Assembly: GCA_902363455.1 (NCBI GenBank)
Contig: CABJAC010000003.1
Location: forward strand, 62,001 to 126,000
DNA length: 64,000 nt
Direction of reading: 5' to 3'
Source: Caryophanales bacterium
GTDB taxonomy: Bacteria > Bacillota > Bacilli > Exiguobacteriales > Exiguobacteriaceae
Part shown: piece after piece, positions 1-64,000 of the stretch
Numbering within the stretch: the first letter of the stretch is position 1
Layout: every line of letters begins with the position of its first letter
Program-made: the position numbers and the translations under genes
The notes under the pieces: generated by a model
Told to the model about the DNA's origin: nothing
What the model saw: only the letters and a program-made list of their open reading frames with translations
The model's database searches: none

Positions 1-272
1 CGCAATGTATCAAATTGTCCTGCACGTCCGGTCAAGATTTTATGCACATACGCTTGATGCCCGACATCCCAAACGAATTTGTCGTTTGGACTATCAAATT
101 CCCGATGCAGCGCTAACGTCAGTTCAACGACACCCAGGTTAGGTGCCAAATGTCCACCCGTAGTTGCTAACTCTTCAATCAAAAAGCGTCGAATATCGCC
201 CGCAAATACTTCTAATTCCGAGACTGACATGCGCTTTAAAAATGACGGATCCTGTATTTCTGTCAACTTCAT
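1..272 (-). CDS. dxs: 1-deoxy-D-xylulose-5-phosphate synthase, N-terminal part (runs off window)
   Basis: First enzyme of the MEP isoprenoid pathway; a cytoplasmic thiamine-diphosphate enzyme that joins pyruvate and glyceraldehyde-3-phosphate. Only the first 90 residues are visible. They carry the family N-terminus: a GGHLAPNLG stretch with His41, then [13 protein letters not shown] around residues 66-78, both part of the ThDP/substrate pocket. The ATG at 272 is preceded by a GAGGCGG ribosome site about nine bases away. It lies downstream of ispA in the same direction, but a strong hairpin with a U-run separates them, so dxs probably has its own promoter in the 98-base gap. Identification is firm; the gene is cut by the window edge and not by mutation. 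Confidence 0.95.
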
Positions 273-360
273 ACCTTACCGCCTCTTTCCCTTACATTCT
301 TATATGGTTTGTACCCTACATTGTACTAGAACAATCTTTCGAACGCTACATTACCGGCAC

Positions 361-391
361 ATAAAAAAAAGACGGCGCATGGCGCCGTCCA
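361..391 (-). terminator. Rho-independent terminator after ispA
   Basis: On the minus strand GACGGCGC-CAT-GCGCCGTC is an eight-pair GC-rich stem with a three-base loop followed by eight U residues, three bases past the ispA stop. Confidence 0.9.
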
Positions 392-393
392 TC

Positions 394-1263
394 TTAATGG
401 TCGCGCTTGACGACAAAGTCGAGTAGTTCCTTAAGCGGCGTTGCTTCAACGGAAAGAGCTTCAATCGCTTCATTCGCCGCCGCCACTTGTGCTGCAAGCG
501 CCCGCTTTGCACCATCGAGACCAAGTAACTTCGGATAAGTCGCTTTATCGTTTCCTTCATCGCTCCCGACAGGCTTTCCGATTTTTTCTGCATCTCCGGT
601 CACATCGAGGATGTCATCTTGAATTTGGAACGCAATCCCGAGATGACGTCCATATCGTTTCAAATGGGTAATATCCGTGTCCGTGACTTGTGCCAAAATC
701 CCGCCTGCTTCCACTGCGAAGATTAACAATGCGCCTGTTTTCCGGCGATGGATCGACTCTAATTCCTGAGCATCATTAATGCCACCGCGTTCGCCGAGCA
801 TATCGTCGAGTTGTCCGCCCACCATTCCAGCAGCACCTGCTGCTGTTGCCAGGCGTTCAACGAGCTTCACTTTGACTTCTGCCGATGCCTGCGTTTCTAG
901 TAAACATGTAAAAGCGTTTGTCAGCAAGGCATCGCCTGCAAGAATCGCCGTTGCTTCGTCAAACTGGATGTGATTGGTTGGTCGACCACGTCGCATATCA
1001 TCATCATCCATCGCTGGTAAGTCATCGTGGATCAGCGAGTATGTATGAATCATCTCAAGTGCTGCGGCTGTCGCATCCCCGTTTTTTCGATCTATTCCGT
1101 ATGCGTCAAGAACGGCATAAATCAAAGCCGGACGAACACGTTTCCCGCCGGCATCAAGCGAATAGCGCATCGCTTCCCGTAAACGATCCGGTGCTTCGAG
1201 ACGGTTCATAAAGGTTTCCAGTGCTTGTTCGACTTGCGTTTTCCACTCTGTTAAGACAATCAT
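394..1263 (-). CDS. ispA: Farnesyl diphosphate synthase (geranyltranstransferase)
   Basis: Trans-prenyltransferase that condenses DMAPP/GPP with IPP to make farnesyl diphosphate, the precursor of undecaprenyl and quinone chains. The 289-residue protein has both aspartate-rich motifs: DDLPAMDDDD (first Asp pair at 80-81, Asp86) and DDILD at 216-220, plus the GGKRVRP IPP-binding motif near 39-45. Length is normal for the family. The start overlaps the end of xseB by four bases, so translation is probably coupled. It closes the nusB-folD-xseA-xseB-ispA run and is followed by a terminator. dxs lies just downstream and ispG lies elsewhere in this window. Confidence 0.96.
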   Translation of the reverse strand: MIVLTEWKTQVEQALETFMNRLEAPDRLREAMRYSLDAGGKRVRPALIYAVLDAYGIDRKNGDATAAALEMIHTYSLIHDDLPAMDDDDMRRGRPTNHIQFDEATAILAGDALLTNAFTCLLETQASAEVKVKLVERLATAAGAAGMVGGQLDDMLGERGGINDAQELESIHRRKTGALLIFAVEAGGILAQVTDTDITHLKRYGRHLGIAFQIQDDILDVTGDAEKIGKPVGSDEGNDKATYPKLLGLDGAKRALAAQVAAANEAIEALSVEATPLKELLDFVVKRDH

Positions 1264-1481
1264 TGTGATCCCCCTTTTTCTCGTAACGTGCCATCTTGCT
1301 CTAATATTTGATCGAGTCGTTGTTCGGCTGTCGACAACTTTCCTTGGCAGAATGCAGTCAATTTTACACCTTCCTCGTATAACTTCATCGCTTGTTCCAA
1401 CGGTGCTTCGCCTTCCTCAAGCAATTCGACGATTTCTTCCAGCCGCTCTAATGCTGATTCAAAGGATTGTTCCGTTTCCAT
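1260..1481 (-). CDS. xseB: Exodeoxyribonuclease VII small subunit
   Basis: Small subunit of the single-strand-specific exonuclease VII that acts in mismatch repair and DNA turnover; several copies bind each XseA. The short acidic helical protein has the family signature FESALERLEEIVELLEEGE near its N-terminus. An upstream start at 1490 would place ATG directly against GAGAGG, while the in-frame ATG at 1481 sits nine bases from that site, so I prefer 1481 (73 residues). The reading frame begins inside xseA and ends four bases into ispA, a tightly coupled arrangement. Confidence 0.93.
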   Translation of the reverse strand: METEQSFESALERLEEIVELLEEGEAPLEQAMKLYEEGVKLTAFCQGKLSTAEQRLDQILEQDGTLREKGGSQ

Positions 1482-2802
1482 CTTCTTCATCCTCTCGTTT
1501 CGCTAGGATACTTCCGTCATGAAACTGAATTCGGAAGGTCTGATCTGATAATTCAGCCACAGAACGAACCAGTTGTCCATCCTGCTCGACATATGTATAT
1601 CCCCGAAGCAATACTTGCGTCGGACTGACCGAGTCGAGACGGGCAATCATTTGATGAAGCCGTTCCTGTTTCGAATGCACCACGCTGTGAATCCGTTCGA
1701 GCTGCTTGCGTGTACGAAGTACCTGGCGTGTTTGTTCAGCCAAGCGTTCATGCATCGTTATCCGCAACAAACGTTTTGTCCCCTCGGTCACTGCCTGTCG
1801 TTTAGTCTGAAGATTTTGTTTGCTGACCCGGCTCAACTGCATCTCTGCACGATCTAGCCGTTCTTGTTTTAAACCTAACAGGACGCGGGGGGATTTCAAA
1901 CCGTAACTTGTCGCCAGACGGTGGACCTGTTCTTTTTGCTCCCTGATGTACTGAGCATAGTTCCGCGTCAGGCGGCGATTCAGTTCATGAACACGCTTCT
2001 CAAGTTCTGCTGCTTCCGGCGTCACGAGTTCTGCCGCAGCTGTGGGAGTCGCCGCCCGGACATCCGCAACAAAATCAGCAATCGTAAAGTCCGTTTCATG
2101 ACCGACGGCGGAAACAATCGGAATCCGGGATTGATAAATGGCCGTTACGACCGGCATTTCGTTAAACGCCCACAATTCTTCAATCGATCCGCCGCCACGC
2201 CCGATAATCATGACATCACATGCTTGATGTTCATTCATTGCTTCGATGGCACGAACGATTTGGGGCGCTGCCTCTTTCCCTTGAACCAATACAGGGGCAA
2301 AGACGATGGCAGCCTGTGGATAGCGCCGTCGTAAAGTCGTCGCGATATCGTGCAGGGCAGCTCCCTTTGGAGACGTCACGATTCCGATTTTTCGGGGAAA
2401 CGTTGGTAACGCCTGTTTCCGTTCGGCGTCAAACCATCCCTTTTCCTCCACCGCTTCTTTTAATTGTACGTAAGCCTCATACAGCGCACCGACTCCGTCT
2501 TCCACCATCCGTTCGACATACAGTTGCATTTCACCGGATGCGACATAGACTGAAAGACGAGCCGTGATAACGACACGTGCTCCATCACGGATATCTGTTT
2601 TGACACGTCCCGCATCCCGGGAAAACATGACCGCTTTCATCCGCGATTGTTCGTCCTTCAACGTAAAATACAGGTGACCGGAAGAGTGTCGTTTAAAGTT
2701 CGACACTTCTCCCACCACCTGAACTTGTTGGAGCAACGAGTCGTTCTCGAGTTCCCGTTTGACGTAATGGACGAGTTCGGAAACTTGGAGCGGATTCGTC
2801 AT
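1459..2802 (-). CDS. xseA: Exodeoxyribonuclease VII large subunit
   Basis: Catalytic large subunit of exonuclease VII. The 447 residues show an N-terminal OB-fold (about 1-100, with HSSGHLYFTLKDE), then the nuclease core including GIVTSPKGAALHDI, IIGRGGGSIEELWAFN and VGHETDFTIADFVAD, then a long helical coiled-coil tail that binds XseB. Length is standard. Its ATG overlaps the folD stop as ATGA and its end overlaps xseB by about 20 bases, so folD, xseA and xseB are translated from one message. Confidence 0.96.
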   Translation of the reverse strand: MTNPLQVSELVHYVKRELENDSLLQQVQVVGEVSNFKRHSSGHLYFTLKDEQSRMKAVMFSRDAGRVKTDIRDGARVVITARLSVYVASGEMQLYVERMVEDGVGALYEAYVQLKEAVEEKGWFDAERKQALPTFPRKIGIVTSPKGAALHDIATTLRRRYPQAAIVFAPVLVQGKEAAPQIVRAIEAMNEHQACDVMIIGRGGGSIEELWAFNEMPVVTAIYQSRIPIVSAVGHETDFTIADFVADVRAATPTAAAELVTPEAAELEKRVHELNRRLTRNYAQYIREQKEQVHRLATSYGLKSPRVLLGLKQERLDRAEMQLSRVSKQNLQTKRQAVTEGTKRLLRITMHERLAEQTRQVLRTRKQLERIHSVVHSKQERLHQMIARLDSVSPTQVLLRGYTYVEQDGQLVRSVAELSDQTFRIQFHDGSILAKREDEEDGNGTIL

Positions 2803-3632
2803 TTCGCCGCCTCAATCGTATTGTGAAGCAACATCGTGATCGTCATCGGTCCGACCCCACCAGGAACTGGTGTAATCATCGAAGCGACTTCTTTCACAGC
2901 TTTAAACTCGACATCTCCGACCAACTTCCCGTCTACCCGGTTGACACCGACATCAATGACGACCGCATCCGGCTTGACCATATCGGCCGTAATCAGCTTT
3001 GGTACACCGACAGCGACAATCAGAATGTCCGCCAGACGGGTCATTGCACCCAGATCAGCAGTCTTCGAGTGACAATACGTCACCGTCGCTGATTCATTCA
3101 AAAACAGCATGCCGACCGGCTTACCGACGATTTGGCTTCGACCGACGACAACGACATGGCGACCGGCAATCGGTACATTCATCTCCTTGACAAGATGGAG
3201 AATTCCGTTTGGTGTACACGGCAAAAAGGTCGGTTCCCCAATCATCATTTTCCCGACGGAAACCGGGTGGAATCCATCAACATCTTTTTCCGGTGAGATG
3301 GCGAAAATGACCTTACTCTCATCAATATGCTTTGGCAAAGGTAATTGAACAAGAATACCGTGTATACTCGCATCAGCATTTAGACGGTCGATCAAGTGAA
3401 GCAACTCCGATTCCTTCGTCTCTTCCGGTAGTCGAATCAAGTCAGAATCCATCCCAATCTCTTGTGCCGCTTTTTCTTTCCCGCGGACATACGATTGACT
3501 CGCTGGATCTTCACCGATTAAGATGACGGTCAGTTTCGGTTGAATACGTTGTTCTTTCAGACGTGCGACTTCTTCTTTCAGTTTCAAACGATACGATTGT
3601 GCCACTTGTTTCCCATCGATTACGACTGCCAT
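2799..3632 (-). CDS. folD: Bifunctional methylene-THF dehydrogenase / methenyl-THF cyclohydrolase
   Basis: Interconverts 5,10-methylene-, 5,10-methenyl- and 10-formyl-tetrahydrofolate in the cytoplasm using NADP. Conserved features are the catalytic SYVRGKEKAA segment (Tyr48, Lys52), the substrate-site LPLPKHID region, the VVVGRSQIVGKPVG nucleotide loop and the C-terminal PVPGGVGPMT. An upstream ATG at 3662 exists, but family proteins begin at MAVVIDGK and a GGGGGAG site precedes the ATG at 3632; I use that, giving 277 residues. It overlaps xseA by the ATGA junction and follows nusB. Folate one-carbon units link it to the gcv genes further along. Confidence 0.95.
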   Translation of the reverse strand: MAVVIDGKQVAQSYRLKLKEEVARLKEQRIQPKLTVILIGEDPASQSYVRGKEKAAQEIGMDSDLIRLPEETKESELLHLIDRLNADASIHGILVQLPLPKHIDESKVIFAISPEKDVDGFHPVSVGKMMIGEPTFLPCTPNGILHLVKEMNVPIAGRHVVVVGRSQIVGKPVGMLFLNESATVTYCHSKTADLGAMTRLADILIVAVGVPKLITADMVKPDAVVIDVGVNRVDGKLVGDVEFKAVKEVASMITPVPGGVGPMTITMLLHNTIEAAK

Positions 3633-3698
3633 GATTTTGTCCACTCCCCCAAAAATATTCACTTCACTCTTTGCCTGATCACATTTCTCTCTTTAAAG

Positions 3699-4124
3699 TC
3701 AGTTGCTTTGCGGATTTTCTTTCAAACCGTTTTGTTCAACCTCTTGTGCCACTTTTCCTAATACACCATTGACGATTTTTGTTGCTTCTTCATCGGCAAA
3801 AGCTTTCGTTAATTCAATCGCTTCGTTGATCGTTACCCGGACTGGAATTTTAGCTTCAAACAACAGTTCATACACAGCGAGACGAAGAATCGTCCGTTCG
3901 ATGTTTCCGAGACGTTCAAATGACCAGTTAACGAGCGCGGCACGTAACTTTTGATCGATTTCCGGTTTGTTTGCTTCGACACCTTCAACCAATCGTGTTA
4001 CGAATGCGTCATATTCTTTACCTTCTACTGCGAATTCAATGGCTTCTTGTGCAGACAGATCCGAGAGTTCCATTTGGAACAAAGACTGTACTGCCAGTTC
4101 GCGTGCCATATGTCTTTTCATCAT
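3699..4124 (-). CDS. nusB: Transcription antitermination factor NusB
   Basis: RNA-binding protein that with NusE (S10) assembles on boxA to allow rRNA antitermination. The 141-residue all-helical protein starts MMKRHMARELAVQSLFQ, the typical arginine-rich N-terminus, and contains the FERLGNIERTILRLAVYEL and PVRVTINEAIELTKAF segments of the family. AAAGGAG lies 11 bases before the ATG at 4124; an upstream in-frame start would lengthen it beyond the family. It heads the nusB-folD-xseAB-ispA run. Confidence 0.95.
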   Translation of the reverse strand: MMKRHMARELAVQSLFQMELSDLSAQEAIEFAVEGKEYDAFVTRLVEGVEANKPEIDQKLRAALVNWSFERLGNIERTILRLAVYELLFEAKIPVRVTINEAIELTKAFADEEATKIVNGVLGKVAQEVEQNGLKENPQSN

Positions 4125-4163
4125 GATTTTACGTGCTCCTTTTTTTATCGTTCTCAATCAATT

Positions 4164-4192
4164 AGTTTAGCACATTCTTTTTTTAAAAAACA
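4164..4192 (-). promoter_or_regulatory. Candidate promoter of the nusB operon
   Basis: A TGCTAAACT extended -10 (TAAACT at 4164-4169) lies 40 bases before the nusB start and just downstream of the accC terminator. The -35 region is poor (TGTTTT), so this rests mainly on the extended -10 and position. Confidence 0.35.
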
Positions 4193-4202
4193 TAGAGAAC
4201 GC

Positions 4203-4237
4203 CAAAAAGACGGGAGTTAATACAATCTTCTCCCGTC
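4203..4237 (-). terminator. Rho-independent terminator after accC
   Basis: GACGGGAG and CTCCCGTC form an eight-pair stem with a 13-base loop, followed on the minus strand by TTTTTGG, six bases past the accC stop. Confidence 0.85.
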
Positions 4238-4242
4238 TACGA

Positions 4243-5595
4243 TCACTTCACGATTTCTGCTTTTAACTCGCGTTCCGTAAACTTCGTTGTGAAGGTTCCA
4301 CGGCGAAATACAGGATGAGCCAAGACTTTTTGATGGAACGGAATCGTCGTTTTAACCCCTTCAATCCAAAACTCGGATAGTGCCCGTTCCATCTTCGCAC
4401 ATGCTTCTTCCCGCGTTTCGGCGTGCACGATCAATTTCGCGACCATCGAATCATAATACGGAGGAATCATGTAACCGGGATAAACCGCACTGTCGATTCG
4501 AACTCCCATACCGCCCGGAGCCACGTACTGGGTCACTCGTCCGGCGTGCGGACGGAAGTCATGATCCGGATCTTCCGCATTGATCCGGCATTCAATCGAG
4601 TGGCCATGGAATTGGATGTCTTTTTGACGAACCGCTAACGGATGATCAAGCGCCACTTGAAGTTGCGCCTGAACGAGATCAAAACCTGTGATCATCTCTG
4701 TCACCGGGTGCTCCACCTGAATCCGGGTATTCATTTCCATGAAGAAAAATTCGTTTGTCTCTTCAACAAAGATAAACTCGATTGTTCCTGCTCCTGTATA
4801 ATCGATGGCTTTTGCCGCCTTGACGGCCGCTTCCCCCATCTTCAAGCGCGTTTCCGGACTGACGGCAGGAGACGGCGCTTCCTCGATCAATTTTTGCATC
4901 CGCCGTTGGACGGTACAATCCCGTTCCCCAAGGTGAATGACATTGCCATGACGGTCAGCGAGCACTTGCACTTCGACATGACGGAATTCTTCGATGAAAC
5001 GTTCAAGATAGACATCACTGTTTCCAAACGCTTGTTTCGCTTCACGGCGTGTTTCATCCAGTCCTACAATCAGTTCTTCTTGTGAACGAGCCACTCGAAT
5101 CCCTCGACCGCCGCCACCGGCAGTTGCTTTGATGATGACCGGATAGCCGATTTCATCTGCCAACTGTAACGCTTCCTCATCCGTAACCGTCCCGTCCGAA
5201 CCAGGTACGACCGGTACACCACAGGCAATCATCGTTTGTTTCGCAACATCTTTAATCCCCATCTGTCGGATGGCAGCTGATGTCGGTCCGACGAATTTAA
5301 TCCCACATGCTTCACACATCTCGGCAAAATCGACATTTTCGGCTAAAAAACCATACCCCGGATGAATCATCGTGACTTTCCGATTGGTCGCAACAGCCAG
5401 TATATTCGTAACATTCAAGTAAGAGGCAGTCGAACTGACATCTCCAATACAATATGCTTCATCTGCTAAACGGACGTGCAAGGCATCCCGATCCGCTGTC
5501 GAATAAACAGCAACCGTCTGGATTCCAAGTTCTTTCGCAGCCCGAATAATCCGGACCGCAATCTCGCCTCGGTTTGCTATTAAAAGTTTTTCCAT
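4243..5595 (-). CDS. accC: Acetyl-CoA carboxylase, biotin carboxylase subunit
   Basis: ATP-dependent carboxylation of the biotin on AccB, the first step of malonyl-CoA and fatty-acid synthesis. It has the biotin-carboxylase N-domain ([14 protein letters not shown]), an ATP-grasp with the glycine-rich [11 protein letters not shown] loop, [10 protein letters not shown] and [14 protein letters not shown] (catalytic Arg in NTRIQVEH). The ATG at 5595 stands eight bases from GGGG and gives 450 residues, the normal length; ATG 5601 and a GTG at 5604 are less well placed. It begins 15 bases after accB and ends at a terminator, so accB and accC are an operon under the accB promoter. Confidence 0.96.
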
Positions 5596-5609
5596 TGCCA
5601 TCACCCCGC

Positions 5610-6065
5610 TTACGGACGAATCCGGAAGAGAGGTTGTCCGAATTCAACAAGGTCTCCGTCTGCGACGAGAATCTCGACGACCATTCCGGCTACTTCCGAG
5701 TTTAGATTGTTAAATAATTTCATTGCTTCAAGAACACAAACGACTTGACCGACTTCGATCTGATCGCCGACTTTGACGAAAGACGGTTTATCCGGGTTCG
5801 GACGGGAATAAAACGTCCCAACCATCAACGCATTAATCGTTACTGTGTCTGCCTCAGAAGCCTGCTCTTCAGGTGCTGCTTCCGCGACCGGTGCGGCGGC
5901 AGGTTGAGCCGGAGCCGCGATTGGTGCCGGCGGTTGATGCGAAACGACGATGCTATCATTTTGTTTTTTTAATTTTAACTTATACGTATCGGTTTCAAGA
6001 GAAAGTTCATTGACGCTCGACTGATCTAACATTTCGAGTACTTGCTTTAACTGATCAATTTTCAT
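5610..6065 (-). CDS. accB: Biotin carboxyl carrier protein of acetyl-CoA carboxylase
   Basis: Carries CO2 on biotin between AccC and the carboxyltransferase. The 151 residues comprise an N-terminal helical region, an Ala/Pro-rich linker (about 44-70) and a C-terminal biotinyl domain with the EAMK motif, biotinyl-lysine at Lys116. Start at 6065 follows AGGGGATGA. It is the first gene of accBC and has a strong promoter with an overlapping FapR-like palindrome 50 bases upstream. Confidence 0.96.
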
Positions 6066-6115
6066 TTATCATTCATCCCCTATCTCAACATTCACCTGTA
6101 ACATTATACTTTAAT

Positions 6116-6143
6116 ATTATACCAGGTGCTAATGCCTACTCAA
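6116..6143 (-). promoter_or_regulatory. accBC promoter with overlapping FapR-like operator
   Basis: On the minus strand TTGAGT (6138-6143), a 16-base spacer and an extended TGG-TATAAT -10 (6116-6121) form a good sigma-A promoter. The sequence ATTAGCACCTGGTATAAT at 6116-6133 covers the -10 and spacer and resembles the FapR box as I remember it (TTAGTACC-type half sites). FapR is the malonyl-CoA-responsive repressor of lipid genes in Firmicutes, so feedback control of accBC is a reasonable inference. Confidence 0.65.
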
Positions 6144-6192
6144 ATATTAATATTAACTGGTCATACCAAAGGACGCAAGTCGAGGCAAAATG

Positions 6193-6235
6193 AAAAAAAA
6201 ACGCCCGTTGATTCAATCCGAAGATGAACGGGCGT
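6193..6235 (-). terminator. Rho-independent terminator after efp
   Basis: AACGCCCGTT and AACGGGCGTT pair around a 17-base loop and are followed on the minus strand by an eight-base U-run, just past efp. Confidence 0.88.
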
Positions 6236-6248
6236 TGTTTGAGCTGAA

Positions 6249-6815
6249 TTATCCGTTGTAACGCCCTGTAAAATCACCAGTACGTGTATCAACTGTTACT
6301 TTTTCTCCTGCTTCGATGAAGAGTGGTACATGAATGATATGTCCTGTCTCAACCGTTGCATTTTTCTTAACGTTCGAAGCCGTATCGCCTTTGACGCCCG
6401 GTTCTGCTTCAACAATCGTCATGACGATCGTATTTGGCAACTCGATTCCGAGGATTTCACCATTGTAGACAGCGATTTGAACTTCCATGTTTTCAAGAAG
6501 GAACGGGAGCGCCGCTTCGACTTGTGCTGTCGTTAATTCCAGTTGCTCATATGACTCTGTATCCATGAAGACGTATGTTTCGCCCATTGGATAGAGGTAT
6601 TGCATCTTGTTACGCTCGATGTGGGCACGCTCGACACGTTCCCCGCCGCGGAACGTCATCTCTTGGATGCTTCCGTTACGGATGTTACGCATTTTCGTAC
6701 GGACGAATGCCGCACCTTTACCCGGTTTAACGTGTTGGAATTCAAGAACCTGCCAAATCATTCCGTCTGATGTTTTAATTGTAAGCCCTGTTTTTAAATC
6801 GTTTACTGATACCAT
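6249..6815 (-). CDS. efp: Translation elongation factor P
   Basis: Relieves ribosome stalling at polyproline stretches by binding between P and E sites. The 188 residues hold the three EF-P beta domains; the modification loop reads [10 protein letters not shown] with Lys33 at the position that is post-translationally modified in the family, and the C-terminal domain contains the [13 protein letters not shown] signature. AGGAGG sits eight bases before the ATG. It is the last gene of aroQ-pepQ-efp, the same order as in B. subtilis. Confidence 0.97.
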
Positions 6816-6849
6816 ATAAAGTTCCTCCTAAATGTTGATCTTACCTTGT

Positions 6850-7914
6850 TTACAATGTAATGAGTTCTTTTGGTGAAGACGAAAGAATTTCACGACCTGA
6901 TTCAGTGATCAAGACGTCATCCTCAATCCGACATCCTCCGACTTGTGGTACATAAATGCCCGGTTCAACCGTAACAATCATACCCGGTTGGAGTTTCGTT
7001 TCGGAACGGAACGATAATCCTGGTCCTTCATGTACCTCTAAGCCAATTCCGTGACCCGTTGAATGACCGAAATATTCCCCATATCCTGCATCCTTAATGA
7101 TGTCACGCGTCAAAGCATCCGCTTCGATTCCGGTAATGCCCGGACGCAATCCGTCAACACCCGCAAGTTGCGCTTTGAGGACCGTATCGTAAATCGTCTG
7201 TAACTCTGGACTGATCGGTCCGATCGCAACAGTACGTGTGATATCCGAGACGTATCCATTCAGAAGCGCACCAAAATCAAGCGTCACGAGTTCACCTGAC
7301 TGAATCACTTTCGAACTGGCGACACCGTGTGGTAACGCCGAACGATAACCGGATGCAACAATCGTATCGAACGAAGAAGATGTTGCGCCCTGTTTACGCA
7401 TGAAGAATTCGAGTTCGTTTGAAACTTCAAGTTCTGTTCGCCCGGCTTGAATATACGTCAAGATGTGGTGGAACGTCGCATCTGCTAAATCCACCGCTTC
7501 CTTAATCATCTTAATCTCTGATGAATCCTTAATCAAGCGTAGGTTTTCAACGATTCCTGTCGTCGGAACCAATTCCACAGAGGATGCCTGATCGAATGCC
7601 TCGAACGAGCCGAGTGTCATGGCATCTTTTTCGACACCCACTGCACGCACACGGGCTCCAACCATCAACTCACCCATCGTTTCAGGAATCGACCGTTCAA
7701 TCTGAACGATTTCCATTCCCTTCACTTGGTCAGCTGCTTGTTCCGTGTAACGGAAATCCGTCACGAAATAGGCCTGTTCTACCGTCACGAGACATGCGCC
7801 GCTTGATCCGGTGAATCCAGAAATATAGCGGATGTTTTCTGCCTTTGTGACGAGAAGACCTGGTAAATCCCGTTCTTTAAGAGCCGTTTGAAGTGCTTCG
7901 ATACGATGTTTCAT
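6850..7914 (-). CDS. Xaa-Pro peptidase, M24 family (YqhT-like)
   Basis: Cytoplasmic metallopeptidase of the aminopeptidase P/prolidase family that releases residues from X-Pro peptides. The 354 residues have a creatinase-like N-domain (about 1-125) and a pita-bread catalytic domain with all five metal ligands: LDFGALLNGYVSDITR (two Asp), HSTGHGIGLEVHEGP (His), VEPGIYVP (Glu) and RIEDDVLIT (Glu). GGGGGAAAACAGAC precedes the ATG. It is 19 bases after aroQ and is followed by efp. A dipeptidase (PepQ) or aminopeptidase (PepP) role cannot be told apart from sequence alone. Confidence 0.9.
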   Translation of the reverse strand: MKHRIEALQTALKERDLPGLLVTKAENIRYISGFTGSSGACLVTVEQAYFVTDFRYTEQAADQVKGMEIVQIERSIPETMGELMVGARVRAVGVEKDAMTLGSFEAFDQASSVELVPTTGIVENLRLIKDSSEIKMIKEAVDLADATFHHILTYIQAGRTELEVSNELEFFMRKQGATSSSFDTIVASGYRSALPHGVASSKVIQSGELVTLDFGALLNGYVSDITRTVAIGPISPELQTIYDTVLKAQLAGVDGLRPGITGIEADALTRDIIKDAGYGEYFGHSTGHGIGLEVHEGPGLSFRSETKLQPGMIVTVEPGIYVPQVGGCRIEDDVLITESGREILSSSPKELITL

Positions 7915-7933
7915 GTCTGTTTTCCCCCTTTTA

Positions 7934-8356
7934 TTATGTAGACGGTTGAATCAATGCCTCAATCGCAAGCAGATACCCCATCATCCCTAAGCCGCTGATG
8001 ACACCTCGGCAAACCGGCGCAAGCACCGAATGATGCCGAAATACTTCACGTGCATGAACGTTTGATAGATGAACTTCGATTGTCGGTACGTTAATTGCTG
8101 CAATCGCATCGCGCAACGCAATGCTTGTATGCGTGTAAGCCGCTGCATTTAAAACAATTCCGTCATATCCGCGTGCTCCATGTAGATAATCAATCAGTTC
8201 TCCCTCATGATTCGATTGGGCGAACTGAAAATCAATATTTTCAAAACGATTTTTTATCAGACGTTCCAAATCCGATAAAGTTTGCATCCCATATGTATCC
8301 GGTTCGCGTGTTCCAAGCAAATTCAAGTTCGGCCCATTCAAGACGAATATCCGCAT
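7934..8356 (-). CDS. aroQ: 3-dehydroquinate dehydratase, type II
   Basis: Third step of the shikimate pathway, dehydrating 3-dehydroquinate. The 140-residue flavodoxin-like protein opens with LNGPNLNLLGTREPDTYG, holding the catalytic tyrosine at residue 22, and has the EVHLSNVHAREVFRHHS segment with the catalytic His near 101. GGAGGTGATGAA precedes the start. It heads the aroQ-pepQ-efp operon, and a weak TGATACAAT extended -10 lies at 8383-8390. aroK is also present, near the comG genes. Confidence 0.96.
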   Translation of the reverse strand: MRIFVLNGPNLNLLGTREPDTYGMQTLSDLERLIKNRFENIDFQFAQSNHEGELIDYLHGARGYDGIVLNAAAYTHTSIALRDAIAAINVPTIEVHLSNVHAREVFRHHSVLAPVCRGVISGLGMMGYLLAIEALIQPST

Positions 8357-8513
8357 TTCATCACCTCCAGATTGTCCCCGTTATTGTATCATAAGTCGTT
8401 TTCCGTCTCCTAAATTTTCGACCGTCATCGACAGCTGAGCATAGTGTTTTTTTCATAAATCAAGTAAAATGACGGTACACGATATTTTAATTCAAGATGG
8501 GATGCGTTGTTTT

Positions 8514-9446
8514 ATGAAAACTGCTCAAGCGCCCGTCGGTGGACAAGCCATCGTCGAGGGTGTCATGTTCCAAAATGCCACACATGCCGTCTCAGCCATT
8601 CGTCGAAATGACGACACGATTGAAACATTCGAACAAAAAAAGCCGATTCGACCGCGGATTGCTGTCGGTAAAAAAATCCCTCTGATCCGTGGATTGTTCG
8701 CATTAGTCGAGTCTTCAGCAAACGGAGCGAGCCATATGAATTTTGCCAGCGACCGGTACGGTGTTGTTCCGGGTGAAGAGGAACCGGAAGAAGCTCCGCA
8801 AGGACAACTGACAAAGTGGCTTGGTGTAGCTGTTCTGGGTGTCTTGTCGTTCTTTTTTGGGAAACTGTTGTTTACATTGCTCCCGGCTTTTTTAGCATCA
8901 CTTTTCAGCTCTTTCCCGGCATTATCCGGACATTTGATTCAAAACGTACTGGAAGCTTTAATTAAATTGACCCTGCTGTTCAGTTATCTCTATCTGATTT
9001 CATTGACTCCGCTTGTCAAACGATTGTTTCAATATCACGGCGCAGAGCATAAAGTCATCAATTGTGTAGAGAGCGGGAAAACCTTGACGGTCGAAAACGT
9101 CCGTACCAGCAGTCGCCTGCATTATCGTTGCGGTTCAAGTTTCTTGATTTTTACCGTCATCGTCGGCTTTTTTGTTTATTTGATCGTCCCGACTGACCCA
9201 CTTTGGTTGCGTCTCGTGTGTCGAATCGCTTTGTTGCCGGTCGTAATCGGTTTATCTTTTGAAGTTTTACAATTAACGAATAAAGCACAAAATATTAAAG
9301 GTTTACGTGTCATCGCCTTGCCTGGCCTGTGGTTACAGTACTTGACGACAAAGGAACCGGATGATTCTCAAATCGAGGTCGCGATTTATGCGTTTGAAGC
9401 ACTCGAAAAACAGGAACATAACTTACATGAGAATGCACTTGGTTAA
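8514..9446 (+). CDS. DUF1385 family membrane protein (YqhQ-like)
   Basis: Conserved integral membrane protein of unknown function. Signature PVGGQAIVEGVMFQ at the N-terminus, then an EEP-rich loop and several hydrophobic segments (about 105-150, 160-180 and 215-260), with YHGAEHKVINCVESG and RTSSRLHYRCGSSF between them as in the family. The frame is open from 8469, but homologues start close to the GGQAIVEG motif, so I choose the ATG at 8514; no good ribosome site decides it. It is divergent from aroQ and followed 20 bases later by the YqhP-like gene. Confidence 0.85.
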   Translation: MKTAQAPVGGQAIVEGVMFQNATHAVSAIRRNDDTIETFEQKKPIRPRIAVGKKIPLIRGLFALVESSANGASHMNFASDRYGVVPGEEEPEEAPQGQLTKWLGVAVLGVLSFFFGKLLFTLLPAFLASLFSSFPALSGHLIQNVLEALIKLTLLFSYLYLISLTPLVKRLFQYHGAEHKVINCVESGKTLTVENVRTSSRLHYRCGSSFLIFTVIVGFFVYLIVPTDPLWLRLVCRIALLPVVIGLSFEVLQLTNKAQNIKGLRVIALPGLWLQYLTTKEPDDSQIEVAIYAFEALEKQEHNLHENALG

Positions 9447-9466
9447 TTGATAACAGGGGTGATAAT

Positions 9467-9871
9467 ATGATCAGACAACGGATTGGCTCTACATTCGCAC
9501 TTGTCGTGTTGTTGTTTGCGTTCGTCGGCTTTGGATATACACTGGCAAATGATCCCGGTAAACTCTTTTCTCAACTTCTGTTTTTTGCAATCACAGCCGG
9601 AATTATCTTCCTGCTGTTTAAATTCTTGACACGAAATAGTGGTGCTTCGAGCGGAGCAAACTCCCAGTACCGAAAATCTGTCGCCCAGTCCAAAAAAATG
9701 TACGCCAAACGGGATCAACCGTCTCGACGTACAGAGTTTAAGAAGAAACCTGTCAAATCAACAAAAACACCCTCTTCCAATAAAGTCCGTCCATTGCGTG
9801 ATCGTTCAAAAGCTCCACATTTAACGGTCATTGAAGGAAAAAAAGGGAAAAAGAAAAAACGGGCTTTTTAA
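9467..9871 (+). CDS. SA1362/YqhP-family small membrane protein
   Basis: 134-residue protein with two membrane segments (about 5-24 and 32-50) and a strongly basic, Lys/Arg-rich cytoplasmic tail (from about 60) ending in GKKGKKKKRAF. Function is unknown. The pattern matches the SA1362 (YqhP) family, which sits beside yqhQ in Bacillus. AGGGGTGATAAT precedes the ATG, and the pair ends at a bidirectional terminator. Confidence 0.75.
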   Translation: MIRQRIGSTFALVVLLFAFVGFGYTLANDPGKLFSQLLFFAITAGIIFLLFKFLTRNSGASSGANSQYRKSVAQSKKMYAKRDQPSRRTEFKKKPVKSTKTPSSNKVRPLRDRSKAPHLTVIEGKKGKKKKRAF

Positions 9872-9880
9872 ACAGATAGC

Positions 9881-9920
9881 AACAGCCGCTCTTCCTTTTC
9901 GGAAGAGCGGCTGTTTGTTT
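9881..9920. terminator. Bidirectional terminator between yqhP and hpt
   Basis: CAGCCGCTCTTCC and GGAAGAGCGGCTG form a perfect 13-pair stem with a five-base loop between two convergent genes, with T-rich sequence on the plus side. Confidence 0.88.
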
Positions 9921-10446
9921 AATCGGTTTCGACCCATCCGATATACGGTAAGTTACGATATTCTTCCGCACAGTCGATACCATAGCCGACTACAAAATAA
10001 TCGGGAATTTCAAATCCGACATAGTCAGCTGTCAACGGTACTTCACGTCGCGCCGGCTTATCAAGTAAAGTACAAATCTTTAAGACACCCGGTTTATGCA
10101 ACTTCATATGTTCGCATAAAAAACTTAACGTATGTCCGGTATCAATAATGTCCTCAACGACGACAACATATTTTCCTTCTACATCCAAATCCAAATCTTT
10201 TTTCAGCTGGACACGTCCTGATGAAACGGTTTTTGCACCATAAGAGGAACAAGCGACCGTATCGATTTGAACGCTCCCTTTGATTTCACGCATCAAATCA
10301 GCAGCAAAGACCATCGATCCTTTTAAGACGACAACCAATACAATCTGACGTCCATCTGCATCTCGTTCGATTTCTGCCGCAAGTTCTTGGACTTTTCCAG
10401 CAAGTTCCGATTCCGTGACCAACTTTTCTTTAATGACGATTTCCAT
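9919..10446 (-). CDS. hpt: Hypoxanthine phosphoribosyltransferase
   Basis: Salvages hypoxanthine/guanine to IMP/GMP using PRPP. The 175 residues contain LKGSMVFAADL, the CSSYG segment and the PRPP-binding VVVVEDIIDTGHTL motif (acidic pair near 98-99). The frame is open to 10488, with an in-frame GTG at 10470, but MEIVIKEKLV at 10446 matches the family length. The ATG is preceded by GGGTGG-GTT-CCACCC, a perfect six-pair hairpin that may affect initiation. No tilS/ftsH neighbours as in Bacillus; the gene stands alone beside mntR. Confidence 0.92.
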   Translation of the reverse strand: MEIVIKEKLVTESELAGKVQELAAEIERDADGRQIVLVVVLKGSMVFAADLMREIKGSVQIDTVACSSYGAKTVSSGRVQLKKDLDLDVEGKYVVVVEDIIDTGHTLSFLCEHMKLHKPGVLKICTLLDKPARREVPLTADYVGFEIPDYFVVGYGIDCAEEYRNLPYIGWVETD

Positions 10447-10570
10447 AATCGGGTGGAACCCACCCGTCACCCCCTTCGATGATTTCACGGTCAGTATAGC
10501 ATACCCACAACCAAATGACGTACTATATCAAACGGAAAATAATAATTGTTCGGTTTTAGATTACATTTCA

Positions 10571-10610
10571 ATAAAAAAACAAGTACACTCACTCTTCAGG
10601 GTGTACTTGT
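10571..10610 (-). terminator. Rho-independent terminator overlapping the end of mntR
   Basis: ACAAGTACAC (10579-10588) and GTGTACTTGT (10601-10610) pair over a 12-base loop that includes the mntR stop codon; seven U residues follow on the minus strand. Confidence 0.85.
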
Positions 10611-11011
10611 TGATATTTTCGAAATTCTTTTTGTAATTCGGGACGATCGGCAAAAAACTGAATCATCCCATTGATTTTATCCAATGCTTCGATGCTGATG
10701 TGGTGTTCAATACCTTCGACGTCTTTATAGATTAAAGATTCGTCCACTCCGATAAGTCGTAAAAAATCTTCTAACAGCGCATGACGTTCAACAAGACGTT
10801 TGCCAATTTTACGTCCTTTTGCCGTCAACATCAGACCCCGGTATTTTTCGTAAACCAAATATTCTTCCCGGTCTAATTTTTGAACCATCTTCGTCACGGA
10901 CGATGGGTGAACCCCAAGTAGTTCCGCTATATCAGAGACACGGGCATATCCTTTTTCTTCGATCAACATATAAATTTGTTCCAAATAATCTTCCATGCTC
11001 GGAGTCGGCAC
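10589..11011 (-). CDS. mntR: Manganese-dependent transcriptional regulator MntR (DtxR family)
   Basis: Mn-sensing repressor of manganese uptake genes. Winged helix ([21 protein letters not shown]) followed by a dimerization domain. Starting from the GTG at 11011, the metal ligands fall at exactly the B. subtilis MntR positions: Asp8, Glu11, His77, Glu99, Glu102 and His103. This register, with AAGGTGA seven bases upstream, decides the start; a TTG at 11026 is the only longer option. 140 residues. It lies between hpt and lipM with no Mn transporter in view. Confidence 0.95.
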
Positions 11012-11035
11012 GACATCACCTTCCAATCCATCTCT

Positions 11036-11866
11036 TTAGCGCTTCCAGTTCCATTCATCACTCCGGTATTTCTCTGCTAATCGTTCGATTTCCTGCCATT
11101 GCTGTTCCGTGAACTTGAGTGGCGTAAACGTTAACTGAAGGGCGTCTTCGAATCCTTTCAAAAAAGCGACACGGACTTCTTCAAATGAAACAGACCGTCC
11201 TGCCAATTCATTTAAGGCAACCGCCTTGCCGGCAAAACGTGCTTTCATCCGTTCACGAATCGACTCATCTTCATAGATGAAGCAGTCAAACAGTTCACCT
11301 TCATCCACTGAGAGCGGAACCGAACCGTGTTGTAAGACGACACCTTGGTGCCGGACTTGCGCACTTCCAGCCACTTTTCGTTTTCCGACCGCAAGTTCAT
11401 AATACGACGCCGCGTCAAAGCACACTGCCGATTTAGGTTTACGTAATTCTTCTTTTTCTTCTTCTGTCATCGGCACTGAAAATTCAACGGGAATTCCTAA
11501 ATGATGATATCCTTTTCGAATTCCTTCTGTCAGCATCCGGTAACTTTCAATGACGGTTTTTGGTACCCCTTCCATCTGTTCGGGTAGAATAACACTGTAC
11601 GTTAATTCATCTGCGTGTAAAACAGCCCGTCCCCCGGTCATCCGCCGAACAATCGGAATACCTAATTCTTCGATTCGCTTCCGGTCAATATCTTTTACAG
11701 CCCGCTGAAAATGACCTACACTCAATCCTCTCGGTTCCCATGAGTAAAAGCGAAGTGTTGGTGCTACTTCGCCACGGCCAACAAAATGAATCAAAGCTTC
11801 ATCAATCGCCATGTTCAATGCCGGTTCCATTCCTTCAGTCGTCAACACTTGCCATTCCCTGATCAA
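11036..11866 (-). CDS. lipM: Octanoyl-[acyl carrier protein]:protein N-octanoyltransferase LipM
   Basis: Transfers octanoate from ACP to GcvH in lipoate assembly. Biotin/lipoate-ligase fold with RRMTGGRAVLH (about 74-84), the acyl-enzyme cysteine at Cys149 in SAVCFDAASYYE, and the conserved Lys164 in GKRKVAGSAQ. Start is a UUG at 11866 after GGGGGTG. Cys placement and the position next to the rhodanese yqhL and the gcv genes, as in B. subtilis, favour LipM over LplA/LipL. A candidate promoter (TTGCAC, 18 bases, TGATACACT) lies upstream near 11895-11925. Confidence 0.9.
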   Translation of the reverse strand: MIREWQVLTTEGMEPALNMAIDEALIHFVGRGEVAPTLRFYSWEPRGLSVGHFQRAVKDIDRKRIEELGIPIVRRMTGGRAVLHADELTYSVILPEQMEGVPKTVIESYRMLTEGIRKGYHHLGIPVEFSVPMTEEEKEELRKPKSAVCFDAASYYELAVGKRKVAGSAQVRHQGVVLQHGSVPLSVDEGELFDCFIYEDESIRERMKARFAGKAVALNELAGRSVSFEEVRVAFLKGFEDALQLTFTPLKFTEQQWQEIERLAEKYRSDEWNWKR

Positions 11867-12004
11867 GCGAACACCCCCAAAACGTTTCCGTATTAGTGTA
11901 TCAGACCCATTCTATCCAGTGCAACGACGAGTCGATTGCCGAAATCGATTTCGTTTACTATAATGATAAGGATGTTATATGAACGAAGGGGTTGGAAGTT
12001 CGAT

Positions 12005-12385
12005 ATGGAAATCAGTACAATTATCACGATCGTCTTATGGGTAGCCTTGATTGCTTACATCGCATGGCGTTTTATGCCTGTCAAAGGTATCACCAAACTG
12101 TCACAAGAAGAATTTCGGGCCAATTACCGGAAAGCACAGATCGTGGACGTCCGCGAAACGCAAGAATTCAAAGGTGGTCACATCATCGGTGCTCGTAATA
12201 TTCCGGTCAGCCAAATGAAAATGCGTTCAAAAGAATTGCGTAAAGATATGCCGATCTACTTGTACTGCCAAGGCAACATGCGTTCATCGCAAGCTGCCAA
12301 AGTCTTAAAAAAAGCCGGCTACACAAACTTATATCAACTTAAAGGCGGATTTAAGCAGTGGACGGGAAAAGTCAAACGCAGCTGA
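12005..12385 (+). CDS. Membrane-anchored rhodanese-like protein (YqhL)
   Basis: 126-residue protein with one N-terminal membrane helix (about 4-22) and a cytoplasmic single-domain rhodanese with IVDVRETQEF and the active-site loop YCQGNMRS, cysteine at residue 88. Probable sulfurtransferase; substrate unknown. The frame is open from 11936, but GGAAG six bases before the ATG at 12005 and the membrane segment right after it set the start. It is divergent from lipM and convergent with gcvPB. Confidence 0.88.
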   Translation: MEISTIITIVLWVALIAYIAWRFMPVKGITKLSQEEFRANYRKAQIVDVRETQEFKGGHIIGARNIPVSQMKMRSKELRKDMPIYLYCQGNMRSSQAAKVLKKAGYTNLYQLKGGFKQWTGKVKRS

Positions 12386-12397
12386 TTCGAACCACAT

Positions 12398-12439
12398 GAA
12401 AAACCCCATTCTTCGTCATTACGACGAGAATGGGGTTTT
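12398..12439. terminator. Bidirectional terminator between yqhL and gcvPB
   Basis: AAAACCCCATTCT pairs with AGAATGGGGTTTT with further CGTC/GACG pairing inside; A-runs and T-runs on both sides serve both convergent genes. Confidence 0.87.
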
Positions 12440-12441
12440 GA

Positions 12442-13920
12442 TTATACATGGACTTCTTGTTTCGGTTGATAGCGTAAAATCGGTTTCCGTGCAGCCAACG
12501 TTTCGTCCATTCGTTTGACGACCGTCGTATGCGGCGCATTCAAGACGACATCTGGTGTCTCTTCGACTTCTTTGGCAATTTGAAGCATGGCATCGCAAAA
12601 TGCATCCAATGTTTCCTTCGATTCCGTTTCTGTCGGTTCAATCATGATACATTCTTCAACATTTAACGGGAAGTAGATGGTCGGTGGATGATACCCGAAA
12701 TCAAGCAGACGTTTGGCGATATCGAGTGTCCGGACACCAAGCGCTTTTTGGCGACGACCGGATAAAACGAATTCATGTTTGCAGTACACATCGTACGGCG
12801 CATCGTATGCCCCTTTTAGACGTGCCAACATGTAATTAGCATTCAGCACAGCTTCTTTTGAAACACGGGCGAGTCCTGCGCCTCCCATCGTCCGGATGTA
12901 GCTGTATGCCCGGACGTTAATGCCGAAGTTTCCGTAAAACGGTTTAACGCGTCCGATTGATTCCGGACGGTCATAATCAAGTACGAATCCATTCGCTGTT
13001 TTCGCAACAATCGGTTTCGGCAGATACGGAATTAAATCTTGTTTGACACCGACTGGACCTGAACCGGGACCACCGCCACCGTGAGGACCCGTAAACGTCT
13101 TGTGGAGATTCAAGTGGACGACATCAAATCCCATGTCTCCCGGACGTGCAATCCCCATGATGGCGTTTGAGTTTGCACCGTCATAATACAATTTCCCACC
13201 GGCTTCATGAACTGCTTTCGCAATCTCCACGATATCCGATTCGAACAATCCGAGTGTGTTCGGGTTCGTCAACATCAACGCTGCCGTATCGTCCCCGACT
13301 TTACTCTTCAAATCTTCTAAATCAACGAGTCCGCGCTCATCCGACAAGACAGTGACGGTATCAAATCCTGCAACGGATGCCGATGCCGGATTTGTTCCGT
13401 GAGCCGAATCCGGTACAAGAACTTTTGTCCGTTTAAAGTCTCCTCGTGCATGATGGTATGCCTTGATCAACATCAAGCCTGTCCATTCCCCGTGAGCACC
13501 TGCTGCCGGTTGTAACGTCACTTCATCCATTCCGGTAATCACAGCGAGTTTTTCTTGTAAATCGTACATCAACCCGAGCGCACCTTGTACGCTCTCAACA
13601 GGCTGCAACGGGTGGATATGAGCAAAGCCTGGAAGGCGTGCCATATCTTCATTGATTTTCGGATTGTACTTCATCGTACATGAACCAAGCGGATAGAAGC
13701 CTGAGTCGACCCCGTGGTTTCGATTCGATAAGGCCGTATAGTGACGGACGAGATCCAGTTCCGATACTTCCGGCAATTCCACTTCTTCTTGACGGAGCAG
13801 GTTCGCCGGCAATAATTCTTCCGGTGCTGTTTCTTCCACAGTAGGAAGCGGTAAGCTGTAGGCAATCCGTCCCGCTTTTGAGATTTCAAAAATTAATGTC
13901 TGTTCACTCGTTTTATGCAT
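12442..13920 (-). CDS. gcvPB: Glycine dehydrogenase (decarboxylating) subunit 2
   Basis: PLP-binding half of the two-subunit P-protein of the glycine cleavage system; it decarboxylates glycine and passes the aminomethyl group to lipoyl-GcvH. The PLP lysine is Lys274 in [28 protein letters not shown] and HGTNPASA are further signatures. 492 residues, normal. It overlaps gcvPA by eight bases and is last in gcvT-gcvPA-gcvPB. GcvH is not in this window. Confidence 0.97.
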
Positions 13921-15259
13921 GAGTCAGTCCCCCTAGCGCAGTCACGAATTGATCCAATTCTTCTTTTGTCCGTAATTCCGTCGCACATACCAGCATCTGA
14001 TGGGTCCGGCTATCATCAAACGTACCGAGCGGCAAACCGCCGATAATTCCAGCTTTCAACAATTGTTTGCCGGCTTCCGTCGCGTCAATCGGCAGTTCAA
14101 CGACAAATTCGTTGAAGCTTGGTCCGTCATCGACAATTCGGAAACCTGCTTGAATCAATGATTTTTTCAAAGCATAAGCTGTTTGGAGATTACGGGTCGC
14201 AAGCTCCCGGATTCCTCGTTTTCCAAGTGCACTCATCGCGATGGAAGCCGCTAACGCGTTTAATGCCTGATTCGAACAGATATTTGAGGTCGCTTTGTCA
14301 CGGCGAATATGTTGTTCACGCGCCTGTAATGTCAAGACGAATCCACGTTTCCCCTCTTCATCTACCGTCTGACCGACAAGACGTCCCGGTATTTTACGCA
14401 TCAGGGCTTTTGTCGTCGTAAAGTATCCACACGTCGGTCCACCGAAACTTTGTGGGATACCAAACGGTTGGCAGTCACCAATCGTAATGTCTGCTCCAAG
14501 CTTACCCGGTGCTTCTAACAAACCGAGTGCGAGCGGATTTGCCGAAACGATGAACAGACCGCCCTTCGCATGCGTCGCATCTGCTAACGCCTGCAAATCT
14601 TCGACGCGTCCGTAAAAGTTCGGGTACTGGACGATGACACAGGCAACGTCATCCAATGCTTCGAGTTGCGACATTGCCGTCTCACCATTTTCGAGTGGTA
14701 ACGTCTCTACCTCAAGTCCCGGTCCGTTCGCATATGTCCGGACAACATCATGTGCTTCTGGGTGAACCCCATCCGACAAGACGATCGTTTTTTTCTTTTT
14801 ATGGGCACAAGCAAGCATCGCTGCCTCAGCAAGTGCGGTAATTCCGTCATACATCGAAGAGTTGGCGACATCCATTCCTGTCAATTCACAAATCATCGTC
14901 TGATATTCAAAGATTGCCTGTAATTCTCCCTGTGAGATTTCAGGCTGGTACGGCGTGTAAGCCGTATAAAACTCAGACCGGAGTAACATATGGTTGACGA
15001 CAGCAGGTGCATAATGATCATAAATACCTGCACCAAGGAATGACGGATACTGTTTCGTATTCATGTTTTGATCCGCGAGTTTCGACAACGTCCGGATTAA
15101 ATCTGTTTCCGGCAACGGTACCCCTACCGCTTCCAATGTGCCTTGATCACGGACGCTCGCTGGAATATCTGCCAGCAAGTCTTCGATTGATTCAGCACCA
15201 ATCGTCTGTAACATTTGTTGTTCATCTTCTTGCGTCATCGGTAAATAACGAAAATCCAT
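13913..15259 (-). CDS. gcvPA: Glycine dehydrogenase (decarboxylating) subunit 1
   Basis: Partner of GcvPB; a PLP-fold-type-I half without the PLP lysine. 448 residues, with [19 protein letters not shown] N-terminus, [26 protein letters not shown] and [28 protein letters not shown] precedes the ATG. Sits 14 bases after gcvT and overlaps gcvPB. Confidence 0.97.
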
Positions 15260-15273
15260 CTTATATGTCCCCC

Positions 15274-16356
15274 TTATTTGTTCCGGCGATAGAATGGTGT
15301 ATTAATCCGCTTGGCTGCTAATTTCTTCCCGCGCACTTCGATTTCAAACGACTCTTTCGTCGCATGTTCCGTTGGTACGAGTGCCAAAGCGATGGCTTTG
15401 CCGATCGTTGGTGGCAACGTCCCTGTCGTAACGAATCCAATCGGCGTCCCGTCCACAAGCACAGGTGCATCTTGACGGGCGATTCCTTTGTCCAATAGTT
15501 CAAGGCCAATCAACTGACGTTGTGGTCCTTCTTCTTTTTGTTTCAATAAGACCGCTGACCCGACAAATGATTTCACCTCCGGCTTGACGGCAAACTTCAT
15601 GCCGGCCTCGATCGGTGAAATCGTTGATGACAGCTCGTGTCCGTATAAAGGTAGACACGCTTCAAACCGTAAAGTATCGCGGGCACCAAGCCCACACGGT
15701 ACGACTCCTGCTTCTAGCAACGTGTTCCACACGATGACAGCATCTGGTGCCGCCATGTATAATTCAAAACCGTCTTCCCCCGTATAACCACTTCGTGATA
15801 CCAACATCTCGACTCCAGCAAGTTCACCTTGCGCGAATCGGAAAAACTTGATTGCATCCAATTCAAGCGTTGTCATTTCTTGCAACAGTCTGACGGCTTC
15901 CGGACCTTGGACAGCGATCTGTCCATACGCATCCGATTGATTCTCAAGCGTCACATCTCCTGTCAGGTAATTGCGTAGGTGCGCTTCATCTTTTTCAATG
16001 TTCGATGCGTTGACGACAAGTAGATAGTCCTGTTCCGCCAAACGGTAAACGAGTAAATCGTCGACAGTTCCCCCGTCTTCTTGGCAAAGAACGTTGTATT
16101 GTGCTTGTCCAATCGCAATCTTCGAGATATCGTTCGATAAGGTTTGTTGTAAAAACGGTAACGCATCCGGACCGGAAACGAACAACTCTCCCATATGAGA
16201 CACATCAAACATTCCGACCCGTTCCCGGACGGCTACGTGTTCTTCCTTGATTGATGAAAACAGAACCGGCATTTCAAACCCTGCAAAATCGACCATTTTC
16301 CCCGTTGGTGCAATCGCGTCGAACAATGGTGTTCTCTTCAATGTCGTCTGACTCAT
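15274..16356 (-). CDS. gcvT: Aminomethyltransferase (glycine cleavage T-protein)
   Basis: Transfers the methylene group from aminomethyl-GcvH to tetrahydrofolate. The 360 residues show [18 protein letters not shown] at the N-terminus, FDVSHMGE, and [18 protein letters not shown] in the C-domain. AGGGGGAAAAGT sets the ATG at 16356 over an in-frame start at 16380. First gene of the gcv operon. I looked for the glycine riboswitch that precedes gcvT in B. subtilis; the 180 bases upstream hold only A/T-rich sequence and the previous operon's terminator. Confidence 0.96.
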
Positions 16357-16465
16357 ACTTTTCCCCCTAATTACGAACATTTTACTTCCTTTTCTCTTTA
16401 TTGTTCAACTTTCAATTACATTCTACCAATTCAAAATTCTTTTTTCTAGGTTTATTCGGAAAATG

Positions 16466-16504
16466 AACAAAATGAAAGAGAGAAAGGACTAAGTCCCTTC
16501 TCTC
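16466..16504 (-). terminator. Terminator of the aroK/coiled-coil gene pair
   Basis: GAGAGAAGGGAC-TTA-GTCCTTTCTCTC is a 12-pair stem with one G-U on the minus strand, followed by a T-rich tail that is not a pure U-run. Confidence 0.7.
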
Positions 16505-16537
16505 CTATTGTTTCATATTCAGCCGATGAAAGCCATT

Positions 16538-16852
16538 TCAAAATGGTTTAATTCCAGCAGTTCGTTCCACTTCGGTTTTGAGGCGTTGACCTTCTGCAAA
16601 AAGTTGACGTCCGCCTTGCTCGACACGCTTCCCTTCTGCTACCACATGATCAATATTCCCCTTGATCTGATCAATCCGACTCGTCGTATGATCAATACCT
16701 GTTTGTAACGTCTGCTGACGAATTGAAAAACGCTCCATCAGTTGTTTTACAGTCACCACGTCTTTCGAAATTTTCTTTTTATAAAGACCGACACCGTAAA
16801 TCGCCAATCCGATGATGGCCAAAACAACAATCCCCAAGTTGATCCAAATCAT
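16538..16852 (-). CDS. Small membrane protein with coiled-coil tail, function unknown
   Basis: 104 residues: one N-terminal membrane helix (about 4-24), the lysines KKK, then a helical region (about 35-95) with repeated Gln, Ile and hydrophobic residues consistent with a coiled coil, as in DUF948-like proteins. It overlaps aroK by four bases, so it is probably made from the comG-aroK message. I do not recognise a function. It ends before a terminator. Confidence 0.65.
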   Translation of the reverse strand: MIWINLGIVVLAIIGLAIYGVGLYKKKISKDVVTVKQLMERFSIRQQTLQTGIDHTTSRIDQIKGNIDHVVAEGKRVEQGGRQLFAEGQRLKTEVERTAGIKPF

Positions 16853-17331
16853 TTGTTCTCCTCCAATATCAGTTCGATTTCTTTCACCAGCTGACGAACA
16901 GACTTCGTACCGTCCAGGCGGACATCCGAACTTTCAGCATACAACGGACGCCGACGGCGAAATAATTTTTCTACTGTAGCACGTGATTTCACAAGCGGAC
17001 GAGAAGGATCAGTTTTTATCCGATTCCAAACGATAGGAAACGGTGTATCAATCCAAACTACCGTTCCACTCCCTTTCAGGAATGCACGATTTTCAGGACG
17101 CTCGATGATGCCGCCGCCTGTCACAATAATCTGCGACTCACTGTTTCGAATCAATTCGATTTCTTTGTCACGAAATCTTTGTTCTCCGTACTGCTCGAAA
17201 AATGCAGAGATTAGACCATGTTCTTGAACGAACCGTTCATCCAATTCATCGACATCGTAACGTGTCTTCAAACTGCGACCGATCGCTGTTTTACCAGTTC
17301 CCATAAACCCAATCAAATAAACCTTATCCAT
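16849..17331 (-). CDS. aroK: Shikimate kinase
   Basis: Phosphorylates shikimate. The 160 residues hold the P-loop GFMGTGKT (8-15), the shikimate-binding DELDERFV and RFRDKE segments, VTGGGI, and RPLVKSRA of the lid. It is a little short but complete. The start lies eight bases inside comGG, so it is apparently co-transcribed with the competence operon. Confidence 0.92.
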   Translation of the reverse strand: MDKVYLIGFMGTGKTAIGRSLKTRYDVDELDERFVQEHGLISAFFEQYGEQRFRDKEIELIRNSESQIIVTGGGIIERPENRAFLKGSGTVVWIDTPFPIVWNRIKTDPSRPLVKSRATVEKLFRRRRPLYAESSDVRLDGTKSVRQLVKEIELILEENK

Positions 17332-17617
17332 TCGAAACGACCGCCTCGATTCTTTGTCCCGTATCTAGTATTGCTTCCATTCTAAAGCCTTTATCCGTTT
17401 GTGTACAGACCACTCGTCCGATCGGATAACGGACTGTTTCAGTTTTCCGGCAATCCGTTGTCGCTGCACGGACGAGAGATTCTAATTGTAAGGCTTCTTG
17501 TTCCAGCTGCAGTTGTTTTACTGTCTCATCCAGCTGATGACATCCAAGCAGGATCGCAACACCGATTCCGATTAAAAGAAGTAAGGTTTGAATCAGAACG
17601 AAACCTTCCTCTTGCAC
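17324..17617 (-). CDS. comGG: ComGG-like minor pseudopilin
   Basis: Last gene of the comG set, assigned mainly by position. About 97 residues from a GTG at 17617: a short polar start, then EEGFVLIQTLLLLIGIG, a prepilin-like membrane segment, and a small periplasmic-side domain. The frame is open to 17767, but that extension has no start with pilin character. It begins inside comGF and overlaps aroK. Family sequences diverge strongly, so the name rests on synteny. Confidence 0.72.
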   Translation of the reverse strand: MQEEGFVLIQTLLLLIGIGVAILLGCHQLDETVKQLQLEQEALQLESLVRAATTDCRKTETVRYPIGRVVCTQTDKGFRMEAILDTGQRIEAVVSNG

Positions 17618-18024
17618 TGAACGATACGTTGACGCTGATTGAGTTCGAAGACAAGTGTCTGTCCATTTTGTTGGACTTGATAACTTTTTATGTCGTGGGC
17701 ATAAGTCAATTCGCCTCCAAATTCTTTTTTTAGACGGATTTGATTCTGAACACGAACGAGCCGCCATTTCACCGGTTCTTCTTCCGGATCGACGTCAATT
17801 CCGTGCACTTCTTCCCCCACTTTTTCACACGAGATACTGCGCCACATCAATCGCTCAATCGTATGAAAAAATAACTCCTCTTCCATCCGTTGTTCCGGAT
17901 AAGGTTGACTCACGACCTGCGTCAGTGCAATCAGACTAATTAACAGGAATGGACTCAGCCAAAGGACCAATGAAACTTCGAGGAGCGTCGTTCCGGATTG
18001 CGCTCGCCAAACAGAGTCCTTCAA
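17593..18024 (-). CDS. comGF: ComGF-like minor pseudopilin
   Basis: 143 residues beginning at a TTG (18024): MKDSVWRAQSGTTLLEV, a class III signal with a G-T-T-L-L-E cleavage context, then one hydrophobic helix and a C-terminal soluble domain. Part of the pseudopilus that takes up transforming DNA. It starts about 90 bases inside comGE and overlaps comGG. No clean ribosome site; translation is probably coupled. Confidence 0.78.
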   Translation of the reverse strand: MKDSVWRAQSGTTLLEVSLVLWLSPFLLISLIALTQVVSQPYPEQRMEEELFFHTIERLMWRSISCEKVGEEVHGIDVDPEEEPVKWRLVRVQNQIRLKKEFGGELTYAHDIKSYQVQQNGQTLVFELNQRQRIVQCKRKVSF

Positions 18025-18244
18025 TGCACCACATCCCTTCTTTGATGATATATCCCTCTCTGCTGTCCGCCACTTGATCGGACGCCATCTTTTCCAAACG
18101 GTGCGTTTCTAACATCATGTGATTTTTCTGCTTTTGAACGGATAGGACGGGATCGATGGCAAGTACGAGGAAGACTGCAATCGCAGCTAGCGATAAGATG
18201 ACTTCAAGCAAGGTGAACCCATCTTCCTGATCTGTTCGCTTCAC
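17936..18244 (-). CDS. comGE: ComGE-like minor pseudopilin
   Basis: 102 residues from a GTG at 18244 with GAGGTG five bases upstream. N-terminus MKRTDQEDGFTLLEVILS carries the prepilin peptidase site (G|FTLLE) and the membrane helix. It ends inside comGF. Role in assembling the competence pseudopilus is inferred from family and order. Confidence 0.8.
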   Translation of the reverse strand: MKRTDQEDGFTLLEVILSLAAIAVFLVLAIDPVLSVQKQKNHMMLETHRLEKMASDQVADSREGYIIKEGMWCIEGLCLASAIRNDAPRSFIGPLAESIPVN

Positions 18245-18248
18245 TCAT

Positions 18249-18716
18249 TCACCTCATTTTTTGAATCACCATTTGATAATTCCCGAGTAAGAATTTAATT
18301 TCATACAATTTTGACGCGGATTGACAATTCCATGTGGCGGCATACGTCGAATGGTAACTTTTAAAATAAATCGTCCGTCCGGTTAAAGGAACGACACACA
18401 TATGACCGGGTTGGAAGACACGTTGCCACAATAAGCGGTCGTTAGCCATGACAAGATAACCTGTTCCATCACTTCTCCATCGAAATTGTATTTGACTCTG
18501 ATCACTCGTTTTCGAATATTGAAGCAGACGCAACGTTTGGATATCTTGTTTGAGCATCGCGATATCCTGTTCCAGCGTATACAGGGCTGGTCGATGATTG
18601 ACGACAGTCGGCAATAAAAAGAGTAATAACATACCAATCATGACTAAAACCACTGTCAATTCGAGTAAGGTAAATCCGTTATTTGACTTTCGTAAGTTCT
18701 CCGGTCTTCGCATCAT
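18249..18716 (-). CDS. comGD: ComGD-like minor pseudopilin
   Basis: About 155 residues from ATG 18716 (a second ATG follows at 18713), AGGAG ten bases upstream. NNGFTLLELTVVLVMIGML is the processed type IV pilin-like N-terminus; the rest is a beta-rich soluble domain. Starts inside comGC and stops four bases before comGE. Confidence 0.82.
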   Translation of the reverse strand: MMRRPENLRKSNNGFTLLELTVVLVMIGMLLLFLLPTVVNHRPALYTLEQDIAMLKQDIQTLRLLQYSKTSDQSQIQFRWRSDGTGYLVMANDRLLWQRVFQPGHMCVVPLTGRTIYFKSYHSTYAATWNCQSASKLYEIKFLLGNYQMVIQKMR

Positions 18717-18996
18717 ACGTATAGGTCTCCTGATCGCAAGCCAGCTCATTTGGTTTTTCTGCTGTTCCCCGGTTGATGGTCTGAAGTGATTCTGGATATT
18801 TTTTCTCCCTCGCGTAGTGGAGATTCACTTCAGAACGTACCACCCGGACATTCGCTTCACAACTGACACCTTTCGCTTGATCTTTGCCGCTTGTCATCGT
18901 TGGGATCAAGACAAGCAGTAATAAAGAGATAATTAAAAGAACGGCTGCCATTTCAAGCAAAGTAAAACCGCGTTGATTGTTGATAAATCGTTTCAC
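18679..18996 (-). CDS. comGC: ComGC major pseudopilin
   Basis: Main subunit of the competence pseudopilus. 105 residues; NQRGFTLLEMAAVLLIISL has the ComC (prepilin peptidase) cleavage site and conserved Glu5 of the mature protein, followed by a short soluble domain with two cysteines (SCEAN and ACDQE) that could form the disulfide known in ComGC. Lies between comGB and comGD. Confidence 0.93.
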   Translation of the reverse strand: MKRFINNQRGFTLLEMAAVLLIISLLLLVLIPTMTSGKDQAKGVSCEANVRVVRSEVNLHYAREKKYPESLQTINRGTAEKPNELACDQETYTYDAKTGELTKVK

Positions 18997-19017
18997 GTCA
19001 CCGACTCCTCGTCTTTT

Positions 19018-19977
19018 TTAAAATGGAAGTTGCTGAATGGCAAGTTGGATAGGGTAATACAAAATCAGAAATAACGTTCCGGTCATAACTGTCAAACCGC
19101 CATATAAGGCCGGTTCAACCAACAGTAATTTCTTTTCCACTTCGTCTTCAATCGCTTCGTGTAATAAAGTGGCCTGTTCTAACAACAAAGGACCTAAGTC
19201 TCCACTTTCTCTTGCAATATGAACCAATCCGACCGTTTCGACATCGATAATTTTTTCATCCCGCATCGCATCCGACAAAGGCTGTCCCCTTTGTTGTCGT
19301 TGATGCAAGACACGATACATCTGTTTCTTTTTTCCGGTTTGCCCCTTCTCCAAAGCACGGAAAGCTTCTTCTAGCGAAAAACCAGCATCGATGAAAGAAC
19401 CTACTTCGATCGTAAACAAGTAACTGTAATACAAACGAACTATTTTTTGAACCATCTTCAGTTGTACCAGCCGTTCAATCGGAAGATGACGAAAGAGGAG
19501 AGTCAAAACAAGTACACCGGCAAAGGGAAGAAAAGCTATTCCGTATTTAGCATTAGGATGGGATAAGGGACGGACGAAGCCAGGCAGTGTGTCCGGATTC
19601 GAGAGTTCGAGCAACGAAGGGAACACGTAGAGGGAGTAAAACATAAACAACAACATCAGGCTCACGGCAAGCACGATCGGATAACGCGCCATCTTCCAAA
19701 ACTTCTTTTTCATCTGACTCTCAAGATCAAGCAGTCGGATGACTTGCTTCAAAATCATCAGGGGGCGTTCCGTCTCATCCCCTACCTTCAGTAATTGCTG
19801 TAGAGCGATTGGGAGATTCAGCGGTTCAAGCGCTGTAGATAGTCGATGTCCGTCTTGTAAACGAGTTTGAATTTCGTGAACAACAGGAATGAGTAACGGT
19901 TCCTCGAAACGAATTAAAATGTCGAGTGCTTCTTTAGTCGAAATCCCTTTTTCTAACAGACGATGAAATCGATTCAA
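19018..19977 (-). CDS. comGB: ComGB, polytopic membrane protein of the competence pseudopilus
   Basis: GspF/PilC-like inner-membrane platform protein. 319 residues with two helical GspF domains and membrane helices near 110-130, 155-170 and 290-312; IDVETVGLVHIARESGDLGPLL is a typical GspF motif. Its ATG overlaps the comGA stop by four bases. Confidence 0.92.
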   Translation of the reverse strand: MNRFHRLLEKGISTKEALDILIRFEEPLLIPVVHEIQTRLQDGHRLSTALEPLNLPIALQQLLKVGDETERPLMILKQVIRLLDLESQMKKKFWKMARYPIVLAVSLMLLFMFYSLYVFPSLLELSNPDTLPGFVRPLSHPNAKYGIAFLPFAGVLVLTLLFRHLPIERLVQLKMVQKIVRLYYSYLFTIEVGSFIDAGFSLEEAFRALEKGQTGKKKQMYRVLHQRQQRGQPLSDAMRDEKIIDVETVGLVHIARESGDLGPLLLEQATLLHEAIEDEVEKKLLLVEPALYGGLTVMTGTLFLILYYPIQLAIQQLPF

Positions 19978-20816
19978 GAACCGGCATTTACTTGCGCTAG
20001 TAAGTTGTCGACGGTACAGCGAACGACTCCCTCCTTTCGATACAAGTGAATGATTTTTTTGCAGACAGACAGTTCTTCATTCGTGATACCGAAAGTCTTT
20101 AAGCGGAGCAGGACTTCGTCAATTGAGCCTGCATGCAGGGTGAACAGTACGACATGACCGCTTAACGCTGCATTGATGGTCAACCGGGCTGCTTCTGCCG
20201 TGCGTACTTCACCGAAAACAATCCAGTCCGGATCTGCCCGTAAAATTTCTTCAAAACAATGGTTGACGTTAAATCCTGCTTTCTCATTCAATTCGAGTTG
20301 TAAAATACCCGGCACGGTGCATTCGACCGGATCTTCGACCGAGATGATTCGTTTTCCTTCCATCGAAGCCATCAAGGAATAAAGCATTGTTGTCTTGCCG
20401 GCTCCGGTCGTCCCTGAAATGACGATACAACCGTGTGTCTGTTGCCGCAGCCAGGATAAGTCGCGTTCAGGATCAAGTAAGGAAGAGGCGATTTCATGAG
20501 AGACGACCGCGCGGTAAAAACGCCAGGACATGGCATCACCAAATCGGCTTGGTAAAATGGAGACACGCATCCCATGTTCGTCAAGCGGATACAACCCACT
20601 TTGCGGAATTCGCTCGTTTTGTTCCTTTAAGTTGGCTTCATAGCGGATATGACTGACAATGGCACGATACTTCTCAATTGGTAAAGAGGATTGTTCTGTT
20701 AATCCATCACTTGCACGACAGATGACTTGTGCCAACCGTTCACCCGGCAGGAAGTGGACATCCGTTGCCCCCATCGCTTCACTTTGACAAATCAATTGAC
20801 CAATCTGTTCTCTCAA
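19974..20816 (-). CDS. comGA: ComGA, traffic ATPase of the competence pseudopilus
   Basis: GspE/PilB-type hexameric ATPase that drives pseudopilus assembly at the membrane. 280 residues from a UUG start with AAGGAGGTG upstream. Walker A GTTGAGKTTM (about 134-143), Asp box SVEDPVE, Walker B-like WIVFGEVRTAEAARL and HVVLFTLHAGS follow. It is shorter than the roughly 350 residues I remember for B. subtilis ComGA, mostly in the C-domain. First gene of comGA-GG. There is almost no room for a promoter between its start and the mgsR terminator. Confidence 0.93.
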   Translation of the reverse strand: MREQIGQLICQSEAMGATDVHFLPGERLAQVICRASDGLTEQSSLPIEKYRAIVSHIRYEANLKEQNERIPQSGLYPLDEHGMRVSILPSRFGDAMSWRFYRAVVSHEIASSLLDPERDLSWLRQQTHGCIVISGTTGAGKTTMLYSLMASMEGKRIISVEDPVECTVPGILQLELNEKAGFNVNHCFEEILRADPDWIVFGEVRTAEAARLTINAALSGHVVLFTLHAGSIDEVLLRLKTFGITNEELSVCKKIIHLYRKEGVVRCTVDNLLAQVNAGS

Positions 20817-20842
20817 TTCAGCACCTCCTTAAACAAAAAGTA

Positions 20843-20876
20843 CACAAAAAAAGAAGCCGAAACAAATCGGCTTCTT
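20843..20876 (-). terminator. Terminator between mgsR and comGA
   Basis: AAGAAGCCGA and TCGGCTTCTT pair over a five-to-six-base loop; the minus strand continues with seven U residues immediately after the mgsR stop. Confidence 0.87.
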
Positions 20877-21262
20877 TAAGATACTTGGGCAACAATTCGG
20901 TTTTTACGCTTCGCAAGTGTCTCGAGTCCTGGTTTATCGTACCCGATTACAAGTTGTTTGCCGTCAGTGATGATTGGACGACGTAATAATTTTGGATTGT
21001 CGCTCATTAAACGAAGCAATTCACTCAATTTCATGTCATCGACATCGATTCCTAAATCTTTGAATGCTTGGCTGCGTGTTGCCAGTAAACTTTCGATTCC
21101 ATCCGTCGACAGTTTGAGCAATTCCATTAATTCGTCTACTGTTGGAGCATTTCTGAACAGATGACGTTCCTCTACATCAACATGTTCCTCTTTTAACCAT
21201 GATTTCGTTTTACGACAAGATGTACAGCTTGGATATGTGAAAAATATCAACTCATTCGCCAT
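20876..21262 (-). CDS. mgsR: Spx/ArsC-family regulator, MgsR-like
   Basis: Spx paralogue that binds the RNA polymerase alpha subunit to redirect transcription under stress. 128 residues with the redox switch CTSC at Cys13-Cys16 and the family TRSQAFKDLGIDVDDM and RRPIITDGKQLVIGYD segments. Placement between yqgY and comG, as for B. subtilis yqgZ/mgsR, favours MgsR over Spx. The ATG at 21262 is used over an in-frame start at 21280 because GGAGGAGC lies just before it. Upstream is a striking repeated operator (separate entry). Confidence 0.85.
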   Translation of the reverse strand: MANELIFFTYPSCTSCRKTKSWLKEEHVDVEERHLFRNAPTVDELMELLKLSTDGIESLLATRSQAFKDLGIDVDDMKLSELLRLMSDNPKLLRRPIITDGKQLVIGYDKPGLETLAKRKNRIVAQVS

Positions 21263-21303
21263 TATTGCTCCTCCTCTCAAAATATGCGCTTCTCATTACA
21301 GAA

Positions 21304-21355
21304 ACTATAGCATGCTTTTTTACCTTTGTACACCTTTTGTACAACTATTGTACAA
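21304..21355 (-). promoter_or_regulatory. mgsR promoter with three TTGTACAA-type palindromes
   Basis: TGTACA (21327-21332), a 17-base spacer and extended TGC-TATAGT (-10 at 21304-21309) form a sigma-A promoter. TTGTACAA-type palindromes lie at 21326-21333 (last base C on the plus strand), 21337-21344 and 21348-21355, an exact 11-base period. The first one covers the -35 and the other two lie upstream on the same helix face. The binding protein is unknown to me. Confidence 0.7.
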
Positions 21356-21487
21356 GTTTTTTTCAAACTTCATCTTTTGTTCACAGTTATTCCTTAACAA
21401 ACACTAGAACATGATGGACGGATGATTGTTTGCTTGGTAAAATAAGTACGTATATTGACTATCTGTCGGATTTAGGGGGTTATATGA

Positions 21488-21751
21488 ATGGGGAGAATGT
21501 ACCGCGTACTCGGATTTTGGACTGGCATCATTGCAGTCATGGCATTTATCGGCGCTCTAGGTGGAGACGCTAGCTCAAGTGAGCATACGGATTCATTTTT
21601 AGTTATGGGCTTTGTCTTCTTGGCACAAACAGTATTCTTTGCAGCATTAGGCTATCTTCGCCTGACTGAAAAAACGTATGTCTACATTTTTGCAGCGTAC
21701 TTAACAGTATTCTTCATCGTCTTCACATATTGGTCCAACTTCCAAATGTGA
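21488..21751 (+). CDS. DUF2626 family membrane protein (YqgY)
   Basis: 87-residue protein with three hydrophobic segments (about 5-24, 38-56 and 62-83) and conserved MYRVLGFWTGIIAVMAFIG start. Function unknown; conserved beside mgsR in Bacillus. AGGGGG lies eight to nine bases before the ATG at 21488. It is divergent from mgsR and convergent with yqgX. Confidence 0.82.
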   Translation: MGRMYRVLGFWTGIIAVMAFIGALGGDASSSEHTDSFLVMGFVFLAQTVFFAALGYLRLTEKTYVYIFAAYLTVFFIVFTYWSNFQM

Positions 21752-21755
21752 ATGA

Positions 21756-21792
21756 AAAATCCCTCGCCTTCAAAAGAAGGTGAGGGATTTTT
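21756..21792. terminator. Bidirectional terminator between yqgY and yqgX
   Basis: AAATCCCTCGCCTTC-AAAA-GAAGGTGAGGGATTT is a 15-pair stem with one wobble, flanked by A-run and T-run. Confidence 0.88.
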
Positions 21793-21802
21793 GTATCTAT
21801 TC

Positions 21803-22420
21803 TTAAAAGAATGGATTCTGTTTAATTTCCTGACGTAAGGTCGTTTGCGGTCCATGACCAGGATAAAATGTTGTATCATGTGGTATTTCAGCAATGATCC
21901 GGTCGATCGAATGCATCAGGACATCCTGATCTCCACCTTCTAAGTCTGTCCGACCCACGCTCTGTTTAAAAATTAAATCACCGGCAAACGCCACTTTTTC
22001 TTGTTTGAAATAAAACGTCACACTTCCCGGCGAGTGACCCGGTGTTTCAAGAACATGCAGTTGAAACGATCCGATTGTCAGTGGTCCGGATTGTAACGTA
22101 TGTTCAGCGGGTTTCACTTTAAGAGGCGGCATATTAAATTTAATGGATCCGTTTAAATTCGGATTCGACAGCCACTTCATTTCGTTAGGATGAAGGTAGG
22201 CAGGGGCGGATGTAAAGCGGCGCAACATATCGACGCCACCAATATGGTCGAAATGGGCATGCGTTAAGAGAATCGCCTCGACTTTTGCGTTACGCCGCTC
22301 GATTTCATCAAAAAAGCGCATGTCTTCGGTTCCTGGATCGATAACGATACATTTCCCTTCTTTAAAAAGCAGATAACCATTTTCTGACGCCATACCTGAA
22401 GTAATACTTACGATTTCCAT
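21803..22420 (-). CDS. Metallo-beta-lactamase-fold hydrolase (YqgX, glyoxalase II-like)
   Basis: 205 residues with the metal-site motif THAHFDHIGG (about 53-62), then ETPGHSPGSV, FAGDLIFKQSVGRTD and FYPGHGPQT, giving a full binuclear metal site. Family members hydrolyse thioesters, and YqgX is a bacillithiol-linked glyoxalase II candidate; the true substrate is not shown here. AAGGAGTTTGATAAG precedes the ATG. Confidence 0.88.
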   Translation of the reverse strand: MEIVSITSGMASENGYLLFKEGKCIVIDPGTEDMRFFDEIERRNAKVEAILLTHAHFDHIGGVDMLRRFTSAPAYLHPNEMKWLSNPNLNGSIKFNMPPLKVKPAEHTLQSGPLTIGSFQLHVLETPGHSPGSVTFYFKQEKVAFAGDLIFKQSVGRTDLEGGDQDVLMHSIDRIIAEIPHDTTFYPGHGPQTTLRQEIKQNPFF

Positions 22421-22586
22421 CTTATCAAACTCCTTTTTAGATCATTCCCCTTTACTATACACGAAATTGTCGAAAGTTCCCGTTCCCCCCTCTCGACTTT
22501 ATCCGCTCAGTCAGCTAAACTAAAAAGTGAGATTTAAGTGAAATCTTCGTGAACTTCATAACGTGATTTTTAAGGGGGAGTACGTC

Positions 22587-22766
22587 ATGCATTTGGATCA
22601 ACCAATCGGTTGGCTTTTCTTTATCGTTGCACTCGTCGGTGTTTGGGCCGTCTTGCGTTCACTTAAGAAACGTCAAATGTTTCCACTCGTATTTGCTGCG
22701 CTGACTGTAATCTTATTCGGTTGGTTTGGTATTGCGACATTGATTTTCGGTGGAATTCCGGCATAA
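22587..22766 (+). CDS. DUF2759 family small membrane protein (YqgW)
   Basis: 59-residue protein with two hydrophobic helices (about 7-23 and 32-54) joined by the basic turn LKKRQ. Function unknown. GGGGGAG six bases before ATG 22587 fixes the start over an in-frame ATG at 22563. It lies between yqgX and ltaS as in Bacillus. Confidence 0.8.
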   Translation: MHLDQPIGWLFFIVALVGVWAVLRSLKKRQMFPLVFAALTVILFGWFGIATLIFGGIPA

Positions 22767-22778
22767 TCATTTTTTTAC

Positions 22779-22819
22779 AAAAAAAGGTCAGCCTTCCGTT
22801 TTGGAAAGCTGACCTTTTT
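22779..22819. terminator. Bidirectional terminator between yqgW and ltaS
   Basis: AAAAAGGTCAGC and GCTGACCTTTTT enclose a second CTTCC/GGAAA pairing; A-run and T-run flank the stem on both strands. Confidence 0.87.
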
Positions 22820-22837
22820 GCGTACTAAAAGCAGGTA

Positions 22838-22862
22838 CAGGGACGATTCTTCATCGTCCCTG
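22838..22862 (-). other. Perfect hairpin just past the ltaS stop
   Basis: CAGGGACGAT-TCTTC-ATCGTCCCTG is a ten-pair stem between the ltaS stop and the shared terminator. It has no U-run after it, so it may protect the mRNA end more than terminate. Confidence 0.6.
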
Positions 22863-22867
22863 ACTGT

Positions 22868-24793
22868 TTATTTGGATGTCTGTAAGAAACGCAACAAGTC
22901 TCCATAAATGACTTTGTCGGATAATCCAAGTTCTTTTTCCGATTGTTTCACCGACTCTTTACAAATAGCACCGTCTTTTTCATCTGTGACTTCCTCACCG
23001 GTTTTCCGGTCGTAACACGTTTCTTGCGTGTAGACCGTTTTATCGGTGATGACTGATCCATCACGGAACAGTGCGTAATCTTTGTGTTCTTTCGAGAACA
23101 AGTCTGTTCCGAACAAGACTTCGTCTTCAAAATTGTGACCCAACAGATTCAACAGCGTCGGTTTGATGTCGATTTGACTTGCAACATCCTCATGTTTCAC
23201 GCCTTTCTCTTGTCCAGGTAAGTGAACGACAAACGGTACACGTTGCAATTGCGCAACATCGTACGGTGTCAACTCATCTTTTTTCATCAATTCTGCCATT
23301 GCGGCATTATGGTTTGTTGAAATACCATAGTGATCGCCGTACAGCATGAAGATCGTGTCATCCCATGTACCGTCTTTCTTTAATCCTTCAATAAACTTAC
23401 CAAGTGCCATGTCTTGATACGCAAGCGCTTGAACATAGTGGTTCAAGGTTGTCGAACTCGTTTCAAGTGGTGGAACGAGTTCATGTTCAGGTTTCGGCAT
23501 TTCAAACGGATAATGGTTCGTCAACGTAATGAATTTCGAATAGAATGGGCGCGGAAGATCTTTCAGCATCGGTAACGACTGCTCAAAGAACTTGTCGTCC
23601 AGCAATCCCCACTCTGTTAAATCTTCCGGATTACCTAAATCGTAATCTGTTTCAGAGAAGAAACGATCGACTCCAAAGCTGTTGTATACGATATCCCGAT
23701 TCCAGAATGATTTATTGTTCGCATGGAAAACAGCAGAATAATAACCGTCTTCTTTTAGCATCTCCGGTGTTGCACGGAATTCATTTTCTCCGTTTGTGAA
23801 GAATGCTGAACCACGACCAAGTGGATAAATCGAGTTTTCAAGAATAAATTCCGCATCGGCGGTTTTCCCCTGACCTGTGTTGTGGTAGAAGTTATCCCAG
23901 TAATGCGACTCTTTGATCAATTTGTTGAGGTTCGGTGTGATTTCTTGACCGTTTGGTGCTTTTAAGCCCACCGCAAATGATTGAGCAGACTCAAACGATA
24001 CTACGATGACGTTTTTCCCTTCGTACTTGCCGAACATCGCCGGATTCGGTTTAGCATACTTCGAATCCACAAAACCTTGGACTTCGGACAATTCTGAACT
24101 GTCTGCCATCGCTTTTTGTGCCGATGTTTTTGATTGAATCAAGGCATCGTACATATGGAAGTTAAATGTCCCGATGTTTTTGACGAGCAACTCGCGATCA
24201 AACGCACGTGTCAGTAATTCCGGACGCTCTGTTTCAGCAAGCGCCAAGTTCCCAAGGAAAACGACCGTTGCCGCAACAAAAGCAAGAATCGCACGACCAC
24301 GCGAAGCGATATTTTTTGACATATCCATTTTCCGTAAGAAAAACGGAAGAATCAATAAGTCACCGACAATCAAGAGATCCGCCCAAGTTAACAATGAGCC
24401 GAGTGAAGCGGAAACTGTTTCTGCGTTCGATGTTTGGAACAGAACCGGTAGTGTCAGATAATCGTTGAAGAAACGGAAGAAAATGATATCCGCATATAAG
24501 ACGAGTGTCGCTACGACAAGTGTCCCGTAGATGAACCATTTTTGGACGTTTCCACGGAAGAAGAAACTGAATCCAAACATAAACAATGCCGAACTGATTG
24601 GATTAATCAAAAGGATGAACGCTTGTGCCGAGTTTGTAACCGGCACGTTGAAAAACAGTGTATACGCTAAATACGTTTTTAACCAAATCAAAAGTGTCGC
24701 AATCCAAAAGACTTTGTGCTCTTTATAGGTGCTGCGAACACTTTGTCCCATCTTTAGTCGCATACGCGACCAGATGCCAGAGTCTTGCTGCAT
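22868..24793 (-). CDS. Lipoteichoic acid synthase family protein (LtaS/YqgS-like)
   Basis: Membrane sulfatase-fold enzyme that polymerises glycerol-phosphate from phosphatidylglycerol. 641 residues: about five N-terminal membrane helices (30-50, 58-80, 86-106, 138-154, 168-186), then an extracellular alkaline-phosphatase-like domain. Catalytic and metal residues are visible: Glu268 in VVSFESAQSF, the nucleophile Thr311 in GQGKTADAEF, and the Asp-His pair in LYGDHYG. ALAETE near 185-190 could be the signal-peptidase site that releases the domain. AGGAGGCAGG precedes the ATG. It could be the main synthase or a primase paralogue; this needs the other copies in the genome. Confidence 0.9.
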   Translation of the reverse strand: MQQDSGIWSRMRLKMGQSVRSTYKEHKVFWIATLLIWLKTYLAYTLFFNVPVTNSAQAFILLINPISSALFMFGFSFFFRGNVQKWFIYGTLVVATLVLYADIIFFRFFNDYLTLPVLFQTSNAETVSASLGSLLTWADLLIVGDLLILPFFLRKMDMSKNIASRGRAILAFVAATVVFLGNLALAETERPELLTRAFDRELLVKNIGTFNFHMYDALIQSKTSAQKAMADSSELSEVQGFVDSKYAKPNPAMFGKYEGKNVIVVSFESAQSFAVGLKAPNGQEITPNLNKLIKESHYWDNFYHNTGQGKTADAEFILENSIYPLGRGSAFFTNGENEFRATPEMLKEDGYYSAVFHANNKSFWNRDIVYNSFGVDRFFSETDYDLGNPEDLTEWGLLDDKFFEQSLPMLKDLPRPFYSKFITLTNHYPFEMPKPEHELVPPLETSSTTLNHYVQALAYQDMALGKFIEGLKKDGTWDDTIFMLYGDHYGISTNHNAAMAELMKKDELTPYDVAQLQRVPFVVHLPGQEKGVKHEDVASQIDIKPTLLNLLGHNFEDEVLFGTDLFSKEHKDYALFRDGSVITDKTVYTQETCYDRKTGEEVTDEKDGAICKESVKQSEKELGLSDKVIYGDLLRFLQTSK

Positions 24794-24884
24794 AAAAACC
24801 TGCCTCCTAATATACGTGTGTCCTTTAAACCGAACTTTTACACGACTTACATAACTTATCTATTTATACCCGTATCACGTGAAA

Positions 24885-24913
24885 ATTCTACGCCTACTTT
24901 TACAAAAATGCAA
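24885..24913 (-). promoter_or_regulatory. ltaS-like gene promoter
   Basis: TTGCAT (24908-24913), a 17-base spacer and TAGAAT (24885-24890) on the minus strand, about 90 bases before the start codon. Confidence 0.65.
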
Positions 24914-24967
24914 CCAGAATCCGGTCGATACTTAACAATCACATACTTTTATTACGTTTGTAAATAA

Positions 24968-24998
24968 AAAAAAGATTCGAACTTTCGAATCTTTTTTT
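24968..24998 (-). terminator. Terminator after glcK
   Basis: AAAAGATTCGA and TCGAATCTTTT pair over a four-base loop, followed by eight U residues on the minus strand. Confidence 0.87.
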
Positions 24999-25012
24999 AA
25001 AACTTCGTGTAA

Positions 25013-25963
25013 TTATTTTTTAAGAAACATTTGCTTCGCAAGCCATGCACAACCGATGACTCCTGCATCGTTACCGAGTTCTGCGATTTTAAACGTTGTC
25101 GATTGGAAGACCCGCGGCAAAGCAAAACGTTCAAATGTCTCTTTCAACGGAGCGAGTAGCGCATCGCCCGCTTTTGAGACACCACCACCGATGACGATGA
25201 TTTCCGGATTAAAACTGTTTGCCAAATTCGAAATAGCCAGTCCGAGATGGAACGTCACTTCTTCCACCACTTCTGTTGCTACAGCGTCTCCTTTTGAATA
25301 GGCGGCAAATACATCTTTCGCTGTAACGGCCTTGATTTCATTTAACGAGGAAACCCGACCTTTACGTTTTTCAAGACCTAGCCGTGCGACACCGGTTGCG
25401 GAAGCAATTGTTTCCAAACACCCCTTGCGTCCGCATCCACACATGACTCCGCCTTCCGGCAACATCGTGATATGACCGATCTCACCTGCCATCCCGACTG
25501 TTCCGTGAACGATTTGTCCATTCGTGATTAAACCACCACCAACACCAGTTCCGAGAGTGACGGCAAGAAGCTCTGTCGCACCACTTCCCGCCCCTTTCCA
25601 CATCTCGCCGATAGCCGCTGCATTCGCATCATTTTCAATGACAGCCGGCAAACCCGTTAACCGCTCGAACTCTCCGACCAATTCAAAGTTATTCCAACCG
25701 ATGTTGACTGCTTTTTCAACGACACCTGTATTGAAGTCGATGAATCCTGGCGCACCGATTCCGGCTCCTACAAAATCCTCGACTCGTTTATTGCTTTCTT
25801 GGCATTTCTCAAAAAAAGACCGGGCAATATCACCGGGAATTTGTTGCCCGTCATTTAAGATCACCGTTTCAATTTCCCATTTTTCCACGATTATACCTTG
25901 AAGATCCAAAATTGCCATTTTGACCGTCGTTCCACCGATATCCACACCGAGTAACCACTTCAT
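25013..25963 (-). CDS. glcK: ROK-family glucokinase
   Basis: Phosphorylates glucose with ATP in the cytoplasm. 316 residues with LLGVDIGGTTVKMAILD (phosphate loop), ENDANAAAIGE, TLGTGVGGG, the EIGH catalytic region and the ROK zinc motif CGCGRKGCLE. Three ATGs stand in a row at 25969, 25966 and 25963; AAGGGAGCA is best spaced for the last two. Downstream of yqgQ in the same direction, as in B. subtilis. Confidence 0.95.
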   Translation of the reverse strand: MKWLLGVDIGGTTVKMAILDLQGIIVEKWEIETVILNDGQQIPGDIARSFFEKCQESNKRVEDFVGAGIGAPGFIDFNTGVVEKAVNIGWNNFELVGEFERLTGLPAVIENDANAAAIGEMWKGAGSGATELLAVTLGTGVGGGLITNGQIVHGTVGMAGEIGHITMLPEGGVMCGCGRKGCLETIASATGVARLGLEKRKGRVSSLNEIKAVTAKDVFAAYSKGDAVATEVVEEVTFHLGLAISNLANSFNPEIIVIGGGVSKAGDALLAPLKETFERFALPRVFQSTTFKIAELGNDAGVIGCAWLAKQMFLKK

Positions 25964-26047
25964 CATCATTGCTCCCTTATCCTAAAAAATTTCACTCCCC
26001 TTATTTTAGCCGATTGATCCGTCTATGCAAAGGGTTGCACAATGTTT

Positions 26048-26245
26048 TCAGTCTTTTCTCGATTGTTGCAATTCATATCTTAAAATAAGCTTTGCGGAAT
26101 CATATTGCTTTTTCTCCAGTACACCTGCCTGTTCCAGTTCATCCAGTTCAAGCATCATCATCGCAATATCGGATTCCCGATCGCCGAGGTAAACAATGGT
26201 TCCGTAGGATTTAAGCAACTGCTGAACGTCATAAAGTGTTTTCAT
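26048..26245 (-). CDS. yqgQ: DUF910 family protein YqgQ
   Basis: 65-residue helical protein, YDVQQLLKSYGTIVYLGDRE start and Asp/Glu-rich middle, typical of YqgQ, thought to be a small nucleic-acid-binding protein. Its first 17 bases overlap the end of the M42 peptidase gene; GGGAGC precedes the ATG. It is followed by glcK. Confidence 0.88.
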   Translation of the reverse strand: MKTLYDVQQLLKSYGTIVYLGDRESDIAMMMLELDELEQAGVLEKKQYDSAKLILRYELQQSRKD

Positions 26246-27266
26246 CGTTCATCGGCTCCCTTACAAAGGCATCAAGTAAATCATACGTGGCTTGAAGCGA
26301 TGTCTCATGTGTCCGTTCATAAGAATGACTGGATTCAATTCCCGGCCCAAGCAATCCGTGCCGGACATCATGACCGGCATGGACGGCAGCCGAAGCATCC
26401 GAGCTGTAATACGGATAAATATCGACTTTATAAGGAATTGATTGTTGTTGGGCCAATCGTGTGAATTGATGACGCAAGGCCAAATCGTATGGTCCCGACC
26501 CGTCTTTTGCACAAATCGATACCGTGTATTCGTCTGAATGTTGCCCCTCTCCGAGCGCCCCCATATCTACAGCAATGTATTCTGCGACGTCTTTCGAAAA
26601 ACCGGCGTTCCCGCCGAATCCCACTTCTTCATAATTTGAGATCAGAATATGGACAGGATATGGCAAGTCGATCGTTTTCCACGTTTTGATCAGTTCGAGT
26701 AATAATGCAACGGACGCTTTATCGTCGAGATGACGTGATTTGACGAATCCTGTCTCCGTATGCACAAATCGGGGATCGAATGTAACGACATCCCCTACTT
26801 CAATCCCTGCAACCCGTGTCTCTTCTGCCGTCGTTGACCGGATGTCGAGCCGAACCTCGATATTCGTCGCGCTCCGTTCTTCCGTGTTTGTCACGCGTGA
26901 CGTATGAACGCTTGAATGATGGAAGACAATCGTTCCGGATACGGTTTGACCGTCCATCTTATGAACCAAGCAGTTTTCACCTTCAATCGCCGTCCAAGCG
27001 TAACCTCCGAGCTGTGAAAGACTGAGACGCCCTGTTGGCAGGATTTCCTTCACCATCGCCCCCAGGGTATCGACATGAGCCGTTAAGAGACGGATTCGTG
27101 AAGATTTTCCGGGTATCATCGCAAGTAATGCGCCTTTTTCGAGTTTTTTATAATCGACCCCTTCTTCTTTGAATCGATTTTCGACATATGTAAGAGCATG
27201 AACGGTAAATCCGGTCGGACTAGGAATTTCTACTAAATCACGAATCGTTTGTACAACTGCCTGCAT
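26229..27266 (-). CDS. M42-family metallopeptidase (glutamyl/deblocking aminopeptidase type)
   Basis: 345 residues. Zinc-site motifs of the M42/M20 fold: TAHVDTLGAMV, RHLDDKASVALLLEL with the bridging Asp, SNYEEVGFGGNAG with the catalytic Glu pair, VDMGA, and the C-terminal SHSYERTHETSL. Forms a large tetrahedral aminopeptidase in relatives. AAGGAGTGGAAGAC sets the ATG at 27266 over a GTG at 27275. It sits where B. subtilis carries the rhomboid gene yqgP, so local content differs there. Confidence 0.88.
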   Translation of the reverse strand: MQAVVQTIRDLVEIPSPTGFTVHALTYVENRFKEEGVDYKKLEKGALLAMIPGKSSRIRLLTAHVDTLGAMVKEILPTGRLSLSQLGGYAWTAIEGENCLVHKMDGQTVSGTIVFHHSSVHTSRVTNTEERSATNIEVRLDIRSTTAEETRVAGIEVGDVVTFDPRFVHTETGFVKSRHLDDKASVALLLELIKTWKTIDLPYPVHILISNYEEVGFGGNAGFSKDVAEYIAVDMGALGEGQHSDEYTVSICAKDGSGPYDLALRHQFTRLAQQQSIPYKVDIYPYYSSDASAAVHAGHDVRHGLLGPGIESSHSYERTHETSLQATYDLLDAFVREPMNDENTL

Positions 27267-27378
27267 GTCTTCCACTCCTTTTAATTTCGAATGTTTTCCC
27301 TTCTACATGATAACAAAAGATGGAACATGCGGGTATATATTCGTCCATGCGACGGATCAAGCACGGTTGCCCCATAAT

Positions 27379-27419
27379 AAAAAGTCGTAGATTCAATTCA
27401 CATTGACCCTACGACTTTT
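27379..27419 (-). terminator. Terminator after the GNAT gene
   Basis: AAAAGTCGTAG and CTACGACTTTT form an 11-pair stem with an 18-base loop; the minus strand continues TTATTATG. Confidence 0.78.
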
Positions 27420-27455
27420 CACGCGTCTAACGACCTCATCTTGATTCAGTTTAGG

Positions 27456-27965
27456 TTAGACGTATTTTTTCATCCAAATGTCGTCCCGGTATGTTCCGTC
27501 TTCTAGCTTTACCGAATCCGGATCTTCTGCATAGACTTCAAAACCTAACGATTCATACAGACTTTGTGCCGCCTCATTTCCAGACAACACTGCCAAGATG
27601 ACTTGTTCGACATCCGGAATTTGTTTTGCTTCTTCAATTAAAGCTTCCATCAATGCCCGACCTGTCCCGCCCCGGTAATCCGGTGAGATATAAACGGCAG
27701 AAATCATCGCCTTATGCGATTCGCGCGATAATTCATACGGCTTGACTTGACCAAAACCAAACAACTTTTCACCGTCGAACATCCCAAGCCATACTTCATC
27801 TGAGTCCGGATCGCCCTCAAGTCCTTCTTGCACGTCCTTGATGGGTGTTTGTTGTTCATCATCAAACGAATGACCAAACGCATCCGGATGGTTTTTCAAT
27901 CCTTCCAGTCGAAGACTCCAATACCGTTCTGCATCTTCTTTCGTTAACTTCCGAAATGTATACAT
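27456..27965 (-). CDS. GNAT-family N-acetyltransferase
   Basis: 169 residues: MYTFRKLTKEDAERYWSLRLEGL start, beta-alpha core with AVYISPDYRGGTGRALMEALIEEA (acetyl-CoA pyrophosphate loop RGGTGRA) and NEAAQSLYESLGFEVY. Acceptor unknown. AAAGGGGAG precedes the ATG. Monocistronic between two terminators. Confidence 0.88.
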   Translation of the reverse strand: MYTFRKLTKEDAERYWSLRLEGLKNHPDAFGHSFDDEQQTPIKDVQEGLEGDPDSDEVWLGMFDGEKLFGFGQVKPYELSRESHKAMISAVYISPDYRGGTGRALMEALIEEAKQIPDVEQVILAVLSGNEAAQSLYESLGFEVYAEDPDSVKLEDGTYRDDIWMKKYV

Positions 27966-28086
27966 GACTGTCTTTCTCCCCTTTATGCGTTTTTCTTACT
28001 GGATACGATGACATGAAAACTCTTCTATCTTTAACATAACCTTTTTCTAGTAAAATAAAACCTAGTTTTAATCGAGAATTTTTCAG

Positions 28087-28128
28087 ACAAAAAACCGCTC
28101 CCTTTTGATGAGTCAAAAGAGAACGGTT
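28087..28128 (-). terminator. Terminator after ldh
   Basis: AAAAACCG/CGGTTTTT plus an inner CCCTTTTGA/GTCAAAAGAG pairing give a long imperfect stem with U-rich 3' side, seven bases past the ldh stop. Confidence 0.82.
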
Positions 28129-28134
28129 TTTACA

Positions 28135-29088
28135 TCAGCGAAGAACCGGTTCCATCGTTTGGCGCAACACTTCCGCTGAATGATGGAATTTTTTAAATTC
28201 TTCTTCCGTCAATGAAAATTCAATGATTTCCCGGACACCTTGCCGATTGATGATCGCCGGAACACCAATATGGATTCCTGAAATTCCGTATTGTCCATCG
28301 ACATGGGCACCAACGGTCAATATACAGTTTTCGTTACCAAGGATGGCCCGCACAATCCGAACGAGACCAAGTCCAATCGCATAATAGGTTGCCCCTTTAC
28401 GTTCGATGATATGATAAGCGGCATCGCGGACATTGATATAGATCTGATCGAGGTCTTGTTGGGAATAACGATCATCTTCTGCCAATAATTCGTCAATCGT
28501 CTTTCCGTAGATGCGTGAGTTGCTCCAAGCCGCAAATTCTGTATCACCATGTTCCCCTAAGATATAGGCATGGGCGTTTCGAGAATCGATATGGAAATAT
28601 TCACCCAGCATTTGACGTAACCGCGCCGTATCAAGAACCGTTCCAGAACCAAAGACACGTGATTTCGGCAGACCAGAATACTTCCAAGCTAAATGAGCCA
28701 TGATATCGACTGGGTTAGAAGCAACGACGATGATCCCATCAAAACCAGATTCCATGATTTGCCGCATCATCTCTTTCATGATCAAAGCATTTTTCGCTAC
28801 TAAGTCGAGTCGTGTCTCGCCTGGCTTTTGTGGCGCACCGGCAGTGATGACAATCACTTCCGAATCTTTACAATCGGAATAATCTCCAGCCCAAATGCGC
28901 ATCGGCGAAGAACTGAACGGTGTTCCATGGTTTAAATCCATCGCTTCCCCTTCAGCTTTCGCTTTGTTGACATCAATGATGACTAATTCTTCACATAAAC
29001 CCGCTGTCGTCATTTGATAAGCAAAACTCGATCCAACAGCTCCCGCTCCCACCAACGCAACACGTGTCACTTTCGCATGTAATTCCAT
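28135..29088 (-). CDS. ldh: L-lactate dehydrogenase
   Basis: Reduces pyruvate to L-lactate with NADH in fermentative growth. 317 residues with the NAD loop [12 protein letters not shown] (13-24), Arg/Asn active-site segment [33 protein letters not shown] and the catalytic His in [12 protein letters not shown]. Start at 29088 with AGAGG adjacent and GGGTGG ten bases off. The upstream region has two Rex-like palindromes over the promoter, one also matching a cre site, so NADH/NAD and carbon control are expected. Confidence 0.97.
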
Positions 29089-29145
29089 CCTCTATGTCCA
29101 CCCTTCCAAACTAATTTAAAAGTTTGTTAACTACCTCACAAATAG

Positions 29146-29192
29146 ATTGTAACATCTTTCACAAATTCGTGAACATTGTGAAAACGTTCACA
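29146..29192 (-). promoter_or_regulatory. ldh promoter with two Rex-like sites and an overlapping cre-like motif
   Basis: TTCACG (29168-29173), 16 bases, TACAAT (29146-29151) is the likely promoter. TTGTGAAAACGTTCACA at 29176-29192 is a near-perfect Rex operator (TTGTGAA-N4-TTCACA). A second palindrome, TTCACAAATTCGTGAA at 29158-29173, covers the -35. The core TGAAAACGTTCACA at 29179-29192 also fits the CcpA cre consensus but for one base. Confidence 0.8.
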
Positions 29193-29254
29193 TTTTGTCT
29201 AAATTGTGTCATTAATATCCTAACATAAGGAAAAATTACATCTACAGTTTCCAC

Positions 29255-30034
29255 TTACCACATTCGATACACAACAAAACCAATCCATCCTGCCAAAGCG
29301 CTTGATAAAAAGTTGACCCCGTCATTTCCGAGCCATTTCCATCCTTTGACATAAATCGTAGGTAAGTTATGATGAATCCGCTTTTCTGTTTCTTTCGAGC
29401 AGACCGTACAACGAAACTTCCGCTGAATCGTACCGCCAAATAACGTATCGAACAAACTTCCGGCGATCCCGCCAGCGGTCACGAGCAACCATGTCTCGTT
29501 TGGTAACGTAAACAACAGATCACCGGCAGTCGCGATAAATAAAGCTCCGACCACTGTCGCTGATGTGCCGAGGACTGAAACCGCTCCACTCGTTCCGGCC
29601 GGAACACGATGTCCCGTGAAGAGAAACGGTTTTTTTTGCGAAAGCGGACCAATTTCAGAAGCCCATGTATCCGCATTCGAAGCAGCGAGCACAATTAAAA
29701 ATAATACGAGAAACGCCGTTTGTTCCGTCCATAAAAAGCCGACCGAAGCAAAGGCGGCAACACCACCGTTGGCAAGGACTTGCCAGCCGTCACGCGCTCC
29801 ATCTTTTTCAACGATTTGATTCACCGTCTGTTTTCTTCGTTTGCCAAGTTTGGATAATAGACTCGAACTCCCAAAAAAGAGCATCAATAAGATTAGTCCA
29901 CTGTACCCAAACCCATAAATGACGACCGTTCCGACGACAATCGTCCAGACGGCACCGCTGATCGTCAACAGCTCTAACCGATAACCGATGTAGCCGAGTA
30001 AAAAACAAAATAGGATGCCATACATCACCGACAT
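29255..30034 (-). CDS. DUF92/TIGR00297 family membrane protein
   Basis: 259 residues, about six membrane helices, with the family features LEAASNADTWASEIG-like (here LAASNADTWASEIG), RVPAGTSGAVSVLGT and GSLFDTLFGGTIQRKFRC, and a C-terminal ...NDGVNFLSSALAGWIGF. Related proteins in plants and cyanobacteria are phytol/phytyl-phosphate kinases; the role in Firmicutes is unknown. Overlaps fthC by ten bases. Confidence 0.82.
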   Translation of the reverse strand: MSVMYGILFCFLLGYIGYRLELLTISGAVWTIVVGTVVIYGFGYSGLILLMLFFGSSSLLSKLGKRRKQTVNQIVEKDGARDGWQVLANGGVAAFASVGFLWTEQTAFLVLFLIVLAASNADTWASEIGPLSQKKPFLFTGHRVPAGTSGAVSVLGTSATVVGALFIATAGDLLFTLPNETWLLVTAGGIAGSLFDTLFGGTIQRKFRCTVCSKETEKRIHHNLPTIYVKGWKWLGNDGVNFLSSALAGWIGFVVYRMW

Positions 30035-30573
30035 AAGAGGACCTCGGACTCTGTCACGATTTGATCGACCGGTCGATCAAAGGATTCGACGGCAAATGCA
30101 GAAACAAGTTGGCACTCGAACGCAACTGCTAACGTATTCCCCTGATATTCAACGAGTGCCCGGTCGTAAAAGCCCCCTCCCCATCCAATACGAAATCCAT
30201 TTCGCATGAAGGCACGGCCGGGAACCAAACAAAGATCGATTGTATCCAATGACCGTTCCAATGCCGTATCGTCGGGTTCCCGAATTCCCATCTTTGTCTC
30301 CACCAACCGGCTGTCCGGCAGATACTCAAAAAACTTCATCTCACGTTGCACCACTTTCGGAATCACCACCTGTTTTCCGAGTTCCCATGCTTTTTCGATG
30401 ACAGGATTGGTCGGACACTCATTTCGAAACGATAAGGTGACGGCAATCGAACGGGCATTTTCCCATGCCGGAACGGTGAAGAGTCGATCATAAATCTGCT
30501 GTTCGCGTTGTTGCCGATGATCCAGCGCATCTAATTGATGCGTAATGAACTGTCGGATTTCCTGCTTTTCCAT
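30025..30573 (-). CDS. 5-formyltetrahydrofolate cyclo-ligase
   Basis: Converts 5-formyl-THF to 5,10-methenyl-THF with ATP, salvaging an inhibitory folate. 182 residues; the signature FRIGWGGGFYDRAL (glycine-rich ATP loop) and LVPGRAFMRNGFRIG are present, with a C-terminal DQIVTESEVL. GGGGGACTTACAGG precedes the ATG. Corresponds to B. subtilis YqgN. Pairs with folD and gcvT in folate metabolism. Confidence 0.93.
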   Translation of the reverse strand: MEKQEIRQFITHQLDALDHRQQREQQIYDRLFTVPAWENARSIAVTLSFRNECPTNPVIEKAWELGKQVVIPKVVQREMKFFEYLPDSRLVETKMGIREPDDTALERSLDTIDLCLVPGRAFMRNGFRIGWGGGFYDRALVEYQGNTLAVAFECQLVSAFAVESFDRPVDQIVTESEVLLCR

Positions 30574-30596
30574 CCTGTAAGTCCCCCTTATTCAAC

Positions 30597-30625
30597 AAAA
30601 AAGCCATCACACGAGGTGACGGCTT
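30597..30625 (-). terminator. Terminator after rpmG
   Basis: AAGCCATCAC and GTGACGGCTT pair (one wobble) over a five-base loop, with a six-base U-run on the minus strand. Confidence 0.83.
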
Positions 30626-30634
30626 CCATCTCAA

Positions 30635-30784
30635 TTATTTTACTTCACGGTGAAGTGTGTGCTTACGGAGACGTGGGTTGTATTTCTTCAACTCAAGACG
30701 CTCTGGGTTGTTACGCTTGTTCTTCTTAGTGATATAAGTACGGTCACCAGTTTCAGTGCAAGCCAAAGTAATTTTAACGCGCAT
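30635..30784 (-). CDS. rpmG: 50S ribosomal protein L33, zinc-free form
   Basis: 49-residue L33 found by translating 30635-30784: starts [15 protein letters not shown] and ends HTLHREVK. It has one cysteine (CTETGD) and Asn where zinc forms carry the second pair (KKYNPRL), so it lacks the two CxxC motifs and is the zinc-independent type. TAGGAGGGAATCCC precedes the ATG. Too short for common ORF cut-offs. No Zur box is seen just upstream. Confidence 0.95.
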
Positions 30785-30888
30785 GGGATTCCCTCCTATC
30801 TAGCTCTCGATGTATCAAGTGTTTTTGCTTTACATAAGGTTAAGCATACTCAAGTATCGTACCAAGAAAGGAAGTGAATTGCAACTGT

Positions 30889-33075
30889 TCATCCGTTCTT
30901 TTTCGGAATCATTACATGCTGATATGGATTTTCAAGGTCCACTTGGAATGTCCGTAGTTCTTTTTCGACATGATAATCGTGTTCAATTCCGTCGCGCGCT
31001 TCTTCCCGCTCGAGATAAACCACGTCCGAATGTCGCAGTGCTTCCCCTTCAAGTCGTTTGATGGCAACGACGAGTCCGCCTGTTCCGCCCGGAGAACGTT
31101 CACCTTCCAAGTCATACACATTGCTCACAAGCGGCAACTCATTCACTTCAGCAAACGATTGTGCAGCTGAAGACGTCTCCATATTAAAGTTGTGAACAAG
31201 ACGGAACTCAACGATTTTATTTAATGCCTGTGCTTGACGCAAGATGGCAAGATTCAAACCAGCCAATTGATTGTACGTCTGAACGAGCGGTAAACCGTTG
31301 ACCTCAACATGGTAGACATGGACACCGTCTTGGTGTTGATACCCAGCCGACGCGCCTGATGTGATGACATAAACATTTTCACCAGAAGCTGCGAGACGTT
31401 TCGCAAACGCTGCAATTGGTCGGTTCGGATCATCATATTGACTCGTTACAAGCAGAATGGCTTCCTGATTCCAAGAGGTGTCCCGCTGAACTGCCACATA
31501 GTAATCATGAGGCGTCAAGAATACGTCCGGTTCAATGTCTGCGTCTTCCAAAAATGGATATTCGGCATAACGTTCGTCCAGCCAATCCAACGACAACTCA
31601 TGTGCATCCAAGCGCCGCTCTGTCTCTTCAAATCGCTTGATATGTTCGCGGAACCGGTTTGCTGCATACTGCGCTGTCGTCTGTCCATCAAGAATAAACG
31701 GCCAGTCACTCGAGACAGCAAGAAGATATTCCCGAATCAACTGACGTTTGGCTTTAACCGTCAACTCATCCTGATGACGATTACGGGCAACAATACCTGC
31801 CAATCGTTTTTCGAGTTGGTGCAGGTGGCGGATCATCCAATCATTCCGTTCATTGATCCAGACATCAGCATATCCTTTACGTCCCCATGTGCCCATTGCA
31901 ACATGCACGGTCTCGATATCTTGGAAATGGCGCTCAAGGAACGTCGCCGGCGAGATGGATTCGATTCCGTAATCTTCAAATCGCTCCATTGCCTTCCCGA
32001 GGAAGTCTGGACCTTCAAACCACCAATGTCCAAACAACTCCGCATCAAATGGTGCGGTTACAAGAAACGGTGGGAAATCTTGTCCGCTCTGCTCATCTAA
32101 ATGATTGGCAAGTGCTTCAGCAAAATCAGTTGCATGAACATCCGTCCGTTTCCAAGCCCAATCACGAACATAATACTCTTTTTGGTCTGATTCGCCCGTC
32201 ACTCGGTGCAACTTTAAGCCTGTATCGTAACGAAGCCCTTCCGGATGCATGAATTCGGCAATTTGATCCCATTCCCGGTCATACGCGAGATCGCGGTAAA
32301 ACTCACGGTAATCCGGATGTCCCGGATAACCGATAACGGAACTCCAAATGCGACCCGAGATGATTTGATCACGTGGGAACAACGCGACGCCATGTGGAGA
32401 ATAAACAGGTGCCCCGATACCGTGTTGTGGTGTCGGATCCGCATTGAGAATGGAATGTTCATCAACGAATGTATAACGAATTCCTTCCTCGTACATGATT
32501 TTGTCAAGACCCGGCGTATAGGCACACTCCGGCATCCAAAGACCAGTCGGACGATATCCATAATGCCGTTCAAAACAATTCAGTCCCGTCTGAATTTCAG
32601 AGCGTGCTGCTTGTTCCGACAGCATATGTGGACTGAATCCATGTGTTGCGGTACATGTCATCAACTCAAGATAGCCCTTTTCTTTATAATGACGGAATGC
32701 TCCGTTTAGATTACGGCCCCAATACTCAAACGTGACTTTTAAGTCATGATACCGTTCTTTATAAAACAACAGCGCATCTCGCTCTTCCTTCACCAAGTCA
32801 CGTTTCAGTTCTTGATCAATCAACCGTAACGTATCTTCCAGATGTTCCACGTAACGAGTTTGGATCAAAGAATCAGCCAACATCTCGATGACCGGAGGTG
32901 AAATACTGATCGTCCACCCGAGCGGACGTTCTAAACGGTCAATTTCCCACAGTAATGGAATGTAGGTTTCTGAAATCGCCTCGTACATCCATCGCTCTTC
33001 AAGTCGATGAGCTTCCTGATGGCGGATATAGGGTAAATGGGCGTGCAGGACTAATGAAAAATAACCTTTGCGCAT
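30889..33075 (-). CDS. GH57 family glucan enzyme (probable 1,4-alpha-glucan branching enzyme) with C-terminal glycosyltransferase-like domain
   Basis: 728 residues. Residues 1-540 are a GH57/DUF1957 unit: SLVLHAHLPYIRH start, TGLWMPECAYTPGLD with the nucleophile Glu183, and VTAPFDAELFGHWWFEGP with the acid/base Asp344, positions close to the Glu183/Asp pair of known archaeal GH57 branching enzymes. Residues from about 555 resemble the N-terminal Rossmann half of a GT4 glycosyltransferase (LLVTSQYDDPNRPIAAFAK, NVYVITSG, FRLVHNFNM) without a nucleotide-sugar C-half. GAGAGGAAGAACAAAC precedes the ATG. It follows a DUF4912 gene by 40 bases. Role in storage glucan is inferred. Confidence 0.82.
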   Translation of the reverse strand: MRKGYFSLVLHAHLPYIRHQEAHRLEERWMYEAISETYIPLLWEIDRLERPLGWTISISPPVIEMLADSLIQTRYVEHLEDTLRLIDQELKRDLVKEERDALLFYKERYHDLKVTFEYWGRNLNGAFRHYKEKGYLELMTCTATHGFSPHMLSEQAARSEIQTGLNCFERHYGYRPTGLWMPECAYTPGLDKIMYEEGIRYTFVDEHSILNADPTPQHGIGAPVYSPHGVALFPRDQIISGRIWSSVIGYPGHPDYREFYRDLAYDREWDQIAEFMHPEGLRYDTGLKLHRVTGESDQKEYYVRDWAWKRTDVHATDFAEALANHLDEQSGQDFPPFLVTAPFDAELFGHWWFEGPDFLGKAMERFEDYGIESISPATFLERHFQDIETVHVAMGTWGRKGYADVWINERNDWMIRHLHQLEKRLAGIVARNRHQDELTVKAKRQLIREYLLAVSSDWPFILDGQTTAQYAANRFREHIKRFEETERRLDAHELSLDWLDERYAEYPFLEDADIEPDVFLTPHDYYVAVQRDTSWNQEAILLVTSQYDDPNRPIAAFAKRLAASGENVYVITSGASAGYQHQDGVHVYHVEVNGLPLVQTYNQLAGLNLAILRQAQALNKIVEFRLVHNFNMETSSAAQSFAEVNELPLVSNVYDLEGERSPGGTGGLVVAIKRLEGEALRHSDVVYLEREEARDGIEHDYHVEKELRTFQVDLENPYQHVMIPKKNG

Positions 33076-33114
33076 GTTTGTTCTTCCTCTCCTTATGCTT
33101 TCTATCTCTCAGAT

Positions 33115-33849
33115 TTAACGGATGCGGTCAAAATAAGAATACGGGCGTAAAACTTCCACCCATTCCGGTTGTTCTGCTTCTCCGTACTGCCAACGGGTCA
33201 CAACTTCTGCAAAACGTCCTTCTGCAACAGGTTCGTCCCGCGGCGTCTCAACCGGTTTTGAACGCAGAACCGGCAGGAAGTCGCCGTCAATCGTTTGAAT
33301 ACCCCATTCGATGATGTATGTAGTATTTGGCATCAACGGACGGACAAACCACATATTTGTCATTTCCGGCAACTCGAATTGATACGTACGGTTCGCTTCA
33401 CCTTTTTCATAATTCAGCAACGTGACGTCGGTAATCCGCATTTCTTTTCGGAAAGAGTCAAACGATGCATGATAATGTGTCTCGAGCATCTTTCGAGATA
33501 ATTCTGATAATTCCCAATACACATAGACAGCTGTCGGGGATTGAACGATGGCATGGATGATGTCATCTTCATAATGCGTCGCCATTCCAAAAGCATCTCG
33601 TTCCAATGAAGGGATGGCCGTCAAAGCTGGCACTATATCATTTTCTTTTGCCGCACTCACACCTGACTCCGCCTTCCTTTTGTTCGGTTTTGCACTCTCG
33701 GCCGCCTCCGGCTTTGATGTGGAGTTTGTCAGTGACTTCCGGTATTTACTCCAGGCATATTTAACCTTGCCTTCCGTCGATTCTATTTCTTCCGCGATTT
33801 GTTTAATGGTCAGTCCTTGTTCTTTTAATTTTATGATTTTTTCAAGCAT
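33115..33849 (-). CDS. DUF4912 protein with N-terminal helix-turn-helix-like region
   Basis: 244 residues. The first 40 (LKEQGLTIKQIAEEIESTEGKVKYAWSKY, quoted in part: GLTIKQIAEEIES) look like a resolvase-type helix-turn-helix; residues about 45-80 are a low-complexity Ser/Ala/Lys linker; 85-225 are a DUF4912 domain (AVYVYWELS, GANRTYQFELP, MPNTTYIIEWG). Function unknown. It directly precedes the GH57 gene on the same strand, a linkage I remember from other Firmicutes. GAAAGAGGTGATAGGTA gives the start. Confidence 0.75.
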   Translation of the reverse strand: MLEKIIKLKEQGLTIKQIAEEIESTEGKVKYAWSKYRKSLTNSTSKPEAAESAKPNKRKAESGVSAAKENDIVPALTAIPSLERDAFGMATHYEDDIIHAIVQSPTAVYVYWELSELSRKMLETHYHASFDSFRKEMRITDVTLLNYEKGEANRTYQFELPEMTNMWFVRPLMPNTTYIIEWGIQTIDGDFLPVLRSKPVETPRDEPVAEGRFAEVVTRWQYGEAEQPEWVEVLRPYSYFDRIR

Positions 33850-33916
33850 TACCTATCACCTCTTTCTCTTTATTCACTTCTTTCTTATTCTACAAACTTG
33901 TTTTAAAATCCTTTAC

Positions 33917-33956
33917 AAAAAAAAGCAGGCTCGAGGATCTCCCTCCAGCCTACTGC
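33917..33956 (-). terminator. Terminator of the pst-phoU operon
   Basis: Imperfect GC-rich stem AGGCTGGAGG / CCTCGAGCCT with one bulge, followed by eight U residues on the minus strand, three bases past phoU. Confidence 0.8.
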
Positions 33957-33958
33957 AC

Positions 33959-34621
33959 TTAACTGTTTAAATCATAGTGTTTTCCTTTTTCGAGATAGAT
34001 CAGATGTTCGCCGACATTGGTCAAGTGATCACCCATTCGTTCGATGTACCGGCAAATATTCGTAAACTGCATGATTTCATCGACAACAATCGGCTGCAAC
34101 GACATATGACGCATGTATTGACGTAACGCCTTGTACGTCGTCTCGTCGATGATATTATCGAGGTCCGACAGTGCTTTGGCTTTCTCGATATCGCCATCCC
34201 GGTACGCAACGATTGCGGTCTCCGTCATGTCGAGCAATGTTTCGAATGCCTCTTTTAATAACGAGATGTCGATGACGTACGGGAACGTTTCGACACGTAA
34301 GACGGCTTTCGAGATATTCCCTGCATAATCCGCAATCCGTTCTAAATCGGTTGCAATTTTCATCGCTGTAACGAGCCGTCGCAAATCGGTTGCAACGGGT
34401 TGTTGTTTCGCAATCAGTAAGATCGCATCATCATTAATCTCGAGTTCCAGTGCATCGAGCTCACTGTCATTCTCGATAACTTTGAGCGCAATCTCACGGT
34501 CGTATTTTTCTAACGCTTCCGCCGTTGTCGCAATCTGTTGCATCGTCTTACGGGCTAACAAAAATACTTTTTGATCAAGTACTGCTAGGTTTTCTCCAAA
34601 AATCGTCCGGTTCGCTGCCAT
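33959..34621 (-). CDS. phoU: Phosphate signalling regulator PhoU
   Basis: Two three-helix PhoU repeats (about 15-105 and 115-210) with the metal-cluster motifs ALELEINDDAI and ATDLERIADYAGNI, and CRYIERMGDHLTNVGE. Negative regulator of Pst transport and Pho signalling. 220 residues from the ATG at 34621 after GAGGAGGAACTTTCA; the longer frame to 34729 runs back into pstB. Last gene of pstSCAB-phoU. Confidence 0.95.
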   Translation of the reverse strand: MAANRTIFGENLAVLDQKVFLLARKTMQQIATTAEALEKYDREIALKVIENDSELDALELEINDDAILLIAKQQPVATDLRRLVTAMKIATDLERIADYAGNISKAVLRVETFPYVIDISLLKEAFETLLDMTETAIVAYRDGDIEKAKALSDLDNIIDETTYKALRQYMRHMSLQPIVVDEIMQFTNICRYIERMGDHLTNVGEHLIYLEKGKHYDLNS

Positions 34622-34637
34622 TGAAAGTTCCTCCTCG

Positions 34638-35465
34638 TTATCCGAATCGTCCTGAGATATAGTCTTCTGTCCGTTTGTCACTTGGATTCGAGAAGATTCG
34701 GTCCGTTTGATCGAATTCAACGACTTCACCGTTCAAGAAAAAGGCTGTTTTATCCGAGACACGTGCTGCTTGTTGCATGTTGTGCGTGACAATGATGATT
34801 GAGTAATCTTTTTTTAATTCTTGAACAAGCTCTTCGACTTTCAACGTCGAGATCGGGTCAAGCGCCGAAGTCGGTTCATCCATCAAGATGACGTCCGGCT
34901 CAATTGCGAGGCAACGGGCGATACAGAGACGTTGTTGCTGTCCACCGGATAAGCCGTACGCATTCTCGTTCAATCGATCCTTGACCTCGTCCCAAATCGC
35001 TGCACCACGTAAACTCCGTTCAACGATTTCGTCTAAGATTTTCTTGTTCTTAACACCATGAACACGTGGTCCGTAAGCGATGTTGTCGTAAATCGATTTC
35101 GGGAACGGGTTCGGTTGTTGGAAGACCATCCCGACCGATGTCCGTAATTCTTCGACTTCGTAATCCTTATCAAAGATATTGCGACCGTGGTACTCGATGA
35201 CACCGTTCGTGCGAACGATCGGGACAAGTTCAACCATCCGGTTCAAGGTCTTGATGAACGTTGATTTCCCGCATCCTGACGGTCCGATGATTGCCGTGAC
35301 TTCATTTTGCTTGATGTCGAGATTAACATCTTTTAAGGCGTGATCATCGCCGTACCATAAGTTCAAATCATTTACACGGTAGACACTTTGTCGTGCAGCT
35401 AGTGGTTGATTCATCGTTTTTGCCCCTTCTTTGGCTGGTTTCGTCGTCAGCTTCGTATCCATCAT
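34638..35465 (-). CDS. pstB: Phosphate ABC transporter ATP-binding protein
   Basis: ATPase of the high-affinity phosphate importer. 275 residues with Walker [11 protein letters not shown]-loop [15 protein letters not shown], signature [13 protein letters not shown] and Walker [28 protein letters not shown] precedes paired ATGs at 35465/35462; I use the first. A 20-30 residue N-terminal extension precedes the core. One pstB here where B. subtilis has two. Confidence 0.96.
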
Positions 35466-35519
35466 CTGTGTTCCTCCTTCGTGGTTCAGAACGTGATTCA
35501 TTTCATTATAGGTGTTTGA

Positions 35520-36428
35520 TTAGTATCGTTTTGAGAAACGGTTCCGGATCCAAATCGCAAGTGAGTTCATCGTCAAGAGGATGACCATCAAGACAATGAT
35601 TCCTGCAGCCGCAAGTCCTTGGAAATCGGCTTGTGGACGGCTTGTCCAGTTATAGATTTGAATCGGTAACGCTGTAAACTCTGAGAAAATACCTTCTGGT
35701 GCCCGGGCGATGAAGATGGCTGCACCGACCATGATGAGTGGTGCCGTCTCTCCGATTGCCCGTGATACCGCAAGGATGATCCCTGTGATGACGCCTGGAA
35801 GTGATGCCGGTAAAACAACTTTAAACGTCGTCTGCCACTTCGAGGCACCAAGAGCGAGTGACGCGTGACGCATCGCTTGAGGAACTGCTCGAATCGCTTC
35901 TTGCGACGAGACGATGACGACCGGCAAGCTCATCAGTGCCAGTGTGAGTGCTCCGGCAATCAACGTCGAGCCGAAGCCCATGTTTCGGACAAAGAACGTG
36001 AGTCCGAGTAATCCGAAGACGATTGACGGGACACCGGCTAAGTTTGAGATGTTGACTTCAATGAATGACGTCATCCGCCCTTTTTTCGCGTACTCTTCCA
36101 AATAGATCGCGGCTCCGACACCGAGGATGAAGATCATTGGAATGATCAACAACATCAGGAAAATTGAGCCCATGAGCGCAGGATAGATCCCGGCACGGTC
36201 CGGTCGGCGGGATGGCGCATTTTGAAGGAAGTCGAGTGATAACCAGGCTGCTCCGTCACGAATGACACCAGACAGAAGAATACCCAGCACGACTAAACCG
36301 AATAACAGTCCAATCAAGAAAATGATTTTTGTGATATTGTTGACGACCAAGCGTTGACTGATCGACTTTTTAACAGCAACAGGATCGATAAACTTTTTTT
36401 GTACGGGTTGTTTTTCTGGTAAGGCCAT
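35520..36428 (-). CDS. pstA: Phosphate ABC transporter permease PstA
   Basis: 302 residues, six membrane helices, BPD-type permease with the EAA-type loop [29 protein letters not shown] that contacts PstB (segment at about 185-213). GAGAGGAGTACTAAG precedes the ATG, one base after pstC. Confidence 0.95.
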
Positions 36429-36429
36429 C

Positions 36430-37371
36430 TTAGTACTCCTCTCTGAAACGACGCGTAATCCAGTTCGCGAGTAAGTTCATCAAAAGAGTAAAGACGAACA
36501 ACAACGTACCGACAGCGTAGATACTATAGTATTCAATCGTACCGAATCCAGCATCGCCAAGTGCGACCTGAACGATATAAGCAGTCATCGTTTGAACCGG
36601 TTCTAACGGGTTGACGAGAGCTGTCGGATTGGATCCACCAGCAATCGTTACGATCATCGTCTCACCAATCGCACGCGACATCCCGAGGACGATCGAAGCG
36701 ATGATTCCTGAGAGTGCTGCCGGAACAACAACTTTTAAAGCGACTTCAAGACGTGTTGAACCAAGCGCAAGCGCACCGTCTCGGATTTTTTTCGGAACCG
36801 AACTCATCGCATCTTCCGAAATCGAGGCGATCATCGGGATGATCATGATTCCGACGACGATACCCGGGCTTAAGGCATTGTAGATGGCAAGACCAGGAAT
36901 GAGTTTTACGAGTAATGGTGTAACGAACGTCAAGGCGAAAAATCCGAAGACGATTGTCGGAACACCGGCTAAGACTTCAAGAATGGGTTTAAGAACACGG
37001 CGTGCGCGTTCTGATGCATACTCACTTAAATAAATCGCAGAAGTGAGTCCAATCGGCACGGCAACTAGCATCGCAATCACGGTAATTTCAAGTGTTCCCA
37101 CGACGAGTGGCCAAATCCCGTACTCCGGTTGAGAGTTCAGCGGGTACCAGTTCGTACTGCCGAAAAATTCTTTGATCGATACGACTTCAAAGAAGTGGCG
37201 TGTCTCAAGAACTAACGTGAGAATGATGCCGATGGTCGTAATGACTGAAACGAACGCACAAAGGAAAAGTACGATCGGCATGATCCGTTCCATAACGTTT
37301 TTTATACTAAATTTTTGTTGTCGGTTCTGTTGAATCAGCTCGCGAACCGATTTGTTTGATGATGGATTCAT
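36430..37371 (-). CDS. pstC: Phosphate ABC transporter permease PstC
   Basis: 313 residues, about six membrane helices; conserved [32 protein letters not shown] and the coupling loop [20 protein letters not shown]. Partner of PstA. It follows pstS by 93 bases, a gap filled by a strong hairpin. Confidence 0.95.
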
Positions 37372-37410
37372 CCTTCTCCGCTCCCTACTTCATCATGCCT
37401 ACATAAGAAC

Positions 37411-37450
37411 GGGACCCGAAAAAAGGGAATTTCCCCTTTTTTGGGCCGTC
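37411..37450 (-). other. Intercistronic hairpin between pstS and pstC
   Basis: On the minus strand CCCAAAAAAGGG and CCCTTTTTTCGGG pair with one bulged base and GGC/GTCC extension. There is no U-run after the stem, so it probably limits read-through or stabilises the pstS 3' end. Confidence 0.7.
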
Positions 37451-37464
37451 CTCATTGGTGATGT

Positions 37465-38409
37465 TTATTTCATTGCGTCTTCGATAGCTTTTGCATTTTC
37501 ATCATAACGATCTTGTTTCATCTTGATATAGCCTACTTCTTCAGCTAAATCACCAGCGTTTTCGTTCGTAAATTGAACAAAATCAGCCACTTGTTTTTTA
37601 TCTTTTAATGACTTGTTGTTGACGTACGTGTAGATTTCACGTGACAGCGGGTAAGACAAATCATTGATTGTTTCTGGTGTTGGATCAACCGCATCTTTTC
37701 CTTCAGCTGAGAGCGGGACTTCTTTTAACTTATCTTTGTTTTCTGCATAGTAGGCATAACCGAAGTAGCCGATCGCACCTTTTGTTCCTTCCACTCCTTT
37801 GACGAGGACGTTATCGTCTTCTGAGAGTTGAACGTCTTTACGCATATCTTTTTCGTCAAGGACTTCTTCGTCGAAGTAATCAAATGTACCTGAGTCTTTA
37901 CCAGGGCTGAAGAATTTGATTGGTTCTGCCGGATAAGATGGATCAACATCTTTCCATGTTTTGACGTTTGGATCAAGCCACATTTTGTTGAGTTGATCGA
38001 GTGTCAATTCTTTGACCCATGTATTTTGTTTGCTGACTGTGACTGTCAATCCGTCGAGTGCAAGTGAGAGACGTGTAAATTCAATATTATTTTTTTCAGC
38101 TTCTGCTGCTTCTTCATCTTTGATTTCGCGTGATGCGTTCGAGAGGTCTGTTTCACCAACAACGAAACGCTTGAATCCGCCACCTGTTCCGGATACTCCG
38201 ACTGTTACATCGACGTCTGGTTGTTCGATTGAGTACTCTTCACCGACTGCTTCCATGATTGGGAAGACTGTTGAAGATCCGTCTACAGCGATCTTTCCTG
38301 AAAGATCAGAAGAACTTGAAGAGCCACCTTTGTCATTTCCGCATGCCGCACCGACTACTGCGATTGACGCTACCGTTGTAATAAGAGCTGTTTTTTTCAT
38401 CCAAGACAT
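37465..38409 (-). CDS. pstS: Phosphate-binding lipoprotein PstS
   Basis: Extracytoplasmic phosphate receptor. 314 residues; signal peptide 1-22 with lipobox VGAAC (lipid-modified Cys23), a Gly/Ser spacer, then IAVDGSSTVFPIMEAV and VGVSGTGGGFKRF, the phosphate-site loops. AGGAGG ten bases before ATG 38409. First gene of pstSCAB-phoU under a clear PhoP box. Confidence 0.96.
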   Translation of the reverse strand: MSWMKKTALITTVASIAVVGAACGNDKGGSSSSSDLSGKIAVDGSSTVFPIMEAVGEEYSIEQPDVDVTVGVSGTGGGFKRFVVGETDLSNASREIKDEEAAEAEKNNIEFTRLSLALDGLTVTVSKQNTWVKELTLDQLNKMWLDPNVKTWKDVDPSYPAEPIKFFSPGKDSGTFDYFDEEVLDEKDMRKDVQLSEDDNVLVKGVEGTKGAIGYFGYAYYAENKDKLKEVPLSAEGKDAVDPTPETINDLSYPLSREIYTYVNNKSLKDKKQVADFVQFTNENAGDLAEEVGYIKMKQDRYDENAKAIEDAMK

Positions 38410-38477
38410 GATTAATTTTCCTCCTCGAAGTATGTCGCTGGTAACGCTACGACTTTATATCCGTTTTCCTTACAAGA

Positions 38478-38534
38478 CTTATACTACGGATGAACTATTA
38501 AACCAAAATGAATCCAACGTAAAAGAATTGTAAA
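38478..38534 (-). promoter_or_regulatory. pst promoter with PhoP box
   Basis: Four hexamers TTTACA (38529-38534), TTTACG (38518-38523), TTCATT (38507-38512) and TTAATA (38496-38501) repeat at an exact 11-base period, the spacing of the Bacillus PhoP box (TT-T/A/C-ACA type). A TATAAG -10 follows at 38478-38483. Confidence 0.82.
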
Positions 38535-38591
38535 GGTGTGTATTTCTGCGTTTACAAACTCAACTCCATTAGAAAAACAGGTCAATCCATA

Positions 38592-38627
38592 CAAAAAAAA
38601 GCGAAGATGAGTTTTCTCACCTTCGCC
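38592..38627 (-). terminator. Terminator after pbpA
   Basis: GCGAAGGTGAG-AAAA-CTCATCTTCGC is an 11-pair stem with a wobble, followed by eight U residues on the minus strand. Confidence 0.88.
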
Positions 38628-38634
38628 ACACTGG

Positions 38635-40707
38635 TTAATTTGGCTTAGTCTGCCACGGAACATCTTTGACATTAAAATATGCTTTAACTAAATCATGACC
38701 AATTTTCGAGTTGACGGTTTCCTGCTCCATATATGGAAGGAACACAGCCCATGCCATCTCCGGATTATCATACGGGGCCCAACCGACCAAGTTCGAGTTT
38801 AGCGAGCGGACAGGTTGACCACTGCCATCCCGAAGAGCAATTCCATCTTCGCCGTAAACACTGACCTGAGCCGTTCCTGTTTTCGCCGCTGCATCGATAC
38901 CGGTTTGCGCAATGACTTTTGCTGTTCCGCGTTCTCCTTTGACAACGCGGTGTAATCCTTCACGAACATGATCGATGTTCGCTTGGCTGACTTCAATCCG
39001 ATTCAAATAATTCGTTTTAAAGCTGTAATCGACTTGTTTTGTTCCATCCTCAATCGAGTTCGAAGCGAGTACTTCTTTCAAGAAATGTGGTTGTACCCGA
39101 TATCCACCGTTAGCGAGTGTCGAAATATACTGCGCTACTTGAAGTGGTGTAAAAGCATCGTACTGTCCGATTACCCGGTCCATCAAGAGTGTGACACGAT
39201 CCGGTGTACCTTGTACCCCTTTTGCTTCATACGGAAGATCAATACCTGTCGTCACACCAAGACCAAACTGACTGTAATAGTTTTGCATGAGTGCTGCCGC
39301 TGCGTCGACACTAGCACCTGCTACACCGTTACTTGGATACTTCGCCATCCGCATGGCAATGTTAAACATGTAGACGTTTGACGAACGTTCAAGTGCCGTC
39401 AAGTCAGTAATCGGTCCCATATTGACGTACGATCCTTTTTTCGTGCCGCCAATCGTGATCGGCGCATCATTAATGACTTCGTTTTGACGGATAACGCCTT
39501 CCTCAAGTCCCATTGCGACCGTCGCCCCTTTGATCGTTGAACCGATTTGCAGGGAGGTCAAGACGTTATTGATGGCAACATCACTGAATTTATTCGTCGC
39601 CGTGTCAAGCTTCTGACCGGACATCGCCAAGATTTCACCCGTTTTCGGATTCATGACGACGGCATATCCTTCTTTGAGATAGCCACTCCCCATACCGCGT
39701 CCCATTTTGATGGCTTGTCGTAAAATTTGATCGACTTGTTTATTGTATTCCGCGTCAACGGTCAGGACGAGATCTTTACCGGATTCGCCTTCTTCCCGAT
39801 TCGGTTCACCGACAGGTTCGCCGTTAAACGTTTCATAGACATCGTAAGCCGGTTTACCGCGTAATAAATCTTCATACTGTTGTTCAAGGAACGATGTCCC
39901 GACACGGTCATTCAGACTGTAGCCTTTTGCTTTAAATTCCGCCTGTTGTTCAGCTGGAATTTTGGAGTACTTCCCAAAGATATTACGGAGCGTTCCTTCA
40001 TACGGATACGAACGCTCATAAAACGGCTCGACCGACACCCCTTTTAAATCTTCAAGATTCTCGTCAATGATTGCCATTTCTTTTGCACTGGCTCCTAATT
40101 TAACAAGTTGGGGATCGAGAGCGTAACCGACTTCCATATTGTGTTTGATCGCGATGATTTCCATCGTTTTGTCATCAAAATCAATATCTTTTTTTGTAAT
40201 CGTATCAAGACGGATTTGATCCTGTTCCGAAATCGATAATTTATTTCGCTTTTCTACGTTCGGATAACGTTTTGTGACTGCCTCTTTATACCGTCGATCT
40301 GATTCATCACCGTTGACCGCTACCCAGTAATCCTTCATGTCGCGTTCTGTTACTTTCCAATCGTCTTTCGGCAGGTTGATGATCGCCGCAAGACGCGAGG
40401 CGATTTCAATCCGTTCATCGACTTTCGTATTTTGAGACCGGCGGTAAACAATCGAGTATTTGGAAATCGTATCGACTAACAGTCGTCCGTCTCGATCGTA
40501 AATCTTTCCGCGCGGTACTTCGTATTTCGAAGCAATCATCTCCGTTTTTTGAACTTCCCGTGAAATCTTTTCGCCATTTACAATCTGGACGACACCTAAG
40601 CGAAAGATTAAAATCGCAAACAATAAAAATACTACAAAAAACATTAAGTTCAAGCGAAGCGGCAGATGATTCCGCCGTCTTCCCTTGACCGTGATTCGTT
40701 TCGCCAT
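38635..40707 (-). CDS. pbpA: Class B penicillin-binding protein (PBP2/PbpA type)
   Basis: Peptidoglycan transpeptidase of the elongation machinery. 690 residues: cytoplasmic basic start, one membrane anchor (about 20-40), N-domain with VPRGKIYDRDGRLLVDT, and a transpeptidase domain with the active serine Ser390 and Lys393 in GSTIKG, SSNVYMFN (SxN) and AAKTGTAQV (KTG, near 604). GGGGAGTACGCC precedes the ATG. It lies between pst and sodA as B. subtilis pbpA does. PbpH is an alternative paralogue name. Confidence 0.93.
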   Translation of the reverse strand: MAKRITVKGRRRNHLPLRLNLMFFVVFLLFAILIFRLGVVQIVNGEKISREVQKTEMIASKYEVPRGKIYDRDGRLLVDTISKYSIVYRRSQNTKVDERIEIASRLAAIINLPKDDWKVTERDMKDYWVAVNGDESDRRYKEAVTKRYPNVEKRNKLSISEQDQIRLDTITKKDIDFDDKTMEIIAIKHNMEVGYALDPQLVKLGASAKEMAIIDENLEDLKGVSVEPFYERSYPYEGTLRNIFGKYSKIPAEQQAEFKAKGYSLNDRVGTSFLEQQYEDLLRGKPAYDVYETFNGEPVGEPNREEGESGKDLVLTVDAEYNKQVDQILRQAIKMGRGMGSGYLKEGYAVVMNPKTGEILAMSGQKLDTATNKFSDVAINNVLTSLQIGSTIKGATVAMGLEEGVIRQNEVINDAPITIGGTKKGSYVNMGPITDLTALERSSNVYMFNIAMRMAKYPSNGVAGASVDAAAALMQNYYSQFGLGVTTGIDLPYEAKGVQGTPDRVTLLMDRVIGQYDAFTPLQVAQYISTLANGGYRVQPHFLKEVLASNSIEDGTKQVDYSFKTNYLNRIEVSQANIDHVREGLHRVVKGERGTAKVIAQTGIDAAAKTGTAQVSVYGEDGIALRDGSGQPVRSLNSNLVGWAPYDNPEMAWAVFLPYMEQETVNSKIGHDLVKAYFNVKDVPWQTKPN

Positions 40708-40744
40708 GGCGTACTCCCCTATCGTTCAAAAGTCATCTTGTTTC

Positions 40745-40773
40745 ATTATATAGAAGGAAACTTTCCATAACAA
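40745..40773 (-). promoter_or_regulatory. pbpA promoter
   Basis: TTGTTA (40768-40773), 17-base spacer, TATAAT (40745-40750), 38 bases before the start codon. Confidence 0.8.
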
Positions 40774-40793
40774 CCTATCCCATCATTTTCCGC

Positions 40794-40836
40794 ATTAAAA
40801 AAAGCACCGGATTCCCTTTTGGAAAACCGATGCTCT
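40794..40836 (-). terminator. Terminator after sodA
   Basis: AGCATCGGTTTTCC and GGGAATCCGGTGCT pair imperfectly over an AAAA loop; seven U residues follow on the minus strand. Confidence 0.8.
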
Positions 40837-40847
40837 CATAGTACTTT

Positions 40848-41456
40848 TTATTTTGCGTCAGCATAGAGTTTTGCTACGTGATCCCAATCAATGACGTTAA
40901 AGAACGCATTGATGTAATCCGGACGACGGTTTTGATAGTTCAAGTAATACGCGTGTTCCCAGACATCAAGTCCAAGAATCGGTGTTTTACCTTCCATGAC
41001 AGGTGTATCTTGGTTTGGTGTTGAAACGACAGCCAGTTTGCCACCGTCAACGATGAGCCACGCCCAACCTGAACCAAAACGTGTTGTAGCTGCTTTTGCG
41101 AACGCATCTTTGAATCCTTCGAACGAGCCGAACGATTCGTCGATTGCTGAAGCAAGCTCACCCGTTGGTGTTGCTCCGTCGTTCTTTTTCAAGAGTTTCC
41201 AGAAGAACGAGTGGTTCCAATGACCGCCACCGTTGTTACGGACGGCTGTTTGAATGTTAGCAGGCAGTGAATCGAGGTTTTGAAGTAATTCTTCAAGTGA
41301 TTTCCCTTCATGCTCTGATCCTTCAAGTGCCGCGTTTACGTTCGTGACATACGTGTTGTGGTGTTTTGAGTGGTGAATCTCCATCGTACGAGCGTCGATA
41401 TGTGGCTCCAGCGCATCATAAGCGTAGCCGAGTTCTGGTAATTCAAATTTTGACAT
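40848..41456 (-). CDS. sodA: Superoxide dismutase (Mn/Fe type)
   Basis: Dismutes superoxide in the cytoplasm. 202 residues with [10 protein letters not shown] (metal His), [13 protein letters not shown], and [18 protein letters not shown] (metal Asp and His). The Gly-Gly-Gly-His-Trp-Asn context and Bacillus relatives favour Mn. GGGGG eight bases before ATG 41456 favours it over 41462. It is downstream of the amylase gene with no clear terminator between them. Confidence 0.96.
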
Positions 41457-41549
41457 TTTCATGTCCCCCTTTATCCTATTTTCGGAATTTCGATACTCTT
41501 TAAGACTAGCAAAAATAGTTGGTCAGACGCAAGCAATGACCCTTAGAGA

Positions 41550-43010
41550 TTACTGTTCGTCACGTGGAGCAAATACAGACACGCCGCCGCCCGGAACCGG
41601 GAAAACTCCGAATCCTTCTTCATCGATGACGACAGGCTCTTCTTGGTGATTCGTATAATCGAACCATTGTTCTCCGGCACGTGATTCGCCGACGAACATC
41701 CGTTTTTCACACATATCCGCGTTCGACAGCAAGACGGCACAACCCGAGTTCGGGAATTCTTCGACTCCACGACGTACCCATCCGACACAATGTGGATCGT
41801 CCAGGTAGTCTTCTTGCTCGCCGTAGGCTTTGTGATAACGGGCGTACAACAGGGCATCGATCATCTCTTTTTTACCTTCTACCGGATGTGGTCCTTGGAC
41901 ACCATAGTAGTCTCCGTAGAAAACACATGGATAACCATCTTTACGTAATAAAACAGAAGCATACGCATGCTGTTTGAACCAGTCATCAATCCATGACTCC
42001 AGCGATTCGCCTGGTTGTGAATCATGATTGTCAACAAATGTCACGGCATTCGTCGGGTGGGATTCAACGAGTGTATCCGCAAACAACGTCGTTAAATTAA
42101 AGTCCTGTCCTTGTTGCGATGCTTCGTGGAATTTATAGTGAAGCGGCACATCAAACAAATCAATCGTATAATCAACGCTGTCTAAGAATTGGCGGCAATC
42201 ATCCAAATCTGATTTCCAGAACTCACCGACCATATAGAAACCGTCCGGATTGTCTCCAATCATCGATTTGGCGAACTCATTGACGAATTCGTAGTTGATA
42301 TGTTTGATCGCGTCCAAACGGAAACCTTGGCAATTGATCGTTTCTTTGAACCAGTTTCCCCAGTTAATCATCTCTTCGCGGACTTCCGGGTGGTTGTAAT
42401 CAATGTTGGCGAACATCAGATAATCATAGTTGCCGAATTCGTCATCCACTTGATCGTTCCAATCTTTATTTTTACCGGAAATCTTAAAGACACCCGTTTT
42501 TTCTTCCCGTGCATCAAAATCGGTACCGTTGAAAAATTCATGTGTCCAGATGAAATCAGAATATTTTCCATTTCGACCAGGGAACGTAAATTTTGTCCAC
42601 GCATCGATTTCAAATTCTTCTGAAATTTCTTGCGAGCGGTCTTCCGGGTGGACTTCCACAACTTTAATCGTCTCAAGTTCATCGGCAGCCGCTTTATGGT
42701 TCATGACGACATCGGCATAAACCGCGATGTCATTCTCATGCGCGACCTGAATTGCTTCGACCAATTCATCTTTTGTCCCGTATTTCGTCCGGACCGTTCC
42801 TTTTTGATCAAATTCCCCTAAATCATAGACATCGTAAATGCCATACCCTGTATCTTCATCTGATTGTCCCTTTGATGCCGGCGGAATCCAAACAGATGTG
42901 ATGCCTGCAGCACGCAGTTCCGGCGCTCTCTCTTTTAAGCGTTGCCAATGCTTTCCATCGTTTTCTACATGCCATTCAAAAAACTGCATCATTGTATGGT
43001 TACGTTCCAT
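41550..43010 (-). CDS. Cytoplasmic alpha-amylase (GH13)
   Basis: 486 residues. (beta/alpha)8 barrel motifs: YADVVMNHK, GFRLDAIKHINYEF with the catalytic Asp, MVGEFW with the Glu, and TFVDNHDSQPGES with the transition-state Asp; FYGDYYGVQGPHP follows. N-terminus NHTMMQFFEWHVEN has no signal peptide, so it should act on intracellular glucan or maltodextrin, as in AmyA-type enzymes of GH13_5. GGGAGAGCGAAAAGAG precedes the ATG. Repeated operator-like sequence lies upstream. With the GH57 enzyme and glcK it suggests an internal glucan cycle. Confidence 0.93.
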   Translation of the reverse strand: MERNHTMMQFFEWHVENDGKHWQRLKERAPELRAAGITSVWIPPASKGQSDEDTGYGIYDVYDLGEFDQKGTVRTKYGTKDELVEAIQVAHENDIAVYADVVMNHKAAADELETIKVVEVHPEDRSQEISEEFEIDAWTKFTFPGRNGKYSDFIWTHEFFNGTDFDAREEKTGVFKISGKNKDWNDQVDDEFGNYDYLMFANIDYNHPEVREEMINWGNWFKETINCQGFRLDAIKHINYEFVNEFAKSMIGDNPDGFYMVGEFWKSDLDDCRQFLDSVDYTIDLFDVPLHYKFHEASQQGQDFNLTTLFADTLVESHPTNAVTFVDNHDSQPGESLESWIDDWFKQHAYASVLLRKDGYPCVFYGDYYGVQGPHPVEGKKEMIDALLYARYHKAYGEQEDYLDDPHCVGWVRRGVEEFPNSGCAVLLSNADMCEKRMFVGESRAGEQWFDYTNHQEEPVVIDEEGFGVFPVPGGGVSVFAPRDEQ

Positions 43011-43039
43011 CTCTTTTCGCTCTCCCTTAAATTGCCATA

Positions 43040-43072
43040 GTATGAATATTATTGTATGAACATTATTACAAT
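43040..43072 (-). promoter_or_regulatory. Operator-like repeats upstream of the amylase gene
   Basis: On the plus strand TATGAATATTATT (43040-43052) and TATGAACATTATT (43054-43066) are direct repeats with a 14-base period; TATTGTA (43049-43055) and TACAATA (43066-43072) form an inverted repeat across them. A weak promoter (TTGCTT, 18 bases, TGTAAT) lies just upstream. The regulator is unknown. Confidence 0.5.
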
Positions 43073-43096
43073 ATCTTTAATATTCCCCAAGCAACC

Positions 43097-43134
43097 AAAA
43101 ATAAACGCACACTCCAAAAAGAGTGTGCGTTTAT
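43097..43134 (-). terminator. Terminator of the tRNA pair
   Basis: ATAAACGCACACTC and GAGTGTGCGTTTAT form a perfect 14-pair stem with a six-base loop, followed by TTTTTGG on the minus strand. Confidence 0.9.
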
Positions 43135-43138
43135 ACAA

Positions 43139-43212
43139 TGGACCCTGCAGGACTCGAACCTGCGACCGGACGGTTATGAGCCGTCAGCTCTAACCAGCTG
43201 AGCTAAGGGTCC
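43139..43212 (-). tRNA. tRNA-Ile2 (anticodon CAT, lysidine type)
   Basis: 74 bases folding as a cloverleaf: acceptor GGACCCT/AGGGTCC with discriminator A, D-stem AGCTC/GAGC, anticodon stem ACGG/CCGT with loop CTCATAA, and T-arm CAGGTTCGAGTCCTG. The body closely resembles the Bacillus Ile2 tRNA (GACGGCTCATAACCGTC), not the methionine tRNAs, so C34 is expected to be modified by TilS to read AUA. CCA is not encoded. Confidence 0.88.
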
Positions 43213-43223
43213 TTAAGTAATAG

Positions 43224-43297
43224 TAGCGGCGGAGGGAGTCGAACCCACGACCTCACGGGTATGAACCGTACGCTCTAGCCAGCTGAGCTACACCGCC
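43224..43297 (-). tRNA. tRNA-Met (elongator, anticodon CAT)
   Basis: 74 bases: acceptor GGCGGTG/CGCCGCT with discriminator A, D-stem, anticodon stem TACGG/CCGTG region with loop TTCATAC, and T-arm GTGGGTTCGACTCCC. It matches the Bacillus elongator Met tRNA pattern. CCA is not encoded. It is the promoter-proximal tRNA, 11 bases before tRNA-Ile2. Confidence 0.9.
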
Positions 43298-43363
43298 ATG
43301 ATCAATTAAAACAACTAATAATAGATTACTGGAATTAAACTTGAATGTCAATAAATTATCTCA

Positions 43364-43402
43364 CAAAAACAAAGAGGAATTTCTAAAAAGAAATCCCTCT
43401 TG
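43364..43402 (-). terminator. Terminator after the Na/Pi cotransporter gene
   Basis: AAGAGGGATTTCT and AGAAATTCCTCTT pair (one wobble) over a four-base loop; TGTTTTTG follows on the minus strand. Confidence 0.85.
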
Positions 43403-43422
43403 TCTCATTATGAGTATTTACT

Positions 43423-45063
43423 TCATGCTGTTCCTGATCGTTGCTCCAGTACCAAGTCCGTAATATTGACGGCATGGTCTCCGATGCGTTCCAGGTTCGA
43501 CAACAGATCAACGAAGATCATTCCAGCCTGACCGGTACAATCGCCTGCATTGACACGCAAGACATGGTGTTTGCGGAATGAACGTTCGAGCGAATCCAGT
43601 TTCCCTTCGAGCTCAAGCACTTGGCGTGCCAATGAAACATCATCCAGTTCAACTGCCTTGATGGCCGCCTCAACGATTTTTTGCGTCAAGACATACATCT
43701 CATCCAGCTCTTTTTCCGCTTGTACCGTAAATTCGATGCGGTTGACGATTTGGAAATCAACAAGTTCGATGACGTTTTCAACATGATCACCGATCCGTTC
43801 AAAGTCATTGACGGCATGCATCAAGAGTGAATGGTCATTTGATTCCCGTCCCGACAAGTCATGCGCTGCGACTTTGACAAGATAACTCGTCACTTCTGTA
43901 TTCAGATGGTTGATGGCGTATTCAATCTGGTCTGCCTCCGATACATCTTTTTTATCATGCGACTGTGTGTAACGGTGCGCTTTTCCAAGCGCTTCCTTCG
44001 AGAACTCACCCATCCGTAATACTTCGAGCTTCGCTTGACTTAAGGCGAGTGACGAAGACTGGTTCAAGATGTTTTGATCCAAGTGGCGTGGTTTCGAGTC
44101 GACGGTCGTATCCGTTCCCGGCACGACCTTTTGAACAAGCCATGCAATTTGCGCGATGAACCAGCATTGAATCAAGGTGTTGACGACGTTAAACGTTCCG
44201 TGCGCAAAAGCAATCTGCATTTTTGGTTCCAGATCCAGTGCACCGGTAATCCACGTAATGAACGCTGAAAACAGTGGTAAGGCGATCAAGAAGAGAATCG
44301 TTCCGACGATATTGAAGATGACGTGCGCTGCTGCCGTCCGTTTCGCTGCAATCGACGCACCAAGTGCTGCGAGAACTGCAGTGATCGTCGTCCCGATGTT
44401 ATCACCAAACAAGACTGGTAACGCTGCTTTGATATCAATCATTCCGCCGTCATACAATTCTTGTAAGATTCCGATCGTCGCAGAAGACGATTGGACTAGC
44501 ATCGTAAAGATTGTTCCGACGAATACACCAAGCAATGGACTTTCCGACATCGATACCGTCAGTTCTCGGAACCATTCGCTTGACTCGAGTGGTGCCATGC
44601 CATCTCCCATGAGGGTCAATCCATAGAAGAGCGCTCCGAAACCAAAGAAGATTTGTCCGATGTATTGAATCCGTTCTTTATTGAAGAAGAAAATCAGGAA
44701 CGCTCCAAGCGCAATCGCCGGGAGTGCTGCTTCCTTGACGTTAAATCCGATGATAAAAGCCGTGATCGTCGTTCCGATGTTCGCCCCCATGACGACACCA
44801 ATCGCTTGACGCAAATTCATTAAGCCGGCACTGACTAACCCAACGACGATAACGGTCGTACCGGATGACGACTGGATCAAGACCGTGACGACAATACCGG
44901 CTAAAATTCCGAAAAACGGGTTTGAGGTATATTTATCTAAAATATACCGCAGACGGTCTCCCGCTGTTTTTTGAAGACCATCTCCCATATACTTAATACC
45001 GAATAGGAAAATACCAAGTCCACCGATAAAGGTGAAAATCATTTCCTGTAAATCATAGTTCAT
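43423..45063 (-). CDS. Na/Pi cotransporter family protein with C-terminal PhoU domain
   Basis: 546 residues. Two inverted Na/Pi repeats with the hallmark VLIQSSSGTTVI (about 60-71) and MLVQSSSATIGI (about 190-201), eight or so membrane helices to about 310, then a cytoplasmic PhoU-like helical domain (about 340-540) with FERIGDHVENVIEL and NLERIGDHAVNITDL. Probable low-affinity sodium-phosphate transporter with a built-in regulator. GAGGAGATGACAAA precedes the ATG. Complements the PstSCAB system 5 kb away. Confidence 0.93.
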   Translation of the reverse strand: MNYDLQEMIFTFIGGLGIFLFGIKYMGDGLQKTAGDRLRYILDKYTSNPFFGILAGIVVTVLIQSSSGTTVIVVGLVSAGLMNLRQAIGVVMGANIGTTITAFIIGFNVKEAALPAIALGAFLIFFFNKERIQYIGQIFFGFGALFYGLTLMGDGMAPLESSEWFRELTVSMSESPLLGVFVGTIFTMLVQSSSATIGILQELYDGGMIDIKAALPVLFGDNIGTTITAVLAALGASIAAKRTAAAHVIFNIVGTILFLIALPLFSAFITWITGALDLEPKMQIAFAHGTFNVVNTLIQCWFIAQIAWLVQKVVPGTDTTVDSKPRHLDQNILNQSSSLALSQAKLEVLRMGEFSKEALGKAHRYTQSHDKKDVSEADQIEYAINHLNTEVTSYLVKVAAHDLSGRESNDHSLLMHAVNDFERIGDHVENVIELVDFQIVNRIEFTVQAEKELDEMYVLTQKIVEAAIKAVELDDVSLARQVLELEGKLDSLERSFRKHHVLRVNAGDCTGQAGMIFVDLLSNLERIGDHAVNITDLVLEQRSGTA

Positions 45064-45131
45064 TTTGTCATCTCCTCGTATAAAAAAGTGGAATTGATTT
45101 GTTGTTAAGAATCCATTGTTTCAACTCCCCT

Positions 45132-45160
45132 ATTATGTAAAGGTCTAATGAACTTGTAAA
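45132..45160 (-). promoter_or_regulatory. Promoter of the Na/Pi cotransporter gene
   Basis: TTTACA (45155-45160), 17-base spacer, CATAAT (45132-45137). Other TTNACA-like hexamers lie nearby (TTAACA, TTCATT, TTTACA), but only two keep 11-base spacing, so PhoP control is not claimed. Confidence 0.55.
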
Positions 45161-45283
45161 CAGTTTTTAAGACATTCAATTGTTAAGGTTTTATTAATCT
45201 GTACCACTACAGTAAAATGCTTATTTATAAGGATTTTATGACCTATTTTCAATTGTTATAAAACAGAAGAAAGAGTGATTATA

Positions 45284-45757
45284 TTGCATTTTTTAAGTCA
45301 ACTACTTAATTACTTACAAACCACCTTAATTCCAAATCGTCTGTTTTTGAAGACACGCCTCGCTGATGTTTCCCTTTATTTTTGTGGATTGGCATGGATT
45401 TCCTTGTGGGTGACAATCATCGACAGCATCTTTCTTGAACAATCGATTCCATTTATCGTCTGGTTCATCCTGCATTTCATCTTCATTGCGATTGCGGTGT
45501 TGTTGTATCTGCTGTTCGTTTCCTATTTGAATCGCTGGCTCATCCAGTGGATTTTGCCGAAGCCTTGGGCTTTCCGGCAAGTATTTCCTTATACAGTCGC
45601 TGCAAACATCTGGAGTTTTCCGATTGGCGTTCTGATTTATCAACTCGGAAATTCAACGTTCGGAGTCGTTGTGCTGTTAGCCGGCCACTTTTTATATTCA
45701 CTGATTCCGCTTCTTTTGGCCCGGAAGAATAAAAAGCCGTCACGTGTGCGGACATGA
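45284..45757 (+). CDS. Polytopic membrane protein of unknown function
   Basis: About 157 residues from a TTG at 45284 with GAGTGA six bases upstream (a GTG at 45275 is the alternative). Four to five hydrophobic segments (about 25-45, 55-80, 105-122 and 128-147) with a basic C-terminus KNKKPSRVRT. I do not recognise the family. It is transcribed towards ispG but is separated by 188 bases with no terminator seen. Confidence 0.6.
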   Translation: MHFLSQLLNYLQTTLIPNRLFLKTRLADVSLYFCGLAWISLWVTIIDSIFLEQSIPFIVWFILHFIFIAIAVLLYLLFVSYLNRWLIQWILPKPWAFRQVFPYTVAANIWSFPIGVLIYQLGNSTFGVVVLLAGHFLYSLIPLLLARKNKKPSRVRT

Positions 45758-45945
45758 CATCTTTTACACCGATTTACAGACTGAATTGTCCGTCTGACGA
45801 CGGATTGACTTCCAACCGTCTGTGTTAAACAATTGTAAATGTTCAATTTTCGTTCTTGTTTCTCGATTTTTAGGGAATAGTTCGATATGATAGTACAAGT
45901 AGTCATAAACAATCTGGCGCTATGCCACAAAAGGAGATTTTCGAT

Positions 45946-47055
45946 ATGCCGAAAATGGTCCATCGCTCTAAGACTCGTCCCGTTCGTGTTGGGGACCTTG
46001 TCATTGGTGGAAGTAATGAAGTCATCATTCAAAGTATGACGACAACAAAAACACACGACGTCGAAGCGACTGTCGCTGAAATTTTACGTCTTGAAGAAGC
46101 GGGATGCCAAATTGTCCGCGTCGCTTGTCCGGAAGAACGCGATGCACTTGCCCTTGCAGAAATCAAAAGCCGGATCAACATTCCACTCGTCGTAGACATC
46201 CATTTCAACTATAAACTGGCTCTCATGGCAATCGAAGCTGGTGTCGATAAAATCCGGATCAATCCGGGTAACATCGGACGCCGCGAGAAAGTCGAAGCTG
46301 TCGTCACGGCAGCAAAGGCCAAAAACATCCCGATTCGAATTGGAGTCAATGCCGGTTCACTGGAGAAACATATTCTCGAGAAATACGGTTACCCGACTGC
46401 CCGTGGGATGGTCGAAAGTGCGTTGCATCACATCAAAATTCTTGAGGATCTCGATTTCCACGATATCATCGTTTCCTTAAAAGCTTCCGATGTTCAGTTG
46501 GCGCTCGAAGCCTATCAGCTCGCTTCTGAGTCATTTGATTACCCACTGCACGTCGGTATCACGGAATCTGGTCCTTTACGTACCGGTTCATTGAAGTCAG
46601 CCGCCGGTCTTGGAGCCATTCTTTCGCGTGGTATCGGAAACACGGTCCGTGTCTCCCTTTCTGCCGATCCGGTCGAAGAAGTCAAAGTCGCAAAAGAAGT
46701 CTTGAAATCATTTGGTCTCGCAGCAAATGCCGCGACATTGATTTCTTGCCCGACATGCGGACGTATTGAAATCGACTTAATGGCGATTGCCGCGGAAATC
46801 GAAGATTATATCGATAAAATTCAAGTTAACATCAAAGTTGCCGTTCTCGGTTGTGCCGTCAACGGTCCTGGTGAAGCGCGCGAAGCAGATATCGGAATTG
46901 CCGGCGCACGTAACGAAGGATTGTTGTTCCGTCACGGAGAAATCATCCGAAAAGTTCCAGAAGCAACGATGGTCGAAGAATTGAAAAAAGAAATCGATGC
47001 GATCGTTCTCGAAAAAGAAGCAGAAAAAGAAGCCGCAAAAACCAGTCAAGCCTAA
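45946..47055 (+). CDS. ispG: 4-hydroxy-3-methylbut-2-en-1-yl diphosphate synthase
   Basis: Penultimate MEP-pathway enzyme, a [4Fe-4S] reductase forming HMBPP. 369 residues: TIM-barrel N-domain ([26 protein letters not shown]), and a C-domain with the cluster cysteines in SCPTCGRIE and [10 protein letters not shown] and the conserved Glu. AAGGAGATTTTCGAT sets the ATG at 45946 over 45922. With dxs and ispA it gives three isoprenoid genes in the window. C-terminus is Lys/Glu-rich. Confidence 0.96.
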
Positions 47056-47059
47056 TAAA

Positions 47060-47092
47060 AAAGAGTCCTCCTCAGGAGCGACTCTTTTTTTC
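47060..47092 (+). terminator. Terminator after ispG
   Basis: AAGAGTC-CTCC...GGAG-CGACTCTT stem with a small bulge, followed by seven U residues on the plus strand. Confidence 0.88.
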
Positions 47093-47154
47093 GTTTCCGC
47101 TTTTCGACTATGTTATACTAGTGGCAGAAAATTTATAGAATGTTGGTGATGTAA

Positions 47155-47724
47155 GTGAAAATCGGAATTGATATTGATGGAACAATCACTCATCCTTCTT
47201 CGTGCTTTAATTATATGAACAAATATCTCGGGACATCGATTGATTTTGAGATGGCCTCTGAATACGAGCTTCATACCTATACGGACATGGAGCAAATCGA
47301 GTTTTGGGAATTCATGGTCAAGTCAGGTCATGAACTCGGTATCTATCGTGAATCAATCCCACAAGAACTCGTCAAACAGCATCTGTGGGCGTTACGTAAA
47401 CAGTATGACCTTCACTATGTGACGGCGCGATCGGAAATCGTCCGCCCCGTGACGGAAGAATGGATCAAACAACATGAGTTGCCACTTGATTCGTTAATCA
47501 TGACAGGCTCTCACGATAAAGTACAAGTCGTTCGTGATTTGTCGCTCGACCTCTTCATGGAAGACCGGCTTGAAAATGCGATTCAAATTGCGGAAGACAC
47601 GTCGATTCCGGTCATCTTGTTTGATGCACCGTACAATCGACGTCCCCTTCCTGAAAACATCGTCCGCGTGTCTTCTTGGGATGAGGCTGTTCAAACCATT
47701 CATAAATTTGCACCGATTCGTTAA
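47155..47724 (+). CDS. HAD-superfamily 5'-nucleotidase (YqfW/NT5C type)
   Basis: 189 residues from a GTG at 47155 (GGTGATG upstream). The HAD nucleophile motif is GIDIDGT (Asp6, Asp8); YVTARSE (motif II), and DLFMEDRLENAIQIA (motif IV acidic pair) follow. NT5C-family enzymes dephosphorylate (deoxy)ribonucleoside 5'-monophosphates; substrate is not proven here. Same order after ispG as in B. subtilis. Confidence 0.87.
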   Translation: MKIGIDIDGTITHPSSCFNYMNKYLGTSIDFEMASEYELHTYTDMEQIEFWEFMVKSGHELGIYRESIPQELVKQHLWALRKQYDLHYVTARSEIVRPVTEEWIKQHELPLDSLIMTGSHDKVQVVRDLSLDLFMEDRLENAIQIAEDTSIPVILFDAPYNRRPLPENIVRVSSWDEAVQTIHKFAPIR

Positions 47725-47750
47725 AAACAGCCGTCACAGCTGTTTTTTTA
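47723..47750 (+). terminator. Terminator after yqfW
   Basis: AAACAGC and GCTGTTT with a seven-base loop, followed by TTTTTA on the plus strand; the stem overlaps the stop codon. Confidence 0.8.
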
Positions 47751-47764
47751 TTTTATCAAAATCA

Positions 47765-48170
47765 GCCGAGAATACTCCCACTTCTAAACGTTCAGGGTGA
47801 AACCCTAGCGCAAGTGGGAGATGAATCGTCTTCGGGTAAAGAGTGTCTTGCGACACGTCAATTGCCCGACACTCTTGGTTTGAAAGAAATTAAAATCAGG
47901 AATAAAAAAAGTCATGTTCTTTGAAAACTGAAGATATAGGGTTGTGACAGGAAGTTCGTCTGTCACGTAAAATCTTCAACGTTCACCTTGCGGATGACCG
48001 AAGTAGCGAAAACCAAGCAGAGTAGGCCTCCGCATAAAAGAAACGGACAAGATCAACGTTCAACCGTCGGGACGATGGGGTTAGCCTGATAAATTTTTGA
48101 CCGCTAGGTTGAATAACTCAGGAATCTTCCACCTCTTAGCGAAGCGTAGGTGGAGGTAGTTCAATTGTAT
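47765..48170 (+). mobile_element. Degraded IS200/IS605-type element: TnpB relic with two terminal-hairpin modules
   Basis: This 531-base gap (47725-48255) contains no intact gene. It holds, in order: a hairpin module CTCCCACTT...AAGTGGGAG (47775-47820) with an inner AGGGT-GAA-ACCCT stem, preceded by CCGAGAAT; a structured stretch 47832-47875; a Firmicute rrn-leader-like TTCTTTGAAAACTGAA (47918-47933); a GTGACAG/CTGTCAC hairpin (47944-47966); a TnpB C-terminal relic; and a second hairpin CTTCCACCT...AGGTGGAGG (48126-48156) preceded by CTCAGGAAT and ending GTAGTTCAA. Both hairpin modules look like the right ends of tnpB elements, which double as omega-RNA 3' ends. No tnpA and no RuvC catalytic part remain. 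Confidence 0.6.
47940..48089 (+). pseudogene. TnpB C-terminal relic
   Basis: The frame open from 47940 to the TGA at 48087-48089 (49 codons, with an internal ATG at 47994) ends PHKRNGQDQRSTVGTMGLA. A Ser-Thr-Val-Gly-Thr-(Thr)-Gly-(Leu/Ile)-Ala end is a pattern I remember from C-termini of TnpB/OrfB transposon nucleases. The RuvC core and zinc finger are absent, so it cannot be active. It sits directly before the terminal hairpin, the native position of a tnpB 3' end. Confidence 0.55.
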
Positions 48171-48255
48171 GTTTTGATTCGAGTATCGTACACTTGTAGA
48201 GGATTCCCATATTATCTCATTTCCAATATTTTTTTGAATGTGAAAGGACTTTATT

Positions 48256-49332
48256 ATGCTGACGACTTTAAATATTTTTTTCCTTAATATCTGCATCATT
48301 TTTCTTATCTTGTCTTTCACCTTTTATTTATTACGTAACCGGCTTCCGATTCAGCAAGATTCGAAGCTTTCGACCCGATTGTATTTTGGTTTCGCTAATG
48401 GACTAACTGGGATTTTATTGATACATAATTCCATTATAATTAACGGTGCTTTCATCGATTTGCGCCTATTACCGCTCGCCTTATCTGCTTTATACGGCGG
48501 ACCGGTCAGCATCGTGACGACCGGCTTTTTGCTCATGTTTTACCGGATCGTCATCGATACAGGAGAATCGATGACAGCACTACAAACTTCGATTCTCACA
48601 CTGATTAGTTTTATCATTCTCGTTCTGCTTTGCACACGCTTCATTAAACATAAAGCGGCTCTGTTTACTGTCATCGTCACGATTGGTTCCTTGCTTGTCT
48701 TGATTCGTATGTTGATGAGCGATACTGCATTTCAGGCCTGGCAATTGATTTTTGCTCCTTATTTTTTAATTACGATTCTTGCTTCACTTCTGTTTTATCG
48801 CCTGTCCCGTATGTTGCAGGATCACTTCGTCCTGTATTCCTACCAGTCGTATTTGGCGACAACCGATCAGCTGACACGATTGGCCAATCGTCATGTTATC
48901 ATGGATAAAGTTGCGACGTTGGAACAGGAAAGAGCACCGTGGGGTGTCATTTTATTTGATTTAGACTATTTCAAGTCAGTCAACGACCAGTACGGTCATG
49001 CCGTCGGAGATGCGGTCTTACGTCACTTCTCTGTTTTATTGACACAAGAATGCCCACAGGATACAACAGTCGGACGTTACGGCGGGGAAGAGTTCATTGC
49101 CATCTTACCCAATACTTTGCGTGTATCACCCGACCAATTAGCGGAACAAATTGTCGCAACAGTAATGAGGACACCTTTCGTCATGCAGGATCACGCACTT
49201 GAAATCACTGTCTCGGCGGGCGTCGCCTATGCCGGGCATCAATCCGCCAGTGTGGTCTTTAAACAGGCGGATACAGCCTTGTATGCCGCAAAGCAAAATG
49301 GACGGAATCAATCCTATGTCTATACCAGTTAA
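48256..49332 (+). CDS. Diguanylate cyclase with 5TMR-LYT-type membrane sensor
   Basis: Makes c-di-GMP. 358 residues: five to six N-terminal membrane helices (to about 190) with NGLTGILLIH and RLLPLALSALYGGP, like the 5TM-5TMR_LYT sensor domain, then a GGDEF domain with LTRLANRHV, FDLDYFKSVNDQYGH and the active loop RYGGEEF. The site is intact; no RxxD inhibitory site is obvious before GGEEF. AAAGGACTTTATT precedes the ATG. Starts 86 bases after the transposon scar and converges with a c-di-GMP phosphodiesterase. Confidence 0.92.
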   Translation: MLTTLNIFFLNICIIFLILSFTFYLLRNRLPIQQDSKLSTRLYFGFANGLTGILLIHNSIIINGAFIDLRLLPLALSALYGGPVSIVTTGFLLMFYRIVIDTGESMTALQTSILTLISFIILVLLCTRFIKHKAALFTVIVTIGSLLVLIRMLMSDTAFQAWQLIFAPYFLITILASLLFYRLSRMLQDHFVLYSYQSYLATTDQLTRLANRHVIMDKVATLEQERAPWGVILFDLDYFKSVNDQYGHAVGDAVLRHFSVLLTQECPQDTTVGRYGGEEFIAILPNTLRVSPDQLAEQIVATVMRTPFVMQDHALEITVSAGVAYAGHQSASVVFKQADTALYAAKQNGRNQSYVYTS

Positions 49333-49364
49333 ATCTCCTTCATGGGTATCAAAAGCTCCAAATA

Positions 49365-49400
49365 CACAAATGGAAGCCGCATCATTCTGCCGCTTCCGTT
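49365..49400. terminator. Hairpin between convergent c-di-GMP genes
   Basis: ACAAATGGAAGCCGCA and TGCCGCTTCCGTTTGT pair with two mismatches over a six-base loop, overlapping the last codons of the EAL gene. Likely terminates both; T-runs are weak. Confidence 0.6.
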
Positions 49401-51226
49401 TGTTTGGTTTTCAATAAACAAATGATTTCTTCCAGCTTAACGGGCTTTGCAAAAAAATAACCTTGGAATAAGTGAATACCAAGATTCTTCGCAATCCGTA
49501 CTTCCTCTCCCGTCTCGACACCTTCAACGATACACTCGACATGCATCGACCGACTGAGCTGAAAAATGGATTCCAAGATGGACTGGCGTTTCTCAGACTC
49601 TTCAATCTGCTCGATGAATTGTTTAGGTACTTTTAACTGACGAAGCGGCAATAACCGTTCAAGCACATGGTAAGAAGCATGACCTGTTCCGAAATCATCC
49701 AATGAAACCGGAAAATCAAGGGTTTTGATCCGGCGCAGCGCTCTTAAAATCGGTTGACTCTCAAAATCAAGTGATTGACTTTCCGTAATCTCGATTTTAA
49801 TTTGTTTTGGCTTGAGGGAATACTTTAGCAACATCCGTTCAATAAACGGCATGAAGGATTCGTGCGTCAGTTGGCGGGGTGACACGTTGACCGACAGGCT
49901 GAAATCATCCGGAACAAGATCAATCAGTTGTTTCCTCGTCTTACATCCTTCTTCAAAGATCCATTCCCCCAGACGAATGATCAAATCACTTTTTTCGGCA
50001 ATGGGGATGAATACTGTTGGTCGACCAGCCCCTGGAATTTTACTGTTCCAACGTACGAGGGCTTCAAGACCCACAAAGCGATCCTGATCAGAGTCGTATT
50101 GCAACTGATAGACAAGATAAAAGTCGCGATTGACGTCCGCACGAGATAACGCTTTTGCTGCTTCAACCCGAAGCGCTTGTTCCGCCCTCCACTCCCGATT
50201 CAAACACATGACTTTTTCTGCGTTGCGGATACTTTCAGGAAATGCTGATGTAATCTGTTGGACCCGTTTCGTCACAGTAGCTTGATCAACGTCACCGTCA
50301 TCTATGACGATGTATAAGTTGACGTAGATCTGATGCCGATCCACTTGGTAAGGTGCAGACATCTGATGGCTGAGCCGTTCCATCTCTTCTTGACACGAGA
50401 CCCCCGGTGGTTTATCCATTACGACGACAAGTGTCCCGCCTTCGACACGAACCATTTCGTAGTAAGGTGGCAACAAATTATTTAAACGTTCGACACAATC
50501 AAATAATACCTTTTCTTGAATCTCCTCACCAAAATAACGGGCAAGCTCATAGTAATTTTCAAGCTGAACACCTACCAGTAAGAGGGATTGATGCTTTTCC
50601 GCCCCAAACCTTTCTTCTAGTCCATGCATATTCAAGAGTTGTGTTTGCGCATCATGTCGGGCGGCATGATGTAACTGGTCTGCCATCATTTGAAGGTGAC
50701 GTAAATGACGAAGATGCAAATGATTGATGACAAAAGCGATGCAAATAGCAATCGCAATCATCCCCAGTCTCGCGTAATGGTCGGTCGGATCAATTTCGAC
50801 CGTTACTTTCGTTGCCCGAAACATCACATATCCGTTCGTCGCGACGGTAATGACGACGGCATACCATATCATAATCCGGTCATAGGCAATCAATGCAATC
50901 ATTAAAAATAAAAAGCAACTTGCCCAGACGGTAACTGCAGCATATGGTAAAAGACTGATGGACGTAATCGGAATCACTAAGAACATAATAGATAATAAAT
51001 GCGATTGATAACGATTCGTCAAACGACTACGGCTAATCCATAAAGTCAAAAGACCTAATGCCAACAAAATCATAACGAGCGTCGTGCGACTTAAATAGGC
51101 ACTCTGCATCGTTTCATCAGTCGTCATCCAAAAAATCAACGCTCCGGCACTCATGGAAAAAAATGAAAAGTTCCCAATCCACCGCTGTTGATTGCGAACA
51201 ATCTCGTTTACTGTTTTAACGGGCAT
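49382..51226 (-). CDS. Membrane GGDEF-EAL protein, probable c-di-GMP phosphodiesterase
   Basis: 614 residues: about six membrane helices (20-175), a degenerate GGDEF domain (VEGGTLVVV where the loop should be) and an EAL domain from about 365. EAL residues are intact: GLEALVRW, VNVSPRQL, IEITES, LDDFGTGHASY, the catalytic Lys in LKVPK (canonical KID altered to KVP), IVEGVE and FQGYFF. So hydrolysis of c-di-GMP is expected while synthesis is not. AAAGGAGGAGACAG precedes the ATG. It faces the diguanylate cyclase tail to tail. Confidence 0.9.
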   Translation of the reverse strand: MPVKTVNEIVRNQQRWIGNFSFFSMSAGALIFWMTTDETMQSAYLSRTTLVMILLALGLLTLWISRSRLTNRYQSHLLSIMFLVIPITSISLLPYAAVTVWASCFLFLMIALIAYDRIMIWYAVVITVATNGYVMFRATKVTVEIDPTDHYARLGMIAIAICIAFVINHLHLRHLRHLQMMADQLHHAARHDAQTQLLNMHGLEERFGAEKHQSLLLVGVQLENYYELARYFGEEIQEKVLFDCVERLNNLLPPYYEMVRVEGGTLVVVMDKPPGVSCQEEMERLSHQMSAPYQVDRHQIYVNLYIVIDDGDVDQATVTKRVQQITSAFPESIRNAEKVMCLNREWRAEQALRVEAAKALSRADVNRDFYLVYQLQYDSDQDRFVGLEALVRWNSKIPGAGRPTVFIPIAEKSDLIIRLGEWIFEEGCKTRKQLIDLVPDDFSLSVNVSPRQLTHESFMPFIERMLLKYSLKPKQIKIEITESQSLDFESQPILRALRRIKTLDFPVSLDDFGTGHASYHVLERLLPLRQLKVPKQFIEQIEESEKRQSILESIFQLSRSMHVECIVEGVETGEEVRIAKNLGIHLFQGYFFAKPVKLEEIICLLKTKQTEAAE

Positions 51227-51379
51227 CTGTCTCCTCCTTTCTAAAAAATAAAGAGTCTTAGCGGAATTGGCGTCACTTTATCATACTCCGGCTCTTCTAC
51301 AACTAGCAATTATTTCCTTTAAAAAAAGAATAGACATTTTCTTCTATTCCGAAGAAACATGCCTATTCCTGAATTTTCT

Positions 51380-52819
51380 TTACTGATCATGAATCCGTCC
51401 CAGTTCATCAATCACGTCTGTCGCAAGAAGACTGCTCGGATGAACATGTCGCTCCGCCTGTTTGGATGCTTTTGCATACCAGAAAACGCCGAGGGCAATC
51501 AACCGTTCCACCGACAAGTGTTTATAATGATCGGTTTGACCAAGCAAACTTGTGACTACACCGAACAGCGTGTCGCCACTGCCGCCTTTTGCTAGTCCGC
51601 TCGATGCGCCATTTACTACGTAGCCACCACCATCCGGTGTAGCAACAAGAATTATATGCGCTTTTAGGACCACAATGACTTGATGTAAACTGGCATATTC
51701 ACTCGCCTGACCAAATAAATCATCTTGAATTTCTGGAATCGTCCGCCCTGTCATCCTTGCAAATTCACCAATATGAGGAGTGACGACAATGGCAGCTTTT
51801 CGCTCCGGATATTCCTGTAAAATCAATGCCCCGGCATCAAGAACAACCGGAATATCCTGTTCCAACAAAAGGGCAATCCAATCAGAAATGGATTCGGATG
51901 TTACACCAGGACCTATCCCAGCGACACTCACTTGTTGCAGCACTCCTGTAATCGTTTCCGTCGTCTGGTTCAGTAGCATCGCCTCCGGTGCATTGATCAT
52001 TAATCCTACTTGAGCAGTCGAAACCGTTGATACCTGAAGCTTTCCGATACCGGTTCTAAGAGCCGCACGTGCCGCCAGTTGAATCGATCCGGGCATTGTC
52101 TCGCTTCCACCAATCAACAATGCGGTACCGTATGTCCCTTTGTGTCCATACGGATCGCGTGCTAATAAAGGTGAAATGGATTCTGATAAGACTTCCCACT
52201 CCCCCAAAGCAGGTAACCCCAAATCAATTTTTTCCAATTCTCCAAAAAACGGAGCAGTTTTAATTAAAAAAGCAGTCCGCTTATAAGCATGAAGTAAAAA
52301 TGTCATATCCGCTTGCAAGGCCTGTCCCTTGAAATCAACCGTATGATCGGATGGTACACCACTCGGTACATCGACGGCATATAACTTTGCTCTCTGCCGT
52401 TGCTGTTCCTTGACCCAATCAAATACTTCCACCACTGCATCCAAGCGGGATATATCAACACCCGTCCCGAACAGTGCATCAACGATAACATCATACTGTC
52501 CACACATTGTCTCCGATACAAGTCCAAATGCTTCAGCATACCGTTGATGCAAACGGGCGGTTTCTGATTTAGCATCTCCGAAAGGTGCATGTAGCGTAAC
52601 ATCAAAACCATCCCGGACCAACTCTCGTCCGATGACATATCCATCGCCGCCATTATTACCCGTCCCACAAAGAATGATTATTCGATCGTTGACACTGTGT
52701 CTGTCTTTGATGCGTTTCGCCACTTCACTCCCGGCCCGTTCCATCAATACTTCCAGTGGTAAACCGGACGTTTTTGCCCATTCATCGATTTTTCTTGCCT
52801 CCTGCGCATCATAAATCAT
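51380..52819 (-). CDS. nnr: Bifunctional NAD(P)HX epimerase / ADP-dependent NAD(P)HX dehydratase
   Basis: Repairs hydrated NAD(P)H. 479 residues: N-domain NnrE (about 1-205) with MERAGSEVA, CGTGNNGGDGYVIGREL and DALFGTG; C-domain NnrD, a ribokinase-like fold with PGSIQLAARAALRTGIGKL, AGIGPGV, VLDAGAL and the ADP/phosphate loop GGSGDTLFGVV. ATG 52819 is seven bases from AGAGGTG; ATG 52825 and GTG 52828 are alternatives. Monocistronic downstream of zur's terminator. Confidence 0.93.
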   Translation of the reverse strand: MIYDAQEARKIDEWAKTSGLPLEVLMERAGSEVAKRIKDRHSVNDRIIILCGTGNNGGDGYVIGRELVRDGFDVTLHAPFGDAKSETARLHQRYAEAFGLVSETMCGQYDVIVDALFGTGVDISRLDAVVEVFDWVKEQQRQRAKLYAVDVPSGVPSDHTVDFKGQALQADMTFLLHAYKRTAFLIKTAPFFGELEKIDLGLPALGEWEVLSESISPLLARDPYGHKGTYGTALLIGGSETMPGSIQLAARAALRTGIGKLQVSTVSTAQVGLMINAPEAMLLNQTTETITGVLQQVSVAGIGPGVTSESISDWIALLLEQDIPVVLDAGALILQEYPERKAAIVVTPHIGEFARMTGRTIPEIQDDLFGQASEYASLHQVIVVLKAHIILVATPDGGGYVVNGASSGLAKGGSGDTLFGVVTSLLGQTDHYKHLSVERLIALGVFWYAKASKQAERHVHPSSLLATDVIDELGRIHDQ

Positions 52820-52865
52820 CTCCATCACCTCTGTTCGTCTATTCCCGTTTTCATTCGTTTCATGC

Positions 52866-52896
52866 CAAAAAAACGACAGATTGAAATCTGCCGTTT
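52866..52896 (-). terminator. Terminator of the zinc operon
   Basis: AAACGGCAGAT and ATCTGTCGTTT pair (one wobble) with a five-base loop, then TTTTGG on the minus strand, about 30 bases past zur. Confidence 0.85.
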
Positions 52897-52926
52897 ACTC
52901 AAAATACTGTATTCAAATAGAGGTTA

Positions 52927-53349
52927 TTATTTTTGACACGCCGCACACCGTCCGTAGATTTCGAATTTATGATCTTCGACTTCGAAGCCTGAATCTTTAA
53001 TCGGAGCCACCCATTGCATCGGACAGGCGTCCAATGTTTCTGTTTTTCCACATGTCCGGCAAATCAGATGGTGGTGATGATGTCCCGATTGACACGCTGC
53101 CCGGTACTTCATTTCTCCATCCAACTCCGTTGTCTCTAAAATCTCGATTTCCGCAAAATCGTTTAAGTTCCGGTAAATCGTATCGTAGCTGAGTGACGGG
53201 TGTGACAACCGCAATTCCTCGGCCACTTCCCGTGCACTGACATACCGGTTGGCTTCAAACAGATATGCCAACAAATCCAGACGTTTTGGCGTCATCTTAA
53301 ATCCGGACGCCTTCATCCGGTCACGCGCTTGTTCGATGTTTTTTTTCAT
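52927..53349 (-). CDS. zur: Fur-family zinc uptake regulator Zur
   Basis: 140 residues: winged helix with HPSLSYDTIYRNLNDFAE, then a dimer domain with the metal-rich GHHHHHLICRTCGK and a C-terminal CAAC structural zinc pair. The operon with ZnuB/ZnuC and a Zur box upstream point to Zur, not Fur or PerR. It starts 29 bases inside znuB. Equivalent to zurR in the Listeria zurAM-zurR arrangement. Confidence 0.9.
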   Translation of the reverse strand: MKKNIEQARDRMKASGFKMTPKRLDLLAYLFEANRYVSAREVAEELRLSHPSLSYDTIYRNLNDFAEIEILETTELDGEMKYRAACQSGHHHHHLICRTCGKTETLDACPMQWVAPIKDSGFEVEDHKFEIYGRCAACQK

Positions 53350-54190
53350 GCGTTTTTCCTCCCATCCAAAACCGCTCGATGATCATGACGAGAATCAGTT
53401 CCATCACCGCCAACATGACAATCATGCCGCCCGGTGCCAAATCAAACTGATACGCAAGAATCAAGCCGGCAATCGTCGCCACTTCCCCAAAAACAATCGC
53501 ATAAAAAATCGTTGCTTTAAAGCTTTTGGCGAACCGAAGGGCTGCCGCTACAGGTAACGTAATCAGACTTGAAACGAGTAAGATACCGACGACACGCATG
53601 CTGATCGCAATGACCAGAGCGACGACAATCATGAATAAAATATGGACCAGACGTAGTCGGATCCCGGAAACCCGGGCTTGTTCCTCGTCAAACGACAAAA
53701 AGAGCAACTCTTTATAAAACGCGATGACAAATAAAATGACGACTCCTGTCACGATGAAGATCGTGTAGACATCCGTCAGCGTGACCGCTGAGACTGTTCC
53801 AAACAAAAAGGATACGAGATCCATCGAAAAACCGTTGGCGAGACTAATGAAAATTGCTCCGAGACCCATTCCCGTCGCCATGATGATCGGAATCGCCAGT
53901 TCTTGAAAGTGTTTATATTTTGCCCGCAGCCAATCGATCGTCAATGCGGCGATGACCGACGTCACGATTCCGAGATACAGGGGATTCAAGTCCGCGAGAC
54001 TCGCGACCATCCCGGAAATCAACAAACTGAGTGCAATTCCGGCCAGCGTGACGTGTGACAAGGCATCCGCAATCAAACTCATTCGGCGGACGACAACAAA
54101 GGAACCGATCAACGGCGCCGTAAATCCAATCAATACTGCGGCCACAAGCGCGTACTGTAAAAACTTCAATGTCATGAATGCTTCAATCAC
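53321..54190 (-). CDS. znuB: Zinc ABC transporter permease ZnuB-like
   Basis: 289 residues, eight or so membrane helices, ABC-3 family: SFVVVRRMSLIADALSHVTLAGIAL (quoted in part: MSLIADALSHVTLAG) and RVVGILLVSSLITLPVAAA. The C-terminus ends in a basic and His-containing tail. Overlaps znuC by four bases and zur by 29. Metal is inferred as zinc from operon context. Confidence 0.9.
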   Translation of the reverse strand: MIEAFMTLKFLQYALVAAVLIGFTAPLIGSFVVVRRMSLIADALSHVTLAGIALSLLISGMVASLADLNPLYLGIVTSVIAALTIDWLRAKYKHFQELAIPIIMATGMGLGAIFISLANGFSMDLVSFLFGTVSAVTLTDVYTIFIVTGVVILFVIAFYKELLFLSFDEEQARVSGIRLRLVHILFMIVVALVIAISMRVVGILLVSSLITLPVAAALRFAKSFKATIFYAIVFGEVATIAGLILAYQFDLAPGGMIVMLAVMELILVMIIERFWMGGKTHEKKHRTSA

Positions 54191-54954
54191 TGGACAACCT
54201 CCCCTTGGTGGACGAGGACACGTCCCGGGACAGGATACAATGAACGAATCGTCTGTTCATCGAGTTCCCAATATTCCTTGATGCCGCAGTTACAACCGAG
54301 TCGTCCGTCAACCAAATGAATCACATCCGTCACGAGCTTACTGACGAAGTGAATATCATGTGTAACGAGAACAAAGGTCCGTTTCTTGTCACGCCGTAAC
54401 TCTTCAAGGATTTCGTAAAATTCCTTCACATACCGTTGGTCAACCCCGACCGTCGGTTCATCCAGAATCATCAAATCCGGATCATTGACGAGCGCCCGTG
54501 CAATGAAGACACGTTGTTGCTGCCCACCGGATAAATCACCGACCTTTGAATCGCGTCGATCCCACATGCCGACAGTTTCCAAAGCGGTCTTGACCTTTTG
54601 ACGATCCAGCTTCGTCACACGGCGAAACAGTCCTTTTTTCGCATACAGTCCCATCTCGACGACCTCAGCAACCGTAACAGGAAATCCTGAATTAAAGGAA
54701 GCTGCTTTTTGCGATACATAACTGATCCGCCACCAGTCACTGAATGCAGCTTGATCCTGACCGAACAGTCGAATCGTGCCCTTCGGTTTGAGTAGACCAA
54801 GCATACATTTGATCAACGTCGATTTTCCCGATCCATTTTCTCCGACAATCGCCAGGAACTGACCTTGCTGGACCTCAAAGCTCACTTCATTTAAAACACG
54901 TCGATCCGGATAGTCATATGTCAGTTGTTTAATTTCGATAATTGGTTCAGTCAT
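54187..54954 (-). CDS. znuC: Zinc ABC transporter ATP-binding protein ZnuC-like
   Basis: 255 residues with Walker A VGENGSGKST, Q-loop ISYVSQKAASF, signature [13 protein letters not shown] and Walker B LMILDEPTVGVD. A Cys pair in LGCNCGIKEYW near the C-terminus is seen in related metal ABC ATPases. GGAAGGAGAGATTAGAT precedes the ATG. First gene of znuC-znuB-zur; the solute-binding ZnuA is not in the window. Confidence 0.92.
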   Translation of the reverse strand: MTEPIIEIKQLTYDYPDRRVLNEVSFEVQQGQFLAIVGENGSGKSTLIKCMLGLLKPKGTIRLFGQDQAAFSDWWRISYVSQKAASFNSGFPVTVAEVVEMGLYAKKGLFRRVTKLDRQKVKTALETVGMWDRRDSKVGDLSGGQQQRVFIARALVNDPDLMILDEPTVGVDQRYVKEFYEILEELRRDKKRTFVLVTHDIHFVSKLVTDVIHLVDGRLGCNCGIKEYWELDEQTIRSLYPVPGRVLVHQGEVVQ

Positions 54955-54985
54955 ATCTAATCTCTCCTTCCGTCTCGTTTTAAAA

Positions 54986-54998
54986 CGGAATAATTACG
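54986..54998 (-). promoter_or_regulatory. Zur box upstream of znuC
   Basis: CGTAATTATTCCG on the minus strand matches the Bacillus Zur core CGTAATNATTACG with one mismatch, within AAGG...TTTT flanks. It lies between the -10 and the ribosome site. Confidence 0.75.
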
Positions 54999-55014
54999 CC
55001 TTATCAACTGTCTT

Positions 55015-55043
55015 ATTATAGCGCCCGCTCTATTCCCGTGCAA
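55015..55043 (-). promoter_or_regulatory. znuC promoter
   Basis: TTGCAC (55038-55043), 17-base spacer, TATAAT (55015-55020). Confidence 0.82.
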
Positions 55044-55176
55044 CCAATGTAACTTTTTTATGAATCAGCAGTTTTTCAGACAGGTACAAGGTACAATATT
55101 ATTATACAAGCTGCCGTTTTCAGAGTCTTTGATTCGGGAAAAGAGGCATGGAGTACTCAAAGGGGGCGGATTTGTT

Positions 55177-56721
55177 TTGAAAAATGAACTGGCAGTCATC
55201 GATATTGGATCCAACTCGATTCGATATGTTATTTTTCACCCGGTCGATTCCGGCCGATATATCGAAAAAATCAACGTCAAAGTTGTCGCTCGCCTGTCCG
55301 CACATATTGACGAGGACGGTGCACTGGATGCTGTCGGCATCCGGTTGCTCTGCGAAACATTGCAACGTTTTTATGAGATCGGCGTCACCCATTTCGTTGA
55401 AGAAACGATTTGTGTCGCGACCGCTGCGATTCGAAATGCCGGTAATCGAGAGGCTATCGTTCAGGCCGTCGAACAGGAAACACCCTTTACGGTGCGTGTG
55501 CTCTCTGATGAACAGGAAGCCTACTACGGTTATTTCGCCATCATCAATTCCACCTTCTTGACGGACGGGTATTCCGTCGATATCGGTGGAGGTTCGATGG
55601 AAGTGACTTTAATCGAAAACAGGGAAATGGTCGCTTACCACAGCTTCCCGTTTGGTGCCGTCACACTGACGCGACAATTCCAGTCCGGCGAAACGATGAC
55701 TTCCGGTGAACAAAAAAAGCTGGTTAAATTCTTACGGGAACAATTCGATGAAATTCCTTGGCTGAAAGGTAAAAAACTTCCTTTGATCGGGGTTGGTGGA
55801 TCCGCACGAAATTTCGTTAGAATACATCAGTCGACACTGGATTATCCGTTACACGGCATCCATCAGTACCAAGTCCGTTCAAAAGAGCTCGGACGATTGA
55901 TTGATGAGCTGGAAGATAAGCCACCCAAACAGTTGGCTAAAATCGAAGGGTTGTCAAAAGACCGCGTTGATATCTTTTTACCGGCTTTGATTGCAATTCA
56001 CGAACTGGCACTACATATTGAGGCTGATCAGTTCGTGATGAGTAATTACGGATTACGGGAAGGATTGGTTTACGAATACGATTTGCATGATCAAAGTCAA
56101 CGACGCGTCGAAAATGTCCGGGAAGAAAGTCTGTATCAGTTGGAAAGTGATTATAAAGTAAACCGGGATCGGATGAACTATCTCGGGACGATTGCGAAAT
56201 CCATCTACCGCCAGCTCGTCACACTCGATATCATACCTGAACGGGCAGCCGATTTACGGTTATTGGATTCCGCCAGCCGTCTGCTTTATTGCGGACAGTA
56301 TATCAATCCGGATACGCGTTCCAATCAAACCTTTTACCTGCTGACGCATACCGACTTAAAAGGCATGACACATAAAGATCGTTTGGCACTGGCACTCGTC
56401 AGTTCGTATTCTTCTTCAAAACGCATGCAACAACTGCTAAAACCATTCAAAGATTGGTTCACCGAAAAATCGATTGAACGATTTGATTTACTCGGCTCCA
56501 TTTTGAAATTGACCGAAGCACTTGACGTTACAGAACGTCGGGCTGTTGACAGTCTTGAGCTCGTTCTGGATAAAGATAAGAAAAATGTTCGAATCATTCT
56601 GGATACCGGTGATCATGATTACGGATTTGAAGTTGAAAAAGCCGAAAAACAAAAAAAACATTTGGAACGAATCATTGATCGATCGATTCAATTGGATACT
56701 AAAGGAGGCGGACTTACATGA
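55177..56721 (+). CDS. ppx: Exopolyphosphatase / Ppx-GppA family phosphatase
   Basis: Degrades polyphosphate or pppGpp. 514 residues from a TTG at 55177 with AAAGGGGGCGG upstream; the frame is open from 55060 but the family begins at ELAVIDIGSNSIRYVIF, the first phosphate loop. Second loop SVDIGGGSMEVTLI with catalytic Glu in the EQEAYYG region. The C-terminal helical HD-like part (about 310-500) has the layout of Ppx. Its end overlaps the ppk start by four bases. Confidence 0.9.
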   Translation: MKNELAVIDIGSNSIRYVIFHPVDSGRYIEKINVKVVARLSAHIDEDGALDAVGIRLLCETLQRFYEIGVTHFVEETICVATAAIRNAGNREAIVQAVEQETPFTVRVLSDEQEAYYGYFAIINSTFLTDGYSVDIGGGSMEVTLIENREMVAYHSFPFGAVTLTRQFQSGETMTSGEQKKLVKFLREQFDEIPWLKGKKLPLIGVGGSARNFVRIHQSTLDYPLHGIHQYQVRSKELGRLIDELEDKPPKQLAKIEGLSKDRVDIFLPALIAIHELALHIEADQFVMSNYGLREGLVYEYDLHDQSQRRVENVREESLYQLESDYKVNRDRMNYLGTIAKSIYRQLVTLDIIPERAADLRLLDSASRLLYCGQYINPDTRSNQTFYLLTHTDLKGMTHKDRLALALVSSYSSSKRMQQLLKPFKDWFTEKSIERFDLLGSILKLTEALDVTERRAVDSLELVLDKDKKNVRIILDTGDHDYGFEVEKAEKQKKHLERIIDRSIQLDTKGGGLT

Positions 56722-58877
56722 AGATGGACTCCCCCGAATTTTTTAATAACCGGGAAATCAGCTGGTTACAGTTCAATGAACGTGTTTTAGGAGAAGTGAC
56801 GGATACGCGAAACCCGTTAATGGAACGATTTAAATTTCTAGGCATATTTAGTTCTAATTTGGATGAATTTTATATGGTTCGCGTCGGTGGACTGAAAGAC
56901 GAAGTTCTAGCCGGGTTCAATAAACCGGAAAACAAGCAACAACTCACACCGAAACAACAGTTGCGGGCAATCGCTGCAAAAACAAAAGAATTGGTCGATC
57001 AGCAGTACGAAGCGTTTAAGGAAGTAACCGCTGCTTTAAAAAAAGAAGGCGTCTCTTTCTTAAAACATGACGAATTAAACGAAGTACAGTCAGAGTACGT
57101 CAAGGCGTTTTTCCGCGAACAGGTTTTTCCGGTTTTGACGCCTGTCGCGGTCGATGCGTATCGTCCGTTTCCCATGTTATCCTCCAAATCATTGAACATC
57201 GCAACAGCCCTTGAAGCTGAAGATGGCTCAAAACGTAATTTAGCGTTGGTTCAAGTTCCCGCCGTCTTACCACGCTTCGTTGATTTACCGGTTGATGACG
57301 AGGAAACGACAGCGGTAATCTTACTCGAGGACGTCATCATTTCGTTTATCGACTCATTGTTTAAAGGCTACCGTGTTTTGTCCGCCATGCCGTTTCGCAT
57401 CACCCGAAACGCAGATTTACCGTTTCATGAAGAAGGAACACATGACTTATTAAAGTTAATCGAAAAAGAATTGAAGAAACGCCGGTGGGGAGTAGGCATC
57501 CGACTCGAAATTCAAAAAAATGCCATCAATACGAACTTATTAAACATGTTGCGGGATGTTCTTGATTTACAGGACCGCGATATCTATGCTGTTGATGGTC
57601 CGATTGATTTGACGTTTGCTTTTGCTTTTTATAGTCAGATTGGTGTCGAATATGATCATTTGATTTATCAAACAATCATGCCAGTCGAACCTCCAGCACT
57701 TGAAAAGTCAAAAAATCTGTTTGATCAGATTTTACAACAGGATTATTTATTGCATCATCCTTACCATACGTTTGATCCTGTCGTACGCTTCATCGTTCAA
57801 GCCGCCAATGATCCAAATGTTCTTGCCATTAAACAGACCTTATACCGCGTCTCCGGCGACTCACCTATCATCAAGGCATTAAAAACAGCTGCTGAAAACG
57901 GCAAGCAGGTCACTGTGCTCGTTGAATTAAAAGCACGTTTTGATGAAGCGAAAAATATCGAATGGGCAAAACAACTCGAAAAAGTGGGGGCTCACGTTAT
58001 TTATGGATACAGTGATTTGAAGACACACTCTAAAATCACACTGATTGTCCGACTTCAGGAAGGTCGAATTCAACGTTTCGTCCACTTGGGGACAGGCAAC
58101 TATAATGATTCCACAGCAAAATTATATACGGACATCGGTTTGTTGACAGCACGTGAACAAATTGCCGAAGATGCGACAAACTTCTTCAACTGGTTGTCGG
58201 GCTACGGGGAACAGCCGCAATGGAATGCTATTCATACCTCACCGAATTCCATGCTTGAGAAATTCATCGATTTGATTGACGAAGAAATCAAGTACCATAA
58301 GAAACATGGAAATGGTCGGATTGTCGCCAAAATGAACAGCTTGACTGAAAAAGATATCATCCTGAAACTGTATCAAGCGTCTAAGGCGGGTATCCAGATC
58401 GAATTGATTGTTCGCGGCGTCTGTTGTCTGCGTCCGCAAATTAAAGACATCTCAGAGAATATTCGTGTCACGTCTGTCGTCGACCGTTACCTTGAGCACT
58501 CACGAATCTTTTACTTCCGCCATAACGGGGATGATCTGATTTATTGTTCAAGTGCAGATTGGATGACCCGTAACATGCGAAAACGGATTGAAATCCTTTT
58601 CCCGATCATCGATGAAGATCAAAAAAACTACATTAAAGATTGTCTGGCGTTAACATTAGCGGATAACGTCAAAGCCCGTGAACAAGACGCAGAAGGAGTA
58701 TACCATTACGTCACAAAAGGGAAACAATCCTGTGAATCACAAGTGTTGATCCAGCATTATACGAACGGAAAATTAAAGTCAAAACCAACGTTTGAGCGTC
58801 CGCTTGAACATAAATGGATTCCCGTCGAACGACCGGAAGAAAAAATCGTTTTTGATTCCTCTACTCTCAAAAAATAA
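56718..58877 (+). CDS. ppk: Polyphosphate kinase PPK1
   Basis: Polymerises ATP gamma-phosphate into polyphosphate at the membrane. 719 residues: N-domain NREISWLQFNERVL, head domain, and two C-domains with the autophosphorylated His in RFVHLGTGNYN and the second His region EHSRIFYFRHNGDD, plus CSSADWMTRNM. AAAGGAGGCGGACTTAC sets the ATG at 56718. Operon with ppx, so synthesis and breakdown of polyphosphate are produced together. Confidence 0.96.
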   Translation: MKMDSPEFFNNREISWLQFNERVLGEVTDTRNPLMERFKFLGIFSSNLDEFYMVRVGGLKDEVLAGFNKPENKQQLTPKQQLRAIAAKTKELVDQQYEAFKEVTAALKKEGVSFLKHDELNEVQSEYVKAFFREQVFPVLTPVAVDAYRPFPMLSSKSLNIATALEAEDGSKRNLALVQVPAVLPRFVDLPVDDEETTAVILLEDVIISFIDSLFKGYRVLSAMPFRITRNADLPFHEEGTHDLLKLIEKELKKRRWGVGIRLEIQKNAINTNLLNMLRDVLDLQDRDIYAVDGPIDLTFAFAFYSQIGVEYDHLIYQTIMPVEPPALEKSKNLFDQILQQDYLLHHPYHTFDPVVRFIVQAANDPNVLAIKQTLYRVSGDSPIIKALKTAAENGKQVTVLVELKARFDEAKNIEWAKQLEKVGAHVIYGYSDLKTHSKITLIVRLQEGRIQRFVHLGTGNYNDSTAKLYTDIGLLTAREQIAEDATNFFNWLSGYGEQPQWNAIHTSPNSMLEKFIDLIDEEIKYHKKHGNGRIVAKMNSLTEKDIILKLYQASKAGIQIELIVRGVCCLRPQIKDISENIRVTSVVDRYLEHSRIFYFRHNGDDLIYCSSADWMTRNMRKRIEILFPIIDEDQKNYIKDCLALTLADNVKAREQDAEGVYHYVTKGKQSCESQVLIQHYTNGKLKSKPTFERPLEHKWIPVERPEEKIVFDSSTLKK

Positions 58878-58880
58878 TCG

Positions 58881-58909
58881 TTGTTTAACGTCAGACATCT
58901 TCATATAAT
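58881..58909 (+). promoter_or_regulatory. Promoter of the XapX gene
   Basis: TTGTTT (58881-58886), 17-base spacer, TATAAT (58904-58909), directly after the ppk stop. Confidence 0.8.
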
Positions 58910-58951
58910 AAGCATGTAAGCGGTTTTTCGATACAGAAAGGACGAGACCTC

Positions 58952-59125
58952 ATGCTTCAACAAATTTTATTATCCTTACTTGCCGGAATCATCTGTGGTG
59001 TGGTCTTTACCGCACTCAAGCTGCCGATTCCCGCCCCACCTGTCTTTCCGGCAATTGTCGGGATCTTCGGTGTATTTCTCGGAATGAAAGTGTTTTTATT
59101 CATTGCCGACCGTTGGCCGTTTTAA
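58952..59125 (+). CDS. XapX-domain small membrane protein (DUF1427)
   Basis: 57 residues, two membrane helices (about 3-20 and 34-54) around the conserved LKLPIPAPPVFPAIVG loop, the signature of XapX proteins. Function unknown. AAAGGACGAGACCTC lies before the ATG, a good promoter lies upstream and a terminator follows, so it is an independent gene although it is too short for common ORF cut-offs. Confidence 0.85.
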   Translation: MLQQILLSLLAGIICGVVFTALKLPIPAPPVFPAIVGIFGVFLGMKVFLFIADRWPF

Positions 59126-59132
59126 CAGACCG

Positions 59133-59182
59133 TAAAAAAGCGTTTCTCTTCTCCAATCGGAAAAGAAAAACGCTTTTTTTAT
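59133..59182. terminator. Bidirectional terminator between xapX and the feo operon
   Basis: AAAAAGCGTTT...AAACGCTTTTT long stem with inner TCTTCTCC/GGAAAAGA pairing and A/T runs on both sides. Confidence 0.87.
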
Positions 59183-59361
59183 TTCTTTAGTGCTTCCGCA
59201 ATGACTTTGTCCCAATTGACGTCATCACAAGCTGTTTGGCACGTCGGCTCCACTTCACATGTCGCACACTTTCCTTTTTTAGCTTTTTTCGTAAAGCGTA
59301 CGAGTGAGAATCCAGCATAACCAAATACGAGCAAACCAATCAAGATATCAATCATATGCAT
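59179..59361 (-). CDS. FeoB-associated Cys-rich membrane protein
   Basis: 60 residues: one N-terminal membrane helix (about 3-22), basic KKAKKGK, then the cysteine cluster CATCEVEPTCQTAC, as in the small FeoB_associated family. Probably handles or senses Fe2+ at the FeoB mouth; unproven. Paired ATGs at 59364/59361 after AAGGAGGAATC; the second has the better spacing. Last gene of feoAB. Confidence 0.82.
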   Translation of the reverse strand: MHMIDILIGLLVFGYAGFSLVRFTKKAKKGKCATCEVEPTCQTACDDVNWDKVIAEALKK

Positions 59362-59376
59362 CATGATTCCTCCTTT

Positions 59377-61359
59377 TTACGAAAATCCAAGTGTGTGTCC
59401 AGCCTGATAAATCAAGAATGAAATACCATATGCTACGAATAAACCGTAAAGACTCGCAATCCATGTCCATTTTGCGCTTCCAACTTCTCGTCGGATGACG
59501 GCTACAGTTGCGAGGCATGGGACATACAATAAGACAAACGCCATGAAACTGTAAGCGCTGAGTGGTGTGAACTGTCCGGATAACTGTCGTCCGAGTTCTG
59601 ATTCATTGACGGCATAGATGATTGCCATCGTCGAGACGACCACTTCTTTCGCCAAGAATCCGGTAATCAAAGCAGCTCCAGCTTGCCATGTCCCAAATCC
59701 AAGCGGAATCAGTAACATAGCGATCACGCCACCAATCATGGCCAGGAAGCTATCGTTCATATTGACGTCAAAACCACCTGGTCCTGTATAGGCAAGCAAC
59801 CAAATGATGACCGAACCTCCAAAAATGAATGTACCTGCTTTTCGGACAAAACCTTTTCCTTTTTGCCACGTGCTGCGCCATAGCGTCAAGCCTTGCGGAA
59901 CCCGGTAAGGCGGTTGCTCAACTAAAAAGAGACTCGTCGCTTCTTCAGCAGCCAATACTTTTGAAAAAACTTTGGCGGCAAGCAGCGCCAAAACGATTCC
60001 TAATATATACAGCGACAAGACAATCATTGCCTGATTACTCGCAAAAAAACTGCCTGCAAACACAGCATAAATCGGTAAACGAGCCGAACATGACATGAAT
60101 GGAGAAATGAAGATCGTAACCAAACGTTCCCGCTCTTCTTCCACGGATCGTGCTGCCATGATTCCCGGAACATTACAGCCGAATCCAATGATCATCGGAA
60201 TAAAGCTTTTACCGTTTAAGCCTACCATCTGCATAAACCGATCCATGACGATAGCGACACGCGCCATATAACCGGAGTCTTCGAGAAACGAGATAAAGAA
60301 AAACAGGACAAAGATTTGAGGGACGAAGACAAGTACGCCGCCCACCCCTGCGATCACTCCATCAATCAATAAATCTTGAATGAATCCTGATGCTCCCAGC
60401 TGGTTTAAAACAAAGACGACCGCTGTCGAAAGAGGACCTTCGATGAACGCTCCAAGTAAGTCAGATAACGGAGCACCAATCCAGTTAAATGTAACGTGGA
60501 ACAGAGCATATAAAACGGCAAAAAAGATAGGTAATCCAAGAATCGGATGGGTCACGACCGCATCGATACGATCGGTCCATGTCTTCCGATCAGATTTTTC
60601 TTCCATCACAGCACTTGCCCGAATAGCGATCGCCCAGTTTCTCCGGCACTCCGTGATATGCGCATGGATGAATCGACCCAGCTCTTGTTCCAGTGCTTTT
60701 CGTACTTCAGTGATTCCTGGTGCCTTCCGTTCCAAATACTCAATGAAGACACGGTTACCGGCAAGATATTGGACTGCCATCCATCGTTCGTTTTCTTGCA
60801 GGTCAGCCTGCTCGATGATCATCGCAATCGCCTGTTCTGTTTCTTGACCATAGTTAATTTTTAGCGGTAGCTGCCGTTGAACCTGATCGGGAATCGATGC
60901 CAGTAATACTTCACAACCGTCTCCTGTACGGGCGACGATTGGAAATACGGGAACGCCAAGCGCTTGTGCCAATGCATCCGCATCAATCGTCGTCCCACGA
61001 TTCCGGGCAACGTCCATCATATTTAAACCGATTTGAATCGGCTTACCGATTTCCAACAGTTGTGCCGTCAATTGCAGATTTCGTTCGAGCTGCGAAGCAT
61101 CGATGATGTTGATCATGCCATCAAAGGGCTCTTCCATCAAAAAACGAGCAACAACAGCTTCGTCTGCTGACAACGGGTCTAAATCGTATACTCCGGGCAA
61201 GTCAATCAGTTGCCCCCGATTCCCATGTAACTTTCCGACCTTCTTATCCACTGTTACACCAGACCAGTTTCCCACGTGGGCATATGAATCAGTTAATCGG
61301 TTGAATAAAGAAGTTTTTCCGGTATTCGGATTGCCGAGTAACGCAATGGTTGGAGTCAT
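59377..61359 (-). CDS. feoB: Ferrous iron transport protein B
   Basis: Fe2+ transporter. 660 residues: cytoplasmic G domain with GNPNTGKTSLFN (8-19), switch VGNWSGVTVDKK, DLPGVYDLDP and LNMMDVARNRG, then a GDI-like helical part and about ten membrane helices with two Gate motifs (GFGCNVPGIMAAR and the PFMSCSARLPIYA segment). Overlaps feoA by four bases. Confidence 0.96.
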   Translation of the reverse strand: MTPTIALLGNPNTGKTSLFNRLTDSYAHVGNWSGVTVDKKVGKLHGNRGQLIDLPGVYDLDPLSADEAVVARFLMEEPFDGMINIIDASQLERNLQLTAQLLEIGKPIQIGLNMMDVARNRGTTIDADALAQALGVPVFPIVARTGDGCEVLLASIPDQVQRQLPLKINYGQETEQAIAMIIEQADLQENERWMAVQYLAGNRVFIEYLERKAPGITEVRKALEQELGRFIHAHITECRRNWAIAIRASAVMEEKSDRKTWTDRIDAVVTHPILGLPIFFAVLYALFHVTFNWIGAPLSDLLGAFIEGPLSTAVVFVLNQLGASGFIQDLLIDGVIAGVGGVLVFVPQIFVLFFFISFLEDSGYMARVAIVMDRFMQMVGLNGKSFIPMIIGFGCNVPGIMAARSVEEERERLVTIFISPFMSCSARLPIYAVFAGSFFASNQAMIVLSLYILGIVLALLAAKVFSKVLAAEEATSLFLVEQPPYRVPQGLTLWRSTWQKGKGFVRKAGTFIFGGSVIIWLLAYTGPGGFDVNMNDSFLAMIGGVIAMLLIPLGFGTWQAGAALITGFLAKEVVVSTMAIIYAVNESELGRQLSGQFTPLSAYSFMAFVLLYVPCLATVAVIRREVGSAKWTWIASLYGLFVAYGISFLIYQAGHTLGFS

Positions 61360-61592
61360 GGTACAAACACTCCAATCTTTTTGGCATCATTTTTTCGAAT
61401 CGCAATCATTTGATGATGATCACGCTGTTCTATCGTCAAAGGACCTTGAAAGCTTGCCCGTCGTCTGACAACAACTGGACAACCTTCATAAAAACCGAGA
61501 GCTAACAACCGTCTGCGCAGTCGATCTTCTATATGATTCAAATCAGTCATTACTACAGGTTTATCAATCGGAATCATTGCTAAATCAGTCAT
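61356..61592 (-). CDS. feoA: Ferrous iron transport protein A
   Basis: 78-residue SH3-like FeoA with RLLALGFYEGCPVVVRRRASF and PLTIEQRDHHQMIAIRKNDA. Partner and regulator of FeoB. GGAGGAGCATGT precedes the ATG. First gene of feoA-feoB-Cys-rich, under a Fur box. Confidence 0.93.
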   Translation of the reverse strand: MTDLAMIPIDKPVVMTDLNHIEDRLRRRLLALGFYEGCPVVVRRRASFQGPLTIEQRDHHQMIAIRKNDAKKIGVFVP

Positions 61593-61621
61593 ACATGCTC
61601 CTCCAGTTACTCCAATTTCAC

Positions 61622-61648
61622 TGATAATAATTATCAGTCTTGATTATA
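61622..61648 (-). promoter_or_regulatory. feoA promoter with Fur box
   Basis: TGATAATAATTATCA (61622-61636) is the perfect core palindrome of the Bacillus Fur box (TGATAATNATTATCA). It lies just downstream of a TGA-TATAAT extended -10 (61643-61648), over the likely transcription start. Confidence 0.85.
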
Positions 61649-61670
61649 TCATGCAGATGACTTCAAAAAA

Positions 61671-61713
61671 AACAGCAAGTGTCTCAGGAAAAAGTTCTGA
61701 GACACTTACTGTT
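61671..61713 (-). terminator. Terminator after the HNH gene
   Basis: CAGTAAGTGTCTCAG and CTGAGACACTTGCTG pair over a nine-base loop, followed by eight U residues on the minus strand; the stem begins inside the last codons of the HNH gene. Confidence 0.87.
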
Positions 61714-62332
61714 CCGTAATCGTTGGGTCAGACGTCGCGGCAATATCTTGAATGACTTCGATTTGCTGGTGTGCCAAGCGGTGGCAGTTTGGACAAAGCG
61801 TTTGAAACTGACCGTGATGATCATGCCATTCCAAAAGTGAAAAATTTGTTAATCCACATCTTTCGCATGTCTTTTTTAATGGTGCGGGATGATTACGTTC
61901 CCGAAAGCGTTCCATGCGACGCTTTTTTGCCTGCTCGATCGTTGCTACGTCTGATTCGAAATGTCCTGCCTGCCATGCTTCGACAATCCTTTGGCGATGC
62001 TTTGGATCCAATCGTCCCGAATTCATCTGTAAGCTTGACAGCGGTGAACCGAGTAACGGATGGCGTAAGTCAACACTGATTAAATCCAGACAGGCATAGA
62101 TGCGTTCTTGTTCATCTGCCTCCTTCATCCAGTGGGGATCTGCTGGTCGTGTCGTATACTCGCTGAACAGTACTTCGGCGTATGCGACGATTCCATCCGG
62201 GGTCGCCAAGAACACTTCTTCCCCCTCCGCTAATTCCGCCGGTAAATAAAACGGTTCTTTCGTTTCGTAATACAAGACGACCGCTTGACGTAAGGCAAAC
62301 TCCGATTCATCAATGACTAGTAGATGACACAC
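61706..62332 (-). CDS. HNH-nuclease-like zinc protein, function unknown
   Basis: 208 residues from a GTG at 62332, 20 bases after the nfo stop with GAGAGAGGTG upstream; the open frame to 62386 runs back into nfo and I do not use it. The N-part (about 5-130) is not recognised: FALRQAVVLYYE, EVFLATPDGIVAYAEVLFSEYT. The C-part has CERCG...EWHDHHG...LCPNCHRLAH, a CxxC/H/CxxCH zinc layout with the central His pair of HNH (McrA-type) nucleases. Tied to nfo by operon structure, so a DNA role is plausible. Confidence 0.68.
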   Translation of the reverse strand: MCHLLVIDESEFALRQAVVLYYETKEPFYLPAELAEGEEVFLATPDGIVAYAEVLFSEYTTRPADPHWMKEADEQERIYACLDLISVDLRHPLLGSPLSSLQMNSGRLDPKHRQRIVEAWQAGHFESDVATIEQAKKRRMERFRERNHPAPLKKTCERCGLTNFSLLEWHDHHGQFQTLCPNCHRLAHQQIEVIQDIAATSDPTITEQ

Positions 62333-62352
62333 GCGGCAGACACCTCTCTCGT

Positions 62353-63252
62353 TTAAATGGATGTACCAATCAGCGGTAAACGCCACTCGGCATCAAAATT
62401 TCCAGAGCGTAACATCGCAATTTCTTCTTGATACGGGGCAACTTTCTTTTTCGGATCCAGTCCAATGTAGGGTGTCTCAAGGATTTTAGGCAAATGTGCC
62501 AAATCCCGGTGGTGCACAATCCGATGAAGCGGATCAAAACCGATTTCACCGAATCCGATGTTCTCATGACGGTCTTTTTTGGCTCCGCGGACGTTTTTGG
62601 AGTCATTGACATGAATGACACCGAGACGATCCAAACCGACAATCCGGTCAAAGCGTTCCAAAACGCCATCCAAGTCATGGACCAGATCATAACCAGCATC
62701 ATGGACGTGACACGTGTCCAAACAAACGGATAGACGATCGTTATGGGTCACACCCGCAATGATTTCCGCAATCTCTTCAAACGTTTTTCCGATCTCCGAT
62801 CCTTTACCGGCCATTGTCTCGAGAGCAATCTTAACCTGTTCATCACCGGTCAAGACCTCATTGAGTCCTTCGATGATTCGTTTAATGCCAACTTCTTCCC
62901 CGGCGCCGACATGCGCTCCTGGATGAAGAACAATATGCTTGGCTTTTTCGAGTGCTTCCGCACGGCGAATTTCTTCACCTAAAAATGAAACAGCCAGTTC
63001 GAACGTTTCCGGCTTCGTCGTATTGCCTAAATTGATGATATACGGCGCATGAACGACGATTTCTTCGATTCCATTTGCCTCCATGTGTAACAAAGCTTCT
63101 GGAATCCGTAAATCAAAAATCGGTTTTCGTCTTGTATTTTGGGGAGCACCCGTATAGACCATCATCGTCGTCGCTCCGTAGGACGCTGCTTCCTCACTTG
63201 CACCAAGCAACATCTTTTTTCCCGATAAGGACACATGTGAACCAATTTTCAT
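62353..63252 (-). CDS. nfo: Deoxyribonuclease IV (AP endonuclease)
   Basis: Cleaves DNA 5' of abasic sites. 299 residues, TIM barrel with the three-zinc ligands in [59 protein letters not shown] and [22 protein letters not shown] precedes the ATG. Next to cshB as in B. subtilis (yqfS-yqfR). Confidence 0.96.
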
Positions 63253-63298
63253 TCTGTCTCTCCACCCTTCTTCTCACTACTAGTGTACCAAACACGAA

Positions 63299-63333
63299 AA
63301 AACAAAGTCCACGATGGATCGCGTGAACTTTGT
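63299..63333 (-). terminator. Terminator after cshB
   Basis: AACAAAGTTCACG and CGTGGACTTTGTT (one wobble) pair over an eight-base loop, followed by TTTTC on the minus strand. Confidence 0.85.
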
Positions 63334-63370
63334 TGAGAGAAATCCGTTTCGGTATCAAACCACAAATTCC

Positions 63371-64000
63371 TTATTTCGATTTACTTGCATTTGCTTTACG
63401 CTCAGCACGCCCGATTCCACGCTGTTCTTTGATTCGTTCGCGTTTCGCTGTTTCTTTCAACTTATACTGGTGTTTCTTTTTATAACCTGGTTTAACACGT
63501 TTTTTCGCTTTAGCCGCTTCACCTGATAGTCGACTGTGAGCTGTTTTCGAAACTGCCGTCTTCATGTGTGGTTTCGCGCGGCGGCGTTCTTTGACTTCGC
63601 TGACTTGACCACTTTTGACATCCACGTTGATGAATGCAATGCCACGATCCTCGAGACGGTTGATGGAACCATTCTCGTGATCTTCAAACAATGTGTAGGC
63701 CAAGCCGTCTTGATCGACACGACCCGTCCGACCGACACGGTGAACATAAAAGTCGAGATCTTTCGGAATCCCGTGGTTGATGACGTGGGAGACACCTGAA
63801 ATATCGATACCGCGTGCAGCAAGATCCGTTACGATGACATACTGATATTTGGCTTCATTGATTTCTTTAATGGCTTGTTTCCGACGACGGGCCGGCAAGT
63901 CACCATGAAGCGAACCGACGTTGAGTCCCGCTTCAAGGAAGAGAGCTTCGAGTTCGATGGCTTCTGTTTTCGTATTCGTAAAGACAAGACAGATATACGG
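63371..64000 (-). CDS. cshB: DEAD-box RNA helicase, C-terminal part (runs off window), CshB-like
   Basis: 210 codons visible. They show the RecA-2 half of a DEAD-box helicase: CLVFTNTKTEA (motif IV), HGDLPARRR, VTDLAARGIDI (motif V) and HRVGRTGR (motif VI), then a very basic Lys/Arg-rich tail (about 75 residues) that binds RNA. In cold-adapted Bacillales these helicases unwind mRNA and rRNA. Position next to nfo supports CshB (YqfR). The N-terminal half lies outside the window. Confidence 0.92.
   Translation of the reverse strand, partial: PYICLVFTNTKTEAIELEALFLEAGLNVGSLHGDLPARRRKQAIKEINEAKYQYVIVTDLAARGIDISGVSHVINHGIPKDLDFYVHRVGRTGRVDQDGLAYTLFEDHENGSINRLEDRGIAFINVDVKSGQVSEVKERRRAKPHMKTAVSKTAHSRLSGEAAKAKKRVKPGYKKKHQYKLKETAKRERIKEQRGIGRAERKANASKSK

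Follow-up and report, generated by a model that had tools for sequence, protein, structure and literature searches.

IStrons are RNA-bearing mobile elements with IS605 ends. PATEs are said to have been described in Geobacillus by Meers and colleagues in 2023, and Altae-Tran and colleagues reportedly found in 2021 stand-alone omega-RNA loci of IscB, guide-RNA loci without a nuclease gene whose products are possibly used in trans. Besides rRNA operons, CRISPR arrays also have boxA leaders.

According to section 3.8 of PMC7290912, PATEs are often mobilised by a transposase acting in trans. Two further papers state that the guide of IS200/IS605 elements begins with the right-flanking base (PMC10711439) and that the last 16 nt of the ISDra2 RNA come from the flank (PMC8612924). 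boxA works with NusB/NusE according to PMC4807359, whose authors hold that at E. coli rRNA the Nus factors serve mainly another purpose than antitermination, and that folding is helped when boxA RNA is tethered to RNA polymerase.

A mobile element in a non-coding gap

The window, the whole stretch of 64,000 nucleotides analysed here, has its longest non-coding gap at 47725-48255 (531 nt without a sizeable gene), between a 5'-nucleotidase-like gene, NT5C, ending at 47724, and a GGDEF gene starting at 48256. An earlier note, made from the sequence alone, had singled out this gap. Its non-coding character was borne out. The note had called it the only long non-coding gap in 64 kb; it is the longest, and the ORF filter left two more, of 522 nt (at 21281) and 499 nt (at 58878), both holding small ORFs by eye. 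The gap contains a single intact mobile element of 408 nt (47757-48164, + strand) without a sizeable ORF, non-autonomous and of the IS200/IS605 tnpB type. The note's picture of a transposon graveyard, a dying relic, thus gives way to one multi-copy element.

Two hairpin modules, CTCCCACTT/AAGTGGGAG (47775-47783/47812-47820) and CTTCCACC/GGTGGAGG (48126-48133/48149-48156), are present as the note had described, together with GAGAAT and CAGGAAT motifs. The note took both modules for right ends standing side by side. This was ruled out, because in Bacillus phages and Exiguobacterium the first module stands upstream of tnpB and the other at its 3' end. The first is therefore the left end (LE, 47757-47835, + strand, containing the hairpin at 47775-47783/47812-47820), which is common to Exiguobacterium and Bacillus phage tnpB elements. 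The second is the right end (RE, 48059-48164, + strand, terminal hairpin 48126-48156), which corresponds to the TnpB omega-RNA scaffold. In all six copy-bearing Exiguobacterium genomes, LE and RE also occur about 1.3 kb apart with a TnpB domain between them, and a seventh genome (L031) provides an example of this LE-TnpB-RE arrangement. The Bacillus phages phiNIT1, KKP_4049 and SPG24 have the LE upstream of a tnpB that is 63-64% identical to the tnpB of L031. A long frame was present at three of the four TnpB loci inspected, each with D/E/D and zinc-finger motifs. The window RE is ~83-92% identical to the RE matches covering it in G001-G006, full copies excluded. A related LE was found directly upstream of the TnpA frame in some TnpA elements (G001, G003 and G005; 76-79% identity, one of them 95% over 38 nt).

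The RE begins with a tnpB relic, the nine last codons and the stop (STVGTMGLA-stop, 48060-48089), which the note had recognised before the second module. It resembles SSTVGTTGLA, the terminus of the intact Exiguobacterium TnpB in L031, and a relic at this place is what an overlap of the scaffold with the end of the gene would leave. The proposed IS200/IS605 tnpB origin is supported by relatives that have both ends, and the omega-RNA scaffold is retained while the nuclease gene is absent, as the note had said. The note's suggestion that the scaffold could serve a TnpB from elsewhere in the genome gains support from the same-ended tnpB elements in all six copy-bearing genomes. The note had named as contrary evidence a lack of shared ends in relatives or a match to a known unrelated RNA; both ends are common to relatives, and the Rfam matches lay at chance level.

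At least 15 near-full copies (86-96% identity, query 47750-48190) were found in 6 of 10 Exiguobacterium genomes, the search covering the genomes behind the orthologous loci and scoring only part of the candidates in three of the six copy-bearing ones. Partial copies (L038, L045 and shorter fragments) were also present. E. sibiricum 255-15 (G003) is among the carriers. We aligned the window copy with 16 others, namely 15 full copies and L038. The motif TTTAT, the presumed TAM (47752-47756, + strand), remains in the left flank as the insertion target; it stands before the window copy and all of the 16 others except L037, which has TTTAC. The window copy and 14 full copies begin with C and finish with GTTCAA; the fifteenth, L042, has GTTCAC at its end. 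Beyond TTTAT the flanks are unrelated except in L025 and L028, which share theirs and represent a single insertion present in two genomes.

Empty sites were found at orthologous loci. The window flanks joined at 47756|48165 aligned end to end with L001 (73.6% identity), L005 (69.8%) and L006 (71.5%). The left flank alone aligned in L008-L010, and the region appeared rearranged by eye in L002, L003, L004 and L007. Thus, the element has the traits of IS200/IS605 PATEs and MITEs: an LE and an RE with subterminal hairpins that match those of an autonomous-type element, insertion 3' of a fixed short motif without target duplication, and multiple copies without a transposase gene.

Several observations concern the surroundings of the insertion. 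By eye, the contents of this gap, next to the NT5C-like gene on its downstream side, vary in L002, L003 and L004: the first two have there an opposite-strand gene resembling the window gene at 49382-51226, and L004 has a different insertion with a transposase-like reading. The insertion point (window 47723-47756) is the T-rich tail of a terminator-like hairpin; phages L016 and L018, inspected by eye, show the same. Among the terminator-like sites listed for the + strand, none falls at 48165-48255, downstream of the element, so transcription of the element might continue into the GGDEF gene at 48256.

An RNA domain with a boxA-like motif

Between LE and RE, in place of tnpA/tnpB, lies a non-coding domain of ~158 nt (47902-48059, + strand), which had escaped the earlier reading. 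Its core was first noticed in elements of a Peribacillus and of a Bacillus plasmid. The domain was modelled as helices P1-P4 (model R1; the window copy, itself in the seed alignment, scores 147.5 bits). P2 (GAAGAT/ATCTTC, 47930-47977) encloses P3 (GTGACAG/CTGTCAC, 47944-47966), and P4 (47990-48033) carries a conserved loop, GCGAAAACCAAGC (48006-48018); all three are on the + strand and covary.

Covariation was evaluated in two alignments. In A2, 16 sequences with the P1-P4 helices drawn by hand, 80.8% of the paired cells formed pairs versus 66.0% after shuffling (reached by none of 500 shuffles), and slid controls lay far below. Double changes occurred in 23 of the 30 pairs, compared with 15.6 in shuffled alignments, and the covariation score was 0.432 versus 0.182 (0 of 500). 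RNAalifold recovered P2, P3 and most of P4 unaided. For the larger alignment, 93 chosen sources were searched with R1 and 92 matched; 86 of these entered a redundancy filter, which kept 54, and two without a boxA match were removed to leave 52 non-redundant loci. The 92 matches (89 distinct) form A3, in which, being aligned to the model and hence leaning toward its structure, 96.8% of cells paired in the P2 core, 98.0% in P3, 86.2% in the main part of P4 and 52.6% in P1. This last value makes the modelled P1 doubtful. Double changes affected every pair of the P2 core and P3 and seven of seven in the main part of P4, altogether 28 of 30 pairs against a shuffled mean of 25.0. The covariation score, a stronger measure than the pair count, was 0.493 versus 0.165 (0 of 500). 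As a single sequence, the domain alone is only modestly stable (z -1.90; 8 of 200). The fold of 47760-48180 is stabler than its shuffles (z -3.49; 0 of 100).

An Rfam search of the window gap (to E 5) returned only sub-threshold matches to STnc50 (E 1.9) and Ref70 (E 3.2, on the RE), and nothing was found on the domain in 50 further loci. The domain thus has no credible Rfam match and, if our reading is true, would be a widespread family of structured RNAs that Rfam does not contain. Ref70 (RF02841, an Enterococcus sRNA) spans the RE at 48058-48173 over its whole model, at chance level (17 bits, cut-off 115). A common AGGGACU...AGCCU...AGGAA pattern suggests that Ref70 may itself be a TnpB omega-RNA. 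The HEARO / IscB omega-RNA family, which we take to be RF02033, matched neither the gap nor the domain in the 50 further loci. The same scans yielded no group I intron in either place, so that a remnant of an IStron, a group I intron joined to an IS605 end, is scarcely credible here, even though IStrons likewise are IS605-ended and bear an RNA.

The domain starts at its 5' side with an unpaired, highly conserved stretch, where the 13-mer TCTTTGAAAACTG (47918-47930, + strand) has its sole exact copy in the window. We take this 13-mer to be a boxA. It was exact in 13 of the 52 loci and present with at most one mismatch in 35 of the 52, counts favoured by the fact that the loci were found with a model built on boxA-bearing sequences. 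Two other Bacilli genomes, G313 and G234, have the identical 13-mer in their rRNA leaders. The sequence TCTTTGAAAACTR occurs 14 times in G313: in two elements, ten rRNA-leader-like places and two others. The 16S start is visible in five of these ten places, and the rest are cut by contig ends or Ns. Rfam confirmed 16S next to L135 and found none in L126 and L130, which stop before it. Of 20 loci with a 16S start, 11 were examined, and in these the motif, or a variant of it, precedes 16S by 67-123 nt when up to 5 of 16 mismatches are tolerated. rRNA leaders of G331, G003, G035 and G235 (nine loci) match the 13-mer with 0-1 mismatch, and those of G338 match it poorly (three mismatches, two loci). 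A first pattern for the rRNA boxA, TTCTTTGAAAACTG, matched nothing but elements (in G003 and G001), since G003 has ACTTTGAAAACTG as its rRNA boxA. Some DNA hits look like rRNA spacers (L106 as read; L105, L107 and L109 by match position only). The motif thus has the sequence found in rRNA leaders of this group, and its presumed position near the 5' end of a transcript would make it an rRNA-type boxA.

A candidate promoter, TTGAAA-N17-TAAAAA (47880-47908, + strand), was recognised by eye. Its -10 is poor, and the window copy's own promoter looks weak: a consensus promoter scan did not list 47880-47908, and the only + strand site that it listed lay inside P3. That site (GTGACA-N18-TAAAAT) was rejected as a promoter, since its spacing cannot be general (in one subtype, L189, L190 and L196, P3 is lengthened by a large insertion) and P2/P3 show the covariation of an RNA. 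Among the 52 loci, 34 have a TAnnnT -10-like hexamer ending 6-20 nt upstream, compared with 4-19 in 16 control windows (mean 9.5) and at most 24 in 300 shuffles; this test was devised after the weak result for the full promoter was known. The full -35/-10 score was barely above controls (8.31 versus 7.60 shuffled and 7.19 upstream, n = 52).

R1 matched in 51 of 398 Bacilli genomes (E <= 0.001; at most seven candidates scored per genome), and BLAST with the domain core matched in 11 of 38 genomes of the Exiguobacterium order. In a draw across the phylum, R1 matched in 15 of 398 genomes, one of them G001 itself; apart from that of G001, the scores were lower. From this draw 19 regions were fetched and 18 searched. 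R1 rematched in all 18, and neither the RE model nor TnpB matched in any of them. The boxA-like stretch, P2/P3 and GUAAAA(U/C) were mostly kept in the 14 regions that we read. A viral scan with the loop motif gave no hits. The domain recurs with visibly different LE and RE types. A subtype (L189, L190, L196, L200 and L205) has the GCGAAAACCAAGC loop inside P3, not P4, and a different right-end type. In L191, an Rfam Bacillaceae-1 RNA (521-587, minus strand) lies directly downstream of the domain (601-712). Bacillaceae-1 also lies between boxA and 16S in the rRNA leader L135, a second rRNA-leader feature of the element family; none was found in a further 20 loci scanned.

Scaffold, presumed guide and possible partners in trans

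The RE model R2 and the RE alignment A4 each hold 14 sequences, seven of them tnpB-free copies. R2 matched 76 of the 93 sources (E <= 0.1). An intact scaffold lies directly 3' of the domain on the same strand, and an RE abutting or overlapping the domain model downstream was present at 75 of 92 domain loci (40 of 54 non-redundant; gaps -59 to +32) and unmatched at 17 of the 92. The window copy forms 22 of 22 scaffold pairs, so the fold of the cognate RE is kept. In A4, 96.8% of cells pair versus 87.4% after shuffling, and 11 pairs have double changes versus 5.4; none of 500 shuffles reached either value. In all 14 sequences, every cell of scaffold helices 1-3, which lie 5' of the terminal hairpin, is paired (100%). 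The would-be guide is the flank TTGTATGTTTTGATTCGAGT (48165-48184, + strand), placed by its position relative to the RE as in IS200/IS605. By this analogy, the window scaffold and flank would act as a TnpB-loaded guide RNA. Conservation of the RE alone is no proof of such use, because transposition needs the RE in cis anyway. What argues for guide-RNA use is that helices 1-3, ahead of the terminal hairpin, are preserved.

This evidence bears on an alternative in which the domain is a functional RNA cargo in its own right. It might, for example, regulate or titrate a host factor such as NusB/S10, or stabilise the transcript; the RE would then be kept only for TnpA in cis, and no omega-RNA would be made. 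Recognition by TnpA alone would preserve the terminal hairpin, and boxA with P2/P3 persists in distant genomes without an RE-model match. We nevertheless regard this alternative as unlikely, given that helices 1-3 are kept even in the seven tnpB-free sequences of A4, that an RE of the same type follows directly at 75 of the 92 loci, and that TnpB was present in every one of the 38 positive genomes examined.

A tnpB (frame of at least 60 residues, gene-like) adjoins one of the 92 loci checked (L175). This check covered 91 domain-match loci and L104, mostly with a reach of 0.6-1.5 kb per side, so that genes farther out or very distant TnpBs could escape it. Weak TnpB hits in L050 and L071 were discarded, as the LE itself had been read as protein. 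When the domain was sought within tnpB-coding elements, only one composite was found (L175/L237). In L237 (G235:C1:3086500-3089500), a long tnpB frame stands directly behind a complete LE-domain-RE, an arrangement that may be intermediate between RNA-only elements and those bearing tnpB.

TnpB (PF07282) was detected in 38 of 38 domain-positive genomes examined versus 16 of 22 domain-negative ones, and TnpA (PF01797) in 30 of 38 (not detected in the other eight) versus 11 of 22, in a comparison confounded by genome sets that were hand-chosen and related by descent. The 38 positives are the 51 genomes minus 13 that were dropped (best E 1.9e-7 to 7.8e-4; G011 at 1.3e-10). By analogy with PATEs, the element would be mobilised in trans by TnpA. 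Genome G338 has 37 RE places, the best 15 of which are 98-100% identical in the RE, all carry the domain and have no TnpB hit within ~1.5 kb. This is a recent burst of the RNA-only element in G338; the burst loci are L238, L242 and L245-L257.

Could the element be a dead relic, internally deleted and functionless, whose copies are similar through recent ancestry alone? It encodes no protein, the z of the domain alone is only -1.90, and derivatives consisting of ends only, the PATEs, are a known product of IS200/IS605 according to PMC7290912. Such a relic is contradicted by the covariation in A3 (28 of 30 pairs with double changes and a score about three times that of shuffled alignments, over 89 distinct sequences), the many insertion sites, the near-identical burst in G338 and the recurrence of the domain with different LE and RE types, and we consider it very improbable.

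We propose that the locus is probably a stand-alone, boxA-led omega-RNA gene on a non-autonomous IS200/IS605 element, served in trans by resident TnpB and TnpA. The protein genes of an IS200/IS605 element would have been replaced by an RNA gene, and RNA polymerase would start immediately before the domain. By analogy with rRNA, boxA would bind NusB/S10 and change elongation: it would load an rRNA-type NusB/S10 antitermination (or RNA-tethering) complex, with which the untranslated, hairpin-rich transcript could be completed and folded. The 3' part of the transcript and the flanking guide would form an omega-RNA for use in trans by the TnpB of a full-length cousin. TnpA supplied in trans would excise the element, and TnpB would re-cut the empty donor site, so that the element is retained there after excision. 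The element itself, its mobility and the fold of its RNA are established; transcription, antitermination and TnpB loading are the steps that we infer.

A variant of this scheme, fairly unlikely in our estimation, has boxA tether the nascent 5' end to RNA polymerase for folding or processing, as proposed for rRNA, with no role in antitermination. The boxA of the element is 5' of the folded RNA, and the argument for E. coli rRNA in PMC4807359 points the same way. P1, which would close the domain, is weak, which speaks against tethering.

More broadly, and only tentatively, the boxA-led omega-RNA gene may exemplify a protein-free class of mobile elements across Bacillota, consisting of a promoter, an rRNA-type boxA with a new domain recruiting the rRNA transcription machinery, and a TnpB omega-RNA. 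Such elements would parasitise the host machinery for rRNA elongation as well as the TnpA/TnpB of their autonomous cousins, and the domain would move between omega-RNA types as TnpB lineages change. If our reading is true, an omega-RNA can exist apart from tnpB as an independent gene, and boxA-led transcription extends beyond rRNA, phage and CRISPR units. The element would then be a natural design for omega-RNA expression, and environmental bacteria would hold ready sets of TnpB, trans omega-RNA and native target for studying how RNA-only transposons survive via guide RNAs.

Comparison with known systems

A literature search that covered few subscription papers returned no boxA-led or stand-alone TnpB omega-RNA element, and part of the system may already be described. 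The IscB stand-alone loci are alike in being guide-RNA loci without a nuclease gene, but they involve another nuclease and another RNA. According to PMC8612924, the omega-RNA (reRNA) of ISDra2-type TnpB likewise has an RE-derived scaffold followed by a guide from the flank, with a short fixed motif upstream. In autonomous relatives the scaffold overlaps the tnpB 3' end, whereas here it forms the 3' part of a tnpB-free unit. The rRNA leader (PMC4807359) is similar in that its boxA stands close to the 5' end of a long, structured RNA that is not translated; here, in contrast, boxA is on a mobile element and coupled to P2/P3/P4. PATEs and MITEs of IS200/IS605 share with the element the possession of IS ends only, the absence of tnpA and the retention of only a tnpB tail. 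Unlike them, this element is filled by a covarying boxA-led domain with a promoter-like start, recurring in many genomes. As a mobile element it is thus a PATE/MITE of IS200/IS605, a known kind, and the conserved boxA-led domain is the new part.
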